Below, in pieces: positions 1 through 64,000 of a stretch of DNA of 64,000 bases. The stretch spans positions 1 to 64,000 of the forward strand of contig CAMCVW010000001.1 in NCBI GenBank assembly GCA_945881915.1. Reading direction: 5' to 3'. Source of the stretch: Thermoflexus hugenholtzii JAD2 (GTDB taxonomy: Bacteria > Chloroflexota > Chloroflexia > Chloroflexales > Roseiflexaceae). The translations under genes were made by a program, and so were the position numbers. Positions within the stretch are counted from its first letter, which is position 1, and each line of letters opens with the position of its first letter. Under the pieces are notes generated by a model, which was given only the letters and a program-made list of their open reading frames with translations, was not told the DNA's origin and ran no database searches.

Positions 1-1
1 C

Positions 2-1258
2 ATTCCTCCTTCGCTCTTCTTTTTGGGTTACTTCATGCGGGTGGTGCGTCCGATGTTTTCGGCGATACAAGAACGACTCGGCGCACTGAACTCCATCCTG
101 CAAGAGAATCTCGCCGGCGTTCGGCTGGTGAAAGCGTTTGGCCGTGAACAGTACGAAACCGAACGGTTCGGCATCCGCAATGATTCATTGCTCGAGATGA
201 ACCTCAAGTCGGTGGTGGCAATGTCGAGCTCGTTCCCATTGATCTTTATGATTAACAATCTCGGCACATTGGCAATTTTGTGGGTTGGCGGGTATATGGT
301 CATGAGCCGGGAGGTCACCGTCGGCGAGTTAATTGCCTTCACCACATACTTGTCACTGCTATCACAACCGTTGTTTATGTTGGGAATGATTGCTGCACAG
401 ATTACGCGCGCTAGTGTCAGCAACGAGCGAATCTTTGAACTCCTGGACACCAAACAAGAAATCGACGATGCACCAAATGCCGTTGAAATGCCTGCCGTGC
501 AGGGTAACGTTGCTTTTGCGCATGTCACACTGCGCTATGCCGGCTCGGCGACGAAAGTGCTCGATGATGTCTCGTTTGATATTCCTGCGGGAACCACGGT
601 TGCCATTCTGGGAACCACAGGAAGTGGAAAAAGCTCATTAATCAACCTCATCCCACGCTTCTATGATGCTAATGATGGGACCGTTACTATCGACGGACTC
701 GATGTGCGCACCGTAAAAATCGACTCTTTACGCCGCCAGATTGGCATCGTGCTCCAAGAAACGACCTTATTCAGTGGCACCATCCGTGACAACATTTGCT
801 ACGGCAGGCCAGATGCAACCGACGCAGAAGTACACGCCGCCGCAGTCAAAGCCCAGGCAGATGCATTCATTGCAGAACTTGAGCAGGGGTACGAGACCAT
901 CGTGGGTGAGCGCGGGGTCGGTTTGTCTGGCGGGCAACGACAGCGACTCGCGATTGCGCGTGCGTTGTTGTTGGACCCCAAAATTCTCATCCTCGATGAC
1001 AGCACGTCGGCGGTCGACGCTGAAACAGAGTACAAAATCCAACAAGCACTCGACGCACTCATGCATAACCGTACATCGTTCGTCATTGCGCAACGCATAA
1101 GCACCGTACGGAACGCAAACGTGATTCTGTTACTCGATGCAGGCAAAATAATCGGTCGCGGTACCCACGAAGAACTGCTCCGCGACAACGCCGTCTATGG
1201 CGAAATCATCGATTCACAATTTGGGCACCAAATGGCTCAGGAAGGAGCATCCGTATGA
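2..1258 (+). CDS. ABC exporter half-transporter, degenerate ATP site (5' end cut off)
   Basis: This is the C-terminal part of a fused membrane-ATPase ABC exporter of the multidrug/lipid type. The reading frame is open from the window edge, so the true start and the first membrane helices lie outside. The visible part holds the last helices, then a nucleotide-binding domain with Walker A (GTTGSGKSS) and signature LSGGQRQ. Walker B reads ILILDDSTS, so the catalytic Glu is Asp. The H-loop reads IAQR, so its His is Gln. These two changes are typical of the non-hydrolysing half of heterodimeric exporters such as TM287/288 or BmrCD. It overlaps the next gene by ATGA, and that gene supplies the canonical Walker B and H-loop. 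The substrate cannot be read from sequence. Confidence 0.93.
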   Translation: MPPSLFFLGYFMRVVRPMFSAIQERLGALNSILQENLAGVRLVKAFGREQYETERFGIRNDSLLEMNLKSVVAMSSSFPLIFMINNLGTLAILWVGGYMVMSREVTVGELIAFTTYLSLLSQPLFMLGMIAAQITRASVSNERIFELLDTKQEIDDAPNAVEMPAVQGNVAFAHVTLRYAGSATKVLDDVSFDIPAGTTVAILGTTGSGKSSLINLIPRFYDANDGTVTIDGLDVRTVKIDSLRRQIGIVLQETTLFSGTIRDNICYGRPDATDAEVHAAAVKAQADAFIAELEQGYETIVGERGVGLSGGQRQRLAIARALLLDPKILILDDSTSAVDAETEYKIQQALDALMHNRTSFVIAQRISTVRNANVILLLDAGKIIGRGTHEELLRDNAVYGEIIDSQFGHQMAQEGASV

Positions 1259-3081
1259 TGCACGGAATCCGTGGCATGGCAGAACTCCCCGAAGGGAAGG
1301 CTGCGAACTCTGGCCAGACGGCCCGCCGGCTCGCAGCCTACCTTGCTCCGTTTTGGCGTACCTTGGTCGGAATCACTGCGCTGTCCATCATCGGCGCAGC
1401 GGTGATGGCCGCCGGTCCCGTGCTCATTGGCAGAGCAGTTGATGAAGCAATGGCCACAGGCAACAAGACACTGCTTTTGTACTATATGTTGGGATTACTC
1501 GGTTGTTACGTGGTGGGAGCAGCTGCGTCGCGATTCCAGTTTTTGTACATGGGTCAAGTCGGTCAACACACCATTGCACGAATGCGCAGCGAACTGTTTG
1601 CACATCTGCAACGCGTTTCTTTGCGATTTTTTGACCGTAACCCTGCTGGCGACCTGATGTCACGCATCGTCAACGACATTGATGTCATTTCGCAGTTACT
1701 CGGTCAAGGACTGGTCATTGTGGTCGGCAATTTGTTCACCTTGGTGGGCATTGTCGTGGCAATGGTCCTATTGGACGTACGGCTTTCGATTGCGAGCCTC
1801 ATCCTCATCCCGGTGTTATTTTTGATGACGCAACTGTTTGCCGCTTCGGCACGCCGTGCATTCCGCAAAACACGCGAGTCTATCGGGGATGTTTCTTCGG
1901 ATATTCAGGAAGAAATCGCTGGGGTGAAAGTAGCACAAGCATTCACGCGAACCGATGTCAATCGCGAACGTTTTTCACAACGAAATGCCGCGAATCGCGA
2001 TGCCAATGTCAGTGCAACGGCAATCACCGCTGCGTTTGGGCCATTGGTCGATGTGCTGGCAGCCATCGGGTTGGCGATCGTGGCAGGGTATGGCGGGTAC
2101 CTCGTCATCAGTAATCAAGTGACACCAGGGACGGTCGTCGCGTTTTTGTCGTATGTGCAGTTCTTCTTCCGACCCATTCAGGCGTTGTCACAGTTTTATA
2201 CAACGGCACAATCAGCGCTTGCTGCTTCGGAACGGACGTTTGCCCTCATCGATACTCCCGTTGACATGGCACCGACCGCAGACCAACAGGATGTACAGCG
2301 TTTACGTGGTGCAGTCACGTTTGATCATGTCTGGTTCCGCTACGGGGCGCGCGTGGGTCAAGCCGGTGACGGGGATTGGGTCTTGCAGGATGTTTCCCTC
2401 GACGTGACACCCGGCGAAATGATTGCGGTGGTGGGACCGACGGGATCCGGGAAAACATCCCTCGTGTCGCTCATTCCTCGCTTGTACGAAGTGACACAGG
2501 GGAGCGTCGCAATAGACGGCATCCCGGTCCAAAACTACGAACACACCCAGATCCGCCAGCAAATGAGTATGGTCTTGCAAGAGACCTTCTTGTTTTCGGA
2601 ATCGGTATACAGCAACATCCGCTACGGCAAACTCGATGCCAGCAATGACGACATCATCGCCGCTGCCAAGGATGCAAACGCACATGAGTTCATTCTGGCG
2701 TTACCAGAGGGCTACGAGACCATTCTCGGCGGCAAAGGCGTCTCGCTGAGCCAAGGACAGCGCCAGCTCATCGGGATTGCACGGGCGATCTTGGCCAAAC
2801 CGCAGATCCTCATCCTCGATGAAGCGACGAGTAGTGTCGACACACGCACGGAATTGCTCATCCAGACGGCCCTCGAAAAACTGCTCAGCGGTCGGACGAG
2901 CTTCGTCATTGCGCATCGCTTGTCGACGGTCCGCAATGCGAGCCGTATTGTGGTACTCGATCATGGGCGAATCGTCGAGGTCGGCTCGCACGATGAACTC
3001 CTCGTTGCGCAGGGCATGTACGCCGATTTGTATCAGCGCCAATTCGTGCGTGTCGATGCGCCGGCTGCCGCTGCAGACTAA
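1255..3081 (+). CDS. ABC exporter half-transporter, catalytic partner
   Basis: This 608-residue fused membrane and ATPase subunit has about six helices in residues 20-320 and an ATPase domain from about 350. It shows Walker A GPTGSGKTS, Walker B ILILDEATS with the catalytic Glu, and H-loop IAHR. Its signature is LSQGQ rather than LSGGQ. In a heterodimer this signature faces the degenerate site of the upstream subunit, so the two subunits' deviations fall in one composite site, as expected of an asymmetric exporter. The ATG overlaps the upstream stop (ATGA), indicating translational coupling. The operon ends at the hairpin about 15 bases downstream. The exported substrate is unknown. Confidence 0.93.
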   Translation: MMHGIRGMAELPEGKAANSGQTARRLAAYLAPFWRTLVGITALSIIGAAVMAAGPVLIGRAVDEAMATGNKTLLLYYMLGLLGCYVVGAAASRFQFLYMGQVGQHTIARMRSELFAHLQRVSLRFFDRNPAGDLMSRIVNDIDVISQLLGQGLVIVVGNLFTLVGIVVAMVLLDVRLSIASLILIPVLFLMTQLFAASARRAFRKTRESIGDVSSDIQEEIAGVKVAQAFTRTDVNRERFSQRNAANRDANVSATAITAAFGPLVDVLAAIGLAIVAGYGGYLVISNQVTPGTVVAFLSYVQFFFRPIQALSQFYTTAQSALAASERTFALIDTPVDMAPTADQQDVQRLRGAVTFDHVWFRYGARVGQAGDGDWVLQDVSLDVTPGEMIAVVGPTGSGKTSLVSLIPRLYEVTQGSVAIDGIPVQNYEHTQIRQQMSMVLQETFLFSESVYSNIRYGKLDASNDDIIAAAKDANAHEFILALPEGYETILGGKGVSLSQGQRQLIGIARAILAKPQILILDEATSSVDTRTELLIQTALEKLLSGRTSFVIAHRLSTVRNASRIVVLDHGRIVEVGSHDELLVAQGMYADLYQRQFVRVDAPAAAAD

Positions 3082-3096
3082 TTTTTGCGTTATGCG

Positions 3097-3126
3097 AACC
3101 CCCACTCCATTGCGGGAGTGGGGGTT
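3097..3126 (+). terminator. Hairpin terminator after the ABC exporter operon
   Basis: A perfect 12-bp stem (AACCCCCACTCC with GGAGTGGGGGTT) encloses a 6-nt loop. It starts 15 bases after the exporter stop. The T-run behind it is weak. The remaining bases to 3320 show no gene or clear signal. Confidence 0.75.
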
Positions 3127-3320
3127 GTATATTTGGATGGCTGGGCATGTAATGCTCACGAGACAGCGTTCATGTTCCTGGCAGTGCCTGTAAGACACAG
3201 GGTGTGGTGTGGGCGGAACACAGTGCGACGTAATGGTCTGACTCTTTGTGTGACTCAGAGTGCTCACAATCCTGCTCCGCCATGCGAACAGAGATGGAGC
3301 GGTTGGTATTTTTCATCCTC

Positions 3321-6179
3321 CTATAGAACGTCGTTCTGCGCGAAATCGGAAGCCGGGTGTAGCGTGCGTTTGACCAACGAACCGACGGCTCGGACCGGAC
3401 CCGTACGTACCGTCGTCGGAGGCAGCGAAGCGAGGAACTGCTGGCCGTATTTTTTGGAGACGACACGGCGATCGAGCACAATGACGATTCCATGATCCGT
3501 CTTACCACGTACTAATCGACCAAACCCTTGTTTGAACTTCAGGATGGACTGCGGCAATGAATACTCATTGAATGCATCGGTGAACTGTTCGGAACGTGCG
3601 GCATAGATGGGGTCCGTGGGCACCGCAAAGGGTAGTTTTGTGATGATGAGGGCGGATAAGGCCTCACCCACTACGTCAACCCCTTCCCAGAAGCTGGATG
3701 TACCGAACAAGACGCTGCGCGGTTCACTTTTGAAGCGGTCGAGGATGGCTTTGCGCGAACCATCGATGCTCTGGCCAATCAGGTTGATATCTTGCTCATT
3801 GAGGCGCTCTTGGACAGCGTTGTACGTTGCCCGCAAGGCACTCGTGGAGGTAAAGAGGACGAGTGTGCGACCGGCAGCTGCTATAGCGGTAGCTACGATG
3901 GCATCCTCGAGGGTACGTTGATAGTCGAAATCTTTTGGTTCGGGCATATCCTGGGGCACATAGAGCAGTGCCTGGGTTTCGTAGTCAAACGGAGATTCGA
4001 GTTGATGGGTGTGCTCGCTCTCGAGCCCCAAGCGACCCATCACATACGAGAATCGACCATTCACCGAAAGGGTCGCCGACGTCAACACGACCGACGATTT
4101 GGCATCGAACAGCTTCTCGCGCAACAGCGTAGCAACCTCGAGCGGATTAATTGCCAGGCGCAGTACCTCACGCTGACGGTCATAGACCATCCAGGTGATG
4201 AGATTGGCATCCGCACCGCTGACCAAGTTCCCACACTGAAGCGGGAATTCGACGGCAAAGCGCTGAAGCCGTTTGGTGGAACTGACCAGGACTTCGTAAT
4301 CGGCGACATTCGCTGTGGCCAAATTGTCGACGATACTCGACAAATCCATCATACATTTGCTAATTGAAGTATAGGAGTCTTCGACATTCTGCCAGATGGC
4401 GGGCACGGCCTGCCAGCCCTGGGTGCGCCGCGTCGCGGCAGTGATGCGCAATCGAGTGTCGTAGTTGCTCTCTTCGGCTTCACGAGTCAGCACACGATAC
4501 AGGGCGTCGTAGAGTTCTTTGGTGTGAACCCGCGCACGTTCGATCGATGGCGAAATGCGCTGGACAATCTGCGAAACGCGCTCATAGACTTCAGGCCCGG
4601 CGGTACTCCCTTTGAGAAAGTTTGGGAAGCGCGACAAAACGCCTTCGGCCTGGTTCGCGCCACCTTCGTGGATGAGCGCGTTGTAGAAGTCGTCGATGTC
4701 GTTGGCAGTACACGCCCAGCCGAATTGATCGGTGGCGACTTCTTCGAGATTGTGCGCTTCGTCGATGACTACGTGGTCATATGCGGGCAAAACAGGCATT
4801 TCGCTGACCATGTCGGCCAGGAGGAGTGCGTGATTGACGACGACGATGTGGGCTGCCTCGGCTTGTTTGCGGGCGTGGAAGAACCAGCATTCGTTAAAAA
4901 ACTGACACCCAGGGCCATTGCACAAATCGAACGCAGCGTGACATCGATCCCAGAGGAGTTGCTCTTTGTCGAACAGCGAAATCTCGTTGCGATCACCGGC
5001 TTGGGTTTGGGTCGCCCAAGTGGCGATTTTGAGGACTGCGCGGGTCTCATCCTCGTTTGCCCCGGCACCGGCTTTGACGTCTTCGAGCCGGCGTTTACAC
5101 AGATAATTTGATCGCCCTTTGAGGAGTGCATACTGCAACGGGACATCGGGGATATGCACGTTTCCATCCGCGCGATCTGCTTCGAACGTGCGGTTCAACG
5201 CCGGAATGTCTTTGAAGAAGAGTTGGTCTTGCAGATTTATGGTGTGGGTGCTGACCACGACGCGTAGCCCTCGCTCGAGGGCGTGCAACGCGGCAGGAAC
5301 GAGATATGCCATGCCCTTACCCGTACCGGTACCGGCTTCGACCACCACATGATGGGCATCATTGAATGCAGCAGCCACCGCCTGTGCCATGGCGATTTGT
5401 GGATCGCGTTGTTCGTACCCGTCAAACAGCCTGCCTAATACACCGTCCGTCGCAAAGACGCGATTGATAGTGGCCGGTGCAATGGGAGTATGTGATTCGG
5501 TCGGTTCGAGGATTTGGTACTCGTCTAACGAACGCGTGATGCGTTTACTCGCGGCACGCCCAAAGCTGCTCTTGGCGATGTCCCCGAGGGCTGCCGCAAA
5601 AACGGGACGCAGGGTCCACTGGGGCATCGATTTGGTAATCCGTACGACTTCCTCAACCAGCGCCATATCGCGAGCACAGAGAATTTCGTAGAGTCGCACA
5701 AAGAGCCGATGTGCCATACGGGCATCGTAGAGGGCTCGGTGGGCTACACCAAGCTCTTCGAGAGGAACATCGAGCCGACGCACCAGTTCGCTCAGCTTGA
5801 AGCTGCCGATGGTGGGAACGATGAGCGTTGCGAACTCGAATGTATCGATGGCGGCTTGTTTGATGCGCATGCCGGAACCTGCCAGCATCCGCACGTCAAA
5901 ATCGACGGAATGGCCAAGCACCGGATTATCGCCGATGAATTCTTTGAGGGTAGCCCGCACATCGCCAAAGCTAGGTGCGTCAGCGACCATTTCGTTGGTG
6001 ATGCCGGTGATACGGGTGATTTTGAATGGAATGTCACCACTCGGTTTGATGAGTGTGGTGTAGTGTTCGAGTTCTTGGGAGCCACGGAAGCGAACTGCAG
6101 CGACTTCGATGACTTGGTCTTCGATATGACTTAATCCAGTTGCTTCGACATCAATTGCAACCATAGTTTGTTCGTACAT
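3321..6179 (-). CDS. dinG: DinG-family helicase with N-terminal DnaQ-like 3'-5' exonuclease
   Basis: This 952-residue fusion has a DEDDh exonuclease domain at about residues 1-165: DVE at 10-12, HSVDFD near 90, and H147 with D152. An XPD/DinG superfamily-2 helicase follows. Walker A is GTGTGKG at 283-289 and the DEAH box is at 473-476. Cysteines at 361, 413, 420, 425 and 431 sit where XPD-type helicases carry a 4Fe-4S cluster. The start at ATG 6179 lies behind a GGGAG ribosome-binding site and a perfect TATAAT -10 box. DinG proteins unwind DNA and R-loops, and exonuclease fusions are known in Firmicutes. It is monocistronic and divergent from the thr operon. Confidence 0.93.
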   Translation of the reverse strand: MYEQTMVAIDVEATGLSHIEDQVIEVAAVRFRGSQELEHYTTLIKPSGDIPFKITRITGITNEMVADAPSFGDVRATLKEFIGDNPVLGHSVDFDVRMLAGSGMRIKQAAIDTFEFATLIVPTIGSFKLSELVRRLDVPLEELGVAHRALYDARMAHRLFVRLYEILCARDMALVEEVVRITKSMPQWTLRPVFAAALGDIAKSSFGRAASKRITRSLDEYQILEPTESHTPIAPATINRVFATDGVLGRLFDGYEQRDPQIAMAQAVAAAFNDAHHVVVEAGTGTGKGMAYLVPAALHALERGLRVVVSTHTINLQDQLFFKDIPALNRTFEADRADGNVHIPDVPLQYALLKGRSNYLCKRRLEDVKAGAGANEDETRAVLKIATWATQTQAGDRNEISLFDKEQLLWDRCHAAFDLCNGPGCQFFNECWFFHARKQAEAAHIVVVNHALLLADMVSEMPVLPAYDHVVIDEAHNLEEVATDQFGWACTANDIDDFYNALIHEGGANQAEGVLSRFPNFLKGSTAGPEVYERVSQIVQRISPSIERARVHTKELYDALYRVLTREAEESNYDTRLRITAATRRTQGWQAVPAIWQNVEDSYTSISKCMMDLSSIVDNLATANVADYEVLVSSTKRLQRFAVEFPLQCGNLVSGADANLITWMVYDRQREVLRLAINPLEVATLLREKLFDAKSSVVLTSATLSVNGRFSYVMGRLGLESEHTHQLESPFDYETQALLYVPQDMPEPKDFDYQRTLEDAIVATAIAAAGRTLVLFTSTSALRATYNAVQERLNEQDINLIGQSIDGSRKAILDRFKSEPRSVLFGTSSFWEGVDVVGEALSALIITKLPFAVPTDPIYAARSEQFTDAFNEYSLPQSILKFKQGFGRLVRGKTDHGIVIVLDRRVVSKKYGQQFLASLPPTTVRTGPVRAVGSLVKRTLHPASDFAQNDVL

Positions 6180-6206
6180 GTACAGCTCCCATCTTTGCCT
6201 GTCTGT

Positions 6207-6235
6207 ATTATAGCGATTTGCCGTGCGTCACTCCA
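6207..6235 (-). promoter_or_regulatory. Promoter of dinG
   Basis: The minus strand has TATAAT at 6212-6207 and a weak -35 (TGGAGT) 17 bases upstream. Transcription would start near 6200, about 20 bases before the dinG ATG. Confidence 0.6.
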
Positions 6236-6258
6236 CAGGAGCAGTCTTTTCGGATTAT

Positions 6259-6287
6259 TTGACAGAAGCAAACAGAAAGGCTATTAT
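6259..6287 (+). promoter_or_regulatory. Promoter of the thr operon
   Basis: A perfect TTGACA at 6259-6264 and TATTAT at 6282-6287 are separated by exactly 17 bases. The expected transcription start (about 6293-6295) coincides with the ATG of the threonine-rich leader peptide at 6294. Confidence 0.85.
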
Positions 6288-6293
6288 ACCCGC

Positions 6294-6368
6294 ATGATTT
6301 CACACAGCTGTGCAACAACTACCACCACTATTTTGACTCACACGACGACACGTGTGAGCACATGGTGA
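6294..6368 (+). CDS. thrL: Threonine-rich leader peptide of the thr operon
   Basis: This is a 24-codon reading frame with ten Thr codons. Codons 8-12 are five consecutive Thr, followed by Ile and Leu; codons 15, 17-19 and 23 are also Thr. All four Thr codons are used, and the stop is TGA at 6366. This composition matches thrL leader peptides of ribosome-mediated attenuators, though the sequence is not E. coli-like. It lies between the promoter and an intrinsic terminator, directly ahead of thrC. No ribosome-binding site can lie upstream of this ATG because that stretch is the -10 region, so translation would be leaderless. The gene symbol is by function only. Confidence 0.82.
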   Translation: MISHSCATTTTTILTHTTTRVSTW

Positions 6369-6427
6369 GGGTGGTTGTATAGGTGACGAAGATGTTACCC
6401 CCCTCCCAGACAGGGAGGGGGGTTTTT
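6315..6427 (+). promoter_or_regulatory. Threonine attenuator with alternative RNA structures
   Basis: The terminator is a perfect 10-bp stem (6398-6407 with 6413-6422), a 5-nt loop and then TTTTT. A candidate antiterminator pairs 6365-6374 with the C-rich arm 6398-6407 (8 of 10 pairs). A candidate protector pairs Thr codons 8-11 (ACAA at 6315-6318 and CCACC at 6322-6326, with a 3-nt bulge) with 6370-6378, which overlaps the antiterminator strand. A further 8-bp hairpin, 6337-6344 with 6351-6358, nests inside. A ribosome stalled at the Thr codons would block the protector and allow antitermination. The pairings are drawn by hand. Confidence 0.75.
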
Positions 6428-6442
6428 GTATGAGAGGTAGCA

Positions 6443-7483
6443 ATGTTACTCGCAGATTATCGTGAGTTTTTGCCCATCACCGACAAAACGCCGATGCTTT
6501 CGCTCAGTGAGGGGCATACGCCGCTTCTGCCCGCACCCGCCTTGGCAAAGTCCATCGGTGTGGCCAAGTTGTACCTCAAACTCGAAAGCATGAATCCAAC
6601 GGGATCATTCAAGGACCGTGGCATGGTCATGGCAGTAGCCAAAGCAGTAGAAGCTGGCTCGAAAACCGTCATCTGTGCCTCTACAGGGAATACATCGGCG
6701 GCTGCCGCAGCCTATGCAGCCCGGGCGGGGATTGATGCAGTGGTCGTCGTCCCATCCGGCAAAATTGCATTGGGGAAACTCGCGCAAGCATTGATGTATG
6801 GCGCGCGATTATTGGTCATCGAAGGCAACTTTGATGATGCACTCCGCATCGTACGTGAAATATCAGATCGTCATCCACTCACACTGGTCAATTCGGTCAA
6901 TCCATACCGCATCGACGGGCAAGCAACTGCCGCGTACGAGATTTGTGATGTCCTTGGGCGCGCACCCGATGGCCTGTGCCTGCCGGTGGGGAATGCAGGC
7001 AACATCACGGCCTATTGGGCTGGCTTCAAGCGCTACAAAGACGCCGGCAAAATCAGCGAGTTACCACGCATACTCGGCTTTGAAGCAGAAGGTTCTGCGG
7101 CAATTGTGCAAGGTAAACCAATTGCCTACCCCGAAACCATCGCAACTGCCATTCGTATCGGCAACCCAGCAAGTTGGGCACAAGCCGTGGCTGCCCGTGA
7201 CGAGTCCGAAGGCGTCATTGGATCCGTGACCGACGCACAGATATTGGCCTCCTGGCGTGAGATAGCACGTCTCGAGGGAGTGTTCATCGAACCTGCGTCG
7301 GCAGCTGGCGTCGCGGGGTTACGCAAGTTGGTTGAATACAATCAGGTCGACCGTGCTGGCACCTACGTCGCAGTGTTGACAGGGCATGGCCTCAAAGACC
7401 CGAACACCGCAGTTGATCAATTTGCCGCACCACAACCCATCGCCGCTGATTTGGCAACCATTACCGCCTGGCTCGGATTATAG
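6443..7483 (+). CDS. thrC: Threonine synthase
   Basis: This PLP-dependent enzyme converts O-phosphohomoserine to threonine and phosphate. It has 346 residues, the short class typical of thermophiles and Gram-positives. The PLP lysine is K57 in [10 protein letters not shown]. The phosphate-binding loop is VGNAGN, and the fold-type II motif [17 protein letters not shown] is also present. The ATG at 6443 follows AGAGGTAG by a suitable distance. It is the first gene after the thr attenuator, and lysC begins 9 bases after its stop. Homoserine dehydrogenase and homoserine kinase are not in this operon and must be encoded elsewhere. Confidence 0.96.
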
Positions 7484-7492
7484 AGGAATAGC

Positions 7493-8896
7493 ATGTCAGT
7501 ACTCGCAATGAAGTTCGGTGGCACCTCCGTCGGGAGCACCAAAGCAATCCAACAGCTCAGCGCCATCGTGGCACAACAGCAAACCGAATGGTCCAACATT
7601 GTGGTGGTTGTCTCTGCCATGAGCGGAGTCACCGATGTGCTCATCAATAGTGCGCACGCCGCCGCAGCAGGTGATGGGGCGAAAGCCAAAGAAGCAGCCG
7701 ATACCCTTCGGCGCCGCCACACAACTACCCTTCACGAACTCGCCGGTGCGGCTGCAGACAGTGCAAGCGTGGAAGCAAGTTTGACGACGTTGTTCGAAGA
7801 ATTCGAACTGCTCGCCCAATCGGTGCGCGTCCTCGGCGAAGCTTCTCCCCGTGCGCTCGATGCCATCGCGAGCATCGGTGAACGCATGAGTGTCCAACTC
7901 GTATCGGCTGCGCTCCGTGCACACGGGGTTCAATCAGTTGCCCTGAATGCCGCCGAAATGGTTGTGACGAGTGCAGAATTTGGGAACGGTGTCCCCAAGT
8001 ACCCACAGACGCGCGACACCATTCGGAAGCGCATCATGCCCCTGTTTGCGGACGGTGTGGTCCCTGTGGTGACCGGCTTTATCGGGGCGACCGAAAAAGG
8101 TGCTGTCACAACACTCGGCCGCGGCGGGAGTGACTATAGCGGTGCCATATTCGGCGAAGCACTCGATGCTTCCATGGTCGATATCTACACCGACGTCGAC
8201 GGCGTAATGACCACAGATCCACGACTCGTACCGACCGCCCAAGTACTCGACCGGCTGTCATACGCCGAAATGAGCGAATTGGCGTATTTTGGCGCAAAAG
8301 TACTCCACCCAAAGACCATTCGCCCCTGCATCGAACGAGGGATTCCGATTCGCATCCGTAACACCTTCAACCCCGCGCACAAGGGTACGTTGGTGACGAG
8401 TGTGGCTGAGGCAACAGCACACGCCATCCGTGCCGTGACGGTGATTCGGAATATGAATCTGATGACGGTCGAAGGTCGGGGCATGATTGGCGTACAAGGC
8501 GTTGCAGCACGCACATTCGGTGCGGTCGCGCAGGCGGGAGCGAACGTCCTGATGATTTCGCAAGCATCTTCTGAGCAGAGCATTTGCTTCGTGATTCCCA
8601 ATAGCTCAAGTACTACCGCGATTGCAGCGCTCGAAGATTCGCTCCGTCACGAAATCGAACGCGGCGACATCGACCGCATCAAATCTCGCGATAATGTGGT
8701 CATAGTCACTGTCGTTGGGGTGGGGATTCACGAGCGACCGGGAGTCGCAGCCCGTGTGTTTGGCGCTCTTGCACAGGCTGGCGTGAACATCCTGGTTATC
8801 GCCCAGGGTTCGTCTGAATGTTCCATTAGCATGGTTGTTGCTGCCAGTGATGGCGATATTGCCGTCAAGGCACTCCACGATTTGGCGTTGAGCTGA
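7493..8896 (+). CDS. lysC: Aspartate kinase
   Basis: This 467-residue monofunctional aspartokinase catalyses the first step of the aspartate family (Lys, Thr, Met). The N-terminal kinase domain begins with KFGGTSVGS at residues 7-15. It includes RGGSDYSGA and the TDVDGVMTTDPR segment that binds substrate and ATP. Two C-terminal ACT domains (from about residue 315) contain the repeated pattern MIGVQGVAARTF / GIHERPGVAARVF, so allosteric feedback by an end-product amino acid is likely. Grouping with thrC under a Thr-responsive leader suggests threonine, but this is inference. One base separates its stop from the next ATG. Confidence 0.96.
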   Translation: MSVLAMKFGGTSVGSTKAIQQLSAIVAQQQTEWSNIVVVVSAMSGVTDVLINSAHAAAAGDGAKAKEAADTLRRRHTTTLHELAGAAADSASVEASLTTLFEEFELLAQSVRVLGEASPRALDAIASIGERMSVQLVSAALRAHGVQSVALNAAEMVVTSAEFGNGVPKYPQTRDTIRKRIMPLFADGVVPVVTGFIGATEKGAVTTLGRGGSDYSGAIFGEALDASMVDIYTDVDGVMTTDPRLVPTAQVLDRLSYAEMSELAYFGAKVLHPKTIRPCIERGIPIRIRNTFNPAHKGTLVTSVAEATAHAIRAVTVIRNMNLMTVEGRGMIGVQGVAARTFGAVAQAGANVLMISQASSEQSICFVIPNSSSTTAIAALEDSLRHEIERGDIDRIKSRDNVVIVTVVGVGIHERPGVAARVFGALAQAGVNILVIAQGSSECSISMVVAASDGDIAVKALHDLALS

Positions 8897-8897
8897 A

Positions 8898-9413
8898 ATG
8901 GAGCTGCGCCGCATCACGCCGACTGACGGGCCAGCGCTCAAAGCCATCCGTCTGCAGAGTCTGGCAACGGACAATGCCGCGTTCGCCATCCATCGTGACC
9001 AACTCGCGGCGCTCAGTGATGCGGATTGGACCGATGTCTGCAGAATAAACGCACACGACGATGCCAATACCATACTGGTCGCAGTCTTGGATGGAATATT
9101 CGTTGGGATGGTGGGGTGTCGGCAGGATATCTCGCCCAAGCTACAGCACTGTGGCATGGTGTGGGGGATGTATGTGGCTCCGCCGCAACGTGGCAGTGGT
9201 GTCGGTCGGCGTCTGCTCGCTGCAGTGAGAGAACACGGGATGGGGCAATCGTACACGATGCTCAAATTATCGGTCACAAATCATTCTGCAGCGGCACTTG
9301 CGCTCTATTCCCGAGCAGGGTTCACCGCATATGCCAATGAACCGGCGTTGCTCTGTATCGACGGCATCACGTATGATGCATGCCACATGATGTACACATA
9401 TCCACGAAAGTAG
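8898..9413 (+). CDS. GNAT-family N-acetyltransferase
   Basis: This is a 171-residue single-domain GNAT. The acetyl-CoA loop is PPQRGSGVGRRLLAAV at about residues 95-110, followed by the usual NHSAAALALYSRAGF motif. It sits in the aspartate-family operon between lysC (1-base gap) and asd (5-base gap), so it is co-transcribed and presumably under the same attenuator. No biosynthetic step from aspartate to threonine needs it. It might acetylate an amino acid or protein, but the substrate cannot be read from sequence. Confidence 0.87.
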   Translation: MELRRITPTDGPALKAIRLQSLATDNAAFAIHRDQLAALSDADWTDVCRINAHDDANTILVAVLDGIFVGMVGCRQDISPKLQHCGMVWGMYVAPPQRGSGVGRRLLAAVREHGMGQSYTMLKLSVTNHSAAALALYSRAGFTAYANEPALLCIDGITYDACHMMYTYPRK

Positions 9414-9418
9414 GCGTT

Positions 9419-10477
9419 ATGAAGAAAATTCCCATTGCCATTCTGGGCGCAACCGGAGCAGTCGGTCAACGGATGATTCAGCTTCTCCACAACCATCCTT
9501 GGTTTGAGATTACCGTATTGACCGGTTCCGATCGCACGATCGGACGACCGTATGGGGAACTTGTCCGTTGGATACTCGACGGTAATCCTCCGCCAGAGGT
9601 CGCGCACCTCATCGTTCAGCCTAGTGATGTGGTTGCAGATGTGGCGATCGCCTTGTCAGCACTTCCCACCGATGCTGCTCGTGAGTACGAACCACTCTGG
9701 GCTGCCCAGACGGCGGTCTGCTCAAACGCATCATCATACCGGATGGCTTCCGACGTCCCCCTGCTCATTCCCGAAGTAAACCCCGAGCACCTCAATCTCA
9801 TCGATGACCAACGACGAAATCGTGGCTGGCGTGGCGCTCTGGTGACGAATCCAAACTGCTCGGTAATTGGCATTGCCATGGTACTCAAACCACTCATTGA
9901 TGCCTGCGGAATCGACGCAGTGCAGATTGCTACATTGCAGGCAATTAGTGGCGCTGGGTATCCGGGAGTCTCTTCGATGGATATCATCGACAATATCATC
10001 CCGAATATTGCCAACGGCGGCGAAGAAGACAAAATCGAAACTGAGCCGACCAAGATTCTGGGCACGTATGGTGCGATGACGATCACGCCACATACCATGA
10101 AGATGAGCGCCCAAGTGACACGTGTGCCCGTCATCGATGGTCATACCGCCTTACTGTCCATCAAAACCAACAAGAAGCTGTCGATTGAAGAAGTACACAC
10201 AGTCATCGCCAACTACCGCGCATCGGAACTAGTCCGCGGCTTACCAACCGCGCCGTTACTGCCCCTTGCCGTACACACACACGCCGAACGACCACAGCCA
10301 CGTCGCGACCGCGATGCAGGCAACGGCATGACTGTATCTGTGGGTCGCATCCGCAGCTGCCCCATCAACGACATGCGTATGGTGGTCTTGTCGCACAACA
10401 CGATTCGCGGCGCAGCCGGTAGTGCAATATTGAATGCTGAATTGTTAGTCGCCGCAGGGTACGCCGGTAACCGGTAA
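9419..10477 (+). CDS. asd: Aspartate-semialdehyde dehydrogenase, archaeal/fungal type
   Basis: This 352-residue NADP-dependent dehydrogenase reduces aspartyl phosphate to the semialdehyde. It has the Rossmann start ILGATGAVGQRMIQLL, the catalytic Cys in NPNCSV, and the GAGYPGVSSMDIIDNI stretch. These mark the archaeal/fungal-like branch rather than the E. coli type. The ATG at 9419 begins the conserved MKKIPIAILG segment; an in-frame ATG 39 bases upstream lies inside the GNAT gene. It belongs to the thrC-lysC operon and supplies the branch-point intermediate for lysine and homoserine. Confidence 0.95.
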   Translation: MKKIPIAILGATGAVGQRMIQLLHNHPWFEITVLTGSDRTIGRPYGELVRWILDGNPPPEVAHLIVQPSDVVADVAIALSALPTDAAREYEPLWAAQTAVCSNASSYRMASDVPLLIPEVNPEHLNLIDDQRRNRGWRGALVTNPNCSVIGIAMVLKPLIDACGIDAVQIATLQAISGAGYPGVSSMDIIDNIIPNIANGGEEDKIETEPTKILGTYGAMTITPHTMKMSAQVTRVPVIDGHTALLSIKTNKKLSIEEVHTVIANYRASELVRGLPTAPLLPLAVHTHAERPQPRRDRDAGNGMTVSVGRIRSCPINDMRMVVLSHNTIRGAAGSAILNAELLVAAGYAGNR

Positions 10478-10487
10478 AGGACACACA

Positions 10488-11564
10488 ATGCACATCTATG
10501 GCAGACACGCAGTGGCTGATTTATTGGGTGATTTTGTCGCATTCCGCAATATCCGGCCGGTCGATATCCGCCTCCCCGGTGTAGCAGACATTGCTCCAAA
10601 TACGCAACCCCGGAAAGGTGACGACGCCTACGCTGCAGTTGCTATCGCTATCTTGAATGCCGCACAGGCCACCCGCACAACCAAACCTATCCGTCAATTT
10701 TTGATGATTGGTGATACGCGCCAAAGCGACGGAGGTACGTATATGACCATCGCCAATCGCTCCGGTTGGCATGGTGCAGCATTCATTTGTGACGAAAAAC
10801 GCGCCGAAGACCCATCCCTTGCCTTGTCCAATGACACAGGGGTCTACATCGCCAATCGTTGGCAAAAAATCATGCAGTTTTCAGAACAGTTCATTGTCGA
10901 CGAGCAGACAGCCATCATCATCGACCTCGACAAGACACTCATCGGTGCCCGCGGACGCAACCATCACCTGATTGACACCGCCCGATTGACCTCCCTCAAG
11001 CGTGCAGTGAGTGACGTCTTGGGCGATACATACGACGATGTGCTTTTTAGCGAGACCTACCACCGCTTCAATCAACCACGCTTCCATCGGTTTACGGGGG
11101 ATAACCAAGACTTCTTGGCGTTTATCTGCCTCATGGCTGGCGGCGCTATTGTGACGCCTGAAGCGTTGCAGGCTATGCTGGAGCAGGGCATCATGCTCAA
11201 CTTCGCACACTTTGTCGATCTGACTGGTGCGCGCATTCAATCGTTTTCGTCACCACTGGCACCGTTCCACACCGAGTTTGCAGCGCTCTATCGGAATGGT
11301 GACATGACACCGTTTAAATCATTTCGGTACCTCGAATATCTCGAAACAGCGGCACGATTTGGGTGTGCACCTGAAGGGCTCGATGCAATCGATATTCTCA
11401 ACCGCGAAATCTGTATCACCCACGAAGTCTGGGCTGCAGCGATGCAGTGGAAGGCTGCAGGAGCACTGCTGTTCGGTTTGTCAGACAAGCCTGATGAAGC
11501 AGCTTGTGGCACCGGTGAACGCCTCCCCATTCACAAACTCGTCACGCATATTATTGGCTCGTAG
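10488..11564 (+). CDS. HAD-like protein of unknown function
   Basis: I do not recognise this 358-residue protein as a named family. It has a clear HAD motif I, IIIDLDKTLIG (D146, D148, T150), about 145 residues from the N-terminus. A motif IV-like GDTRQSDGG lies upstream at about residues 75-83. A second motif IV-like GLSDKPDEA lies near the C-terminus. This suggests either two HAD-like halves or an unusual N-terminal module on a HAD phosphatase. It follows asd by 10 bases, so it is the fifth gene of the thr operon. A phosphatase role, for example homoserine or threonine phosphate metabolism, is speculation. Confidence 0.72.
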   Translation: MHIYGRHAVADLLGDFVAFRNIRPVDIRLPGVADIAPNTQPRKGDDAYAAVAIAILNAAQATRTTKPIRQFLMIGDTRQSDGGTYMTIANRSGWHGAAFICDEKRAEDPSLALSNDTGVYIANRWQKIMQFSEQFIVDEQTAIIIDLDKTLIGARGRNHHLIDTARLTSLKRAVSDVLGDTYDDVLFSETYHRFNQPRFHRFTGDNQDFLAFICLMAGGAIVTPEALQAMLEQGIMLNFAHFVDLTGARIQSFSSPLAPFHTEFAALYRNGDMTPFKSFRYLEYLETAARFGCAPEGLDAIDILNREICITHEVWAAAMQWKAAGALLFGLSDKPDEAACGTGERLPIHKLVTHIIGS

Positions 11565-11573
11565 GAGATCGCC

Positions 11574-11969
11574 ATGAATTCGGTGTATACCCTCCTGCAG
11601 ACTGCAAAGGTCATTGCAGTAGTTGGCTTGTCCTCAAAAACAGACCGTGCCAGTTACCAGGTTGCTGCGTATCTGCAACAACACGGATATCGCATCATTC
11701 CAGTAAACCCAAAAGAGGAATTCGTCCTCGGAGAACAGGGGTATGCAACTCTCGCTGACGTACCCGTGCACATCGACATCGTCAATGTCTTTCGCGCGTC
11801 CAAAGATGTACCACCGGTCATCGCTGACGCAATTTCCATCGGTGCCGATGCTGTTTGGCTACAGTTAGAAATTACCCATCCCGAAGCGGAAGACATAGCG
11901 CGAGCGGCTGGACTGACTGTAGTCTCGGACCGCTGTATCAAAATCGATCACATGCAATCAGGACTCTGA
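11574..11969 (+). CDS. CoA-binding domain protein (YccU-like)
   Basis: This 131-residue single Rossmann-type CoA-binding domain has VIAVVGLSSKTDRASYQVAAYL at the nucleotide loop, then IIPVNPKEEFVLGEQGYATLADVP, typical of the YccU/succinyl-CoA-synthetase-alpha-like family. ATG 11574 follows GGAGATCGCC, and the gene begins 9 bases after the HAD-like gene. It is the last gene of the aspartate-family operon. Family members bind CoA, but their physiological role is unclear. Confidence 0.88.
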   Translation: MNSVYTLLQTAKVIAVVGLSSKTDRASYQVAAYLQQHGYRIIPVNPKEEFVLGEQGYATLADVPVHIDIVNVFRASKDVPPVIADAISIGADAVWLQLEITHPEAEDIARAAGLTVVSDRCIKIDHMQSGL

Positions 11970-12104
11970 GTCTGCGTAGTTGCCTTCCACGTTTCGTCTA
12001 TTCGCGAGACCGGTTCACTTCGCTACAATCTACTGATGCGTGTGACAAACATGCCCTCGTTATCAGTACGTCTGTACGGGATACGATTTATCGTTTTATC
12101 TTCC

Positions 12105-12139
12105 AAATAAAAAAAGCCCCGGTGCCGTACGGCACCGGG
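12105..12139 (-). terminator. Palindromic terminator, mainly for the minus-strand membrane gene
   Basis: A 22-bp perfect palindrome at 12118-12139 (half CCCGGTGCCGT) has an A-run on its left at 12105-12115. The A-run gives a T-tail on the minus strand. It lies between the convergent CoA-binding gene and membrane gene. Confidence 0.85.
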
Positions 12140-12154
12140 ACAAGAGTCACACAA

Positions 12155-12709
12155 TCAGCGTCGTCGAAGATCAATGATAAACATGACCGCGATAACAACT
12201 AACAGGCTTGGGAGAATCAACATTGTCGGGATGATTGCGTACTTCATGCCAATGATGAGTAACGAACAAATCCCTCCGAGAATCGTGCAGACCACTGCCC
12301 AATGCAAGTGCTTTTGGAACCAGACACGCATCAGCAAGAAGAAGAGAAAACAACTCTCTGTCAAGGCTATCGTCAAAGCTGCACCGCTGGTTACCACGAC
12401 ATATTGCGATGCCACTGCAACCGAAAACAACGTCATACCGATGAAAATCAACCAGGTCCAACGTTCAACGAAGGCGACGAGCGTCAACGCTATTGATCCA
12501 CCCAAAATGAACAAATAGCGCGATGCTATTTCGGTTACAAAAAACGTCATCAGTTGTTGGGGTTCCACCAACATCAAAAGGGCAACAGCAATGAGCAACC
12601 CCCCATGGATGATGCTTTTGTTGGTCTGGATATTGCCAAGCCGGAGCGGAATTGTCTGCAGTCCTTCAGACGAAAAGGCTATCGGCGTAGATTCTTTTAC
12701 TTCTTGCAT
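12155..12709 (-). CDS. Small integral membrane protein, unknown function
   Basis: This 184-residue protein has about five hydrophobic segments: around residues 35-50, 65-80, 85-102, 108-125 and two near the C-terminus. It has a charged N-terminal tail and ends in DLRRR. I recognise no family motif. ATG 12709 is preferred to an upstream GTG because GGAG lies 7 bases before it. It has its own promoter (12752-12781) and terminator, so it is monocistronic. Confidence 0.72.
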   Translation of the reverse strand: MQEVKESTPIAFSSEGLQTIPLRLGNIQTNKSIIHGGLLIAVALLMLVEPQQLMTFFVTEIASRYLFILGGSIALTLVAFVERWTWLIFIGMTLFSVAVASQYVVVTSGAALTIALTESCFLFFLLMRVWFQKHLHWAVVCTILGGICSLLIIGMKYAIIPTMLILPSLLVVIAVMFIIDLRRR

Positions 12710-12751
12710 CGCTTCACTCCGACCCACCACATTGTAAGATTGTGAATCTTC

Positions 12752-12781
12752 AGTATAGCCGAAAAAGAAGAATTGTGTCTA
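12752..12781 (-). promoter_or_regulatory. Promoter of the small membrane protein gene
   Basis: The minus strand carries TAGACA at 12781-12776 and TATACT at 12757-12752, 18 bases apart. The divergent plus strand has its own TATACT at 12945-12950 ahead of the next gene. The AT-rich stretch around 12850-12895 between them shows no other structure. Confidence 0.6.
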
Positions 12782-12986
12782 CACATCGAGGTGAGCATAT
12801 CTACCTGCCGCTAAAGCTACATCTCTGCAATGCACTAAGCCACGGTCGAGTTGCTTTATTTTGTATTTTCGTGTTGAATTCTTATACTTTTATCAGGTGA
12901 CTGTCATTGCGCAGACATAAACATCGAGAAGCTGTACGAAGCGGTATACTATCCCCACACGATTGCGTCCATGGCAGGAGAAAAAT

Positions 12987-13940
12987 GTGGACCAAAAGTC
13001 CCGATTCAAACGCATAGCTCTGCTATCTAGAGCGATCTCATCTGTTCGACAGCCAAACGAGCTCATCCGCCTCGTGTGCGTTGCTGTCCTGTGGGCACTC
13101 ACGTTCTGGTGTATCCAAGCACTCCGTGGGGATATATCTACAGCATTTGTGGTGTTTGGTCGTACCCTTGCAACGTGCCTGTTTGGGTATGCTGTGTTGC
13201 GACAGAGAAGCATCGCCTGGACAATCATGACCAAGACACACCATTTTTTGGTTATTGGCACCATTCACGCAGTTTTACCGATAGTTCTTTTTATGATTAT
13301 CACCAGTATTGTGCCCAAGTCACCAAATATCGCTCTGCAGACATGGATGCTCATGGGGTTCGCACTCGCTGTTTTGATGGTGCGCGGGCAGCCGTTGCGG
13401 CTTCGCGTGTTGTTTCTTGTAAACGCAGGAATAGTCGCATTGGCATGGGTCATCAGCAGCCGTCCATTGGAGTACATCGGGATCTGTATGGGATTACTTG
13501 CCGTTGTCATTCTCAATAGCGGAGTCGTCTGGACTGCACGGTGGTATGCAAATCGACATCTGCACGGTCTTGATCCAGATGTCACTCTGACCGCCGGACA
13601 GTTTGTTGCGCTGGGCTGGCTCCTGCCTATAGTCAGCTGGTACGGCACCGACGCGCCGAACCATACCTATTCGGCGCTCGCCCTCGTCGGAATCTGGTTT
13701 GCTGCGGTGGCTATCGCTGGCACCTATCGCCGAGAATCACTCCATGCAAGTGCACGCGTGTTTGCAGGCTTTGCTGCGTTACCGAGCGTAATATCAGCCC
13801 TCTCAGCGATGAACAACAATGCCAAAGTCGTCGAAGTAAGCGTCGCAATTTGTATATGGATGATTACCCTTGGCTTGCTTGCAAATCAGCACACAACGCA
13901 TATTGCACGTACACCAACCAACGACATTCCGCCACGGTGA
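12987..13940 (+). CDS. Divergent DMT/EamA-like membrane transporter
   Basis: This 317-residue protein has about ten hydrophobic segments and a layout like drug/metabolite transporters (two five-helix halves). EamA similarity is weak, and the helices start with FWCIQALRGDISTAFVVFGR. GTG 12987 is chosen because AGGAG lies 6 bases upstream; an in-frame TTG at 12963 lacks such a site. A second, clearer DMT gene follows after 90 bases, so the pair is probably co-transcribed and may act together. The substrate is unknown. Confidence 0.7.
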   Translation: MDQKSRFKRIALLSRAISSVRQPNELIRLVCVAVLWALTFWCIQALRGDISTAFVVFGRTLATCLFGYAVLRQRSIAWTIMTKTHHFLVIGTIHAVLPIVLFMIITSIVPKSPNIALQTWMLMGFALAVLMVRGQPLRLRVLFLVNAGIVALAWVISSRPLEYIGICMGLLAVVILNSGVVWTARWYANRHLHGLDPDVTLTAGQFVALGWLLPIVSWYGTDAPNHTYSALALVGIWFAAVAIAGTYRRESLHASARVFAGFAALPSVISALSAMNNNAKVVEVSVAICIWMITLGLLANQHTTHIARTPTNDIPPR

Positions 13941-14030
13941 CACAGGGCATACCGACTCGGGATTGCACCCCATACAGCACTGCATCATACAGTCTCCCCA
14001 TCTTCGCGCACACCTGGAATGTAGAAAACG

Positions 14031-14933
14031 ATGAAGCATCAAGATTATGGACGATTATTTGCGTTAGCAGCACTATGGGGCGGTTCATTTCTGTTTATGC
14101 GCATCGCAGCGCCGGTCATCGGACCTGCATGGGTGGCGTTCGGCCGTTCGGGAATCGCTGCCATTATCCTTCTGGTCTATGCAGCGGTGAGTAAAACGAA
14201 TCTCGCGTATGGCACTTATAAATGGAATTATGTCATCATTGGTGCGTTTCAGTGTGCGTTACCGTTTTTTCTGTTCGCCTATGCCGAAACGATTCTCAGC
14301 GCTTCTCTTGGTGCAATCATTAATGCTACCAGCCCACTGTTTGGTCTCGTCATTGGCCTCATTATTCGTGACGAACAATTCGCCTGGGACCGCATTTTGG
14401 GTGTTGTCGTTGGCATCATCGGGGTGAGTATCGTCGTCGGTTTCACGGACGCAACTCTTGATGCCCAGTTACTCAATGGCGTATTGATGGCTGCAGGTGC
14501 AGCTTGTTCATATGGCATCGCCAGCAACTATACGCGGCGTTCGGTACGTGGCGCGCCATCGCTCGGGATGGCAGCATTCAGCCAATTATTTGCTGCGCTC
14601 ATGCTCGTGCCGCTGTTGTACTTTTATCCGCCGACTGCGCTCGTTACTGCTGACGTCATATGGGCGATGGTGCTCTTGGGTGTCCTCGCAACAGGCATTG
14701 CGTACATCCTGTTCTTTCGACTGGTCGTAGATGTGGGACCGGTCATTTCGTTGACCGTCACGTTCCTCGTCCCCGTGACTGCACTTGTCTGGGGCATATT
14801 CCTGTTGAACGAAGAGATTGCCGCTTCACAGTACATTGGCAGCGCTGTTGTTCTGATTGGGACGGCACTCACCACCGGAGTTTTTCACAGATTCTGGGCA
14901 AAACCGATTGCCGCTGCAACGACGAATACATAG
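14031..14933 (+). CDS. EamA-family (DMT superfamily) transporter
   Basis: This 300-residue protein has ten predicted helices in two EamA repeats. It begins with the canonical FALAALWGGSFLFMRIAAPVIGP and includes SLGAIINATSPLFG in the first half. The second half has GVLATGIAYILFFRLV. Family members export amino acids, nucleotides or drugs. The position behind another DMT-like gene suggests a transporter pair, and the convergent hairpin at 15061 closes the unit. Confidence 0.92.
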   Translation: MKHQDYGRLFALAALWGGSFLFMRIAAPVIGPAWVAFGRSGIAAIILLVYAAVSKTNLAYGTYKWNYVIIGAFQCALPFFLFAYAETILSASLGAIINATSPLFGLVIGLIIRDEQFAWDRILGVVVGIIGVSIVVGFTDATLDAQLLNGVLMAAGAACSYGIASNYTRRSVRGAPSLGMAAFSQLFAALMLVPLLYFYPPTALVTADVIWAMVLLGVLATGIAYILFFRLVVDVGPVISLTVTFLVPVTALVWGIFLLNEEIAASQYIGSAVVLIGTALTTGVFHRFWAKPIAAATTNT

Positions 14934-15060
14934 TATCGTTTGGTTTCCGGGTGAACAGCAGCGCACAGAGGTGTTTGATCAAGGCGACATCAACGCAACA
15001 AAAATGAAGCCAAATTGCGATTTGCTATGTGCTCACAAATAAATATTATGTCAATTAAAA

Positions 15061-15091
15061 GAAACACCGCTCAACGTTTGAGTGGTGTTTC
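15061..15091. terminator. Bidirectional terminator between convergent genes
   Basis: A 14-bp stem with one G-T pair (GAAACACC... with ...GGTGTTTC) surrounds a 3-nt loop. It has AAAA on the left and TT on the right. It separates the DMT gene from the minus-strand aminotransferase. The preceding 14934-15060 shows no gene. Confidence 0.8.
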
Positions 15092-15130
15092 TTGTTCGCC
15101 TCAGTCGCTTACTGATGGTCTGTCAGGGAA

Positions 15131-16249
15131 TTACATCTCCGCAGTTACCAGGTTCGGGAGGAGTTCCATCGCGGTATCAACATCTTGGGGAGTCACGTAC
15201 CCATGAATCGAGCAGCGGACGCGCTGGAGATCGGCGTCCCCCCATACTTCGATTCCCAGAGCGCGTGCGCGTGCAACAAAAGACGCCGGGTGCTGTGCGC
15301 TGAAGCAGATGTTCCCTGCGCGGTATGTAGTCTCACGCGGAGTCAATAGTCTTGTCCCCGCTTCAGCGAGTGCATCATAGAGTCGCCCACCTTGCGCAAG
15401 TGCATACGCCTCAAGGGTAACAGAGTCGACCTGTTGGTGGTAGCGCAACGCATTATTGAGGATATAGAGATCGAGGAAGTTTGGATTCCCCACCTCAATC
15501 CGCGCAGCATCTGCGTGGTACTGAAACTGTTCCGGCTGGCGTGCAGGCGTGGCAGAGCGCCACCCGACAATCGGTTCAAATGTCGGGGTTAATCTGCCAT
15601 TCCAGACCACGATTCCCTGATGTGTGCCCAACAGCCACTTATAGCCACTACAAACCACGAAATCGATGTTGGATGCATCGACAGCAATTATCCCGAGTGA
15701 ATGTGTCGCATCCAAGAGCACGCGTGCACCGTGCGCGTGTGCAGCGGCCACAATGCGTTCGAGCGGCAGGCGTCGACCAGTCCGCGTACTGACATGACTG
15801 ATGTAAATCAGACGAGTACGGTCTGTAATGGCTGCAATAATTGCGGAAGCCTCATCAGCTGGGTTTGCTTCGTACGCCGGCATCACTGGAATAACCCCAT
15901 ACCGCTGCAGCCAACCGAACACATACCGGCCACTCGGATATTCATCATCAACGGTGATGACTTCGTCGCCGGGCTGCCAGTCAAACGCACTGACGATGCT
16001 GGTAATGCCGGCAGAACTACTCCCCACAAATGCAATGTCTGACGCATGCACATTCAGCATCTGTGCGACCCGTTGGGCACATTCGTGACGCATTGCAAAG
16101 AATCGCTCGCGCCCTGGCATACCCAGTGCTTTATCGTGGAAGAACTGCTGCACTGCGTCCTGGTGCGAAATAAGCATCGGTGTTTCACCACCTGCGGCGA
16201 GGTGAACGACCCCCGTGAGCCCCACAAAATCTGCTTTTGGGTAGAGCAT
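15131..16249 (-). CDS. Class V aminotransferase (cysteine desulfurase/epimerase-like)
   Basis: This 372-residue PLP enzyme of fold type I has the PLP lysine in CSGYKWLLGTHQG and upstream DATHSLG for the cofactor aspartate and His stacking. The start has AAAGGG ahead of ATG 16249. Family members include cysteine desulfurases, kynureninases and isopenicillin-N epimerases. No desulfurase-type Cys loop is obvious, so the epimerase/aminotransferase branch is likelier. It is the last gene of the minus-strand operon that begins with a glycosyltransferase and ABC exporter, 18 bases after the ROK kinase. Confidence 0.87.
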   Translation of the reverse strand: MLYPKADFVGLTGVVHLAAGGETPMLISHQDAVQQFFHDKALGMPGRERFFAMRHECAQRVAQMLNVHASDIAFVGSSSAGITSIVSAFDWQPGDEVITVDDEYPSGRYVFGWLQRYGVIPVMPAYEANPADEASAIIAAITDRTRLIYISHVSTRTGRRLPLERIVAAAHAHGARVLLDATHSLGIIAVDASNIDFVVCSGYKWLLGTHQGIVVWNGRLTPTFEPIVGWRSATPARQPEQFQYHADAARIEVGNPNFLDLYILNNALRYHQQVDSVTLEAYALAQGGRLYDALAEAGTRLLTPRETTYRAGNICFSAQHPASFVARARALGIEVWGDADLQRVRCSIHGYVTPQDVDTAMELLPNLVTAEM

Positions 16250-16267
16250 CGGCTTTCCCTTTCTGAT

Positions 16268-17155
16268 TTATGCAGCGGCGCGCATCGCCAAAACCAAAGC
16301 ACCGAGCATTCCCGCACGGTTCCCGAGGGCCGGAGGGACGATGTATTCATCAATCTGATCGACGATTGCCGTGCTACTGATGTATCCATTTAAGCGAGCC
16401 AGTACGTTCCGGCGAATCATGGGGAAGAGGTGAAGTTGCTCCATCACACCGCCTCCCAGGATGATTCGTTGTGGTGAGACAAACAGCACGGTGTTCATAA
16501 TTGCCTGCGCGAGGTAATCTGCTTCGAACTCCCAGGCGATATGATCAGCAGGCAAAAGATGCGCTTTCGTGCCCCAGCGTTTTTCGATAGCAGGCCCTGC
16601 AGCGAGCCCTTCGAGACAATCACTGTGGAACGTGCAATTCCCCGGGAATGTATCTTGGGGATTGCGACTCAATCGTTGATGGCCAGCCTCTGGATGCATC
16701 ATACAGGGGAGTGGTTGGCCATGTGCGATGACCCCTGCCCCGATACCTGTACCGACCGTGTAATACACCACGTGTTGCAGATCTTTGCCTGCCCCCCATG
16801 TCAGTTCACCGAGTGCCGCAGCGGTCACATCGAGATCGAATCCGACGGGAATGCCTAAAGCAGCGTTGATAGGAGCCACTACCGGGGCATTGCTCCAAAA
16901 GGGCTTGGTGGTAGGCGCAACACTGCCGTAGTTTGGCAGTGAACGATCGAGGATTATTGGTCCAAACGAGCCGATTCCGACCGAAGTCAACGGGGTTTTG
17001 GCATGATGGTCGGCAAGAAAAGCGATAATCTGCGGGATGTTTTCTTCGGGTGTTGTGGTCGGAAAGCGCACTTCATCACGGATATCATCCGGTCCTGCCA
17101 CGATGGCGCAGACCATTTTCGTCCCACCGGTCTCGACTACACCGTACAGGGCCAT
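16268..17155 (-). CDS. ROK-family sugar kinase (fructokinase-like)
   Basis: This 295-residue cytoplasmic kinase has the ATP loop ETGGTKMVCAIV, the catalytic Asp in GFDLDVTAAALGE, and the ROK zinc motif (HPEAGH followed by CTFHSDCLEGLAAGPAI). The CxFHxDCxEGL form is that of bacterial fructokinases such as ScrK/GmuE. ATG 17155 is chosen because GAGGAA lies just upstream; the longer reading frame runs into the ABC gene. It follows the ABC stop by 7 bases. The sugar preference is inferred from family likeness only. Confidence 0.9.
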   Translation of the reverse strand: MALYGVVETGGTKMVCAIVAGPDDIRDEVRFPTTTPEENIPQIIAFLADHHAKTPLTSVGIGSFGPIILDRSLPNYGSVAPTTKPFWSNAPVVAPINAALGIPVGFDLDVTAAALGELTWGAGKDLQHVVYYTVGTGIGAGVIAHGQPLPCMMHPEAGHQRLSRNPQDTFPGNCTFHSDCLEGLAAGPAIEKRWGTKAHLLPADHIAWEFEADYLAQAIMNTVLFVSPQRIILGGGVMEQLHLFPMIRRNVLARLNGYISSTAIVDQIDEYIVPPALGNRAGMLGALVLAMRAAA

Positions 17156-17162
17156 GTCTTCC

Positions 17163-18872
17163 TCACTTTTCTGTCTGTAAATATCCCTGCGTCCGGAGTT
17201 CCACATAGGTTCCCCGTGCCACGATATTGCCTTGTTCGAGTATGAGTATCTCGTCAGCCATTTGCATCACTGCTGGGCGGTGCGTAACGATGAGACATGC
17301 GACAGTTGCCCGAATGTCCGCAAATCGTTGCCACAGTGACTGTTCGGTCACAATGTCGAGGGCACTCGAAACGTCGTCGATGCACCAGACCTGTGGTGTC
17401 TCGTAGAGCATGCGCGCAAACGCAGAACGCTGGACCTGCCCGCCTGAGAGCCGCACCCCCCGCGAACCAACCATCGTGTCAACGCCTGACTCGAACTGCG
17501 CAACATCGAACTCCATCACTGCGCCATGGACAGCCGTGCCGATATGCACATCGACACTGGTCCGACCCTGGGTGATATTCTCGCGTAATGTGTCCGAAAA
17601 AAGGCGCGGTACTTGACTCGTATAGGCAACTGACGGCGGAATAAAGCGCTCAGAGACATCATCGACCAGCGTGCCATTCCAGCGAATCGTGCCACGGACA
17701 TTCGGGAGCATACCCAAAAATGCCCGCAACAGCGTCGTTTTGCCCGAACCGACTGGACCAGTGACGACAACCAATCGTCCCGGTGCAAGATCGAGGTCAA
17801 TATCATGAATGCCGTGCGTTCCGTTCTGCCATTCCACTCCCAATCCGCGGACAGTGACACTCGCCAGCGGGGGCATAGGCGTCACAGTGGGTGGCTCTTC
17901 GAGCGAAAACATGTCGCTGACCGGTTGCCCATGGCCGACATGCTCGAGGCGCTGGATAGATACTTTGAGCTGCTGTTGGCGCCCGATAAACACACCTATT
18001 TCGAACAGCAACTCGCTGATAATCCCTAAGTTGTACACAAAGAATGCCACATCGCCAGCGCCAAAAGAGCCGGTTCGGGCTGACTGATTGACCATCAACA
18101 TCATAATGGCAATGCCAATTGTCAACGAACTGTGGAATGACGCGCCCAACATCCCGTCGTAGAGCACCTCACGCAAGGTGGCATGTTCGCGGACCTTATT
18201 TAGCTTGTCAAAATGCTTCAAGACATGCTTTTCGGCACCAGCAACTTGGACTGCTTGCACCGAACCGTATGTTTCGGCAATAAATCCAATAACCCGACCA
18301 GTGGCACGGCGTCGTTCGGTACGGTAATAGTAGATTTTGTCATAAGCGAAGCGCGCACCTACTACAATCATAATCAACGGGATGGCAATAGCGAGCGTGG
18401 CTTGCGGCGCAATGGCATACATCATGCTGAACGAAACAACAGCAAACGCAAAATAAGCCAAGATATCATTGATTTGGTTAATGACGAGCGGCAACTCGCC
18501 GATGTCGTCTCGCAACCGCGACACTATCTCGCCAGGTGAACCCTTGAGTGCAGAGACCGCAGGCAACTGGAGCAACCGCGATAACAACGAAAACCGCATG
18601 GCATTCATTGTTGGGATACGCATTTTGACATCTGCAATGGTTCCGATTATGTACATCACAAAGCGTACTAATGCAATACCGACAAATGCCCCGAGCAACG
18701 TCCATGGTACCGATTGCTGCTGTCCTACCTGGAGTGTATTGAGGACTTCACGCACTAAAATACCTGGTAACAATTCAACGAGGAGCACGATGACTCCGGC
18801 GACAAGGTGAACAACATACCACCAGCCCCCTTGGCGAACCATTTTGCGCATCAATTCAAGGGGTGATGTCAT
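17163..18872 (-). CDS. ABC exporter half-transporter with degenerate Walker B
   Basis: This 569-residue fused membrane-ATPase subunit has about six helices in residues 20-300. Walker A is GPVGSGKTT and the signature is the canonical LSGGQ. Walker B reads VWCIDDVSSALD, with Asp in place of the catalytic Glu, while the H-loop is IVTHR. The upstream partner (18869-20629) has a good Walker B but a degraded signature, so together they form one active and one inactive ATP site. ATG 18872 overlaps the partner's stop by ATGA. Its position behind a glycosyltransferase suggests export of a glycosylated product, which is inference. Confidence 0.91.
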   Translation of the reverse strand: MTSPLELMRKMVRQGGWWYVVHLVAGVIVLLVELLPGILVREVLNTLQVGQQQSVPWTLLGAFVGIALVRFVMYIIGTIADVKMRIPTMNAMRFSLLSRLLQLPAVSALKGSPGEIVSRLRDDIGELPLVINQINDILAYFAFAVVSFSMMYAIAPQATLAIAIPLIMIVVGARFAYDKIYYYRTERRRATGRVIGFIAETYGSVQAVQVAGAEKHVLKHFDKLNKVREHATLREVLYDGMLGASFHSSLTIGIAIMMLMVNQSARTGSFGAGDVAFFVYNLGIISELLFEIGVFIGRQQQLKVSIQRLEHVGHGQPVSDMFSLEEPPTVTPMPPLASVTVRGLGVEWQNGTHGIHDIDLDLAPGRLVVVTGPVGSGKTTLLRAFLGMLPNVRGTIRWNGTLVDDVSERFIPPSVAYTSQVPRLFSDTLRENITQGRTSVDVHIGTAVHGAVMEFDVAQFESGVDTMVGSRGVRLSGGQVQRSAFARMLYETPQVWCIDDVSSALDIVTEQSLWQRFADIRATVACLIVTHRPAVMQMADEILILEQGNIVARGTYVELRTQGYLQTEK

Positions 18873-20629
18873 GCGAGTTCCTGTTCTGCACCATGTTGAA
18901 GGAGCTGTGCGTAGCGTGAGTTCGGGTCTGCTCGCAACCACGCTTCAGCGCCGAATTCGACCAAAGCTCCGTTTGCCAAAATAGCGATGTAGTCGCAACG
19001 ACGCACGGTCTGGAGCCGATGTGCAATGATGATGGTTGTTTTGTTTGCCAAAACGGTATCGAGTGCTTTCTCGACCATGCGTTCTGTCTCGGGGTCGATG
19101 CGTGCGGACGCCTCATCGAGGATTATCACCTGCGGCTGTTTGAGGTAGACCCGTGCCAGCGCAATCAGTTGTGCTTCACCCGCCGAGGTTGCACCATTTG
19201 CTGCCAAGAGGGTGTCGAGGCCATTGGGTTGTTGCGCATACCAGCGATCTAATCCGAGTGTATGCAACGCATCGAGCAACTGTTCGTCTTGTATGGCTGG
19301 ATTGAAGAATGTCAGGTTGTCGCGTACCGTGGCATAAAAAAGCTGGACATCTTGTGTCACCAAGCCGACATGCGTCCGTAACGATGCCAAGGTGTATTCT
19401 GGTATGGCACGGTCACCGATCCGAATCGCCCCGCCACTGACGTCATAGAGGCGAAATAGGAGCCGGATTAATGTGCTTTTGCCTGATCCTGTCCGCCCCA
19501 ACAAACCGACCACTTTGCCCGCAGGAATATGAAAGGTGACGTCACGCAGCACTGGTTCTTCTGGCAAGCCTGCTTCGTCATCCTGGTACGCGAACGTTAC
19601 CTGTTCGAACGATACCGGTGGTATCACTGCTGGCATCACGTGCACTCCATCGACAAGCCGTGATTTGATAGACAAGAGCTCTACGATGCGCAATATACCT
19701 GCCGAAGCTTGCTGCAGCTGGTCAATTTCGGAAGAAATCGTCCGGATTGGCCGCATAATCAAATCACCATAGAACATGGTCATCACAATCAACCCGATGC
19801 TGATTTCGTTACTGAGGTACAACCAAACACCTACAGCGAGAATCATCACCGTGAGCATCGATGACAACACCATGGGAATAATCCATGTCAACGAGCCGTA
19901 GACACGCCCAAGGGTGTCGAACTTGTTCTTTTCATCCATCAGGACGTTGAGACGCCGCAACACATACGAACGAGCACCCAATCCACGGATGTCTTCGAGG
20001 CCGGCAAGGCGCTCTTCGAGAAACCCGAAAAGTTGTGCTGATGCCTCACGCGCTGACTCCCAATACGGAACGGCAATCCCGCGAAAACCAAAGAGCACCC
20101 ACATCGCCACCAAGGCGTACACCAGCAAGAGGATCCCCATGCGCCACTCGAGATAAAACAGCACCCCGACACTCGAGGTTAAGAGCAATATACTGCCGCC
20201 TATTTGGAGCACCATTTGCGAGAAAAAGCGATTAAGGCTGGCAACGTCGCCGTCGATACGCTCAATCATGATGCCCGGCGTCTGCTTTTTGTGGAACGAC
20301 ATGTCGAGGTCAAGGGTATGTTTGGCGATATCGGCGCGCAACGCATTCGCTGCGTGCCAGCCGGTTTTCTCACCTACATACGTCGCAGCCATCGTCATTG
20401 CTTGTTGCGACAGTGCCGCAATCGCATACCAGATGCTCAGCGACACAAGTACCGGCGCCGCAGCACCGACAATAGCTGCGTCGACAAACTGCGACAACAG
20501 TCCAGGTCCGACCAAGAGCAAGACATTGTCGGCAATGATGAGCAGCAACAAAAGGGTTACTTGGCGTCGCTGTGGCCAAAAATACGTGTGCAATAAGGCC
20601 CGATACCGGTCAAATGCGGGTAGACTCAT
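18869..20629 (-). CDS. ABC exporter half-transporter with degenerate signature
   Basis: This 586-residue fused subunit has six N-terminal helices, then an ATPase with Walker A LGRTGSGKST, Walker B VIILDEASA (Glu present) and H-loop IAHRLQT. The signature is SAGEAQ instead of LSGGQ. The degraded signature would complete the composite site containing the Asp Walker B of the downstream subunit. ATG 20629 overlaps the glycosyltransferase stop by ATGA, and its own stop overlaps the next subunit's ATG. This three-gene chain implies coupled translation. Confidence 0.92.
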   Translation of the reverse strand: MSLPAFDRYRALLHTYFWPQRRQVTLLLLLIIADNVLLLVGPGLLSQFVDAAIVGAAAPVLVSLSIWYAIAALSQQAMTMAATYVGEKTGWHAANALRADIAKHTLDLDMSFHKKQTPGIMIERIDGDVASLNRFFSQMVLQIGGSILLLTSSVGVLFYLEWRMGILLLVYALVAMWVLFGFRGIAVPYWESAREASAQLFGFLEERLAGLEDIRGLGARSYVLRRLNVLMDEKNKFDTLGRVYGSLTWIIPMVLSSMLTVMILAVGVWLYLSNEISIGLIVMTMFYGDLIMRPIRTISSEIDQLQQASAGILRIVELLSIKSRLVDGVHVMPAVIPPVSFEQVTFAYQDDEAGLPEEPVLRDVTFHIPAGKVVGLLGRTGSGKSTLIRLLFRLYDVSGGAIRIGDRAIPEYTLASLRTHVGLVTQDVQLFYATVRDNLTFFNPAIQDEQLLDALHTLGLDRWYAQQPNGLDTLLAANGATSAGEAQLIALARVYLKQPQVIILDEASARIDPETERMVEKALDTVLANKTTIIIAHRLQTVRRCDYIAILANGALVEFGAEAWLRADPNSRYAQLLQHGAEQELA

Positions 20630-21735
20630 GCTGCTCCTACATATGGTTCAACGATGCTGAGCATCTGTTGCAGGCCTTGTTCATTGGCCATTTGCATGGC
20701 GAAATTGCGACTGCGAAAACGATATGTCACATCAGTCGTCATGTGTGCAATTGCATCGCTCAAGGTGCGTTGCGTCAAAGCATCAACACGCAATACATAT
20801 CCTGTCAATTGTACCTGCAAAGCACGCGTGGCCCAATACGCATCGCTCTGATGCAGTGGAATGGGAAGGCTTGGAACTCCTGCACGGGCGACGCGGTGTG
20901 TCGTACCCGCACCCCCTGGGTGAATGACACATGCTGCCCCAGCGAATATCTGTTGATGACTGAGACCGTGATGCCATACGAGTGTTTCCGCATCGGATTG
21001 CAGTGTGGTTGCATCACTCGGTTGTAGCGCTATCACACGTAAGCCCAACGACCGTGCGGCAGCCACACTCTGCTGAACTACAGACTGCGCAGAAGAAGAA
21101 AGAAATGCGCCGTGTGTCACAATGATATATGGCTGATTGACTTGTATAAACCGACGTAACGGTGCAGGAATTGCCTGTTCGGTAGGCAAAAACCATTCCC
21201 CTGTGATTCGTTCGAGCGGGGATTGCACCACGTCGGGATCAAGCAGCACTTTCGATGACGCATACAGCAGTGCTCCTTGCCGATTCTCGCTACGATTTGC
21301 CTGCCTGCCATACCGCGAAATACCGATGTACGGGATATTCAATGCACCGGCTGCCGTTTGTATCCGTGGCAATGCCGAACAAGCGACAATCAACGCAACA
21401 TCATGGAGTAGAGAGTGTAGTTCGTGTTTGGCATCATCGCTCCTCCACAAATCTCGTACCCGCATTAGCAATGCTTGGGCACCGGACTGGTTGCTTTGTG
21501 CTTCTGCAAGGTCCGGATACGTTGCACCGTGCGTGATGTGTGCCTCGACAAGGGGTGAAAGCAATCGCCACTGCACTCCGTGACTGATGACCCATTGTTC
21601 CCATAAACGGTTCGTTGCGCAGTGCACACGCAGACCAGCCTGCGCACAGGCGTGCGCTGCTGCCAACATAGGCCGAATATTACCAGGCGAACCTGTCGCG
21701 AGGAATAGCACAGAACGTCGCTTCACGTGTAGCAC
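20626..21735 (-). CDS. UGT/MGT-like glycosyltransferase (GT1 fold)
   Basis: This 369-residue GT-B glycosyltransferase resembles macrolide and antibiotic glycosyltransferases. Its N-terminal domain starts SVLFLATGSPGNIRPMLAAAHAC. The C-terminal donor-site motif is IHPGGAGTTHRVARAGVPSLPIP, with HQSDAYWATR following. It heads an operon with an ABC exporter pair, a ROK sugar kinase and a class V aminotransferase. The start is uncertain: GTG 21735 lies only about 5 bases after a TATACT -10 box on the minus strand, and GTG 21726 has AGGGTG ahead of it. The acceptor is unknown; antibiotic modification or glycolipid synthesis are both possible. Confidence 0.88.
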   Translation of the reverse strand: MLHVKRRSVLFLATGSPGNIRPMLAAAHACAQAGLRVHCATNRLWEQWVISHGVQWRLLSPLVEAHITHGATYPDLAEAQSNQSGAQALLMRVRDLWRSDDAKHELHSLLHDVALIVACSALPRIQTAAGALNIPYIGISRYGRQANRSENRQGALLYASSKVLLDPDVVQSPLERITGEWFLPTEQAIPAPLRRFIQVNQPYIIVTHGAFLSSSAQSVVQQSVAAARSLGLRVIALQPSDATTLQSDAETLVWHHGLSHQQIFAGAACVIHPGGAGTTHRVARAGVPSLPIPLHQSDAYWATRALQVQLTGYVLRVDALTQRTLSDAIAHMTTDVTYRFRSRNFAMQMANEQGLQQMLSIVEPYVGAA

Positions 21736-21740
21736 CCTGC

Positions 21741-21748
21741 AGTATACT
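21741..21748. promoter_or_regulatory. Symmetric AGTATACT core between divergent genes
   Basis: The palindrome AGTATACT gives TATACT on both strands, so it could serve as a -10 box for both the glycosyltransferase operon (minus) and the MFS gene (plus). The -35 boxes are weak on both sides. Confidence 0.45.
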
Positions 21749-21775
21749 TGCTTAGTACATTATCAAGGAATGGGC

Positions 21776-23080
21776 ATGTTTTCACAATTACCAGCGTTGT
21801 TACGAACGCTCCGTTTTCCTGAGTGGTTGATCGCACCAAAAGACGGCGACGAGCGCAACATGGCACGGGGCATGTACGATGGAATGGGTGTGGGTGTCGT
21901 CGAAGGCGTGCAAATCTTTATTCCCGTCTTGTTCACTCGCCTCGGGGCAGACCCGTTGGCGGTAGGACTCCTGTCATCGATGCCGGCCGTGGCTGGAATT
22001 TTGCTCGCCGTCCCGATTGGAATGCGTATCGCGCGTAGTGCGACGGTTATACCGTGGTATGCCTGGAGCCGATTGTTACTCTTTTTGAGCTTTCCGATTA
22101 TGGCCGTTGTCCCGCTGTTCTTCGACGCACAGATGGCAGTACTCGTGATGCTTGGTATCGCAGCGTTGGCAACTGTTCCGCAGACGAGCTTGGCTCTGGT
22201 TTTTAATGTCGTCATGGGCTCGATCATCGACGTCAAAAGACGCTATTTTTTGATGAGCCTGCGTTGGTCAATATTGGGCGTGTGCAATGGCATTGCGGTC
22301 TATTTGGCCGGGTTGTATTTGGCAAAACACACGGGTGTCGAGAGCTATGCAATAGTCATCGGCGCATCGTCGGTGTTTATTGCAATGGCATTCCTGCCCG
22401 CCCGCAAATACGAAGTTCCACCGGAACGACGCGAAAAAGTCATTCCCCCCACGACCATGGGAGCAGCATTGCACACGATGCTCGATAACTTTAAAAAGTA
22501 TCCTGCTTTTCGCCTTTTTGTGCTGTGCCATGCGGTGTTCCAGATTGGACTGACGATGTCCATCCCGCTCTTCCCGCTCCATTGGGTGCGTGTGTTACAG
22601 GCAGATGATGCCGCAATCGGCATTGTGTCTATGGTGCAGAGTGTGACTCTGCTTGTAGGGTATACCCTCGGTTCATACTTTGCCACCCGCTACAACGCAC
22701 GTGTAATGATTCTGTGGGTGTGCGCAATTGGATTGGGAATCTATCCGTTATTGACCGCTGTTGTGACGAGCATGGCCCCATTGTTCTTCTTTGCGGCAGT
22801 ATGGGGAGTATGCACGGCGGGCATCGAACTCGTCATTTTAGATGTTCTCCTCGACAGCTGCCCGCCAGGATTTGTCACCACCGTGATGCCTTCTGAGCGC
22901 ATGGTGATGTTTGCAGTACGTCTCGTGGGGCCGATTATCGGCACAATCCTCGCGCGGTCGACGTCTACGTCATTTGCACTCGTGGTCGCAGCCGCACTGC
23001 ACTTCATCGGCGCAGGATTGTTTATCTACTACCGAATCGGCGCCAAGAAAGCAACCGAACTCTACCACTCTCCGGCATAG
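21776..23080 (+). CDS. Major facilitator superfamily transporter
   Basis: This 434-residue protein has about 12 helices. The N-terminal cytoplasmic segment carries LRFPEWLIAPKDGDERNMARG, then hydrophobic helices start near residue 40. Its central loop (residues 205-230) is basic with REKVIPPTT. ATG 21776 is chosen because AAGGA lies 6 bases upstream. The longer reading frame from 21587 runs into the divergent gene and has non-protein-like composition. I do not see a motif naming the substrate. Its 3' end overlaps the convergent DinB-like gene by 19 bases. Confidence 0.87.
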   Translation: MFSQLPALLRTLRFPEWLIAPKDGDERNMARGMYDGMGVGVVEGVQIFIPVLFTRLGADPLAVGLLSSMPAVAGILLAVPIGMRIARSATVIPWYAWSRLLLFLSFPIMAVVPLFFDAQMAVLVMLGIAALATVPQTSLALVFNVVMGSIIDVKRRYFLMSLRWSILGVCNGIAVYLAGLYLAKHTGVESYAIVIGASSVFIAMAFLPARKYEVPPERREKVIPPTTMGAALHTMLDNFKKYPAFRLFVLCHAVFQIGLTMSIPLFPLHWVRVLQADDAAIGIVSMVQSVTLLVGYTLGSYFATRYNARVMILWVCAIGLGIYPLLTAVVTSMAPLFFFAAVWGVCTAGIELVILDVLLDSCPPGFVTTVMPSERMVMFAVRLVGPIIGTILARSTSTSFALVVAAALHFIGAGLFIYYRIGAKKATELYHSPA

Positions 23081-23573
23081 CCGATCTGATGCGTTCCCGC
23101 TTGGGAAGCAATCATTGCGTAGCGCAGTTCACTGAGCTGACGAATATGCAGAACATCGTGGGTCACCCACGCCCACACCATGTCTGCCGCGGTCAATCCG
23201 ACGAGGTGTTCGGAATGGACTGATTGCTCCCAATTCGTCTTGGTGAACGCCTCGAGTGACGCGATGCTGTTGCGTCGCTCGTTCAAAAAACCATCACGCC
23301 ATACACTGAACAACTGTCCGGCATAGTTGTGACGAGTGATCCATCCTTCTGGATCAATTGCTGGGACCACCGAATCAGGTGCGCTCATTGTTTGAAAAAC
23401 ACGCGTACGAAAATCGTATTGTTCTTCATCGTACAGATGCCCCACACTTGCTTGAATGTCCACGCGCCTTCAATATACGGGACCGATGCTTCGGCTTCGC
23501 TCAAATCACTGGTCAATGCGGCGATGGTCACTGCGTGGGCTGCCAACATGTGGCACATGCGGGTGATGTTCAT
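23062..23573 (-). pseudogene. DinB/YfiT-like protein, frameshifted
   Basis: Two overlapping minus-strand frames together make one DinB-family four-helix protein of about 170 residues. Residues up to GAWTFKQVWG are in the frame starting at ATG 23573. From GHLYDEEQYDFRTRVF onward the protein is in the other frame. The break lies at a run of four C (23440-23443 on the plus strand); one extra base there would restore the usual WTFKQV-WGHLYDEEQ. Metal-ligand His residues in GHL and HDVLHIRQL are kept. The change may be real or a homopolymer sequencing error. The 3' end overlaps the convergent MFS gene. Confidence 0.75.
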
Positions 23574-23669
23574 TCGTTCTCACTTATCTTATGTATCTCC
23601 ACAGATTCTACCCTTTTTCGACAGGACTTGCCTCCATACCTTCACATTCGGCGCTAAGTCTTGGATAGA

Positions 23670-23693
23670 GATATGTTGTATATACAACATATC
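23670..23693. promoter_or_regulatory. 24-bp perfect palindrome, probable MarR operator
   Basis: The half-site GATATGTTGTAT is followed by its exact reverse complement. It lies between the divergent DinB-like and marR genes, about 95 bases from the former and 120 from the latter. Length and symmetry fit a MarR-family dimer site. The half TATGTTGTAT recurs exactly at 23782-23791 by the marR promoter. Confidence 0.7.
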
Positions 23694-23752
23694 GATGCAA
23701 ATACTGTAAATTATTAACAGAATATAGCTTGAAGTTTTTCAGATTGGCATAT

Positions 23753-23798
23753 TTGACACATGAAAACCTATCTGTTACAAGTATGTTGTATGCACATA
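23753..23798 (+). promoter_or_regulatory. marR promoter with overlapping second operator
   Basis: TTGACA at 23753-23758 and TACAAG at 23776-23781 (with an upstream TG) are 17 bases apart. Immediately downstream, TATGTTGTAT at 23782-23791 copies the half-site of the 24-bp palindrome. Its other arm (ACATA at 23794-23798) is imperfect. Binding here would cover the start point, giving autorepression. Confidence 0.6.
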
Positions 23799-23815
23799 GT
23801 AGTAGGTAGTGTGCG

Positions 23816-24268
23816 ATGAATAATCCGAACGCCACACAAGAGCTTGCCATATTATTCGCAAAGCTATCAGGAATCGTCACGATGACAGGAATCGGCGAAA
23901 TCCTCGCGGTGATGCAACAGCATGACATTTCGGCGCCACGCTTTGCGGTTTTGAAGTTCCTCAACGCCAAAGACGGCGCTACGGTGACGACCATAGCTCT
24001 CGAACTGGGTTTGACGATTGGGAGCACGAGTCAACTGATTGACCGGCTCGAAGTGGACGGATTGGTACAACGTGTCGACGATGAATCTGACCGCCGAGTG
24101 CGCAGAATCTATCTGAACGATAGGGGCACGTACCTCATCAATCAACTGAAATCGCTTCGAATGCGCCAAATGGAAGAACTCCTCAGCAACCTCCCACACG
24201 ATTTAGTTGTGCAATTATCGGCAACACTGACCGCAGTGTTCCCCTACATCACAAAGGATAACGAATGA
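23816..24268 (+). CDS. MarR-family transcriptional regulator
   Basis: This 150-residue winged-helix protein has helix-turn-helix residues around ATVTTIALELGLTIGSTSQLIDRLE. The conserved wing is DDESDRRVRRIYL at about residues 90-102, followed by the dimerising C-terminal helix. Its stop overlaps the ATG of a DHA2 exporter, the standard arrangement of a repressor that senses an exported compound. It probably represses itself and the exporter through the TATGTTGTAT sites upstream; the ligand is unknown. Confidence 0.93.
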   Translation: MNNPNATQELAILFAKLSGIVTMTGIGEILAVMQQHDISAPRFAVLKFLNAKDGATVTTIALELGLTIGSTSQLIDRLEVDGLVQRVDDESDRRVRRIYLNDRGTYLINQLKSLRMRQMEELLSNLPHDLVVQLSATLTAVFPYITKDNE

Positions 24269-26085
24269 GTACTCACGTAGCACAGCGCATCGACTATGCC
24301 GAGACACTCCCGCATGGCACCAAGCTCATAATTTTGGCTGGCGTGATGCTCGGGCTCTTTTTGTCGGCACTCGATCAAACCATCGTTTCGACGGCAATGC
24401 CAGCAATCATTGCCGATTTGAAAGGCCTCGAATATGTCGCGTGGACGTCGACCTCATATTTGTTGGCAAGTACAACCATGGTTCCAATATATGGAAAGCT
24501 CTCGGACCTGTACGGACGTCGGATAGTGTTGTTGGTTGGGATTGCCGTATTCTTGGTGGCGTCAATCCTCTGTGGCACTGCACTCGATATCTTCCAGCTT
24601 ATCGGCTATCGCGTTTTACAAGGACTCGGTGCTGCTGCGCTGACTTCTACTGCTTTTGCAATACCGGCCGATCTTTTCTCGCCGGCTGAACGACCACGCT
24701 ACATGGGGCTTTTCGGGGCTGTTTTCGGTTTGTCAAGTATCATCGGACCATTTTTGGGCGGGTTTTTGACCGATTCACTCAGTTGGCGCTGGGTATTTTA
24801 TGTCAATTTGCCTATTGGAATTATTGCGTTTTTGTTTATTTGGCGCACCATGCCGACATTAGCAAGTGGAATCAAAGCTGCCATTGACTGGGCCGGTAGC
24901 GTGACACTCGTGCTTTCGGTTGTGCCTTTGCTATTGGCACTGACTCTTGACAAGACCGTCCATGCTTGGGATTCTCCGTTGATACTTGGGATGTTTGTGA
25001 TGGCGTTCGTCTTTGGTGCAGTGTTTCTCTATGTCGAAACGCAGGCAGAATCGCCAATCATCAAATTATCGTTGTTCAAGGACCAAGTATTCAGTGTGAC
25101 GATGATGTCATCGTTTCTGAACGGCGCGGCGTTTTTTGGGGCATTTTTGTTCTTGTCTTTGTTTTTGGTAAATGTTTCCGGGGTATCGGCGACCGAATCC
25201 GGCACATCACAAATTCCACTGATGCTGAGTTTCGTCGTCGGCAGCATTGCTGCGACGCAACTCGTTGCCCGTACAGGACGGTACAAACCCTACATTCTCT
25301 TTGGATTTGCAATGATGTTGGTCGGGTTCTACTCCATGACGCAACTCACTGTCACGAGTAGCACTCAGGATGTCGCTTGGCGTATGTTGGTTTTGGGCAT
25401 TGGGCTCGGCCCAACGATTCCGTTACTCAATTTGGCAATGCAGAACGCTGTTCCGTTTGCCTACATGGGCACCGCTGTGGCAAATCGTCAGTTCTTTCAG
25501 CAGTTGGGGCAAGCAGTCGGTGCTGCGGTGTTTGGCGTTATCTTGACCACGACGTTAACGGATCAGATCAAAATCCAGATGGAACCAATTAAAACACAAA
25601 TCCCGGCAGCGTACCGGGAGCAATTCGACTCCTTTGACCTTAAGGAATCAGCCGCTGGCTCCACGCAAGGAGTTTCTCTCGAAGAACAGCTCATTGCAAA
25701 TGTCAACACAGGCTTTGATACGTTGTCGACACAGTTGATCGCAGCGGTGGACTTGAATGACGCAGAAGCCATCAAAGCGCTTATTGCCAACCCCAATCTG
25801 CCCGCAGACGTGAAGGCTGGACTGCAAGAAGGCACGCTGCCGCCTGAAGCACTCCCTGGCATCTTGGCCGGTATCGAGGCAGGGCGAGCGCCTGCAATTG
25901 AACAGGCGGTTTTGCTCAGCAAAGACATCGGTCTCGCAATCAAGCAGGCATTCACCTACAGCATTACTCAAATCTATCGTGACGCAATATGGTTGGTGGC
26001 CCTTTCATTCGCAATGGTATTATTTGGTCTGCCAGAAATTCCCCTGCGCAAAACGAACCGCGATGCCCCCATCATCAGCGAGTAA
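24265..26085 (+). CDS. DHA2-family (EmrB/QacA-like) drug exporter
   Basis: This 606-residue MFS antiporter of the 14-helix class has helix 1 ending in LSALDQTIVSTAMPAI, the DHA motif D1, followed by YGKLSDLYGRR for motif A. Between helices 13 and 14 (about residues 430-575) lies an unusually long hydrophilic loop of about 130 residues. The loop is rich in Ala, Glu, Pro and Leu and probably lies outside the membrane. ATG 24265 overlaps the marR stop. It most likely exports a toxic or signalling compound under MarR control. Confidence 0.93.
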   Translation: MSTHVAQRIDYAETLPHGTKLIILAGVMLGLFLSALDQTIVSTAMPAIIADLKGLEYVAWTSTSYLLASTTMVPIYGKLSDLYGRRIVLLVGIAVFLVASILCGTALDIFQLIGYRVLQGLGAAALTSTAFAIPADLFSPAERPRYMGLFGAVFGLSSIIGPFLGGFLTDSLSWRWVFYVNLPIGIIAFLFIWRTMPTLASGIKAAIDWAGSVTLVLSVVPLLLALTLDKTVHAWDSPLILGMFVMAFVFGAVFLYVETQAESPIIKLSLFKDQVFSVTMMSSFLNGAAFFGAFLFLSLFLVNVSGVSATESGTSQIPLMLSFVVGSIAATQLVARTGRYKPYILFGFAMMLVGFYSMTQLTVTSSTQDVAWRMLVLGIGLGPTIPLLNLAMQNAVPFAYMGTAVANRQFFQQLGQAVGAAVFGVILTTTLTDQIKIQMEPIKTQIPAAYREQFDSFDLKESAAGSTQGVSLEEQLIANVNTGFDTLSTQLIAAVDLNDAEAIKALIANPNLPADVKAGLQEGTLPPEALPGILAGIEAGRAPAIEQAVLLSKDIGLAIKQAFTYSITQIYRDAIWLVALSFAMVLFGLPEIPLRKTNRDAPIISE

Positions 26086-26175
26086 GCACTGCTCCGATAC
26101 AGACACGGAACAGTGATATTCTGTGCAACGGTGCCGTGTGGTATTATATTTTACCTTTCAGACTGACGAGAACCC

Positions 26176-27204
26176 ATGTATCAACGCACCATTACGGCCA
26201 CAGTACCGATACGCATCTGCGACCTCGGCGGGTGGACCGACACGTGGTTTGCTGGCCACGGGGTGGTCTGTAGCCTCGCGGTCAATCCCGGGGTTGTGGT
26301 GCAGGTACAGCTTACGACGCGACAGACGGCGCGTCAGGCCGTACGTCTCGTCGTGCACAACTACGGGGAGTTGCTCCACTACCCCGGTGACACCCCGCGC
26401 CACCCATTACTTCATGCAGCTATTGCCACCAATCCGATCCCCGGAGAGTATGATGCCGAGATTGCGGTTTCGTCTGACATCCCGCCGGGATGTTCGACGG
26501 GCACGTCTGCTGCAGTGTCTGTTGCATTGATCGGCGCATTACGAGCAGCGCAGGGGCTTATCGAACCACCAGCGAATCTTTCCCGTGCTGCCCACTTGCT
26601 TGAAACACAAGAACTCGGTCTCCAAAGTGGTATTCAGGACCAAATTGGTGTGGCATACGGTGGGTGTTGCTTCATCGAAATGACACAGTACCCGGATGCG
26701 TCGGTATGTGCGGTCCCGCTTTCAGATACCACCATTGCAGAACTCAACGAACAGCTCCTTCTGTTCTATGTGGGGACCCCGCACCTTTCGTCGGCGATTC
26801 ATCAACAAGTCATTGCACGCCTCGAATCGGTGTCTGATAAGAACACCTTGCTCGATCCACTGCGTGTGGCTGCCGCACAGGGGCATGCTGCGCTCCGTGC
26901 CGAAGACCTGCAGGCGTACGGTCGTGCACTGCAGGCCAACACCGATGCGCAACGAGCATTGCATCCTGGCTTGATCGCACCACAGGCAGAGCAGCTGATC
27001 GAACTCGCCAACACCCATGGTGCGTGGGGGAATAAAGTCAATGGTGCGGGCGGGGATGGTGGCTCAGTTGCAGTGCTCACGAGTCCTGACCTTGAGCAAC
27101 GTGCGTCGTTTGTTCGTGCGGTAGCGGCCTGCCTGCCACGGATGCAACAGATAGCCATTACGTATGCCCCACACGGCATTCATATAACAGACAGAGAAGT
27201 ATGA
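26176..27204 (+). CDS. GHMP-family sugar kinase (HddA/fucokinase-like)
   Basis: This 342-residue GHMP kinase has an N-terminal sugar-binding segment VPIRICDLGGWTD, the phosphate loop SSDIPPGCSTGTSAA at about residues 98-112, and a C-terminal VNGAGGDGGSVAVL. The DLGGWTDT start resembles heptose-7-phosphate kinases and L-fucose kinases rather than mevalonate kinases. A DUF4432 epimerase-like gene follows 7 bases later, so the pair probably handles one sugar. A -10-like TATTAT lies at 26142-26147. Confidence 0.88.
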   Translation: MYQRTITATVPIRICDLGGWTDTWFAGHGVVCSLAVNPGVVVQVQLTTRQTARQAVRLVVHNYGELLHYPGDTPRHPLLHAAIATNPIPGEYDAEIAVSSDIPPGCSTGTSAAVSVALIGALRAAQGLIEPPANLSRAAHLLETQELGLQSGIQDQIGVAYGGCCFIEMTQYPDASVCAVPLSDTTIAELNEQLLLFYVGTPHLSSAIHQQVIARLESVSDKNTLLDPLRVAAAQGHAALRAEDLQAYGRALQANTDAQRALHPGLIAPQAEQLIELANTHGAWGNKVNGAGGDGGSVAVLTSPDLEQRASFVRAVAACLPRMQQIAITYAPHGIHITDREV

Positions 27205-27211
27205 GGACACG

Positions 27212-28288
27212 ATGACAACGATTCAGTTACATCCAGGTATGTGGCGTGAGCGCCAGCATGTATTGGTCGAACACGGCGCATTGACAGCAACACTGTTCAC
27301 CTACGACAGCGGCGTCTTGGCTATTCGGGTCTCGAACATGCATGGCGAACTGGTGCTCCTGCCGTACCAGGGACAGCAGATTTGGTCGGCAGTGATGGAC
27401 GGTCGGTCATTGGGCATGCGCTCGATGTTTGACGAACCGCAACCGACAACGGCCTACTTACATACCTACGGTGGATTTTTTGTGCATTGCGGAGCGACGC
27501 GGATGGGCGTACCGGGACCAACCGATATACACCCGCTCCACGGTGAGTTGCCCAACGCACGGTACCAGCGTGCCTGGTTGACTATTGGCAGCGACAGCGA
27601 CGGGGATTATCTGAGCATGAGTGGGTCGTTTCGCTATACCGTGGCGTTCCAAGACAACTACGTGGCAACCCCCGCAGTGCGCATTTGGGCACAGCGCCGT
27701 TTATGGACGGTATCGATGACAATCACCAATCTAAAGCAAACCGCCATGGACCTGATGTACCTGGCGCACATCAACTATCGACCGGTCGACAACGCCACGT
27801 TGTTGACGACCGCCCCGGCGACGGCGCAAGCCATTCGTGTGCGCCAGAGCATCCCGTCGCATATTTCTCCGGCACCGGGGTATCGCGCGTTCATTGACGC
27901 GTTGGCCATCGATCCTGCCCAAGCGACGGTGTTGACACCAGGGTTGGGGTTTGACCCAGAGGTCGTGTTCACCATCGATGCAGCAGGGGATGCATCTGGC
28001 TGGGCCCATAGTATGCAACGCTTGCCAGACGGAACCGCAGATTACGTTGCGCACCGGCCCGAGCAATTACCGTACCTCATCCGCTGGATATCGCGCACAC
28101 CAGACCAAGACTGTTTGGGCTTTGCGATGCCCGCGACCGCCGAGCCAGAGGGCTATACCAAAGAGAAAGCCAAAGGCAACCTGCGCTCCATTGGCGCGAC
28201 ACAGGTCTGGCGGTGCGACTTTGTGGTCGGTGTACTCGATACCTCTGTAGCGACGTCGATGGCTACAACAATCGCAACACTCATCTAA
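27212..28288 (+). CDS. Aldose 1-epimerase-like protein (DUF4432-like)
   Basis: This 358-residue beta-rich protein has an aldose-epimerase-like outline. There is an HGELPN element near residue 110 for a putative catalytic His, and glycan-binding-like segments such as GGFFVHCGATRMG. Overall it fits DUF4432 proteins, which are mutarotase relatives of unproven substrate. It is coupled to the GHMP kinase (7-base gap), so the two likely act on the same sugar, the epimerase presenting the anomer that is phosphorylated. That link is inference. A strong terminator follows. Confidence 0.8.
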   Translation: MTTIQLHPGMWRERQHVLVEHGALTATLFTYDSGVLAIRVSNMHGELVLLPYQGQQIWSAVMDGRSLGMRSMFDEPQPTTAYLHTYGGFFVHCGATRMGVPGPTDIHPLHGELPNARYQRAWLTIGSDSDGDYLSMSGSFRYTVAFQDNYVATPAVRIWAQRRLWTVSMTITNLKQTAMDLMYLAHINYRPVDNATLLTTAPATAQAIRVRQSIPSHISPAPGYRAFIDALAIDPAQATVLTPGLGFDPEVVFTIDAAGDASGWAHSMQRLPDGTADYVAHRPEQLPYLIRWISRTPDQDCLGFAMPATAEPEGYTKEKAKGNLRSIGATQVWRCDFVVGVLDTSVATSMATTIATLI

Positions 28289-28296
28289 ACGTAGCA

Positions 28297-28326
28297 AAAG
28301 TCCCGCACCGTACGGTGCGGGACTTT
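28297..28326. terminator. 30-bp palindromic terminator
   Basis: A perfect palindrome with half AAAGTCCCGCACCGT is followed by TT. It ends the GHMP kinase operon and faces the convergent aldo/keto reductase. Confidence 0.88.
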
Positions 28327-28379
28327 TTGGTTGTCTACCGTCGCACGCCGCGTGCGGCCTGCACAGACGAGCAATGTGA

Positions 28380-29378
28380 TTATTCCCCTTTAAGGATGGA
28401 CTCAATGCGTGCAATTTCGACCGCAGAGAGTGGTGCGGCTGCGAGTGCACCGACGCATTCTTTGATTTGATCGACCGAGCTTGCTCCGATGAGCGCAGTG
28501 GTAATCCGGGCATCACGCAAAACCCAGGAGAGGGCCAATTGCGCAGTGTTCTGCCCACGCTCATTCGCCAGCTCTTTGAGTTTGCCGACGATCGCTAGCC
28601 GTTCCGGGGTGACGCGATCAGCTTTGAGGAAGCCGTGCGGTTTGGCTGCGCGCGAGCCTTCAGGAATGCCCTGCAAGTACCGGTCTGTGAGCATACCCTG
28701 TGCCAATGGCGAGAATGGAATACAGCCGACGCCCTCATCACCGAGCAAATCGAGCAAGCCGGTCTCTTCGATCCAACGGTCGAACATGTTGTACGACGGT
28801 TGATGGATGAGACAAGGTGTGCCCAGCTGCTTGAGAATTGCAAAGGCTTTTTTTGCTTCAGCAGGACGGTAATTGGATAGACCGACATACAATGCACGGC
28901 CACTGCGGACGATGGTGTCGAGGGCTTGCATCGTCTCTTCGAGTGGGGTTTCAGGATCGGGGCGGTGGTGATAGAAGATGTCGACATATTCCACACCCAT
29001 ACGTTTGAGGCTCTGATCACAGCTCGAAATGAGATATTTGCGTGAACCCCATTCGCCGTACGGACCAGGCCACATGTAATATCCGGCCTTGGAAGAGACG
29101 ATGATTTCGTCACGGTAGGGTTTGAGATCTTGGCGGTAGATTTGACCAAAAGTCTCTTCTGCGGAACCCGCTGGTGGGCCATAGTTGTTGGCGAGGTCGA
29201 AGTGGGTGATACCCATATCGAGGCCAGCCAATACCATTGCACGTGAGGTTTCGTAGCGATCGACACCACCAAAATTGTGCCAGAGACCGAGAGAAAGCGC
29301 AGGCAACTTCAGTCCGCTTTTGCCGGTGCGATTGTAGCGCATTGAGGCATAGCGTTGGGCATCAGCGACGTACGGCAT
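28380..29378 (-). CDS. Aldo/keto reductase, YghZ/L-glyceraldehyde 3-phosphate reductase type
   Basis: This 332-residue NADPH-dependent reductase has the YghZ-type N-terminus MRYNRTGKSGLKLPALSLGLWHNFG. The catalytic tetrad is in FDLANNYG, KAGY and YHHR. The C-terminal cofactor region is TTALIGASSVDQI. ATG 29378 is preferred because AAGGAG lies 5 bases upstream; an earlier in-frame start adds a non-conserved extension. It is monocistronic. YghZ reduces L-glyceraldehyde 3-phosphate and methylglyoxal, a plausible role here. Confidence 0.92.
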   Translation of the reverse strand: MPYVADAQRYASMRYNRTGKSGLKLPALSLGLWHNFGGVDRYETSRAMVLAGLDMGITHFDLANNYGPPAGSAEETFGQIYRQDLKPYRDEIIVSSKAGYYMWPGPYGEWGSRKYLISSCDQSLKRMGVEYVDIFYHHRPDPETPLEETMQALDTIVRSGRALYVGLSNYRPAEAKKAFAILKQLGTPCLIHQPSYNMFDRWIEETGLLDLLGDEGVGCIPFSPLAQGMLTDRYLQGIPEGSRAAKPHGFLKADRVTPERLAIVGKLKELANERGQNTAQLALSWVLRDARITTALIGASSVDQIKECVGALAAAPLSAVEIARIESILKGE

Positions 29379-29555
29379 ATGAACTCCTTCAATTTGTAGC
29401 CTGTCCATATAATACTGTATCTGACGGTTTTGTATGTCGATAAAGATGCAAGAATTACTTGATCAGCACCGTACCTTTCCTCCAACACAATGGAATGACT
29501 GCGCACGATTCGTCAATTCAGGCTAGAATATCGGTATCAAACCAGAGGAGGTCCT

Positions 29556-30464
29556 ATGAGCATACACAACGCGTATCCCGTCCTGCGCAGTAACGGCTAT
29601 ACACTCGACGCATCACCCGAACGAATCGGTCAGCTGGTTTCTTCTGATCCTGGCGCACCAATCAATGCACTGCGCGAACAATTCGCAGCCCAAGGCTATT
29701 TGTGGCTGAAGGGTCTGTTGCCTCGTGAGGGAGTACTCCGCTTCCGTGAGCGATTCTTCGGTGCACTCGCATCAGCAGGCTTGCTGAAGGACGGCACCAG
29801 TCCGCGTGAAGGAATCTATAGTGGTCTGAACGAAGATAATCAGGCTATTGCCAAAACCATGCACGAAATCGTCCGCTGGTCGGCCTATGAATCATTTTGT
29901 CTCCAGGAACCCATCTGGCAATTCTATGAGCAATTATTCGACGGTGCACCGTATTTACACAAGCGTAAACTCATCCGATATACCAAGCCTCGCGATGTCA
30001 GTTCTACCGGTGCGCATTACGATCTGATATATCTGCGTGCAGGCACAGATCGGGTAGCCACCAGTTGGATTCCCATCGGAGATTGCCCCGTCGAAATGGG
30101 CGGACTGGTCTACTTGGAGGGTTCACACATCGCAGGTCGCCAAATGGAGAAAGAGTTCAGCGAAAAGAATACGAATCTGAGTCGCGAAGAACAGATTAGC
30201 GCGTACAACAAGAGCATGTCGGCGACGGGTTGGCTGACAAAAGACCTGCCAGCACTCGCCGAAAAATGGAATTCACGTTGGCTCGTTGCAGATTATGAAG
30301 CGGGAGACATGGTCATTCACAGCGCATACATGATTCATGCAGCCACCGGCAACGATGTGACCGACGGTACCATGAGACTTTCGACTGACATTCGATTTCA
30401 ACGTGTCAGTGATGAAGTCGATGTGCGCTGGAACAATCATTATTCGATGGATGACATGCTTTGA
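29556..30464 (+). CDS. Phytanoyl-CoA dioxygenase family (PhyH) protein
   Basis: This 302-residue Fe(II)/2-oxoglutarate oxygenase has the HxD metal pair in TGAHYDLIYL. The distal His and 2-oxoglutarate-binding Arg lie in MVIHSAYMIHAATGNDVTDGTMRLS. AGAGGAGG precedes ATG 29556, and TAGAAT at 29524 is a -10 candidate. PhyH proteins hydroxylate diverse small molecules. Coupling to a nucleoside phosphorylase gene by a TTGA overlap hints at nucleoside modification or salvage, but this is weak inference. Confidence 0.87.
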   Translation: MSIHNAYPVLRSNGYTLDASPERIGQLVSSDPGAPINALREQFAAQGYLWLKGLLPREGVLRFRERFFGALASAGLLKDGTSPREGIYSGLNEDNQAIAKTMHEIVRWSAYESFCLQEPIWQFYEQLFDGAPYLHKRKLIRYTKPRDVSSTGAHYDLIYLRAGTDRVATSWIPIGDCPVEMGGLVYLEGSHIAGRQMEKEFSEKNTNLSREEQISAYNKSMSATGWLTKDLPALAEKWNSRWLVADYEAGDMVIHSAYMIHAATGNDVTDGTMRLSTDIRFQRVSDEVDVRWNNHYSMDDML

Positions 30465-31243
30465 CCCACTACACACCTGCACAAGTCCCACTCCTTGAAT
30501 TTGACCCCAATCCACGGGCATTCATCAATGCGGACGAACACTACTTCCCACTTGATATTCCATCCACACTCGTCTTTTGCTTCTTTCATGAGGTCATTAG
30601 CAAATTGGTAAACGACGGCATAGCTCGTCAGGTCCATGCGTTGCGCTCCGAAATGGGAGCGCATCCGCTCTACGTCATTCGATTAATTGATGGTGCTGAG
30701 GTCTGTCTGATGCATCCGGGCGTTGGCGCACCTTTGTCGGCGGCCCTCCTCGAGGAAGCCATCGGGCATGGAATCCGCACTGTCGTTGCAGTCGGTGGCG
30801 CGGGGGCATTACACGAAGAATTGACGCTTGGTCATGTGGTAGTGCCAACAAAAGCACTCCGCGATGAAGGGACGTCATACCACTATGTCGCGCCGAGTCG
30901 CTGGATCGAGGCACAACCGCACGCAACAGCAGTCATTACCGCAATTCTCGATACGCACCAGATTCCCTATGTCACAGGTGCGACGTGGACGACAGACGCC
31001 TTCTACCGTGAAACACGTGCCAAAATCGTGCAACGACGCGCAGAAGGTTGCTTGACGGTCGAAATGGAGAATGCTGCGTTGCTCGCAGTGGCTCAATTGC
31101 GTGGCATCACTATGGGGCAAATCCTGTACAGCGGTGACGACTTGAGTGGCGTAGAATGGGATAGCAGGAGCTGGTCTAGTCACGGCTCATTACGCGAACA
31201 ACTGACCTATATTGCCGCTGAAGCGGCTAATGCATTACGTTAA
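30461..31243 (+). CDS. Nucleoside phosphorylase (PNP/UDP family)
   Basis: This 260-residue enzyme of the PNP_UDP_1 family splits nucleosides with phosphate. It has the GGAGALHEELTLGHVVVPTKA phosphate/ribose region and the nucleoside-site EMENAALLAVA. It begins with TTG in a TTGA overlap with the PhyH stop; the next ATG is at about residue 65, too far in to be the start. No strong ribosome-binding site is visible, so translational coupling is likely. Purine versus pyrimidine specificity is not clear. Confidence 0.86.
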   Translation: MTHYTPAQVPLLEFDPNPRAFINADEHYFPLDIPSTLVFCFFHEVISKLVNDGIARQVHALRSEMGAHPLYVIRLIDGAEVCLMHPGVGAPLSAALLEEAIGHGIRTVVAVGGAGALHEELTLGHVVVPTKALRDEGTSYHYVAPSRWIEAQPHATAVITAILDTHQIPYVTGATWTTDAFYRETRAKIVQRRAEGCLTVEMENAALLAVAQLRGITMGQILYSGDDLSGVEWDSRSWSSHGSLREQLTYIAAEAANALR

Positions 31244-31266
31244 TCGAATCCTTCTCTATACACGTA

Positions 31267-31295
31267 AACTGCCCTGCTCGTGGAGCAGGGCAGTT
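31267..31295 (+). terminator. Terminator after the nucleoside phosphorylase gene
   Basis: A 13-bp perfect stem (AACTGCCCTGCTC with GAGCAGGGCAGTT) has a 3-nt loop, 24 bases after the stop. The T-tail is short. Confidence 0.8.
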
Positions 31296-31384
31296 CTAAT
31301 GGACTTCAAATAGTCTATTCCAGACCACCTGATATACTACCCATAGGTCGCGATTCAAATCCAGCCGACCGAAAGGTAAAACCA

Positions 31385-33856
31385 ATGAAACTCGAACGAT
31401 TTACTGAAAAAGCCCAAGAAGCATTCCAAGAAGCCCAGGGCATCATGAGTACGATGCACCACACACAACTCGATGTCGAGCATATCTTTTTGGCATTGCT
31501 TCGCCAATCAGATGGATTGACAGGAAAGTCACTGCTGAAACTCGGCGTAGATGCAGACGTGGTTGCACAACGGGTGGAATACGAACTCGAAAAATCCCCC
31601 AAAGTCTATGGTCAAAATATCTACGGGAACCAAGTATACATTACACCGCGCACACAGCGATTGGTGAAACGCGCCGAAGAAGAATCGCAACGCATGAGCG
31701 ATGCATTCACCGGTGTTGAGCATATTCTGGTGGCTATCATGAATGAACGTGACGGCGCTTCCCAACGTATTTTGAATAGCTTTTCGATTACACAAGAACG
31801 TTTGTATCAGGTGCTCATGGAGATTCGTGGTACGCAACGATCTGATACCCAAAACCCTGAAACAAAGTATGAAGTACTGTCAAAATACAGCGTCGACTTG
31901 ACGGCGATGTCTGCTGCAGGAAAACTTGACCCAGTGATTGGCCGAGAAGCCGAAATCACGCGTGTCATCCGTATCCTCAGTCGGCGAACGAAGAACAATC
32001 CGGTTCTAGTTGGTGAACCGGGTGTCGGCAAAACTGCGATCGCTGAAGGTCTTGCTCAGATGATTGTCAATCACGCTGTGCCACAGCCGTTACTCAACAA
32101 AAAAGTAATGGCGCTCGATTTGGGCGCGATGGTAGCAGGTTCAAAATTCCGCGGAGAATTCGAAGAACGGCTCAAAGCAGTGATGGACGAGGTAAAGGGA
32201 AGTAACGGACAAATAATCCTATTCATCGACGAACTGCATACGGTTGTAGGTGCAGGGGCAGCCCAAGGTTCCATCGATGCCTCGAATATGCTCAAACCAT
32301 CTCTCGCACGGGGAGACATGCAGGTCATCGGTGCAACGACACTCGACGAATACCGTAAACACATCGAAAAAGATCCTGCACTGGAGCGCCGTTTCAGCCC
32401 CGTCCACGTCGAAGAACCAGATGTCCCAACCACCATTGCGATGCTCAAAGGTCTGCGCCATCGCTACGAGGCACATCACCATTTGACAATCAGCGACGAG
32501 GCCATCGAAGCAGCCGTGCGTCTTTCAAATCGGTTCATCATGGACCGCTTCTTGCCGGACAAAGCGATTGACTTGCTCGATGAGGCGGCTGCGAAGTTGC
32601 GCATCGATATGTTTAGTATGCCAAAAGAAATTAGCGCGTTGGAAGAACAGATGAAGTCCATCGGCGCTACCGAAGAGGAAGCAAGCCAGAAACGCGACTA
32701 CGAAAAAGCTGCAATTCTGCGCGCAGAATACCTCACGCTCGAGGTACAGTTCAACGAACAGCGCGATGCATGGCGTAAGACCGCAAATATTTCAGAAGTT
32801 GTCGGTGCCGAAGACATTGCGCAGATCGTCTCGTCATGGACTGGCGTACCCGTGACGCGCATGATCGAGAAAGAGCGCGCGAAACTGGTTAATATGGAAG
32901 AACGCCTCCAGAAACGTGTCATTGGGCAGAGTGAAGCGATATCTGCAGTGTCAGATGCGATTCGCCGCGCACGCAGTGGCCTTGCTGATCCGCGTCGCCC
33001 GATTGGGAGCTTTATTTTTGTAGGGCCAACGGGAGTAGGCAAAACGGAGCTTGCAAAAGCACTCGCTGAGTTTATGTTTGACAGCGAAGATGCAATGACT
33101 CGCATCGACATGTCGGAGTTCCAAGAGCGTCACACCGTATCACGCTTGATAGGCGCACCTCCGGGATACGTCGGCTACGACGAAGCTGGTCAGTTGACCG
33201 AACGTGTGCGTAGACGACCATATCAGGTGATTTTGTTCGATGAAATCGAAAAGGCGCATGCCGACGTGTTCAATACACTGCTGCAATTGCTCGACGACGG
33301 ACGATTAACCGATGGACAAGGTCGCACGGTAGACTTCAGTAATACCATTGTGATTATGACCTCGAATATTGGGACGGAACATGTCAGACAACAGGGAATA
33401 GGTCTCGTACGATCGGAATCAGTCGAAAATCAGGATGCGACAAAGGCACGCGTGAACGACGCGATGAAGGGGTTCTTCCGCCCCGAGTTCCTCAACCGTA
33501 TCGACGAAGTGATTGTGTTCCACCCATTGAGCGAAGGTGAGCTCATCCAAATCATCGACATCATCGCTGCAGACGTTCAGAAGCGACTATCGGAGCAGGG
33601 TTTGTCCTTGACCATCGATGCACGTGCAAAGGCGTGGTTGGTGCATGAAGGCTACAATCCTGCCTACGGCGCACGCCCGTTGCGTCGTACCATCCAACGC
33701 TACGTCGAGACACCCCTCGCACGGGAACTGATGAAGACGACGTTTGTACACGGCGACCAGATAGTCGGGGAGATGAATGAAGAAAACAACGGTTTACGAT
33801 TCAGCAGAGTAGAATCGTTATCCGTTGCATTTGCCGAGCCGACAACCCAGGCATAG
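31385..33856 (+). CDS. clpC: ClpC-type AAA+ unfoldase
   Basis: This 823-residue Hsp100 ATPase has an N-terminal Clp_N double repeat (residues 1-150). The first AAA domain has [14 protein letters not shown] short middle helix has a UVR-like [14 protein letters not shown]. The second AAA domain has [14 protein letters not shown] and FDEIEKAH, followed by the D2-small domain. The short middle domain argues for ClpC rather than ClpB. An IGL tripeptide in QQGIGLVRS sits where ClpA/ClpC bind ClpP. ATG 31385 follows AAAGGTAAAACC, and TATACT (31333-31338) is the -10 candidate. No ctsR or mcsAB lies beside it. Confidence 0.93.
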
Positions 33857-33871
33857 CATACGAATCGCACC

Positions 33872-33904
33872 CCTCCGCCATGGTCATCATGGCGGAGGTT
33901 TTTT
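33872..33904 (+). terminator. Terminator of clpC
   Basis: An 11-bp stem (CCTCCGCCATG with CATGGCGGAGG), a 5-nt loop and then TTTTTT lie 15 bases after the clpC stop. Confidence 0.9.
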
Positions 33905-34015
33905 AACATAAAAAGTCTGGCTGTAGAAGAATCGTGGCTGCAGTGCATGATGCAAGCGAACAAGCCACGTTACAGAGAGAGGACTGGATGTGTTTTTCCG
34001 GCACCTGTAAGCGAG

Positions 34016-34047
34016 AACGGGGAGGGCGCTTCAGCGCCCTCCCCGTT
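34016..34047. terminator. Terminator of serA
   Basis: A 14-15-bp stem (AACGGGGAGGGCGC with GCGCCCTCCCCGTT) has a 2-4-nt loop. It lies downstream of minus-strand serA and has TTTT on the plus side too, so it may also block read-through from clpC. The intervening 33905-34015 shows no gene. Confidence 0.8.
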
Positions 34048-34065
34048 TTCACTGTATAGATCAGA

Positions 34066-35640
34066 TTATAGTACCAGTGCTACGGCACGTTCAATGTGCG
34101 ATTCTCGTTCGAGCGAAGCCAAAACTTCTGCAGGTACGTCGTCGTCCAAAGTCAGAACCATCAGCGACTGTTCACGCGGTGCGAGTCGCCCCACTTGCAT
34201 GCTTGAGATATTGACATCGCCGGCGCCGAGGAGTGTGCCGACGCGCCCGATCATGCCCGGACGATCACGGTGGTAGGTAAACAGAAGTGAACCGACAGGC
34301 TCAAACGTGACCCAATAGCCATCAAGTTCGACCACATACGGCTTGTCACGGAGGACGGTGCCACTAAACACCCGGACACCGCGAGCGGTGTGCGCACGGA
34401 GTTCGAGCATGCCTGCATAGTTTTCGACTTCGGGAAGCGTCGTTTCGCTGAAGCGCAAACCGCGCTCTTTGGCAATGATAGGAGCGTTGATTGCAGTTAT
34501 TCGTTGCTCACTTACGCCCGACAGTAGACCCTGTAGCAACGCGATGCGCAACGGGCCCGTACTGGTGGTGGCTAATTCCCCAGCGTAGACAAATTCATAA
34601 CGGGTAATGGGCTCTTCAATGATGCCGATACACATTTTACCGAGGCTTTTGGCCAGGGTGGTGTAGGGCGTGACAAGCCCGACATCTTCTGGTGCGATAT
34701 ACGGTGCATTGACTGCATATCGTGGTGACCGGCCATCGAGGGCATCGAGCACTCCTTGCGCCACGTCGACGCCCGTCATTGCTTGCGCTTCAATGGTAGA
34801 TGCACCAAGGTGCGGAATGGTGATGATGCGCGGATCACCCAGTAACGGCGAATTCACTGGTGGTTCTTTTTCGTATGCGTCAATAGCAGCCCCAGCAATT
34901 TGGCCGGCTGCGATTGCCTCGGCAAGCGCTTGTTCATCGATCACTCCACCACGGGCAGCATTGATAATCACCGCACCAGGCTTCATGAGTTTGAGACGAG
35001 ACGCATTGATGAGATGGCGCGTGGAATCAACGAGCGGGACATGGAGCGACACATAATCGCTCTGTGCCAGAACATCATCGACCGAAGCCAGCGTGACGCC
35101 GAGCTGCTGGGCACGTTCGGTAGAGACAACGGGATCGTAGGCAATGACGTCCATCTCGAGTGCACGGGCGCGACGCGCCACTTCTGCTCCGATGCGCCCG
35201 AATCCGATGAGTCCAAGGGTTTTGCCACGGACTTCGCGGCCCATAAACTTGGCGCGGCTCCACCCTCCGGCAGCAACATGTGAATGCGCTTGCGGGATAT
35301 GCCGTGCGAGCGAAAGAATCAACCCAATTGCGAGTTCAGCGACCGCGACACTGTTGGATGCTGGTGCATTCACCACGATAATGCCATGACGCGTCGCCGA
35401 TTCCACATCGATATTATCGACACCGGTTCCCGCCCGGCCGATGACACGCAGACGTGTTCCGGCAGCAATCAGTTCTGCATCGACTTTACTCGCACTGCGC
35501 ACGATGAGCGCGTCATATTGGTCAATAATCGCAAGCAACTCCGGCCGGGTAATCGTCGTTTTGACATCTACCTGTGCAGCGTCAACGAGATGTGCCAATC
35601 CCTCATCAGCGATGGGCTCTGCAATCAGAATGCGGTGCAT
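34066..35640 (-). CDS. serA: D-3-phosphoglycerate dehydrogenase
   Basis: This 524-residue enzyme performs the first step of serine synthesis. Domains in order are the substrate domain, the NAD domain (GFGRIGAEVARRA, with catalytic Arg, Glu and His in NAARGG, EKEPP and HLGAS), an allosteric substrate-binding domain, and a C-terminal ACT domain that binds serine (GMIGRVGTLLG). The length matches the long type-1 SerA. A terminator-like hairpin ends only 18 bases before its ATG, leaving no room for a promoter between. It must therefore be transcribed through that hairpin, which may be an attenuator. Confidence 0.95.
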   Translation of the reverse strand: MHRILIAEPIADEGLAHLVDAAQVDVKTTITRPELLAIIDQYDALIVRSASKVDAELIAAGTRLRVIGRAGTGVDNIDVESATRHGIIVVNAPASNSVAVAELAIGLILSLARHIPQAHSHVAAGGWSRAKFMGREVRGKTLGLIGFGRIGAEVARRARALEMDVIAYDPVVSTERAQQLGVTLASVDDVLAQSDYVSLHVPLVDSTRHLINASRLKLMKPGAVIINAARGGVIDEQALAEAIAAGQIAGAAIDAYEKEPPVNSPLLGDPRIITIPHLGASTIEAQAMTGVDVAQGVLDALDGRSPRYAVNAPYIAPEDVGLVTPYTTLAKSLGKMCIGIIEEPITRYEFVYAGELATTSTGPLRIALLQGLLSGVSEQRITAINAPIIAKERGLRFSETTLPEVENYAGMLELRAHTARGVRVFSGTVLRDKPYVVELDGYWVTFEPVGSLLFTYHRDRPGMIGRVGTLLGAGDVNISSMQVGRLAPREQSLMVLTLDDDVPAEVLASLERESHIERAVALVL

Positions 35641-35658
35641 AGCATCCTTCTATTTCAT

Positions 35659-35683
35659 AAAAAAACGGAACCATCCGGTCCCG
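35659..35683 (-). terminator. Intrinsic terminator between the M23 gene and serA
   Basis: On the minus strand CGGGACC pairs with GGTTCCG (7 bp, one G-T, 4-nt loop) and is followed by seven T. It ends 18 bases before the serA ATG. A TACAAT at 35709-35704 just after the M23 stop could be a -10 box for a short serA leader. It may terminate the upstream operon or regulate serA. Confidence 0.75.
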
Positions 35684-35709
35684 CTTCACTGCGAACTGTG
35701 GCTATTGTA

Positions 35710-36699
35710 TCACCAACACTCGAGCACGGTGAGTGGATTTATGTTGATGTCGTGGTGATAAATTTCGTAGTGGAGGTGCGGACCGCTCGAATTCCCAGTT
35801 GTCCCAACCCAGCCGATGATCATACCGGGTTCAATTCGTTGACCATTGGTGATGTTGAGCTTCTTGAGATGAGCATACGCAGTTGCCCAGCCATTGAGTT
35901 CATCAGTGAGCCGTACATAATTGCCTGCTAACCAATTGTTGGGGACGACTTTGGCAATGCCGGCGTGTAGTGCAACAACAGGAGCGCCGACCGTTGCGCT
36001 CGGGTCAGCATACCCATTCCCATCACCGTCCACTGCCAAGTCAATTGCTCCCCATGCTGCTGCAGGTGCGTGTGTACCGACATTGTAGCCTTGCGTCATC
36101 ACTACCTGTCCCTGGACAGGCTGCACTGGGCAGCCATAAGGTGCACCGAGTGCACCCCTTTTGGAAGCAATTGCTGCGAGCGGTGTCGTGTTGGAAGAAT
36201 CCGAAGATTTTATGTCAGTTTGACCACCCATTGCTGAATTTGCGACAGCGGGTCCTGCGATTGCCAAGGCCAATAGCTGATGACGAATGTGGTCACTCGC
36301 TCCGTTCAGGGCTTGTAGACGCGGGACGCTAACGGACGCACCGAGAGGGGGTTTCGCTGCAGATGCATGTGCAATTGACGCTGCTCTAGAAATATAGGCA
36401 CTGATGGGTGCTTGCGCAAAAAACACGATGATTGTACTCAGTATCACCACGCTCAATACACGTATCAGCGCAGTATGTGAAGCTGTTTTTTGTTCAATTT
36501 CTGTGTTTAATAGTTTCGGGAGTGATACCCCATAGACTTCACACAATGCGTGCAATTCACGTGGTTCATGCAAGTATTGCCCCCGTTCGGCGGCAGCGAT
36601 ATCGCGCACACTGATACCCGTACGAGCAGCGACTTCGACAATCGAAAGCCCAGCTCGTAATCGGAAGTGTTCGTAGGATGTCTTGACCAGAATACTCAT
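35710..36699 (-). CDS. Membrane-anchored M23 (LytM) protein with N-terminal HTH domain
   Basis: Three parts are visible in 329 residues. Residues about 10-65 form an XRE/RodZ-like helix-turn-helix (LRAGLSIVEVAARTGISVRDI). A membrane helix spans about 77-99. A C-terminal M23 domain follows outside. The zinc-site residues D220, H277 and H308/H310 (GPHLH) are present. The usual His four residues before the Asp is Trp (WGAID), and H210 in GTHAPAA may replace it. A RodZ-type cytoplasmic domain joined to a peptidoglycan hydrolase domain is unusual. Cell-shape or division control is inferred. Confidence 0.82.
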   Translation of the reverse strand: MSILVKTSYEHFRLRAGLSIVEVAARTGISVRDIAAAERGQYLHEPRELHALCEVYGVSLPKLLNTEIEQKTASHTALIRVLSVVILSTIIVFFAQAPISAYISRAASIAHASAAKPPLGASVSVPRLQALNGASDHIRHQLLALAIAGPAVANSAMGGQTDIKSSDSSNTTPLAAIASKRGALGAPYGCPVQPVQGQVVMTQGYNVGTHAPAAAWGAIDLAVDGDGNGYADPSATVGAPVVALHAGIAKVVPNNWLAGNYVRLTDELNGWATAYAHLKKLNITNGQRIEPGMIIGWVGTTGNSSGPHLHYEIYHHDININPLTVLECW

Positions 36700-36761
36700 A
36701 GCGTCAGTCTACAGTCTGTAGTACCACGCGGCAAGAGTAAGAGATTACAGTTCCTCATCAC

Positions 36762-38072
36762 CTACGGACGTCGACACGCTTCAAGTGCCGTCGTGATTGA
36801 CGTGACTCCTGTATCGACAGTTTGCTCACGCAACAAGACAAATTGAAGCACTGCTTCGTATACATCCCAACGACAAATAGTGGCAGTATCATAGACCTGT
36901 GCCTGATAATTAGGCGCAAGATTGGCGATTATCGCTGCACTGGGATCAGCATTTATGTCAATTTGCGAATAGTATTCCGGCTTCATGGGCACCCAGTGCA
37001 ATCTGTTGATGAGCAATGTTTGTATCGTAGCGGATTGTATTGCCGTGGTAAGCCTGGCAAAAACTGCGGCCTCAATGGGCACGCGCGATTGCGCAACAAT
37101 GAGCGAGACGACATCTATGGGGGGATTTAATGGTGTGCCCGTAATGCTATAGATGGGTGGTGCGGCATAGAGCAAATCGAGTGTCTCAGAATAGAGGTCA
37201 TAACGTCGAATACCAGCATCGCCGTCTAAGGTGAATTGTACCCGCCAATTCGCAAAATCTGTCACAGATTCTTGGTATGAGGTCGCTTCACGTGGGCCAA
37301 GGGTGCGCAATTCTTTGAGTGAACTGAGTGCTTGTTGCAGCGCTTCGGGGCTGGGTGGACGGTAACTGTTTTGCTGGATTGCGGATGGGTCAATGAGTGA
37401 AACAAGACTATCAAACCAACGTCCCTCTGCCCAGGCAAATGCCATGTCGTATTGTGTTCGTCCGAGTGTGCGGCGATCAATACTCATCAAATCAAGCGTC
37501 GTCAGAGGTAATTCAGTGAGCAACGCTGCATTTGCAATTCCAACGAGATAGTTTTTTCCCGCAAAAGGATACACTGCGAATTGAGGATGGTGGGCGATGG
37601 ATTCGCGGATAAATGGAAAAGCCTGATTGTTCGGTGTCACGACATCCGTTGCAAGAGTGGTGATTTGCTGCAATTGTGCAACATCATAATCAGTTCCTAT
37701 CCATCCATCGACCTGTGTCGCTGCGTCGTCGGATTGGGCAAGGGCATAGGCTCCATCAGCACTATGGATATCGACCGAAATGGCAATTCCCGCTTGACGT
37801 GCAGCTTGTTCGAGGATGCTTTGGAGTTCCGGGCTACTACTCAAGTCTGATTGAATGATGCGTAGACGCAGCGGGTTTTCGACAGAACCAATTGCCGCAG
37901 GCGGGAGGACGGTGGCAGGAGGAGGTGTCTCGGTTGCAGGAAGTGTGGGAACGAGGGTTGAGGTAGGGCGCGGTGTCTCTGTTTGCATCAGGCGTACAAC
38001 CGCATCACTCGCACATCCCACGAGTGCGATACACACACAGAGAATGACAAAAACTGTTGTGATGCGATGCAT
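36762..38072 (-). CDS. Lipoprotein substrate-binding-like protein
   Basis: This 436-residue protein has a lipoprotein signal peptide with lipobox LVGC (Cys20) and then a Thr/Pro-rich linker (residues 30-60). The rest resembles an extracellular solute-binding domain, with mixed alpha/beta content and tyrosine/aspartate-rich patches. It starts one base after the BadF kinase stop, so it is co-transcribed with a putative sugar cluster. No permease genes lie next to it, so it may work with a shared transporter. The ligand is unknown. Confidence 0.72.
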   Translation of the reverse strand: MHRITTVFVILCVCIALVGCASDAVVRLMQTETPRPTSTLVPTLPATETPPPATVLPPAAIGSVENPLRLRIIQSDLSSSPELQSILEQAARQAGIAISVDIHSADGAYALAQSDDAATQVDGWIGTDYDVAQLQQITTLATDVVTPNNQAFPFIRESIAHHPQFAVYPFAGKNYLVGIANAALLTELPLTTLDLMSIDRRTLGRTQYDMAFAWAEGRWFDSLVSLIDPSAIQQNSYRPPSPEALQQALSSLKELRTLGPREATSYQESVTDFANWRVQFTLDGDAGIRRYDLYSETLDLLYAAPPIYSITGTPLNPPIDVVSLIVAQSRVPIEAAVFARLTTAIQSATIQTLLINRLHWVPMKPEYYSQIDINADPSAAIIANLAPNYQAQVYDTATICRWDVYEAVLQFVLLREQTVDTGVTSITTALEACRRP

Positions 38073-38073
38073 C

Positions 38074-39018
38074 CTACCACTCCCTCAGGTTGAGCTGCAT
38101 GCGATTACCGACCGCATCCATAGCCAACAACAGTGCACCGACGACCGGCGGGCGTCGCAACACCATGATTTCGGCCAGCGGGCAAACCGCTTGAACAGAT
38201 TGCCTCATGGTGGAATGAAACAATGGTGCAGCACCAGTCGCAACACCACCAGCCAAAACGACATCAAAAGCGCTGTCTTCAAGACCGACTGCATGCGACA
38301 TTGCACAGATGTTTTGGGAAAGCAGCTGCGCGGCATCGACGATAATTTGTTGCGCTACCGCATCGCCTGCATCAGCACAACGCATCACCGTAGGGGCAAA
38401 CGTAGCCACATCAGGAACATCACCTCCACGAGAAAATGCTTCAGCCAATGCCGCTATGGAATCAAGCTGTGCCCAACGGAGTAGTTCTTGGGTGAGTACC
38501 GTCGCCTGCTCGAGACCGTATCCTACCCGGGCAGTTGCACGAAATGCCGCCCGTGTGAGTTGCTGAGCCCCGTCAAAGTCGCCCCAATCGCTCCCCAATC
38601 CGAAGGTACGCGCTTGCCGACCGGTACGGCCGATGGCTGCAACGGTGCTGCCAGTGCCGGCAATGACTGCGACTCCATAGGGATGTTTACTCCCAGCTCG
38701 GAGCGGGAGAAAAGCGTCATTCACACAGGTATGGACTGCAGTAGGGAATGCCGCAGCAATCCTTGGCGCGAGGCGATTATGATCTGATTCCCAATCCAAT
38801 CCCGCCAAACCCCAGCCTACCGAAGTCACACTCAACGGGTCGACGGCAGCTTGACGACACATGTCTGCAATGATGTGGGCATAGAGTGCCAGCGCATTAT
38901 CGAGCCCGATTGCTTCCCAATTGCCTGGGCCGTAACGACAAGCGGCCAAACGCTCGCCATTCTCGGCGATGAGCAGTGCTTCTGTCTTGGTTCCACCCGC
39001 ATCGACGCCGAGGTACAT
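38074..39018 (-). CDS. BadF/BadG-type kinase (N-acetylglucosamine kinase-like)
   Basis: This 314-residue ATPase of the ASKHA fold has the phosphate-1 loop VDAGGTKTEALLI. The phosphate-2 region is IAGTGSTVAAIGRTG and the adenosine motif AGGVATGAAPLF. The sequence GLGSDWGDFDGAQQ is typical of GlcNAc kinases in the BadF/BadG/BcrA family. It follows the 2-hydroxyacid dehydrogenase by 6 bases. Phosphorylation of an amino sugar taken up from the medium or from recycled peptidoglycan is the probable role. Confidence 0.87.
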   Translation of the reverse strand: MYLGVDAGGTKTEALLIAENGERLAACRYGPGNWEAIGLDNALALYAHIIADMCRQAAVDPLSVTSVGWGLAGLDWESDHNRLAPRIAAAFPTAVHTCVNDAFLPLRAGSKHPYGVAVIAGTGSTVAAIGRTGRQARTFGLGSDWGDFDGAQQLTRAAFRATARVGYGLEQATVLTQELLRWAQLDSIAALAEAFSRGGDVPDVATFAPTVMRCADAGDAVAQQIIVDAAQLLSQNICAMSHAVGLEDSAFDVVLAGGVATGAAPLFHSTMRQSVQAVCPLAEIMVLRRPPVVGALLLAMDAVGNRMQLNLREW

Positions 39019-39024
39019 AGTCGT

Positions 39025-39981
39025 CTAGTACCCTTCCTCATAATTGACGATGTTGTGCAACGGCATGCCTGCACGGAATCGTTCGAGATTATCGAGAAAA
39101 AGAGCCATCGAACGCTTGCGTCCGTTTGGCGAAGAGGAAGTTACATGGGGCGTAATCCAGACATTCGGGGCATCCCACAGCGGATGATCGACGGGAAGCG
39201 GTTCTTCGGGAACCACATCAAGTCCAGCGCCAGCAAGACGACCGCTCGTGAGTGCGTCGATGAGCGCAGAGGTGTCAACAACATTCCCGCGGCCCACATT
39301 GACGAGGTACGCATTTGGTTTGAGTAATCCAAATGCAGCGGCATCCACCATTCCACGCGTGCGCGGGGTGGATGGAGTTGCGATGACCAGGACGTCGGCT
39401 TCGGGGAGCAGCGTACGCCACGCGTCATCGCCCACAACATGGTCGACAAAAGGGGTAGGTTGAGGAGTCCGTCTACTGCCAATTACCCGCATACCAAAGG
39501 CCTTGGCCCGTTTAGCGGTCTCTTGACCGATACCGCCGAGCCCCAAAATGGCCATCGTTTTACCATCGAGCTCGTCGAGTTTTGTATGCTCGGTTTCATA
39601 CCATTTGTCACGGGGGAAGTCATGCAGCTGCCACGCTTTTTTGGCATGCGACAACAGGTAAAGCATAACAAATTCAGCAATAGGTACAGAATGGACACCG
39701 GCAGCATTTGTGAGGGTGATATTCCGTTGTTGCAAGAGTTCGAGGTCCATGTATTCGATGCCAGCGCTCGGCGTATAGACCCAACGGATTTGTGGTGCTG
39801 CATCCAGTGTCACGCGGAATTCGTGCATTTCGTTCCACCAACGCATGAATACGAATGCATCGTGCACATCTCCGTTGGGTACTCCATCATCACCAAACGT
39901 AACTGGGACAATATCGGGGAATCGCTCGTGCAGTTTGGGTATCAGGTATTCGGCAACTGCTTCTGGAATAATGACTTTCAT
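39025..39981 (-). CDS. D-2-hydroxyacid dehydrogenase family protein
   Basis: This 318-residue NAD(P)-dependent dehydrogenase has LGLGGIGQETAKRA for the nucleotide loop. VNVGRGNVVD, VPEEPLP and WITPHVT supply the catalytic Arg-Glu-His set. The N-terminal substrate domain is of the phosphonate/glyoxylate-reductase-like class and does not reveal the substrate. Its ATG overlaps the UPF0173 gene's stop by ATGA. Unlike SerA it has no ACT domain, so it is not the serine-pathway enzyme. Confidence 0.9.
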   Translation of the reverse strand: MKVIIPEAVAEYLIPKLHERFPDIVPVTFGDDGVPNGDVHDAFVFMRWWNEMHEFRVTLDAAPQIRWVYTPSAGIEYMDLELLQQRNITLTNAAGVHSVPIAEFVMLYLLSHAKKAWQLHDFPRDKWYETEHTKLDELDGKTMAILGLGGIGQETAKRAKAFGMRVIGSRRTPQPTPFVDHVVGDDAWRTLLPEADVLVIATPSTPRTRGMVDAAAFGLLKPNAYLVNVGRGNVVDTSALIDALTSGRLAGAGLDVVPEEPLPVDHPLWDAPNVWITPHVTSSSPNGRKRSMALFLDNLERFRAGMPLHNIVNYEEGY

Positions 39982-40703
39982 ACTGCTCCAATTATGTACG
40001 ACTGACCAACCTGTGCAGGGATGATTGAACAGGTGACACCACGCGCAGCTATCTCTTCGGCGAGGAGTGCAGGGGTCCCCGTTAAATCAGGGAATGTTTG
40101 GTAATGAATAGGTAATACATACGCTGTCCGGAGAAGCTTTAATGCATATGCTGCTTCGTATGGACCCATGGTATAGCGGTCACCGATTGGTAAAATTGCG
40201 ATGTCTGGGGCATATAAATCAGCAAGAATTGCCATATCGGCCATGACGGTTGTATCGCCTGCTGCATAAACGGTGACGTCATTGTCCACCCGAAGGATGT
40301 ACCCCACTTCGGTACCCAATACGCGACGACCAGCGGCCGTGGGCCAATTACTGCTGTGCTGTGCCGTTGTCATCGTAATGCGTGTGTCACCGATGCGAAT
40401 GGTGCCGCCTTTATTCATGCGCTCGATTGACTCTGGTGCTACATCCTGGTAGGTCAGCCACTCGATAACATCGTATTGACAGACGACGCGAGCTCCAGTA
40501 TCTCGATACAACGGAGCCACATCCAGAGAATGATCGATGTGCCCGTGCGTCAGGAGGATCACATCAATACCAAGTGTACGGATGTTGTTGTGCCATTCCG
40601 GCGGACACGCAGGATTATTGTCGATCCACGCATCCACCAAAATCCGCGTGCCACCGTTTGTGACCAAATAGACAGTCGCGTGACCGAGCCATGTAATGTG
40701 CAT
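39978..40703 (-). CDS. UPF0173 metal-dependent hydrolase
   Basis: This 241-residue metallo-beta-lactamase-fold hydrolase of the UlaG-like UPF0173 family begins MHITWLGHATV. It has the HxHxDH metal motif in LTHGHIDHSLD, AGDTTVMADM, and the C-terminal PIHYQTFPDLTG segment. Family members hydrolyse lactone- or phosphodiester-like bonds, but the substrate is unassigned. It follows the amidase by 8 bases and overlaps the dehydrogenase. Confidence 0.92.
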   Translation of the reverse strand: MHITWLGHATVYLVTNGGTRILVDAWIDNNPACPPEWHNNIRTLGIDVILLTHGHIDHSLDVAPLYRDTGARVVCQYDVIEWLTYQDVAPESIERMNKGGTIRIGDTRITMTTAQHSSNWPTAAGRRVLGTEVGYILRVDNDVTVYAAGDTTVMADMAILADLYAPDIAILPIGDRYTMGPYEAAYALKLLRTAYVLPIHYQTFPDLTGTPALLAEEIAARGVTCSIIPAQVGQSYIIGAV

Positions 40704-40711
40704 CTGTGCCT

Positions 40712-42118
40712 TTATCTCCGTGCTAGGGCGGGAACAAACTGATTCATATCAATGGTTGATTCGACTGCGGCGGCCATACGCAACAGCTGGACATCGTCGC
40801 GGTAACGACCGACGAGTTGCAGCCCAACGGGCAAGCCGTTTGCTGCACGGCCACAGGGGAGCGAGAGTGCTGGATGCAAGGTCATTGTGATGTAGTAGCA
40901 CGAACGCATCCAGTCGACATAGGTCTTTTGTTCAATATCATTAATACGCGTAATATATGGCAGCGTTACATCGAACGGTAGCACCTGGGTGACGGGACCG
41001 ACCACCATATCAAAATCGCGCATGAATTGCTTCATTCGAGCAAATAATGCACTTTGTAGCCGTTGCGCACGTGCGATATCTTGACCCGAAAGGGCACGGC
41101 CAGCACGGATGTTCCACTGCACGGTGTCTTTGAGCTGATCGGGGTGCGAGTCGAGAAGTTCCCCCAGCGATGTCTCGAACCCGAGCGCACGCAGCGTCTG
41201 GAAGGCCTCATCGACACCAGAAAAATCTGGGCATGCGTCCACCACAATCGCACCTAAATCGACAAATCGTTGCCGTTGTGCCGTGATTACCGCAGCCAGT
41301 TCGTGTTCGATTGCCAAACCGCCCCACGTCGGAGCCCACGCAATACGTTTGTCTTTGAGGCTCATCGGGTCAAACACTGTCAGCGCCTGCATGTCCACTG
41401 GTGCAGTCAAGGTCGCATGTGACTCAACGCCAGCTAATGCCGACAACAGGAGTGCAACATCACCGACCGTCCGTGCCATCGGACCATCGACTGCAAAAGG
41501 AGACCATGAATCATTGGATGGAACAATCCCTGGAGAAGGTCGGAAGCCGACGACTCCGCAAAAAGCAGCCGGGTTGCGTAGTGAGCCACCCATATCACTG
41601 CCATCGGCAATCGGAACCATTGCACACGCTAGGGCGGCAGCAGCACCACCAGAACTCCCGCCGACGGTCTTGGTGACGTCATGCGGGTTACAGGTAGCAC
41701 CAAAAACCGGATTAAATGTCTGAGAACCAGCCCCAAATTCAGGTGTGTTACTTTTGCCGAGGGTGATGGCACCAGCATTTTTGAGACGTGTCACGATGAG
41801 TGAATCAGTGACACCTATGGCATCTCGGAAAATGGGAGAGCCCCGAGTGAAGCGCATTCCAGCGACTTCTGTGAGATCTTTGTGGACAATGGGCAATCCT
41901 GCCAATACACCCAGATCGACGCCGTGTGCACCAAGGGCGTCCACATGACGTGCAGTCGCGAGTGCACCATCAGGATCAAGTGTGATGATTGCATTGATTT
42001 TGGGGTTTGTGCGTGCAATCTGGGAAAGATGCGCCTGCAACAGTTCTACTGCGCTGATTTGCTTGGAGGCAAGTGCTTTTCGTTGACTACGGGCTGTTTG
42101 AAAGACGATGTCGTTCAT
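40712..42118 (-). CDS. Amidase signature enzyme (GatA-like)
   Basis: This 468-residue amidase has the Ser-cisSer-Lys triad: Lys in PIVHKDL, and serines in TVGGSSGGAAAALA and DMGGSLRNPAAFCG. GatA-specific features cannot be separated from general amidases here. With no gatB or gatC beside it, a catabolic amidase is likelier. ATG 42118 shares bases with the M20 gene's stop (TGATG) and follows AGGTGA. Together with the M20 hydrolase it may cleave amide bonds of scavenged compounds. Confidence 0.9.
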   Translation of the reverse strand: MNDIVFQTARSQRKALASKQISAVELLQAHLSQIARTNPKINAIITLDPDGALATARHVDALGAHGVDLGVLAGLPIVHKDLTEVAGMRFTRGSPIFRDAIGVTDSLIVTRLKNAGAITLGKSNTPEFGAGSQTFNPVFGATCNPHDVTKTVGGSSGGAAAALACAMVPIADGSDMGGSLRNPAAFCGVVGFRPSPGIVPSNDSWSPFAVDGPMARTVGDVALLLSALAGVESHATLTAPVDMQALTVFDPMSLKDKRIAWAPTWGGLAIEHELAAVITAQRQRFVDLGAIVVDACPDFSGVDEAFQTLRALGFETSLGELLDSHPDQLKDTVQWNIRAGRALSGQDIARAQRLQSALFARMKQFMRDFDMVVGPVTQVLPFDVTLPYITRINDIEQKTYVDWMRSCYYITMTLHPALSLPCGRAANGLPVGLQLVGRYRDDVQLLRMAAAVESTIDMNQFVPALARR

Positions 42119-43338
42119 CACACATCACCTGTGTAACGTTGTGTCTGCTCAAATTCAGCCTTGATTGCGGCACGTGCACCGTCATCAAATAAGAAATCGA
42201 TTGCCGTGAGTGCCATCGATACCGCCCCATCGACGATTGCCTTGTGCCCTTTGGCGGTAATCGTTGCATCGGCAACAGCTGTTGAGTGCCAACTTGCTTC
42301 GGTTCCGCAGATCTCGAGGTACGCACAGATAGACGGCACATGATGGCTCACGTTGCCGAGATCGGTTGAGCCCGAACCTGTTTTGGTGGGAGCAGCCGAA
42401 ACATTGCGGCCAATCTGTTCGAGATTATGCGAAAACAATTGACCGAGCGCCCGATTCGGCACCATATTTAAGTATGCAGGCATGTACTCTTCCCATTCGA
42501 GCGTACATCCTGTTGCCAGTGCGCCTGCTTGCGCGCATGCGATGACGCGATGGAAGAGTTCATCAGCATAGCCTATGTCTTCGGCACGAATGCGAAACCG
42601 TGCTTTGGTGAGGTTCGGAATGACGTTCGGTGCAGTACCGCCGTGTGTGATGATTCCGTGGATACGTGCGTCGTCACGGACTTGCTGGCGGAGGAGACCC
42701 ACGCTGGTGAAGGTCACAATCAAGGCGTCGAGCGCATTTTTACCATCTTGGGGATTGGCAGCTGCGTGGGCAGACTTCCCATGAAACGTGAGTTCCAACC
42801 CTTTTGCAACCAGCGATGAATCATAGTCGATACGATCATACGTCATCGGGTGAATCATAATCGTGGCGTCGATACCCGCAAAACGTCCATCTCGAATCAT
42901 ATGGATTTTGCCGCCTGCATTAGGTACCGCAGATTCTTCTGCCGGGGTACCAAGGAGCACCACTGAGCCTGGCAGGCGGTCCCCAATACGTGCCAATCCC
43001 ATGGCTGCACCGAGCGCCGCAGTGGCGATGATGTTATGTCCACAGCCTTGTCCGACCTCAGGTAGTGCATCGTACTCGGCAATGATGCCGATTTTTGGAC
43101 CTGGCTTTTGACCGGGCAAAGCCGCCACAAAGGCCGTTTCCATCCCAGCAATGTTTTTTTCGACCACAGCGCCATATTCTTGGATGATGTCAACAATTTT
43201 GTTGGATGCTTGGAATTCTTGGCGTCCGAGTTCTGGATTGTGATACATCCAATCGCTCAATCCAATGAGGGTGGGCAGTACAGCTTCGATTTCGGCACGG
43301 ACAAGTGCTTTGAGCACATCACGGTTTTCGCTCGCCAT
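42118..43338 (-). CDS. M20-family amidohydrolase (AbgB/HipO-like)
   Basis: This 406-residue zinc amidohydrolase has metal-ligand segments EYDALPEVGQGCGHN, GTPAEES and, near the C-terminus, EASWHSTAV. A dimerisation insert contains GKSAHAAANPQDGKNALDA. It resembles p-aminobenzoyl-glutamate or N-acyl amino acid hydrolases. ATG 43338 is chosen because AAGGACCTCT precedes it and conservation begins there; a longer frame adds a low-quality extension inside the RuvC-like gene. It is coupled to the downstream amidase. Confidence 0.92.
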   Translation of the reverse strand: MASENRDVLKALVRAEIEAVLPTLIGLSDWMYHNPELGRQEFQASNKIVDIIQEYGAVVEKNIAGMETAFVAALPGQKPGPKIGIIAEYDALPEVGQGCGHNIIATAALGAAMGLARIGDRLPGSVVLLGTPAEESAVPNAGGKIHMIRDGRFAGIDATIMIHPMTYDRIDYDSSLVAKGLELTFHGKSAHAAANPQDGKNALDALIVTFTSVGLLRQQVRDDARIHGIITHGGTAPNVIPNLTKARFRIRAEDIGYADELFHRVIACAQAGALATGCTLEWEEYMPAYLNMVPNRALGQLFSHNLEQIGRNVSAAPTKTGSGSTDLGNVSHHVPSICAYLEICGTEASWHSTAVADATITAKGHKAIVDGAVSMALTAIDFLFDDGARAAIKAEFEQTQRYTGDV

Positions 43339-43348
43339 AGAGGTCCTT

Positions 43349-43816
43349 TCAGACTGACAAAGTAGGGAACAGGTCATCGAGTCGTGCGAGCGCCCATTCG
43401 CCGACGAGGATGGCTTCGGCGGTGTCGTCACGAAGGGCTTTCGAGCGCTTTACCGCATGATTGTTGATTTGGGAACGAGCGGATACGAGCGCAGCTTTTT
43501 TTGCAATATATCCCCTGCGTTGCTCACGGGGAAGTAACGCATCGACACGCCATTGCTCGGCGGTGATGAGTTGTATGGGTATTTCACGGTGTCGTGCTGG
43601 TTTGACCCAGACATCAGCAATTGACCCACCGCCTTCGAGAATAATCGCACGGACCGATGGTTCGTCTGCGAGGAAGGCAGCTGCTGCCCGCCGCAACCGT
43701 ACGAGATTCCCGTAGTTGTGTGAACGGTAGCGTAACAACTGGTGCGATTCGAGGCAAAAAAACGCAAACCCGCACGTCATACCAGCATCAATCGCAAGCA
43801 GCGTTTGTACGGTCAC
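43349..43816 (-). CDS. RuvC/RNase H-fold protein of unknown function
   Basis: This 155-residue protein has an acidic triad laid out like RuvC resolvases: D in LLAIDAGMTCGFAFF, E in IILEGGGSIADVWVKP, and a C-terminal RDDTAEAILVGEWAL. It is probably a nuclease or Holliday-junction-resolvase-like protein. No partner (ruvA or ruvB) is nearby. GTG 43816 is favoured over a TTG at 43831 because AGGGGG lies 5 bases upstream. It starts the minus-strand run leading to M20 and lies divergent to nusA. Confidence 0.78.
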   Translation of the reverse strand: MTVQTLLAIDAGMTCGFAFFCLESHQLLRYRSHNYGNLVRLRRAAAAFLADEPSVRAIILEGGGSIADVWVKPARHREIPIQLITAEQWRVDALLPREQRRGYIAKKAALVSARSQINNHAVKRSKALRDDTAEAILVGEWALARLDDLFPTLSV

Positions 43817-43869
43817 GAATGCCCCCTGCAATCCGTACGGAGAGATAACATTTATCCCTTTGAGTATGC

Positions 43870-43875
43870 TATACT
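43870..43875 (+). promoter_or_regulatory. -10 box of the nusA operon
   Basis: TATACT lies 7 bases before an ATG that opens a 13-codon frame. The -35 is weak (ATAACA at 43845, spacing 19). Confidence 0.5.
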
Positions 43876-43882
43876 ATAGCAG

Positions 43883-43924
43883 ATGTCACGGCGCACCCGT
43901 GCCATGTTGTGCGTCCACCGATAG
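43883..43924 (+). CDS. Candidate leader peptide of the nusA operon
   Basis: A 13-codon frame, MSRRTRAMLCVHR, starts where transcription is expected from the TATACT box, so it would be leaderless. Four of thirteen residues are Arg. The stop lies 13 bases before a terminator hairpin. A 5-bp hairpin (CACGG with CCGTG) sits inside the frame. Evidence is positional only. Confidence 0.4.
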   Translation: MSRRTRAMLCVHR

Positions 43925-43937
43925 GTTTTTTACGCAG

Positions 43938-43964
43938 AAGTGGGTATTCCCCGCTTTTCTTTTT
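43938..43964 (+). terminator. Leader terminator upstream of nusA
   Basis: AAGTGGG pairs with CCCGCTT (7 bp, one G-T, 5-nt loop) and is followed by TTCTTTTTTC. It lies about 28 bases before the nusA ATG. E. coli nusA also has leader terminators acted on by NusA itself, so feedback control is plausible. Confidence 0.7.
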
Positions 43965-43992
43965 TCTCTCACGTAAACGAGGGTGAAGCAGG

Positions 43993-45303
43993 ATGAGAAC
44001 AGAATTTTTTGCCGCCATATCGGCCATTGCAGCGGAGCGTGGCATCCCACGCGAACGGATTATCGAACAGGTCGAGAAGGCCTTGGTTGCAGCGTATCGT
44101 CGTTCATTAGGTGAACGGCCACCTGCGATCGAAATCATCGTCAAAATCGATCCCGTCAAGGGCGACCCGCACGTCTTTTCCGAAATGTTGGTCGTCGACG
44201 AAGTTGAGGACGAAAGGTTCGAAATCAGCTACGACGAGGCACGCAAGCACGATCCGAATATCCAAGTTTTGGAAAAAATCGTTGTAGAAACGACGCCCAA
44301 AGACTTCGGTCGTATTGCTGCTCAGACTGCGAAGCAGGTCATTCTACAGGGTATACGTGACGTTGAACGCGACAACGTATACAGCGAATTCAACGAACGT
44401 CGCGGCGAATTGATGGTTGGTGTCGTGCAACGCAACGTCAACGGGAACATCATTATTGACCTCGGCAAAGCCGAAGCAATCCTCCCGCGTGACCAGCAAG
44501 TTGCGTCCGACAACTATCGTCCTGGGACCCGAATCAAAGTCTTGTTGAAGGAAATTCGCCGTGAAGACCGAGGGACGCGTTTGCTCGTGTCACGTACGGA
44601 CAATGACCTCATCAAGCGCATTTTTGAAATGGAAGTCCCTGAAATACTAGCGGGAACGGTCGAAATCAAGAGCATCTCGCGTGAGCCGGGTGTACGCACG
44701 AAATGTGCTGTAGCTGCTCGCCAAGAAGGCATCGACCCTGTCGGTGCGTGTGTTGGTATCCGCGGAGTCCGCATCCAAAATATCGTCAACGAACTCAACG
44801 GCGAAAAAATCGATGTCGTGCAGTGGTCCACCGATGTGAAGGAATTTATTGCGAACTCGTTGTCACCTGCGCAAGTCGTGGAAGTACAGATACGTGACAT
44901 GGATAAAGCGGTAGTGATCGTACCGGACAAACAACTGTCACTCGCAATTGGCAAAGAAGGTCAGAACGTACGGTTGGCTGCAAAATTAACCAAGTGGAAA
45001 ATCGACATCAAGTCATCCAGCACTCTGATTGACGAAATGCGCGAAGCCACAGAGTATCGCCAAGCAGCAGAAGCCGAAAGTATGGCACTCGACGTCGAAC
45101 TTGCGATAGCAAAAGTCGAAGATCGCATCGTATCGGATTATGGTACGTTCGTCTACCAAAACGTCGAATATGGGCCTCTGGGCAACGACTACGCTGGCCA
45201 GACAATCCAAATTCGGGCAACGTCGGTCAAGTTGTTTATCTACGCAAACGATCGCTTGATCGCATCGTTCATGATTCCAGACATTGATTACACGGTGAAT
45301 TGA
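43993..45303 (+). CDS. nusA: Transcription elongation/termination factor NusA
   Basis: This 436-residue protein has an N-terminal polymerase-binding domain (starting FFAAISAIAAERGIPRERI), an S1 domain (VGVVQRNVNGNIIIDLGKAEAILP), KH1 (GACVGIRGVRIQNIVNELNGEKIDVV) and KH2 (LAIGKEGQNVRLAAKLTKWKIDI). About 90 residues follow KH2 that are not the acidic repeats of E. coli NusA and that I do not recognise. Many bacteria place rimP immediately upstream, but here there is only a leader region. The stop overlaps the ylxR ATG. Confidence 0.96.
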   Translation: MRTEFFAAISAIAAERGIPRERIIEQVEKALVAAYRRSLGERPPAIEIIVKIDPVKGDPHVFSEMLVVDEVEDERFEISYDEARKHDPNIQVLEKIVVETTPKDFGRIAAQTAKQVILQGIRDVERDNVYSEFNERRGELMVGVVQRNVNGNIIIDLGKAEAILPRDQQVASDNYRPGTRIKVLLKEIRREDRGTRLLVSRTDNDLIKRIFEMEVPEILAGTVEIKSISREPGVRTKCAVAARQEGIDPVGACVGIRGVRIQNIVNELNGEKIDVVQWSTDVKEFIANSLSPAQVVEVQIRDMDKAVVIVPDKQLSLAIGKEGQNVRLAAKLTKWKIDIKSSSTLIDEMREATEYRQAAEAESMALDVELAIAKVEDRIVSDYGTFVYQNVEYGPLGNDYAGQTIQIRATSVKLFIYANDRLIASFMIPDIDYTVN

Positions 45304-45641
45304 TGACGAGCTCCCATCAACGTCCGAAGCATGTCCCGTCCAGGATGTGCATCACCTGCCGCACATCAGGCGCCAAACGAGGTTTGGTACGGATTGTGCG
45401 AACAGAAGAAGGACGTGTGGCTATAGATATCACAGGGAAAAGAAACGGTCGTGGCGCGTACCTCTGCAAGAACCCACTCTGCTGGAACTCGGCGCTCGAG
45501 CGCACCAGCATTCAGAGCGCATTACGGCTTACCACACTCACAGAAGAGGATCGGGCAACGCTGACGTCCTTTGCACGGACACTGACACTTGAACTTCCGT
45601 TGGCATCTGGTGATGTCAGCACCCGCCCTTATGGAGGATAG
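45303..45641 (+). CDS. ylxR: YlxR-family RNA-binding protein
   Basis: This 112-residue DUF448 protein has the conserved MCITCRT, GRGAYLC and CW segments of the YlxR fold. It lies between nusA and infB, as in many bacteria. ATG 45303 shares a base with the nusA stop. Known members bind nucleic acid, and some modulate RNase P or transcription; the role here is inferred from family and position. Confidence 0.93.
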   Translation: MTSSHQRPKHVPSRMCITCRTSGAKRGLVRIVRTEEGRVAIDITGKRNGRGAYLCKNPLCWNSALERTSIQSALRLTTLTEEDRATLTSFARTLTLELPLASGDVSTRPYGG

Positions 45642-45644
45642 CGC

Positions 45645-48329
45645 ATGCAACGATTTTGGATTGACCCACTACGACTGCAACTCAATGCAGCAAGCGACGA
45701 TACGGCTCGGGGTGGTGCGAACAACAGCGACGAAAAAATTCGTCCTGATGCACCGCGACCAGCAGACACACGGCCAGTTCCGCCGAGTCGACCACCACAG
45801 AGCGCAAATGCGGACTCCACACAACCCGCCGCTGACCGTCCGCCGCGTCCGGCTGGTGATCGCCCTATGGGCGACCGTCCCCCACGACCTGCTGGCGATC
45901 GGCAGTATGCGGACCGCCCACCACGACCTGCCGGCGATCGGCCGTATGGAGACCGCCCACCACGTCCCGCAGGCGACCGTCCCGCAGGTGATCGCCAACC
46001 ATTTGGTGACCGTCCTTACACCCCACGTCCTCCCGGCGAGCGCCCTCCGGTGAGCGCAGATCGTCCATATACGCCACGCCCTCCCGGCGAGCGACCACCG
46101 CCACGTCCGGCCGGTGATCGGCCATTCGGTGACCGCCCTCCACGACCTCCAGGCGATCGTCCGTTTACCGGCACACGTCCTCCAGGCGACCGCCCATTCG
46201 GCGATCGTCCAGCACGCCCTCCCGGTGATCGTCCGTTCGGTGACCGCCCTCCACGTCCCCCTGGCGATCGCCCATTCGGTGGTCCTCCGGGAGCAGCAGG
46301 AGGTCCAACTGGCCCTGGCCGCGGTGGATTCAACACCGGCCCTGTGGGTGGTGGCGTCGGCGGCGCAGTACCAGGCAGCCGTGGCGGCAACTCAGGACAA
46401 CGTCGCAACAGCACCGACCGAAAAGGTGCAGTGCGCGGGTCTGATGCCGCCGAGAGCGATGGTCAGGGACGTGGCAAAGGCGCGAAGGCTGGCAAACCAG
46501 GCTCGATGATGAATCGTGGCTTCGGTGGTCGCCAACAGGTAGCGCGCCCTGTTGTCCGTCCGAAGGGTCCAATTCAGCTCGGCAATAATCTCACCGTCCG
46601 TGAATTGTCCGAAGCCACCAGCGTCGGCGCCGCCGAAATTCTGAAGGTTTTGCTCAAAAGCGGTGTGGTAGCGAACATCAATCAACAAATCGATTACGAA
46701 ACCGCCGCACTCATCTGCGCCGAATTCAATATCGAAACAACCGAGTATATCCCGGAGTCCATGATTGGTATCGTCGAAAACATCAAGGATGTTTTGGCAT
46801 CCGAAACCGATGAAACGCTGATTACGCGACCTCCCGTGGTTACCATCATGGGTCATGTCGACCATGGTAAAACGAAGCTTCTCGACTCGATTCGGCAAAC
46901 CAAGGTGGCCGAAGGCGAAGCTGGCGGAATCACACAACATGTGGGGGCCTACCAAGTCGAAGTCGGTGGTCGCAAAATCACCTTCCTCGACACCCCAGGA
47001 CACGAGGCGTTCACCGCCATGCGTGCACGTGGCGCACAAGTAACAGATATCGTCGTGTTGGTCGTTGCCGCAGACGACGGTGTTATGCCACAAACCATCG
47101 AAGCAATCTCGCACGTACGAGCAGCGGGCGTCCCGATGATTGTCGCTATCAACAAAATGGACTCGCCGAACGCCAATCCAGACAACGTTCGTCAACAGTT
47201 GGCAGTGAACAATGTCATCGTCGAATCGTACGGCGGCGATGTGCCCTGCGTCGAAGTATCGGCTCGGATGCGCACAAACATCGATGGCCTGCTTGAAATG
47301 ATTCTCCTTGTGGCCGATTTACACGACTACAAAGCAAATCCGCAAGCCAAAGCCATTGGTACCGTCGTCGAAGCCGAAATGGATCGGCAACGTGGCCCTA
47401 TTGCAACAGTTTTGATTCAAAACGGCACGTTGCGCCTCGACGACAACGTCTTGGTGGGCAACGGCACCGGAACGGTTCGTGCCATGTTTAACGAAACAGG
47501 CAAGCGCATCCGGTTTGCAGAACCATCTACGCCGATACTCATCCTCGGTTTGAATGAAGTACCGCAAGCGGGTGATATCTTGCAAGTGATGACCGACCTT
47601 ACCATTGCCCGTGAAGTCGCCTTGCAACGGCAGCGTCAGATTCGTATGGACGCCATGGCAAATCTGCGTTCTGTGAGCCTCGATGGTTTGTTTGCAAATA
47701 TTCAACAGGGCAAGATCAAGGAACTGAACTTGATTGTGAAGGTAGACGTGATGGGTTCCATCGGCGCTATCGAACACGCTCTCGGCCAACTCAACACGAG
47801 CGAAGTCCAGATCAAAATCATCCACCGTGGTACCGGTACGATTACCGAAAGCGATGTCAATTTGGCTATCGCCTCGCGTGCTATCATCATCGGATTCAAT
47901 GCACGACCGGACCCCGCTGCGCGAAAGTTCGCTGAAGCAAATGGCATCGACATTCGCTTCTACAATATTATCTACAACCTTGTGGAAGAGATGAAGAAAG
48001 CCATGATCGGGATGTTGGACCCAGAATTCCGCGAAGTCATTGAAGGCTACGCAGAAGTCCGCAACACATTCCGTTTGCCGAGTCGCGAAATCGTCGCAGG
48101 TCTCTACATCACCGACGGCAAGCTCAATCGTCAATTATCAGTTCGCGTGTTACGCAGTGGTGTTGTCGTCCATGATGGTCGCCTGAGCAGCCTACGTCGC
48201 TTCAAAGAAGACGTCCGTGAAGTGACTTCTGGGTATGAATGTGGCGTGGTGGTGGATGGTTTTACCGATGTACAAGACCATGACAACATGGAATTCTATC
48301 GGAAGGAACGCGTGGAGCGCACTGGATAA
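45645..48329 (+). CDS. infB: Translation initiation factor IF-2 with repetitive N-terminus
   Basis: This 894-residue factor brings fMet-tRNA to the ribosome. Residues 62-212 are a repetitive Pro/Arg/Asp tract of units like [12 protein letters not shown], followed by a Gly-rich basic stretch to about 300. The IF2N domain starts near 308. The GTPase has G1 GHVDHGKT at 403-410, DTPGHE and NKMD, followed by the usual domains II-IV ending in VEMK/C-terminal barrel sequences. GGAGG precedes ATG 45645. The long low-complexity arm is typical of Chloroflexota and Actinobacteria, but this repeat is unusually regular. It is co-transcribed with nusA. Confidence 0.96.
45828..46280 (+). repeat. In-frame tandem repeat encoding the IF2 N-terminal arm
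   Basis: About 450 bases encode imperfect repeats of 9-12 codons around GDRPxGDRPPRPxGDRP, with more than a dozen GDRP units. Wobble positions differ between copies, so the repeat is kept at protein level. It contains several GGCGATCG-like sequences because Gly-Asp-Arg is written GGCGATCGC or similar. Confidence 0.9.
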
Positions 48330-48331
48330 CG

Positions 48332-48679
48332 ATGAGTAAACGCACCCTCCAAGTGGCCGGCGAGATTCAACAAATCGTCGGTCATCTCCTCCAATTTAAA
48401 GTCAAAGACCCACGGGTTGCATTTTGTACAATTGTGAATGTGGACATTTCGTCCGATTTACAAATGGCGCACATTCACGTGTCAGTCATGGGCGATGCAG
48501 AAACGCGGAAAGCTACCATGGGCGCGCTCGAACGCGCCCGTGGATTCATTCGACGTGAGCTTGCGCGCGAACTTCGTCATTTACGTACCGCACCAGACAT
48601 TCGTTTTATGCTTGATGAATCCCTCGATCATAGTATGCGCATCAACGAATTACTTCGCGACTTGAAGTCGCAGCAGTAG
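48332..48679 (+). CDS. rbfA: Ribosome-binding factor A
   Basis: This 115-residue KH-like 30S maturation factor begins KRTLQVAGEIQQIVGHLLQFKVKDPRV. It includes VDISSDLQMAHIHVSVMG and the C-terminal LRTAPDIRFMLDESLDHSMRINELL signature. It starts 2 bases after infB and is followed by nrnA after 8 bases, the common order nusA-ylxR-infB-rbfA. Confidence 0.96.
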   Translation: MSKRTLQVAGEIQQIVGHLLQFKVKDPRVAFCTIVNVDISSDLQMAHIHVSVMGDAETRKATMGALERARGFIRRELARELRHLRTAPDIRFMLDESLDHSMRINELLRDLKSQQ

Positions 48680-48687
48680 GATTATCT

Positions 48688-49710
48688 ATGGACCGCATCA
48701 GTATGTTCACCACCACTGCAATAACTTGGAAAGAACGGTTGAGCAATGCCAACACCATTCTGTTGGTAACCCATGTTAATCCTGATGGCGATGCCATTGG
48801 TTCGCTCATCGGGCTGATGATGGCGTTGCCGCAAGTGACAGAAGCAAAAATCATTCCTGTTCTTCAACATCCCATCCCAACGTACCTCGACTGGGTGCCA
48901 GGGACTGAGCACAGTATTGCATTATCTGCTGATCAATCATGGCCAAACCCTGATCTCATCATTGCAGTGGACTGTGCATCGGCTGATCGGCTCGGAGGTA
49001 TCGCTCCGCACCATATACATCACATTGCACATACGACGATCATTCAAATTGATCACCATGCAACGAACACACTGTTTGGCGTACAAAATCTGATTGTGCC
49101 GGATTCGTGTGCCACCTGTGAAATCATCACGGAATTTTTGCCGTACCTTGGTGTGACCATCACCGCTGGTATTGCCACCCCGTTACTCCTTGGTATCATG
49201 ACCGACACACAGAGTTTTCAGATATATGACACCACTGCCAAAACACTCTCACTCGGCGCGAGTCTGTTTACTGCAGGGGCAGATCACGCAAAAATAGTCG
49301 CCAAAGTGTTCCGGTCAACACGGCTTGAAGCGTTGACGCTCGCTTCTCGGGTCATTAATGAGATGCACACCCACGGGAAAGTCGTTTGGTGTGGCGTCCC
49401 GCTGTCCTGGGTCAACGAGTTGCATGCAACCGATGACGAAAGTGACGAAGCGCTCCATATGTTGCAGCGCATCGAAGGACCCGAAGTCATCATGCTCATC
49501 AAACAACGGGCACAAGGGGTCAAAATAAGCCTACGGTCACGTACGGCGAATGTCGCGGAAGTCGCTAAAAAACATGGTGGCGGTGGGCACATCCACGCTG
49601 CTGGAATCAACTTCACCGATCACACTATCGACAGTGCAGCTGCACTCCTGTTACCGGATTTAACGGCACTATGCACGGATTCCTCTGCATCGACAAACCA
49701 CTCGGCATAA
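48688..49710 (+). CDS. nrnA: DHH-family oligoribonuclease / pAp phosphatase
   Basis: This 340-residue DHH phosphoesterase of the NrnA type degrades nano-RNAs and pAp. The metal motifs are VTHVNPDGDAIGS, DCASADR and IDHHATN. The C-terminal DHHA1 motif is HGGGGHIHAAG. It occupies the usual slot between rbfA and truB. Its 3' end overlaps the truB start by 40 bases, longer than the 4-base overlaps elsewhere in the window. Confidence 0.93.
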   Translation: MDRISMFTTTAITWKERLSNANTILLVTHVNPDGDAIGSLIGLMMALPQVTEAKIIPVLQHPIPTYLDWVPGTEHSIALSADQSWPNPDLIIAVDCASADRLGGIAPHHIHHIAHTTIIQIDHHATNTLFGVQNLIVPDSCATCEIITEFLPYLGVTITAGIATPLLLGIMTDTQSFQIYDTTAKTLSLGASLFTAGADHAKIVAKVFRSTRLEALTLASRVINEMHTHGKVVWCGVPLSWVNELHATDDESDEALHMLQRIEGPEVIMLIKQRAQGVKISLRSRTANVAEVAKKHGGGGHIHAAGINFTDHTIDSAAALLLPDLTALCTDSSASTNHSA

Positions 49711-50546
49711 CATCGCATGATGTCGTTGCCATTGTACGAAGACTGAGTCGCATCAAGCGCATTGGGCACGCCGGGACACTCGATCCTAGCGCGTCTGGTG
49801 TGCTCGTTTTGGCTGTTGGTCCAACAACGCGCCTCATCGAATACGTGCAAGATGAAACACAGAAAACATACCAAGCGACAATTACACTCGGTAGCGCGAC
49901 GGACAGCGACGATGCAGATGGAACCGTTATTGCATCCGCACCTGTCCCTGTCTTCACTGCGATAACACTTTCGGCCGTGATTGCCACATTTGTTGGCGAC
50001 ATTCAGCAGGTCCCACCGAAAGTCTCTGCACTCCATGTCGACGGGCAACGGATGTATGATCTTGCCCGCAAAGGCATAGCACCGGAGCTCCCAGCACGGC
50101 CCGTGCACATATATTCGATTGTGTTGATATCATGGAGCCCAACAAGCATCACCGTCGAGGCAACCTGCGGTAAAGGAACGTATATCCGTTCACTCGCCCG
50201 TGATATCGGGGTTGCGCTCGGTACTCACGCACATCTGTGTGCACTACGTCGTACTGCGGTTGGCTCATTTACGATAGCAGAGAGTGTCTCACTAGAATTA
50301 CTCAAATCAGAGGGCATCGAACAGTGGCTCAAACCGAACGCTGTCGCGCTTGCAGGTTGGCCGATTCACCACGCCTCCGAAACCGATAGAGCGCTATTGG
50401 TAAATGGTATGCCAATTTTGGCACATCATCCCGACCGCCATCGGGTTGCGATAGTCGATGCGAGCGGAGAATTACTCGCAACAGCAGAGCAGCGCGAAAA
50501 ACATCTCCATCCAAATAAAGTGTTCCGTTGGAGCGACACACCATGA
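49671..50546 (+). CDS. truB: tRNA pseudouridine(55) synthase
   Basis: This 291-residue enzyme makes pseudouridine 55 in tRNA. The conserved start is MHGFLCIDKPLGITSHDVV and the catalytic Asp lies in GHAGTLDPSASGVL. RNA-binding-loop sequences YQATITLGSATDSDD and GKGTYIRSLARDIG follow. ATG 49671 is inside nrnA but matches the conserved start exactly. The stop overlaps the ribF ATG. Confidence 0.95.
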   Translation: MHGFLCIDKPLGITSHDVVAIVRRLSRIKRIGHAGTLDPSASGVLVLAVGPTTRLIEYVQDETQKTYQATITLGSATDSDDADGTVIASAPVPVFTAITLSAVIATFVGDIQQVPPKVSALHVDGQRMYDLARKGIAPELPARPVHIYSIVLISWSPTSITVEATCGKGTYIRSLARDIGVALGTHAHLCALRRTAVGSFTIAESVSLELLKSEGIEQWLKPNAVALAGWPIHHASETDRALLVNGMPILAHHPDRHRVAIVDASGELLATAEQREKHLHPNKVFRWSDTP

Positions 50547-51493
50547 GGCTGATACCGGGATTTTCACACAAAGCAATCACCCAGCCGTGTACGCTGACGG
50601 TGGGGGTATTCGATGGGATGCATGTCGGTCACGAGACATTTTTGCGGCGAATGGCCGACGATGCGCACAGTCGTGGACAGCTCGCAGTTGTGGTTACCTT
50701 TGACCCTCATCCGGATGTACTGGTGCACCCAGATTCCTATCGCGGTCTGGTGTTGACTCCCACTGAACGATATCAACGCATCGTTGCATGTGGGATAGAC
50801 GTCATACTGACCATAGCGTTCGATACCGAAATCCGCGCAATGTCCGCGGCGGAATTTATGCAAGCTCTCTGTGACACTATGCCAGTACGGTGCGTCTGGG
50901 TGGGCTGGGACTTTGCACTCGGTCGCGGGAGAGACGGTACCTCTGAACGATTACGTTCCTTGGGTGAACACCTCGGCTACACCACTGTAGAAGTCTCACA
51001 AATCGGTGATGCAACTCCTCCGAGTGCATCATTTGTGCGGGATGCCCTGCAACGTGGTGAAGTAGATGTCGTGCGTAATGCGCTCGGACGGTCTCACTCG
51101 TATTCTGGAGTCGTCGTACACGGAGACAAACGCGGGCGGACGATCGGGTTCCCTACGGCAAACATTAGCATCGACAGCCGTCTTGTACTCCCGAAATACG
51201 GGGTATATGCAGCGCGCGTCATCATTGCTGAGAACACCTATGATTCTGTGACAAACATTGGAATTCGACCTACGTTTGGTGGCAGTGAACCGCGTATCGA
51301 AGCACATCTGCTCGACGCGGACGTCGATGTGTATGACCAAATCGCAACAATTTTTCTCGAAGGTTTTCTTCGTGGTGAACAGCGCTTTACAAGTATCGAT
51401 GATCTCAAAACACAGATTGCACACGATGCGCAAGCGGCGCGTGCTCTCCTCCAGTCACGCAAAAACCTCCAAACAATTCAATCTCAGGTATAA
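50543..51493 (+). CDS. ribF: Bifunctional riboflavin kinase / FAD synthetase
   Basis: This 316-residue enzyme converts riboflavin to FMN and FAD. The N-terminal adenylyltransferase domain has VGVFDGMHVGHETFL. The C-terminal kinase domain has RGRTIGFPTANI and the Asn/Glu segment NIGIRPTFGGSEPRIEAHL. ATG 50543 shares bases with the truB stop. No FMN riboswitch is expected or seen because the gene is internal to the nusA operon. A TATAAT box overlaps its stop (51489-51494) and could serve the next gene. Confidence 0.95.
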   Translation: MRLIPGFSHKAITQPCTLTVGVFDGMHVGHETFLRRMADDAHSRGQLAVVVTFDPHPDVLVHPDSYRGLVLTPTERYQRIVACGIDVILTIAFDTEIRAMSAAEFMQALCDTMPVRCVWVGWDFALGRGRDGTSERLRSLGEHLGYTTVEVSQIGDATPPSASFVRDALQRGEVDVVRNALGRSHSYSGVVVHGDKRGRTIGFPTANISIDSRLVLPKYGVYAARVIIAENTYDSVTNIGIRPTFGGSEPRIEAHLLDADVDVYDQIATIFLEGFLRGEQRFTSIDDLKTQIAHDAQAARALLQSRKNLQTIQSQV

Positions 51494-51607
51494 TATCCGT
51501 ACAATTCGCCTCCGAACCCAATGATGCAACAGATAGGTCATATCGTTCGTCATGCTGAGGTGAGTCGCCCCATTACTGGTTTAGTCGCTTAACAGAGGAG
51601 CATCACG

Positions 51608-52369
51608 ATGACCAATCAACGATTCGACGTTCCAGATCCAGTGGTTGCCGTCACAGGAAAAGGTTCCGGCGGCATGGAATACAAAATCGTCGGAACTACC
51701 ATGCAGGCAGTAGTCTGCGAAATCGATCCAGGCGAAACCATAGTCTCGCAGAGCGGTGGTATGGCATGGATGAGCGGCAACGTGACCATGTCGACCAACA
51801 TGAGTGGCGGTTTGGGTGGATTGTTCAAACGGGCAATCAGCGGCGAATCTCTTTTTATCGTGGAATACGGCACGACTGCAGGACGTGGACTCATATCGTT
51901 CGCTTCTGACTTCCCCGGCAAAATTATTCCCGTACATTTGGCAGCCGGGCAGCAACTCATCGTCCAAAAACAAGCCTTTATGTGCTCTGAGAAGAGTGTG
52001 TCATTCGACATCCACCTGCAACGCAAAATCGGCGCAGGGTTGTTCGGTGGTGAAGGCTTCATCATGGAGAAAATCACCGGTCCGGGTGTTGCCTTTGTGG
52101 CATTCGATGGTGAAATTGTCGAATATACACTCGAGGCAAATCAAGTACTCAAAGTGGACACTGGTCACGTCGCCATGATCGAGACATCTGTATCGATGGA
52201 TATCGAAATGATGAAAGGCTTCAAGAATATCCTGTTCGGTGGTGAAGGTTTGTTCTTGACTACCCTCAAAGGTCCAGGGAAGGTATGGCTGCAAACCATG
52301 CCGATGATGTCACTTGCAAAAGCAATCGCTCCCTACATGCCACCGCCATCCACAACGAGTTCCAAATAA
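51608..52369 (+). CDS. AIM24-family protein, copy 1
   Basis: This 253-residue beta-rich protein of the AIM24/TIGR00266 family has conserved [36 protein letters not shown] and [24 protein letters not shown] precedes ATG 51608, and TATAAT at 51489-51494 is a -10 candidate. Bacterial AIM24 proteins have no firm function; the yeast homologue acts in mitochondrial inner-membrane organisation. The next gene is a close paralog (most residues identical), pointing to recent tandem duplication. Confidence 0.9.
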
Positions 52370-52482
52370 TCTTGCATTTGTGAACATACGTTGCTGAGTA
52401 GGGTACGGTGAACCGCACACGACAATGCAAAACTCTCCGAATCGAGAGATGATGCTATACGTATCTATCCAAGATTTCAAGA

Positions 52483-52511
52483 TTGCATGTTGTTTGATAC
52501 TCGTGTATAAA
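52483..52511 (+). promoter_or_regulatory. Promoter candidate of the second AIM24 gene
   Basis: TTGCAT at 52483-52488 and TATAAA at 52506-52511 are 17 bases apart. It lies in the 169-base gap between the paralogs, so the second copy may be separately expressed. Confidence 0.45.
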
Positions 52512-52538
52512 TGCTGCACCCCAGCAGAGGAGAATGTG

Positions 52539-53336
52539 ATGACAGCTCAACCCTTGAACATGCCCGATCCGATTGTCGCTGCGTCCGGTAGTGGTTCGGG
52601 AGGTATGGAATACAAAATTGTCGGCAGTATCATGCAAGCAGTCATCTGTGAAATCGACCCAGGTGAAACAATTCTTTCGCAGAGTGGTGGCATGGCTTGG
52701 ATGAGCGGCAATGTCACGATGTCTACCAATATGAACGGTGGCTTGGGTGGATTACTCAAACGTGCCATCAGCGGTGAATCTCTGTTTGTCGCGGAATACG
52801 GCACTTCCGGCGGTCGCGGATTAATTTCGTTCGCTTCTGACTTCCCAGGAAAAATCATCCCTGTCCATTTGGCAGCTGGGCAACAACTCATCGTACAAAA
52901 GCAAGCGTTTTTGTGCTCCGAAAAAAGCGTCACGTTCGACATCCATCTGCAACGTAAAATCGGCGCAGGGTTGTTCGGCGGCGAAGGCTTTATTATGGAG
53001 AAAATCACGGGACCTGGTGTTGCGTTTGTCTGTTTCGACGGTGAAATTGTCGAATACACCCTCGAACCCAACCAAATCCTCAAAGTCGATACTGGTCACG
53101 TCGCCATGATTGAGCCCACTGTATCGATGGATATCGAGATGATGAAGGGGTTCAAAAACATTTTATTTGGTGGAGAAGGCTTGTTCCTGACCACCCTCAA
53201 AGGACCCGGCAAAGTCTGGCTTCAGACAATGCCCATGATGTCCCTCGCGAAAGCGCTTGCACCATACATGCCACAACCAACGACTGGTGGAATCAGTACA
53301 GGGAATTCTGTCGTCGATGGTTTCCTGAAACAATAA
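52539..53336 (+). CDS. AIM24-family protein, copy 2
   Basis: This 265-residue paralog of the upstream gene shares long identical stretches such as GGMEYKIVG and [20 protein letters not shown]. It has a different C-terminal tail ([18 protein letters not shown]). ATG 52539 is chosen because AGAGGAG precedes it; a longer frame reaches 52425 but lacks similarity to copy 1. Function is unknown, as for copy 1. Confidence 0.9.
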
Positions 53337-53347
53337 TTCGGGATACC

Positions 53348-53383
53348 AAAAGCCCGCCACCGATTAATCGGTGGCGGGCTTTT
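53348..53383. terminator. 36-bp perfectly palindromic bidirectional terminator
   Basis: The half AAAAGCCCGCCACCGATT is followed by its exact complement, with A-run and T-run ends. It serves both the AIM24 gene and the convergent glycosyltransferase. Confidence 0.92.
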
Positions 53384-53394
53384 CTATTTTTGCT

Positions 53395-54435
53395 TTATTG
53401 ACGTTCGATGATGGACCGATAGAGTTTCAAAAACGCTGGTCCGAGCATATCATACCCAAATGATTGGACTACTTTGTGGCGTCCAAACGCACCATACTCT
53501 GCACGTAACTGAGCATCCTCACCCAATAGACGTATTGCATCAGCGTAGCCAACGACGTCGTTTGTGTCGACGAGAATCCCTGACTTCCGGTCATCAACGA
53601 CTTCTGGCAACGCAGATGCATTGGTGGTAACCACCGGGATACCGCAGGCCAACGCTTCGGCTGGTGCAATCCCGAACCCTTCCAAACGTGACGGGAAGAG
53701 CATGATATCGGCAGAGCGATATGCAGCCACAAGGCCATCACGATCTGGTGTACCAATGGGAATCATCCGCGGGTGCGGATTGGTATCAACCCCTTGCTGG
53801 AAGCTCGCTGTGTAGTAGAGGACATAGTCTTTTGGCAGCAGATCCATGATTTTGGGCAATAAATCAAATCCTTTGCGACGGGTACGATTGCCCACAAACA
53901 GGAGTTTGATACGCGCATCGGACGCAGGCAATGCGTTCATTTTGCCATCACTGTGTGGAGAGAAGACATCAGTGTCTATACCATCGTAAATGAGGTGTGT
54001 ATCGGTGCGACCGTACGTTTGTTCAGTCATCTGCTGCGTATAGCGTGAGACACAGACTACTGCGTCCGCTTTTTTGACAGACCACCCATCGTATTGCGAT
54101 TCTACAAGCCGATAAAAAAGACGTTGCGCCAGACTACTCACCGGCGTTATGCGCGGATCGGTTGTCAGATGATGCACAGTGGTGATAAGGGGGATACCTG
54201 GGCGCTTGAGGGCAAACGCCAGACGTGAACGCGCTTGGATGATTCCGTGCCCGTCAGACCAACCTTTTGGCATTATCGCTGGCAGCAACATCGGCAAAAA
54301 ATTATATCGCTCGTCCATGCGCAGTAACTTGGCATGGTTTTCGCCAGCTCGTTTGACCGCACGCAGAATGTTTTGGATACCGATGTCGACGCCACCCCGA
54401 CCAATTGGGGAGACGTAGAGTGGGCTGATGCTCAT
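53395..54435 (-). CDS. Glycosyltransferase family 4-like
   Basis: This 346-residue GT-B glycosyltransferase starts with a glycine-rich N-terminal loop (SPLYVSPIGRGGVD). The C-terminal half has FVGNRTRRKGFDLL and the donor-site PSRLEGFGIAPAEALACGIPVV, with the E-x7-E motif. ATG 54435 overlaps the methyltransferase stop by ATGA. The pair may decorate a cell-surface glycan or lipid, which is inference. Confidence 0.9.
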   Translation of the reverse strand: MSISPLYVSPIGRGGVDIGIQNILRAVKRAGENHAKLLRMDERYNFLPMLLPAIMPKGWSDGHGIIQARSRLAFALKRPGIPLITTVHHLTTDPRITPVSSLAQRLFYRLVESQYDGWSVKKADAVVCVSRYTQQMTEQTYGRTDTHLIYDGIDTDVFSPHSDGKMNALPASDARIKLLFVGNRTRRKGFDLLPKIMDLLPKDYVLYYTASFQQGVDTNPHPRMIPIGTPDRDGLVAAYRSADIMLFPSRLEGFGIAPAEALACGIPVVTTNASALPEVVDDRKSGILVDTNDVVGYADAIRLLGEDAQLRAEYGAFGRHKVVQSFGYDMLGPAFLKLYRSIIERQ

Positions 54436-55496
54436 ACGCGTGGTTTCTCGACGACGATGAAGTAGCTTCCAGATCGCAAAGACCCGAATAACCAGATATC
54501 GAGCTCCATGAACCACGTAACCAACATCAAGAAGTAATACAGACTGCCCTTGCGGTCCAAACTCCCGCGCAGGCGGCGACGTGCCCGAATCTCGCGGTCG
54601 GTGCCATCACTGATAGCAACGTTTTTATTGGCGGTTGATGATTTCTTCGTACGGCCAGCCCAGGCTTCACCGAGCTTCATGAGGACGTGCTCCACAAAAC
54701 TCGTGAATACGCTATTCCAAAAGACGACTTTGACGGGCCTTAGGCCAGCGCGATCAAACGCGGCCAGGACGTCTTCCCAGTTCTCGAGCGCTTTGATGTG
54801 ATCTGATTTTCGCAATTTTTCACGTTCGAAGTCATAGACACCTGCTTTGACAAACTGCTTCCCAATCCAGCGACTCAAGCTGACCAGTGGCTGAAGGGTG
54901 GACTTTTCGCGCGTGTTGGACATCGCCAAAAACTGCCCACCTGGCTTAAGCACACGTGCTTGTTCGGCAAGGTAGGCGTCGATGACATCAAGCGGGAAGT
55001 GTTCAAGGACATCGAGCGAAAATGCTTTATCGAAGACATTGTCATCAAACGGAAGATTGCGTGAATCCGCTTGGGTGAGATCAATTTGAGCCAAAGCCAC
55101 ATCCGCAAACATCGTGGCCGGATCATTGCCAACCATAGTTTTGACGAGATGCGCATTCCAGACTGCAAACTTGCCATTGCCGCAGGCATTATCGAGGCAT
55201 ACATCGTTCTTGTTGAGATTCAATAAGCGAACCGTTGTACGGTTGCGGACACCGGCGGCAAGCACCGCAGGCGCGAGGTCTCGATAATCGAGTTCTTCTG
55301 AGAGTTGTTCTTCTTCGGTGACATACTTTGACACATAGTCATAGTTGACACCTCTCGGCATGAGATCTATATAGCCTGCCTGCTTGGGGTAACTAACACT
55401 GCAAACACGACAGACCAGCGCCGCTGACTGATTATCGAGTTCGGTAGAACCACAGCTGGGACAGCGCAACAGCGCCAATAGTGCAGGTGAAATCAT
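54432..55496 (-). CDS. SAM-dependent methyltransferase with zinc-ribbon head
   Basis: This 354-residue protein has an N-terminal Trm112-like ribbon (CPSC...CRVC) and then a class I methyltransferase with motif I CLDNACGNGKF. The acidic residue after beta-2 lies in VGNDPATMFADVA, followed by DKAFSLDVLEHFPLD. The C-terminus has a hydrophobic segment (YYFLMLVTWFMEL), suggesting membrane contact. ATG 55496 is chosen because the ribbon starts there; earlier in-frame starts lie inside the divergent dipeptidase region. The substrate is unknown. Confidence 0.87.
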   Translation of the reverse strand: MISPALLALLRCPSCGSTELDNQSAALVCRVCSVSYPKQAGYIDLMPRGVNYDYVSKYVTEEEQLSEELDYRDLAPAVLAAGVRNRTTVRLLNLNKNDVCLDNACGNGKFAVWNAHLVKTMVGNDPATMFADVALAQIDLTQADSRNLPFDDNVFDKAFSLDVLEHFPLDVIDAYLAEQARVLKPGGQFLAMSNTREKSTLQPLVSLSRWIGKQFVKAGVYDFEREKLRKSDHIKALENWEDVLAAFDRAGLRPVKVVFWNSVFTSFVEHVLMKLGEAWAGRTKKSSTANKNVAISDGTDREIRARRRLRGSLDRKGSLYYFLMLVTWFMELDIWLFGSLRSGSYFIVVEKPRV

Positions 55497-55551
55497 GCGA
55501 AAACGCGCTCCGAATACAAAAAGTTCTGTGACGTATTCTACCACAGCGTAT

Positions 55552-55580
55552 TTGACAGCATCCTGACGCCGGCGTAGCAT
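55552..55580 (+). promoter_or_regulatory. Promoter of the dipeptidase gene
   Basis: TTGACA at 55552-55557 and TAGCAT at 55575-55580 are 17 bases apart. The minus strand carries TAGAAT at 55540-55535 for the divergent methyltransferase. Confidence 0.72.
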
Positions 55581-55605
55581 ACACATGACACAGAGAGGAG
55601 TCAAA

Positions 55606-56640
55606 ATGAATGCACCCATCCCTGTCTTTGACGGGCACAACGACACCCTGCTTCGGTTGATTGCAGACCCGAAGTCTGATGACAACTTTTTCGAGAGTCC
55701 GCATGGTCATATCGATATGGCACGTGCCCGCGCCGGCGGTTTGACCGGGGGCTTTTTTGCTGTCTATATTCCTGGGGATCCGACGGCTTCAGTCGTCACA
55801 GACCGAGACAGCCTGCCTCCCGCACTCGATCAGAACTACTCTTTGCAGATGGCTATGAAGATGTCAGCAAAATTGTTTGAAATTGAGCGTGAATCTCGAG
55901 GGGACTTCCGTGTGGCACGCACGGTAGCAGATATTCGGGCAGCCAGAGCAGCGGGTGCGATGAGCGGTATTTTACACTTCGAAGGTGCCGAGGCAATCGA
56001 TAAAAACTTCGAAGCGCTTGAAGTATTTTATCAAGCTGGACTGCGCTCACTCGGTCCTGTCTGGAGTCGGCCGACGATTTTTGCAGAGGGCGTCCCATTC
56101 CGCCACCATGCGAGCCCCGACACCGGACCTGGGTTGACTGAGGCAGGTGTGGAGTTAATCAAGGCGTGTAATCAAAAGAAAATCATGATTGATTTATCAC
56201 ACATGAACGAAAAAGGATTCTGGGATGTCGCACGGGTCAGCAGTCAACCGCTGGTTGCAACACATTCTAATGTATGGAATTTGAGCCAATCAACGCGCAA
56301 CTTAACGGATAAACAGCTCGATGCAATCAAAGATTCTGACGGGATGGTCGGATTGAATTTTGCAGTGGTATTCCTGCGTCAAGACGGCAAACACGATGCC
56401 GACACCCCGCTTTCGACAATGGTCGATCACATCGATTATCTCGTCAAACGAATCGGAATTGATCGTGTCGGCTTAGGCTCAGACTTCGATGGTGCAACGA
56501 TTCCCAGTGCAATTGGGACAGTTGCAGGATTACCGCACCTCGTTGAGGCATTACGTGCTCGTGGGTACGGAGAATCCGAGTTGACCAAACTCTGCTTCGA
56601 AAACTGGATGCGCGTGTTGACGGCAACGTGGGGTGCCTAA
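55606..56640 (+). CDS. M19-family membrane-dipeptidase-like peptidase
   Basis: This 344-residue zinc dipeptidase of the renal-dipeptidase family has the first metal pair in FDGHNDTLLRL. The metal-bridging Glu lies in LHFEGAEAI. Histidines occur in DLSHMN and VATHSN, and the Asp in LGSDFDG. AGAGGAGTC precedes ATG 55606. Family members cleave dipeptides, including D-amino acid-containing ones. It is monocistronic with its own promoter and terminator. Confidence 0.93.
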   Translation: MNAPIPVFDGHNDTLLRLIADPKSDDNFFESPHGHIDMARARAGGLTGGFFAVYIPGDPTASVVTDRDSLPPALDQNYSLQMAMKMSAKLFEIERESRGDFRVARTVADIRAARAAGAMSGILHFEGAEAIDKNFEALEVFYQAGLRSLGPVWSRPTIFAEGVPFRHHASPDTGPGLTEAGVELIKACNQKKIMIDLSHMNEKGFWDVARVSSQPLVATHSNVWNLSQSTRNLTDKQLDAIKDSDGMVGLNFAVVFLRQDGKHDADTPLSTMVDHIDYLVKRIGIDRVGLGSDFDGATIPSAIGTVAGLPHLVEALRARGYGESELTKLCFENWMRVLTATWGA

Positions 56641-56647
56641 AACGCCA

Positions 56648-56682
56648 AAAGCGCCGTGGGGAATTACTCCCCACGGCGCTTT
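56648..56682. terminator. Bidirectional terminator after the dipeptidase gene
   Basis: A 14-bp stem (AAAGCGCCGTGGGG with CCCCACGGCGCTTT) encloses a 7-nt loop, between convergent genes. Confidence 0.85.
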
Positions 56683-56692
56683 ATGTATCAAG

Positions 56693-58015
56693 TTAATCGC
56701 GTTTGGCAAAGGCACGAATTGCACGCAACCGCTCGCCATGGAGTGGATAAAACAACAACGCAATGACTGCACATATTGCACCAATAATTGGCAAGAAAAT
56801 CATAAATACGCGGAATCCTGCATCTACCGTATCAGGTTGCGCATCGATCAATGGATTATAACCGTACAAGGTGCTTATGATGCCAAAACCAGTGGCTGCA
56901 ATGGTTGAGCTCATCGCCACTGCAGCACCGTTTACCGCAAAGAACATGCCCTCGCGCCGTGTACCATTGCGCATCTCGTCTTCGTCGATCACATCGGACA
57001 TGATGACATCGCCGAGCATAATCATACCTGCCACAGGGAATCCAATAATCGCCGCTACAATCAAAGCGTGATTGAACTCTTGTACAAAATATAACGGTAT
57101 CACCGCCAAGCCTATCGACGCATAGGCAATCATAAGTGAGGTGCGTGGACCATACGGCTGTGCGATGTATTTACGCCACAACGGCAAGTACAGTCCGGCT
57201 GCAACAAACGCGGTCGCAAGTATCAACGTGGTTTGTGCTGGATTTGCATTCAGCGAATACTTCACATAGAAAAACATGCCAGATGTGAGGGTATTTGTCG
57301 CAACAAAACGCATCATCTGTGCCATCATCACGCTGACAAAACTTCGATTGACCACGGTATGTTTGATCGCATCTACAAAATTAATGTGGGTCGGCTGATA
57401 ATTTGGCTGTTCAAACATCCCTTGCAACCCAATAAAATAGGATACACAGGCAACAGCCGCAAACACAACACCCATGAGTGGGTAGCCAAGAATAGACGCC
57501 AAAATCGGTGGAAGTGCTGCTCCAATAAACAAGCCAGCCGTCTGAATCCAATTCATCCGGACCGCAACATCGAGACGCGATTGATAGGTAGGGAACATCT
57601 CGGGCAAAAGGGCCAGATGGCCGGCCATACTCACGGCAGTCCCAAGCCCCTCAAAGACGATAATCGAAACCAAAAACCATATTGCCAGTTCTGTTGCTTG
57701 GGTTTTGCCATCGAACGGCGCCAACCAAATCAACGCAAAAGCTACGGCATATGGGATTGCACCGAAGCGGATGTATGGCAGTCGACGGCCCCACTTTGTA
57801 TTCGTACGATCGGAGATGTGCCCAATAATCGGATTGTTGATGGCATTCCAGATTGCATAAATGCTCATGATAAGCGCAGCCACAGCTGGTGATAGTTGCT
57901 TGACATCGGTGTAGTAGAACAACACGACCGCCCCAAATGCCTGATATGGAATAGAACCACCGAGATTTGCTATTGCATAGAGCCAACTCTCACGCCGGGT
58001 TGGTATTCGTAGCAC
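56693..58015 (-). CDS. GPH-family sugar:cation symporter (MelB-like)
   Basis: This 440-residue MFS protein of the glycoside-pentoside-hexuronide family has 12 helices. The cytoplasmic loop signature is ISDRTNTKWGRRLPYIRFGA after helices 1-2, plus GDVIMSDVIDEDEMRNGTRREGMFFA in the second half. It probably takes up a glycoside with Na+ or H+. The zinc-binding protein gene lies upstream on the same strand with a 16-base gap. The sugar is not identifiable from sequence. Confidence 0.92.
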   Translation of the reverse strand: MLRIPTRRESWLYAIANLGGSIPYQAFGAVVLFYYTDVKQLSPAVAALIMSIYAIWNAINNPIIGHISDRTNTKWGRRLPYIRFGAIPYAVAFALIWLAPFDGKTQATELAIWFLVSIIVFEGLGTAVSMAGHLALLPEMFPTYQSRLDVAVRMNWIQTAGLFIGAALPPILASILGYPLMGVVFAAVACVSYFIGLQGMFEQPNYQPTHINFVDAIKHTVVNRSFVSVMMAQMMRFVATNTLTSGMFFYVKYSLNANPAQTTLILATAFVAAGLYLPLWRKYIAQPYGPRTSLMIAYASIGLAVIPLYFVQEFNHALIVAAIIGFPVAGMIMLGDVIMSDVIDEDEMRNGTRREGMFFAVNGAAVAMSSTIAATGFGIISTLYGYNPLIDAQPDTVDAGFRVFMIFLPIIGAICAVIALLFYPLHGERLRAIRAFAKRD

Positions 58016-58031
58016 AATATGTTCCTCTCTG

Positions 58032-58688
58032 TTAGTCGTGGACCGTGAAACTCGACCCAGAAATCACAAACCACGCACGGCGCCACGCATCTGCTTCGTG
58101 CGCGTCTGGCTCATGCCGAAAACGATCGTCGCGCTTGCGTATATATTCAGCAACATCAGCACGAACACGTTCCCATGCCGTCCGTTGCGCAGCGATAAAA
58201 CCAACAGGCAGGACGGATTGCGACGCTAGGAGTCGCAGATGCGGTGCACAAATGCCATGTGATTGGGCCAGTGCCATCTGAAACTGCGCATCATCACACC
58301 AGGCCTGCACGCCAGCACAGACAGCCAGATTGTACCGTGACATCTCTGTGCAGACGGGACACTTTTTTGGACGATTGAAGCGTGGTTTGGGCCAACGTGG
58401 TGCACGTTCTAGCGCATCCAAATCGCGCAGTAGGTTCGTCATGACATCAAGTGCAGTCACTGCTGCAGCAAGCGCATCGCGTGCGTCACAGAGCATCGCG
58501 CCATGATGCACACACAACCCACGTGCGCTACGGATATCTGCACGGCGCAGTTCATCTCCCGCGCCTTCGGCACAGAATACCTGGACTGTGCGTATTTCTG
58601 CACCTCGCACGAGTCCACAGATTGGACATTCTGGGTTACCACACAGCGCACAGAAGTCCGCTAGAATACGGGTGTCGCGGCTTGTCAT
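58032..58688 (-). CDS. Cys/His-rich protein with internal duplication (possibly DUF6062)
   Basis: This 218-residue cytoplasmic protein has two parallel zinc-site sets. Cysteines 13, 16, 21 and 24 (CALCGNPECPIC) pair with a GLCVHH unit at 57-62. Cysteines 110 and 113 (CPVC) pair with a GICAPH unit at 145-150. The repeat unit CPxC...G-x-C-x-x-H suggests an internal duplication. I recall such layouts from DUF6062 but cannot confirm it. ATG 58688 is preferred over earlier starts that extend into the divergent nth. It lies upstream of the GPH transporter gene, so it might be co-transcribed. Confidence 0.7.
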   Translation of the reverse strand: MTSRDTRILADFCALCGNPECPICGLVRGAEIRTVQVFCAEGAGDELRRADIRSARGLCVHHGAMLCDARDALAAAVTALDVMTNLLRDLDALERAPRWPKPRFNRPKKCPVCTEMSRYNLAVCAGVQAWCDDAQFQMALAQSHGICAPHLRLLASQSVLPVGFIAAQRTAWERVRADVAEYIRKRDDRFRHEPDAHEADAWRRAWFVISGSSFTVHD

Positions 58689-58734
58689 AGGTACCTGACC
58701 ATAACTGAATGCGTTTATTGTACAGGAATTGCGA

Positions 58735-59385
58735 ATGGCAACCATACCGTACGAACCAATTGCACACAGTTTGAATAGCTTCTATGGGAGCAGGACCTGG
58801 CGTCCAGGTCGAAAGGGTCTCGAAGAGCTCGTGTTGACCATTCTTTCGCAGAGTACGACCGATAAAAACAGCGGACGAGCATATCTGACACTGCGCCAAA
58901 CATTCCCAATATGGCAAGAGCTCGCCGGCGCAAGCGTTGCAGAGGTCGAGCAGTGTATCCGCGTGGCTGGACTCGCCCACGACAAAGCTACACGGATCGT
59001 CACCGTTCTCAATCATCATGACGTTGTAAACAATGATTTTTCGATAGACTTTTTGGCAGGATTGTCACTCGATGATGCATGTGCGTGGTTGACGGCTTTC
59101 GACGGAGTCGGTCCCAAAACTGCTGGCTGCGTGCTTCTGTTTGCATATGGAATGCCTATTTTACCAGTGGACACGCACATTCAACGCGTTGCGCAACGAC
59201 TTGGCTTGGTGACAGGCAAAAGCCCTGAACGAGCACACATAATCTTGAATCGGGTAATCCCCGCAACCGAGAAGTACGCCGCACACATGCATTTGATACA
59301 ACTCGGCAGGCAAATCTGTCATGCAAGAAAGCCAAACTGTGCCGAGTGCCCTTTGCAGGACCTCTGTCCCAGTAAGAATGGGTAG
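58735..59385 (+). CDS. nth: Endonuclease III-like DNA glycosylase
   Basis: This 216-residue HhH-GPD glycosylase has the catalytic Lys in FDGVGPKTAGCVLLFA and Asp in LPVDTHIQRV. The C-terminal 4Fe-4S motif C-x6-C-x2-C-x5-C (CHARKPNCAECPLQDLC) is complete. ATG 58735 has AGGA 7 bases upstream. It excises oxidised pyrimidines. A small membrane protein gene follows after 6 bases. Confidence 0.93.
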   Translation: MATIPYEPIAHSLNSFYGSRTWRPGRKGLEELVLTILSQSTTDKNSGRAYLTLRQTFPIWQELAGASVAEVEQCIRVAGLAHDKATRIVTVLNHHDVVNNDFSIDFLAGLSLDDACAWLTAFDGVGPKTAGCVLLFAYGMPILPVDTHIQRVAQRLGLVTGKSPERAHIILNRVIPATEKYAAHMHLIQLGRQICHARKPNCAECPLQDLCPSKNG

Positions 59386-59391
59386 GTTTTT

Positions 59392-59748
59392 ATGTTTTTG
59401 CTGCATAGCAAGCTTCTGGGAACGTCGACTATCGTCACGATTGCCCTGCTCTTCGTCTCAATCTATTATTGGATTCGTTCATTGCCGGTCGGAAGTATGG
59501 CGCAGATACTCCACAGAATAGTGGGGCTACTTTTCGTGAGTGCTGCAGTTCTCGGTGGAGGTGGTTCAGAAGCACGCGATGTTGCGCCCCTCCACATCGT
59601 CTATGCGAGCTTATGGCTGTTGGTGTGGCTATTTTTATGGAAAGGGGTCAGCAGTTTCATTCCAGCCAAGGATCGGCCACGCTTCTGGGTAGTCACATCG
59701 ATTATTTTGATTGTCCTTCTGCATAGAATCGACGTGACGGGACAGTGA
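59392..59748 (+). CDS. Small membrane protein, unknown function
   Basis: This 118-residue protein has about four hydrophobic segments. It has a GGGGSEARD loop after the second and a C-terminal helix ending HRIDVTGQ. It starts 6 bases after nth and is probably co-transcribed. No family motif is recognised. Confidence 0.7.
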   Translation: MFLLHSKLLGTSTIVTIALLFVSIYYWIRSLPVGSMAQILHRIVGLLFVSAAVLGGGGSEARDVAPLHIVYASLWLLVWLFLWKGVSSFIPAKDRPRFWVVTSIILIVLLHRIDVTGQ

Positions 59749-59755
59749 GACTTGG

Positions 59756-59785
59756 TTGACATGCGCGGAAGTGTCATGGTACTGT
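59756..59785 (+). promoter_or_regulatory. Promoter of rsgA
   Basis: TTGACA at 59756-59761 and TACTGT at 59780-59785 are 18 bases apart, with TG just upstream of the -10 (extended -10). Transcription would begin near 59792, ahead of the leader frame at 59818. Confidence 0.6.
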
Positions 59786-59817
59786 ACAGAACATAACAAT
59801 GAATGAAGGAGCGCGCG

Positions 59818-59868
59818 ATGTATTTAAGCAATTCGTCACAAATTGTCGCCTCCTGCCCGCATTCCTAA
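59818..59868 (+). CDS. Candidate leader peptide of rsgA
   Basis: A 16-codon frame, MYLSNSSQIVASCPHS, has a strong GAAGGAG site 7 bases upstream. Its stop lies 18 bases before a hairpin-terminator pair. Five of sixteen residues are Ser. Translation is well supported by the ribosome-binding site, but the role is inferred. Confidence 0.5.
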   Translation: MYLSNSSQIVASCPHS

Positions 59869-59886
59869 GCGACGCTTTTGAATGCC

Positions 59887-59945
59887 ACCGCAGGTTTTTT
59901 CCTGCGGTCGTACGGTACCGCTCGCTTTCGCAGAGTGGTTTTTTT
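59887..59945 (+). promoter_or_regulatory. Leader terminator and alternative hairpins upstream of rsgA
   Basis: Hairpin one: ACCGCAGG (59887-59894) with CCTGCGGT (59901-59908), 8 bp. Terminator: ACCGCTC (59917-59923) with GAGTGGT (59933-59939), then a run of T to 59945. A 5-bp alternative pairs GCGGT of strand two with ACCGC of strand three, which would block the terminator. The rsgA ATG is 33 bases downstream. Confidence 0.68.
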
Positions 59946-59978
59946 GTTTTCTACACACCAGAGGGAATACATCAACGC

Positions 59979-60875
59979 ATGATTGGACGCATTTTACGTG
60001 CCATGAGCGGATTCTATTGGGTCGAAACCGCCGATGGCGTACTCGAGTGCCGCCTCCGCGGACGACTCAAGCGCATCGAACAACAGAGTGAAATTGCCGT
60101 CATCGGGGACCTCGTCGAGGTAGTTGTGGTTAGTCCTGGTCAAGGTGCCATCGAAGCAGTGCAGGAACGTACGACACGGTTATCGCGTGTGGCAGTGGGC
60201 TCACGTGGTCACAAAGAAGATTTGATTGTGGCAAATGTAGATCTTGTCATTGTTGTGGTGGCACTCGCCAATCCCGAATTCCACCCGCGTATGCTCGATC
60301 GCTACCTGCTTATCTGTGCGCACAATAACCTCGAAGCACGAATTGTCGCGAGCAAAGCAGATCTCGTGAGTGCCGATTACGCAGCCCATGCAATGGCACC
60401 GTATGCTCAAATTGGCTACGAAACGCAGACGATGAGCATACACAGTGGCGAAGGGCTGGATGTGATCAAGGCTTGGCTGCCCGGTCGCATCAGTGTGGTG
60501 ACAGGTAAATCCGGTGTAGGGAAGTCATCGCTCCTCAACGCCATTAATCCTGCATTGGCGTTATCAGTTGGCGCTGTTTCGACGACCTTGAACAAAGGTC
60601 GGCATACCACGACGATGGCACAGTTGATTCCCCTGGGGAACGGCGGATATGTAGCTGATACTCCAGGTATCCGCGAGATAGCGTTATGGAACATCCCACA
60701 TGACCAACTCGAGTACGGATTCCGGGAATTTGAACCATACCTCGGTGAATGCCGCTTCAGTGATTGCGTGCACAAAAACGAACCCGACTGTGCGATTCGC
60801 ACAGCTGTAGCAACGGGAAGCATCTCGCAGGTACGCTACGAGAGCTATATCCGCCTCCTCGCAGGAGAAGAATGA
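59979..60875 (+). CDS. rsgA: Ribosome small-subunit GTPase A
   Basis: This 298-residue circularly permuted GTPase checks 30S assembly. It has an OB-fold N-terminus (MIGRILRAMSGFYWVETADGV). The GTPase motifs are in permuted order: G4-like SKAD, then G1 GKSGVGKSS, then G3 DTPG. The C-terminal zinc motif is CRFSDCVHKNEPDC. ATG 59979 matches the family start; a longer frame to 59799 would run through the leader peptide and terminator. It is possibly controlled by the leader. GNAT genes follow after 1 and 17 bases. Confidence 0.94.
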   Translation: MIGRILRAMSGFYWVETADGVLECRLRGRLKRIEQQSEIAVIGDLVEVVVVSPGQGAIEAVQERTTRLSRVAVGSRGHKEDLIVANVDLVIVVVALANPEFHPRMLDRYLLICAHNNLEARIVASKADLVSADYAAHAMAPYAQIGYETQTMSIHSGEGLDVIKAWLPGRISVVTGKSGVGKSSLLNAINPALALSVGAVSTTLNKGRHTTTMAQLIPLGNGGYVADTPGIREIALWNIPHDQLEYGFREFEPYLGECRFSDCVHKNEPDCAIRTAVATGSISQVRYESYIRLLAGEE

Positions 60876-60876
60876 A

Positions 60877-61473
60877 ATGAACGACGTTTTCTCACCACGT
60901 CCTGTGGTAATTGACGGTGAACGCATCTACTTGAGCAACTTCGTACAGAGTGATGTGCCCACATTGACCAGCTGGTTCCAACAGCTCGAAGTGACCGCAT
61001 ATATTGGGATGCAAGGAGCATCTTTTCTTGTAGAACAAGAACAACAATGGTTTGAATCTTATGTCAAATCGAACGACAAAGAACAACATTTTGCAGTCAT
61101 CGACAAGCATACTCACCGATTGATTGGGAATGTGAGTTTGATGGACATCCGTCAGGTGCATCAACGCGCCGAATTAGGCATCGTGATTGGCGAGCGAGAG
61201 TACTGGAGCAAAGGATACGGCCGTGAAGCGATTCGATTGCTTTGCCAGTATGGCTTTGCTTTTCGAAATCTCCATACCATCTATCTCTGGTATGTAAGCT
61301 ACAACGAACGTGCGCGCAAAAGTTATGAGGCGGCAGGATTCCGCGAGACTGGACGTATTCCGGCAGCTCGCCTGTTCAATGGAAATCGCTACGACGATGT
61401 CGTAATGACAATCCAGGCAGATGCTTACCCCGAATCAGGTCTCCGTGGAAAATTCGGGCAACTGCCGCTGTAG
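60877..61473 (+). CDS. GNAT acetyltransferase (RimJ/RimL-like)
   Basis: This 198-residue single-domain GNAT of the ribosomal-protein-acetylating type has VIGEREYWSKGYGREAIRLLCQYGFAFRNLH for the acetyl-CoA loop and helix. The C-terminal YEAAGFRETGR is typical. It starts one base after the rsgA stop. It may acetylate ribosomal-protein N-termini or another small substrate. Confidence 0.88.
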   Translation: MNDVFSPRPVVIDGERIYLSNFVQSDVPTLTSWFQQLEVTAYIGMQGASFLVEQEQQWFESYVKSNDKEQHFAVIDKHTHRLIGNVSLMDIRQVHQRAELGIVIGEREYWSKGYGREAIRLLCQYGFAFRNLHTIYLWYVSYNERARKSYEAAGFRETGRIPAARLFNGNRYDDVVMTIQADAYPESGLRGKFGQLPL

Positions 61474-61490
61474 GAAGGGGACCACACGAT

Positions 61491-62834
61491 ATGGAGGTAT
61501 ACGATCCACGGTACTGTGCGGACCTCGGTGATGGATATATAGTGAAGTGGGCAGATGAAGTCGAAGCACACTCGTATGGACACTTGTGTGACGTTGTGTT
61601 TCGTCGTAGCGCTGATGCACCGATTCGAAATCTGAATGCAATGCAGGTCATTGATTGGACAGACGCTCATCCCAACACATCGCACAGCGACATTGCAGTC
61701 GTCGTCGATGCGCATGATACTGTGGTCGCTGGGGCTGTTTTGTTACGTCAAACTATGGATTATGCCGGGAATCTACTCCAGGTCGGTCGGCCCGAGTTAG
61801 TCGTGTGTCATCCAGAATACCGAAATCGTGGGTTCATCCGGCATATTTTCACACTCTTGCATGCAAAAAGCCATGCACGTGGCGACGCGTTGCAAGCAAT
61901 CACGGGAATTCCTTACTATTACCGACAATTCGGGTATGCATATGCAATCAATTATGATCAGCAGCGTGTGGTGCCATTTGCCAAAATTCTGAAGCATACG
62001 GACGGAACGCGCAGTATGCACTTGCATATTGCAGAAGCTGACACATACGCTGCGTTTATAGCCCTCTATGACGCAGATCGGTTATCGCGAGGATTGTTGT
62101 GTACTACCCCCATTGAACGAAGCTACTTTACGTATCTGCGGAAGCAGAGTCAAGCAGTAAGCACGTTTGACCCGTTTTTTCTCGTCGACGAAGAGGACCA
62201 ATCTGTACTTGGCTATGTCTTGATCTATCGTGGCAATTATGATGCGAATGTCTGCGTGCTCGGTGCTGGTTTGCGGAAGGATGTGGGTTGGCATAGTATG
62301 TTGACTCCTCTCATCCATGCACTCGAACGACACCGTTTCAATATCCGCATAACAAATCCCGCAATAGATGCGTTGACGGGAGTGAGTTTTATCTTGGACA
62401 CAGAACACCCCATCTACGAACAATTGTCCTATGGATTTATCTACACCGAAACACCGACGTATGCCTGGTATATCCGGGTGCCCGACTATCAACGGTTGTT
62501 TGACGCCATGAACCCCATCTTAGAAGCGCGCGTGGCCCACAGCAGTATGCAGGGGTATAGCGGTGAGTTGATTGTGAGCTGCTACGGACAAGGCTTCACG
62601 ATGCAGTGGCACAATGGTCGACTGCTGTCTACACGGAACACACGACCACCGATGATGGGCGAAGGGGCACACGCGTGTATGCCAAATGACACGATGCTCA
62701 TGATGGTTTTCGGACGCAAATCATTGTCACAGATACAAGAATGGCATCACGAAGCCTGGGCAAACCATCCAGCCGCGCAGCTTTTGGGGATTTTATTCCC
62801 CACACAGCCATCGTGGTTCCTCTGGCTGAATTGA
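61491..62834 (+). CDS. Large GNAT-family acetyltransferase, Eis-like
   Basis: This 447-residue protein has a GNAT domain in residues 20-160 (VVCHPEYRNRGFIRHIFTLLHAKSHARG). The longer C-terminal region, with LVDEEDQSVLGYVLIYRGNYDANV, may be a second GNAT-like fold. The next gene is a paralog sharing motifs such as GIPYYYRQFGYAYAI. It follows the RimJ-like gene by 17 bases. The substrate is unknown. Confidence 0.8.
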   Translation: MEVYDPRYCADLGDGYIVKWADEVEAHSYGHLCDVVFRRSADAPIRNLNAMQVIDWTDAHPNTSHSDIAVVVDAHDTVVAGAVLLRQTMDYAGNLLQVGRPELVVCHPEYRNRGFIRHIFTLLHAKSHARGDALQAITGIPYYYRQFGYAYAINYDQQRVVPFAKILKHTDGTRSMHLHIAEADTYAAFIALYDADRLSRGLLCTTPIERSYFTYLRKQSQAVSTFDPFFLVDEEDQSVLGYVLIYRGNYDANVCVLGAGLRKDVGWHSMLTPLIHALERHRFNIRITNPAIDALTGVSFILDTEHPIYEQLSYGFIYTETPTYAWYIRVPDYQRLFDAMNPILEARVAHSSMQGYSGELIVSCYGQGFTMQWHNGRLLSTRNTRPPMMGEGAHACMPNDTMLMMVFGRKSLSQIQEWHHEAWANHPAAQLLGILFPTQPSWFLWLN

Positions 62835-62844
62835 GGTATAGCGC

Positions 62845-64000
62845 TTGAAACAGACACAAACAAAAGAAGAATATCTTGCAGACGGAGCAATCCTCCGCTG
62901 GGCAACGCACACCGATGCAGCGGGATATGCGTCATTGGCAGCACATGCATTTCTCATTGGTGCGGAACAACACTCCAATCCAAATGTGACGCATTATGCG
63001 CACGATTTAACCTCTGACCGCCACCCGTTGTGCCACAGCAGCGATGTGGCAGTAGTGTGTCTTGATGATTCGATTGTCGCTGCTGCAGCAGTGCTGCAGC
63101 AGCCGTTTGTCTATGGAGGAATCAATATTCCGGTGGGCAGACCTGAGCTCGTTTGCAGTCACCAGAACGTTCGACAACGCGGATATGTGCGATCAATTAT
63201 GCGCAAGCTCCATGACGCAAGTGAAGCACGCGGTGATGTAATGCAAGTTATCACCGGTATTCCATACTACTATCATCAATTCGGCTATACATGGGCTATT
63301 GACTACAACGGTTTTTGCCGTGTCGAAGCGAGCGACTTCCCCCCAATAACCAACATGATGCCGCGCGTGACGATACGGCCATTTGAACGGAGTGAATACG
63401 GACTATTCAATACGCTCTACACCAATGATATAGCCGCCCGAGCACTCGTCATTTCGACACCGTATCCCGAAGAATTATTTCACCACAGCCTTGGCGTGAG
63501 CGTATCGACCGAGGGATTTCGTGCCTATGGGATCTATACCGAAGATGAAACGTGTATCGGGTTTTGTCTGCTCACTGTCCGCATTTGGGACGGAACGCTG
63601 TCGGTCATGGCACTGAGCTACGAAGAACCTGCGAGTCACTACACGCACAGCGTCCCAGTGCTTCATGCAATCCATGCAATCGCGCAGACACTTCCCAAAC
63701 CTGTGGGGATACAGGAAGACTACCACGCTGTCGATATGCTGCTCGATGGGAATCATCCGATAGCGCGCGTGTTTGCCGCCCTCAACGTCACGCATACCAT
63801 CATCAAGCCATACACCTGGTATGTACGGATTCCCGATATGCCAAAATGGATCCTTCATGTGCGTCACGTATTGGAGGAACGGATCGCGGCGAGTCCGCTT
63901 CGTGGGTATACTGGAAGTGTGCAGATTACGTTCTATCGCAATGGCATTGCGATGGAATGGCAGGACGGGAAGTTGATTCATGTCACGCCTAGAACACCTG
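62845..64000 (+). CDS. Large GNAT-family acetyltransferase, paralog (3' end cut off)
   Basis: The frame is open from TTG 62845 (GAGG about 8 bases upstream) to the window edge, giving 385 residues so far. It matches the preceding gene throughout: GRPELVCSHQNVRQRGYVRSI, GIPYYYHQFGYTWAI, and C-terminal YTGSVQITFYRNGIAMEWQDGK. The TTG start is uncertain because no ATG lies nearby in frame. The pair is a tandem duplication following a smaller GNAT and rsgA. Confidence 0.75.
   Translation, partial: MKQTQTKEEYLADGAILRWATHTDAAGYASLAAHAFLIGAEQHSNPNVTHYAHDLTSDRHPLCHSSDVAVVCLDDSIVAAAAVLQQPFVYGGINIPVGRPELVCSHQNVRQRGYVRSIMRKLHDASEARGDVMQVITGIPYYYHQFGYTWAIDYNGFCRVEASDFPPITNMMPRVTIRPFERSEYGLFNTLYTNDIAARALVISTPYPEELFHHSLGVSVSTEGFRAYGIYTEDETCIGFCLLTVRIWDGTLSVMALSYEEPASHYTHSVPVLHAIHAIAQTLPKPVGIQEDYHAVDMLLDGNHPIARVFAALNVTHTIIKPYTWYVRIPDMPKWILHVRHVLEERIAASPLRGYTGSVQITFYRNGIAMEWQDGKLIHVTPRTP

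Follow-up and report, generated by a model that had tools for sequence, protein, structure and literature searches.

The window, by which we mean the whole 64,000-nucleotide stretch of DNA that was analyzed, comes from a genome of 3.09 Mb in 63 contigs. Near its 3' end lies rsgA, which encodes a protein of 298 amino acids with matches to the Pfam families RsgA_GTPase (5.1e-53) and RsgA_N (3.4e-11). RsgA acts late in the assembly of the 30S subunit, where it checks helix 44 as well as the sites for tRNA and mRNA (PMC6912228). On the 5' side, rsgA is preceded by an HhH-GPD endonuclease III-like gene and a 118-amino-acid frame, and on the 3' side it is followed by two GNAT acetyltransferase genes. 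The 118-amino-acid frame (59392-59748) has no match in Pfam and ends immediately 5' of the promoter described below; in several relatives, a frame end that resembles its end is also found 5' of the leader. The reading frame of rsgA is free of stop codons through the entire leader, back to an ATG at 59799 (59799-60875). We consider this upstream in-frame ATG to be a coincidence and rejected it as the start of rsgA: homology begins only at the ATG at 59979. The features of the leader and the gene are as follows.

59756-59785, + strand: promoter, read from the sequence, with a -35 box TTGACA (59756-59761), an 18-nt spacer, and a -10-like box TACTGT (59780-59785)
59806-59811, + strand: Shine-Dalgarno (SD) sequence AAGGAG, the core of strand 1, read from the sequence
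59818-59868, + strand: leader ORF of 16 codons, read from the sequence, starting with ATG, encoding MYLSNSSQIVASCPHS, with the stop codon TAA at 59866-59868
59807-59854, + strand: hairpin A (strands 1:2), AGGAG/GCG/CGAU (59807-59819) with AUUG/CGC/CUCCU (59842-59854), from the minimum free energy (MFE) fold
59859-59885, + strand: hairpin B, GCAUUC..AAGC with GCUU..GAAUGC, from MFE folds, with the stop codon inside its 5' arm; it would cap the 2:3 helix
59852-59894, + strand: predicted alternative helix 2:3, CCUGC (59852-59856) with GCAGG (59890-59894)
59887-59908, + strand: hairpin C (strands 3:4), from MFE folds, ACCGCAGG (59887-59894) with CCTGCGGT (59901-59908), where C2 is CCUGCGGU
59904-59921, + strand: alternative helix 4:5 (putative antiterminator), GCGGU (59904-59908) with ACCGC (59917-59921)
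59917-59945, + strand: hairpin D (strands 5:6), a predicted intrinsic terminator from the MFE fold, with the stem at 59917-59939 and T7 at 59939-59945
59979-60875, + strand: rsgA, starting with ATG at 59979

The original prediction placed a promoter, a frame of 16 codons that has a strong SD, a first hairpin, and a terminator before rsgA, and all of these can be found in the sequence. A crude scan for sigma-70 promoters did not list the leader promoter because its -10 box is weak. The T7 tract is only 34 nt from the start of rsgA, which leaves no room for a further promoter, so any rsgA transcript that begins at an upstream promoter has to cross the terminator. The RNA from 59792 to 59950 is predicted to fold stably: its energy is -53.2 kcal/mol (z = -3.67, or about -3.4 to -3.7), and none of 200 shuffled sequences reached as low a value.

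The second strand of the first hairpin (GCGGU, 59904-59908) can, as had been proposed, form pairs with the terminator's first strand (ACCGC, 59917-59921). The comparative evidence below supports the attenuator geometry that was suggested on this basis, but the four-strand model was incomplete, as it missed hairpin A, hairpin B, and the 2:3 helix. We rejected a four-strand model in which hairpin C alone is gated by the ribosome: a ribosome at the stop codon would end about 6 nt before C1, so translation could be coupled to the terminator only through additional strands (hairpin A and 2:3). In hairpin A of the window, the SD and the AU of the start codon are paired with codons 9-13 and hidden. 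Because this hairpin cannot form until codons 9-13 have been transcribed, an initiating ribosome would have a brief time to bind first.

The leader is carried by a group of uncultured freshwater Chloroflexota that form one genus within the Roseiflexaceae. The relatives' sequences are metagenome assemblies and represent about four independent lineages. The full order (promoter, SD, ORF, hairpin A, hairpin B with the stop codon, hairpin C, hairpin D, rsgA) recurs in G006, G008, G003, and the contig 98 copy of G009. In G001, the promoter, ORF, and hairpin B are present and then the contig ends, and contig 225 of G009 contains the 3' part of the leader. (In G009, two differing versions of the rsgA start, each with a leader and each roughly 70% identical to the query, sit on separate contigs [L005 and L038], which would reflect either a mixture of strains or a duplication.) The promoter is conserved as TTGACA-17/18-TA(N3)T in G006, G008, G001, G003, G007, and G009a. 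An ORF of 16-18 codons lies in the same position in five relatives, and all six leaders with the ORF have an AAGG- or AGGA-type SD 5' of its ATG. The peptides are MYLSNSSQIVASCPHS, MHTAHATIICTPCLQS, MHIAHTTVIHTPFMQS, MHTAHAKVICTPCLQS, MNTSVSAVVRVLLCLHR, and MHHASNYANTVLPRGLLN; their residues drift even among near relatives, while the length of the frame stays at 16-18 codons. Folding z-scores range from -3.0 to -6.1 in six sequences (G007 excluded). In G007, z is only -1.8. This genome (locus L004, on the reverse strand of the same contig as L032) is a natural loss variant: it keeps the promoter and hairpins C and D and lacks an ORF of 16-18 codons, and instead GGGAG is followed directly by an ATG whose frame continues into rsgA.

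We compared the pairing strands across these leaders and consider hairpins A-D to be strongly supported, 4:5 moderately, and 2:3 modestly. For hairpin A, the SD strands pair best with the anti-SD strand of their own lineage. The cognate set was matched by 6 of 720 permutations, which is because three of the members are near-identical; among the independent lineages alone, the cognate set was the best of 24 permutations. Hairpin B is rebuilt with different sequence in the relatives. The original prediction called for a search for covariation of the four strands in relatives; there, C, D, and 4:5 are kept, with C2 invariant and wobbles in C1 and D2. Specifically, C2 (CCUGCGGU) is identical in 7 of 7 leaders and C1 varies by G.U wobbles (GCAGG, GCGGG, and GUAGG). 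The stem and U-tract of hairpin D are conserved in the seven leaders of the genus, with an altered inner stem. GCGG of C2 lies opposite CCGC of D1 in all seven, and D2 has wobbles (GUGG) in four. In each of the seven, the C2:D1 and D1:D2 pairings are mutually exclusive, and the 4:5 hairpin has a predicted energy of -7 to -11 kcal/mol. The invariance of C2 and D1 is the pattern that would be expected if each had two partners, which is an argument from the pattern rather than a test.

For the 2:3 helix, with hairpin B as its cap, folding predicts that it forms in 5 of 5 complete leaders once the polymerase is just past C1 and C2 is yet to be made, with C1 paired to the 3' end of the leader ORF. 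The pairs are CCUGC:GCAGG in the window, ACUCCC:GGGAGU in both G006 and G008, GCCUGC:GCAGGC in G003, and GGUCUGC:GUAGGCC in G009a. The duplex had p values of 0.03-0.38 for the individual leaders, and the cognate strands were matched by 39 of 720 permutations. When we compared the pairing energy to that of shuffled versions of strand 2, the combined p was 0.009 for all six, and two alternative sets of independent lineages gave 0.013 and 0.07; the number of pairs did not differ significantly from that with shuffled strand 2.

Given these pairings, we think it somewhat more likely than not that rsgA is under the cis control of this leader through ribosome-mediated transcription attenuation and that a ribosome lingering at the start of the leader ORF gives the ON state. 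The six strands would form 1:2, 3:4, and 5:6 (the terminator) in the OFF state, and 2:3 (capped by hairpin B) and 4:5 in the ON state. Strand 1 would comprise the SD and the start codon, without regulatory codons, and strand 2 the region of codons 9-13. If no ribosome is present, then hairpins A, C, and D would form and transcription would halt. If a ribosome runs quickly to the stop codon, it would cover strand 2, so that C and D form and transcription again halts. A ribosome that lingers on the SD, the start codon, or the first three to four codons would instead cover strand 1; strand 2 would then pair with 3 and strand 4 with 5, the terminator would fail, and rsgA would be transcribed. With the SD and start region serving as strand 1, entry into translation is the event that is likely to be sensed. 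The signal would be slow entry (owing to a slow or immature 30S subunit, to delayed joining of the subunits, or to drugs that trap ribosomes at the start codon) rather than the lack of a single amino acid, and the outcome would be more RsgA and the maturation of 30S subunits.

The closest parallel in strand layout is the his operon attenuator of enterobacteria, which has six strands (A-F) with strand 1 over a run of His codons. Both have a leader ORF, the position of the ribosome decides the outcome, and three OFF hairpins (1:2, 3:4, and 5:6) are set against two ON helices (2:3 and 4:5). In the rsgA leader, by contrast, the SD and start codon make up strand 1 and no regulatory codons are seen; the target gene, phylum, and RNA sequence differ as well. 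If the signal is the one we infer, then this would be a new form of ribosome-mediated attenuation.

To ask how the position of the ribosome would affect folding, we represented the ribosome as a block of about 30 nt and computed what the ON state costs in free energy while the terminator is still incomplete; the footprints and energies are approximate. The costs below (kcal/mol) are given for no ribosome, a ribosome at the start (P = 1), and a ribosome at the stop codon.

Window: 6.2 absent, 2.7 start, 6.2 stop
G006: 5.3 absent, 0.1 start, 6.2 stop
G008: 3.3 absent, 0.2 start, 2.0 stop
G003: 4.0 absent, 3.1 start, 8.5 stop
G009a: 0.2 absent, 0.1 start, 5.2 stop

In this constrained folding, the ON state was cheapest, or tied for cheapest, with the ribosome at the start in 4 of 5 leaders, and it was usually at least 3 kcal/mol dearer if the ribosome was absent or at the stop codon. 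With codon 5 in the P site, the cost climbs again in the window, G006, and G008. The lowest cost for G003 is at codon 9 (0.7) and not at the start, and in G009a the ON state is cheap at every position up to codon 7. Even when the ribosome sits at the start, ON remains less favorable than OFF by 2.7 kcal/mol in the window and by 3.1 in G003, so kinetic trapping or pausing of RNA polymerase would be needed. Overall, the modeled energies favor a signal from the start region in most leaders, although not uniformly. Together with the identity of strand 1 as SD and start and the absence of any common residue or codon among codons 2-6, they fit the suggestion of the original prediction that the rate of translation initiation could be the signal.

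The energies also bear on a simpler explanation, that hairpins C and D are a fixed, unregulated partial terminator that lowers the expression of rsgA and ends transcripts from upstream, and that the frame has no regulatory role. Once the terminator has been transcribed, OFF is the thermodynamic default everywhere except in G009a with the ribosome at the start. A run of U5-6 comes after hairpin C too in G003 and G009b, as in tandem terminators, and G007 retains C and D without the ORF. We think this explanation is unlikely, as it does not account for the length of the ORF, the SD, the placement of the stop codon in hairpin B, or a co-varying hairpin A that is kept while the peptide changes.

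Conversely, the ORF might act through its sequence, if stalling at particular residues, or a specific pair of drug and peptide, were to free strand 2. The geometry is that of amino-acid and drug attenuators, and there is a His codon near the start in G006, G008, G001, and G009a. But His is missing from codons 2-6 in the window and G003, none of the amino acids or codons in this stretch is common to all of the leaders, and the changes within the G006/G008/G001 clade are mostly non-synonymous, so codon- or peptide-specific attenuation seems quite improbable. Similarly, we did not find the regulatory codons or common residue of an attenuator for amino acid biosynthesis, and rsgA is not a biosynthetic gene.

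With the opposite sign, readthrough would follow from a lack of translation, and a shortage of ribosomes would raise rsgA directly. As homeostasis this would be the simplest logic, and in G009a the ON and OFF states cost nearly the same without a ribosome. In the other four leaders, though, OFF is favored by 3.3-6.2 kcal/mol without a ribosome before the terminator is made, and after it is made, OFF is favored by 3.0-9.5 kcal/mol in 5 of 5 leaders, which makes this reading very doubtful. Least plausible of all, and highly improbable in our view, is that the leader is a binding target of a protein or ligand (RsgA itself or a ribosomal protein), similar to the autoregulation of ribosomal proteins: the target is a ribosome factor and strand 2 of the window contains CCUCCU, like the 3' end of 16S rRNA, but the leader matches no Rfam family, the loops vary, and CCUCCU is absent from G003 and G009a, where strand 2 tracks the SD of its own genome. 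We rejected protein binding by 16S mimicry on the grounds that CCUCCU is not conserved. The search with Rfam covariance models, at both gathering and relaxed thresholds, gave no match to a leader, riboswitch, or T-box and no relevant weak match. A T-box was also rejected (GGUACCGC occurs in the window) because the UGGN bulge is missing and the motif is not conserved in relatives.

For attenuation by a ribosome lingering at the start, which we prefer, each step has a precedent in another system. In the vmlR leader of Bacillus subtilis, ribosomes held on a tiny upstream ORF (uORF) block an anti-antiterminator, and induction of this attenuator is seen with drugs that hold ribosomes at initiation as well as in a mutant defective in ribosome assembly (PMC9226507). 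Like the rsgA leader, it combines a short ORF, an anti-antiterminator hairpin, a hairpin-capped antiterminator, and an intrinsic terminator (PMC9226507). The rsgA leader is not of the vmlR type: its ORF has 16-18 codons instead of three, its target is RsgA instead of an ABCF resistance factor, vmlR has fewer strands, and we saw no sequence relation between the two. A second case is the toiL uORF of E. coli topAI, where the downstream gene is turned on when tetracycline arrests ribosomes on the start codon (PMC12121999). There too, a ribosome held at the start codon of a uORF alters downstream RNA structure and turns expression on, but toiL works via a ribosome-binding site and Rho, without an intrinsic terminator, and its target is a toxin-antitoxin system. 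In Streptomyces coelicolor, tetracycline induces a paralog of RsgA via WblC (PMC7157823). In this WblC/WhiB7 chain, translation stress likewise raises an rsgA-family gene and a uORF attenuator lies upstream, but the effect is in trans through a transcription factor, whereas the rsgA attenuator lies directly before the gene. The original prediction held that no leader had been described for rsgA, and we likewise found none, nor any cis-acting control of this gene, in the literature searched, in which subscription journals were thinly covered.

As a tentative extension, the feedback loop might be direct: 30S subunits that bind the leader but are slow to start, being immature or poorly joined, would hold strand 1, rsgA would be turned on, and RsgA would mature those same subunits, with no need for regulatory codons or a protein sensor. 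How ribosome-assembly factors are matched to the state of the ribosome is poorly known. If the proposal is true, then the maturation of ribosomes is tuned by how well translation starts, and ribosome biogenesis would be added as a target, and the Chloroflexota as a phylum, to the range of ribosome-mediated attenuation. A leader that senses entry into translation rather than a codon would also allow the feedback to be tested with a simple reporter.

To see how widely the leader occurs, we used a covariance model of it (R1), in which only the C and D stems are modeled as paired. Within the genus, strong matches lie only 5' of rsgA or where a contig stops at a point at which rsgA would come next. 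Elsewhere in these genomes, we found weak terminator-like pieces, such as one in G000:C32 that is 3' of a glycosyltransferase-like ORF, and we therefore rejected a second leader elsewhere in the genome. Across 15 other genomes of the family, nothing rose above noise. We also searched 457 kb of the same genome, under loose criteria, for a mini-ORF with an SD, followed by a terminator and a gene. This gave 10 matches, two of which have an ATG mini-ORF: the rsgA leader and one within the gene at 55585-56640. The scarcity of such matches, the folding z-score, and the recurrence at rsgA in relatives indicate that the leader is not a chance arrangement. Outside the genus, we saw no such leader at rsgA, which appears to lie directly after another small ORF. 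Judged from this distribution in the genomes examined, the attenuator appears to have arisen in the genus. rsgA itself seems to have been relocated to a new place in this genus. In other Chloroflexales (L007, L012, L016, and others), the small ORF nearly overlaps rsgA and contains a conserved IILERDGSL-like stretch.
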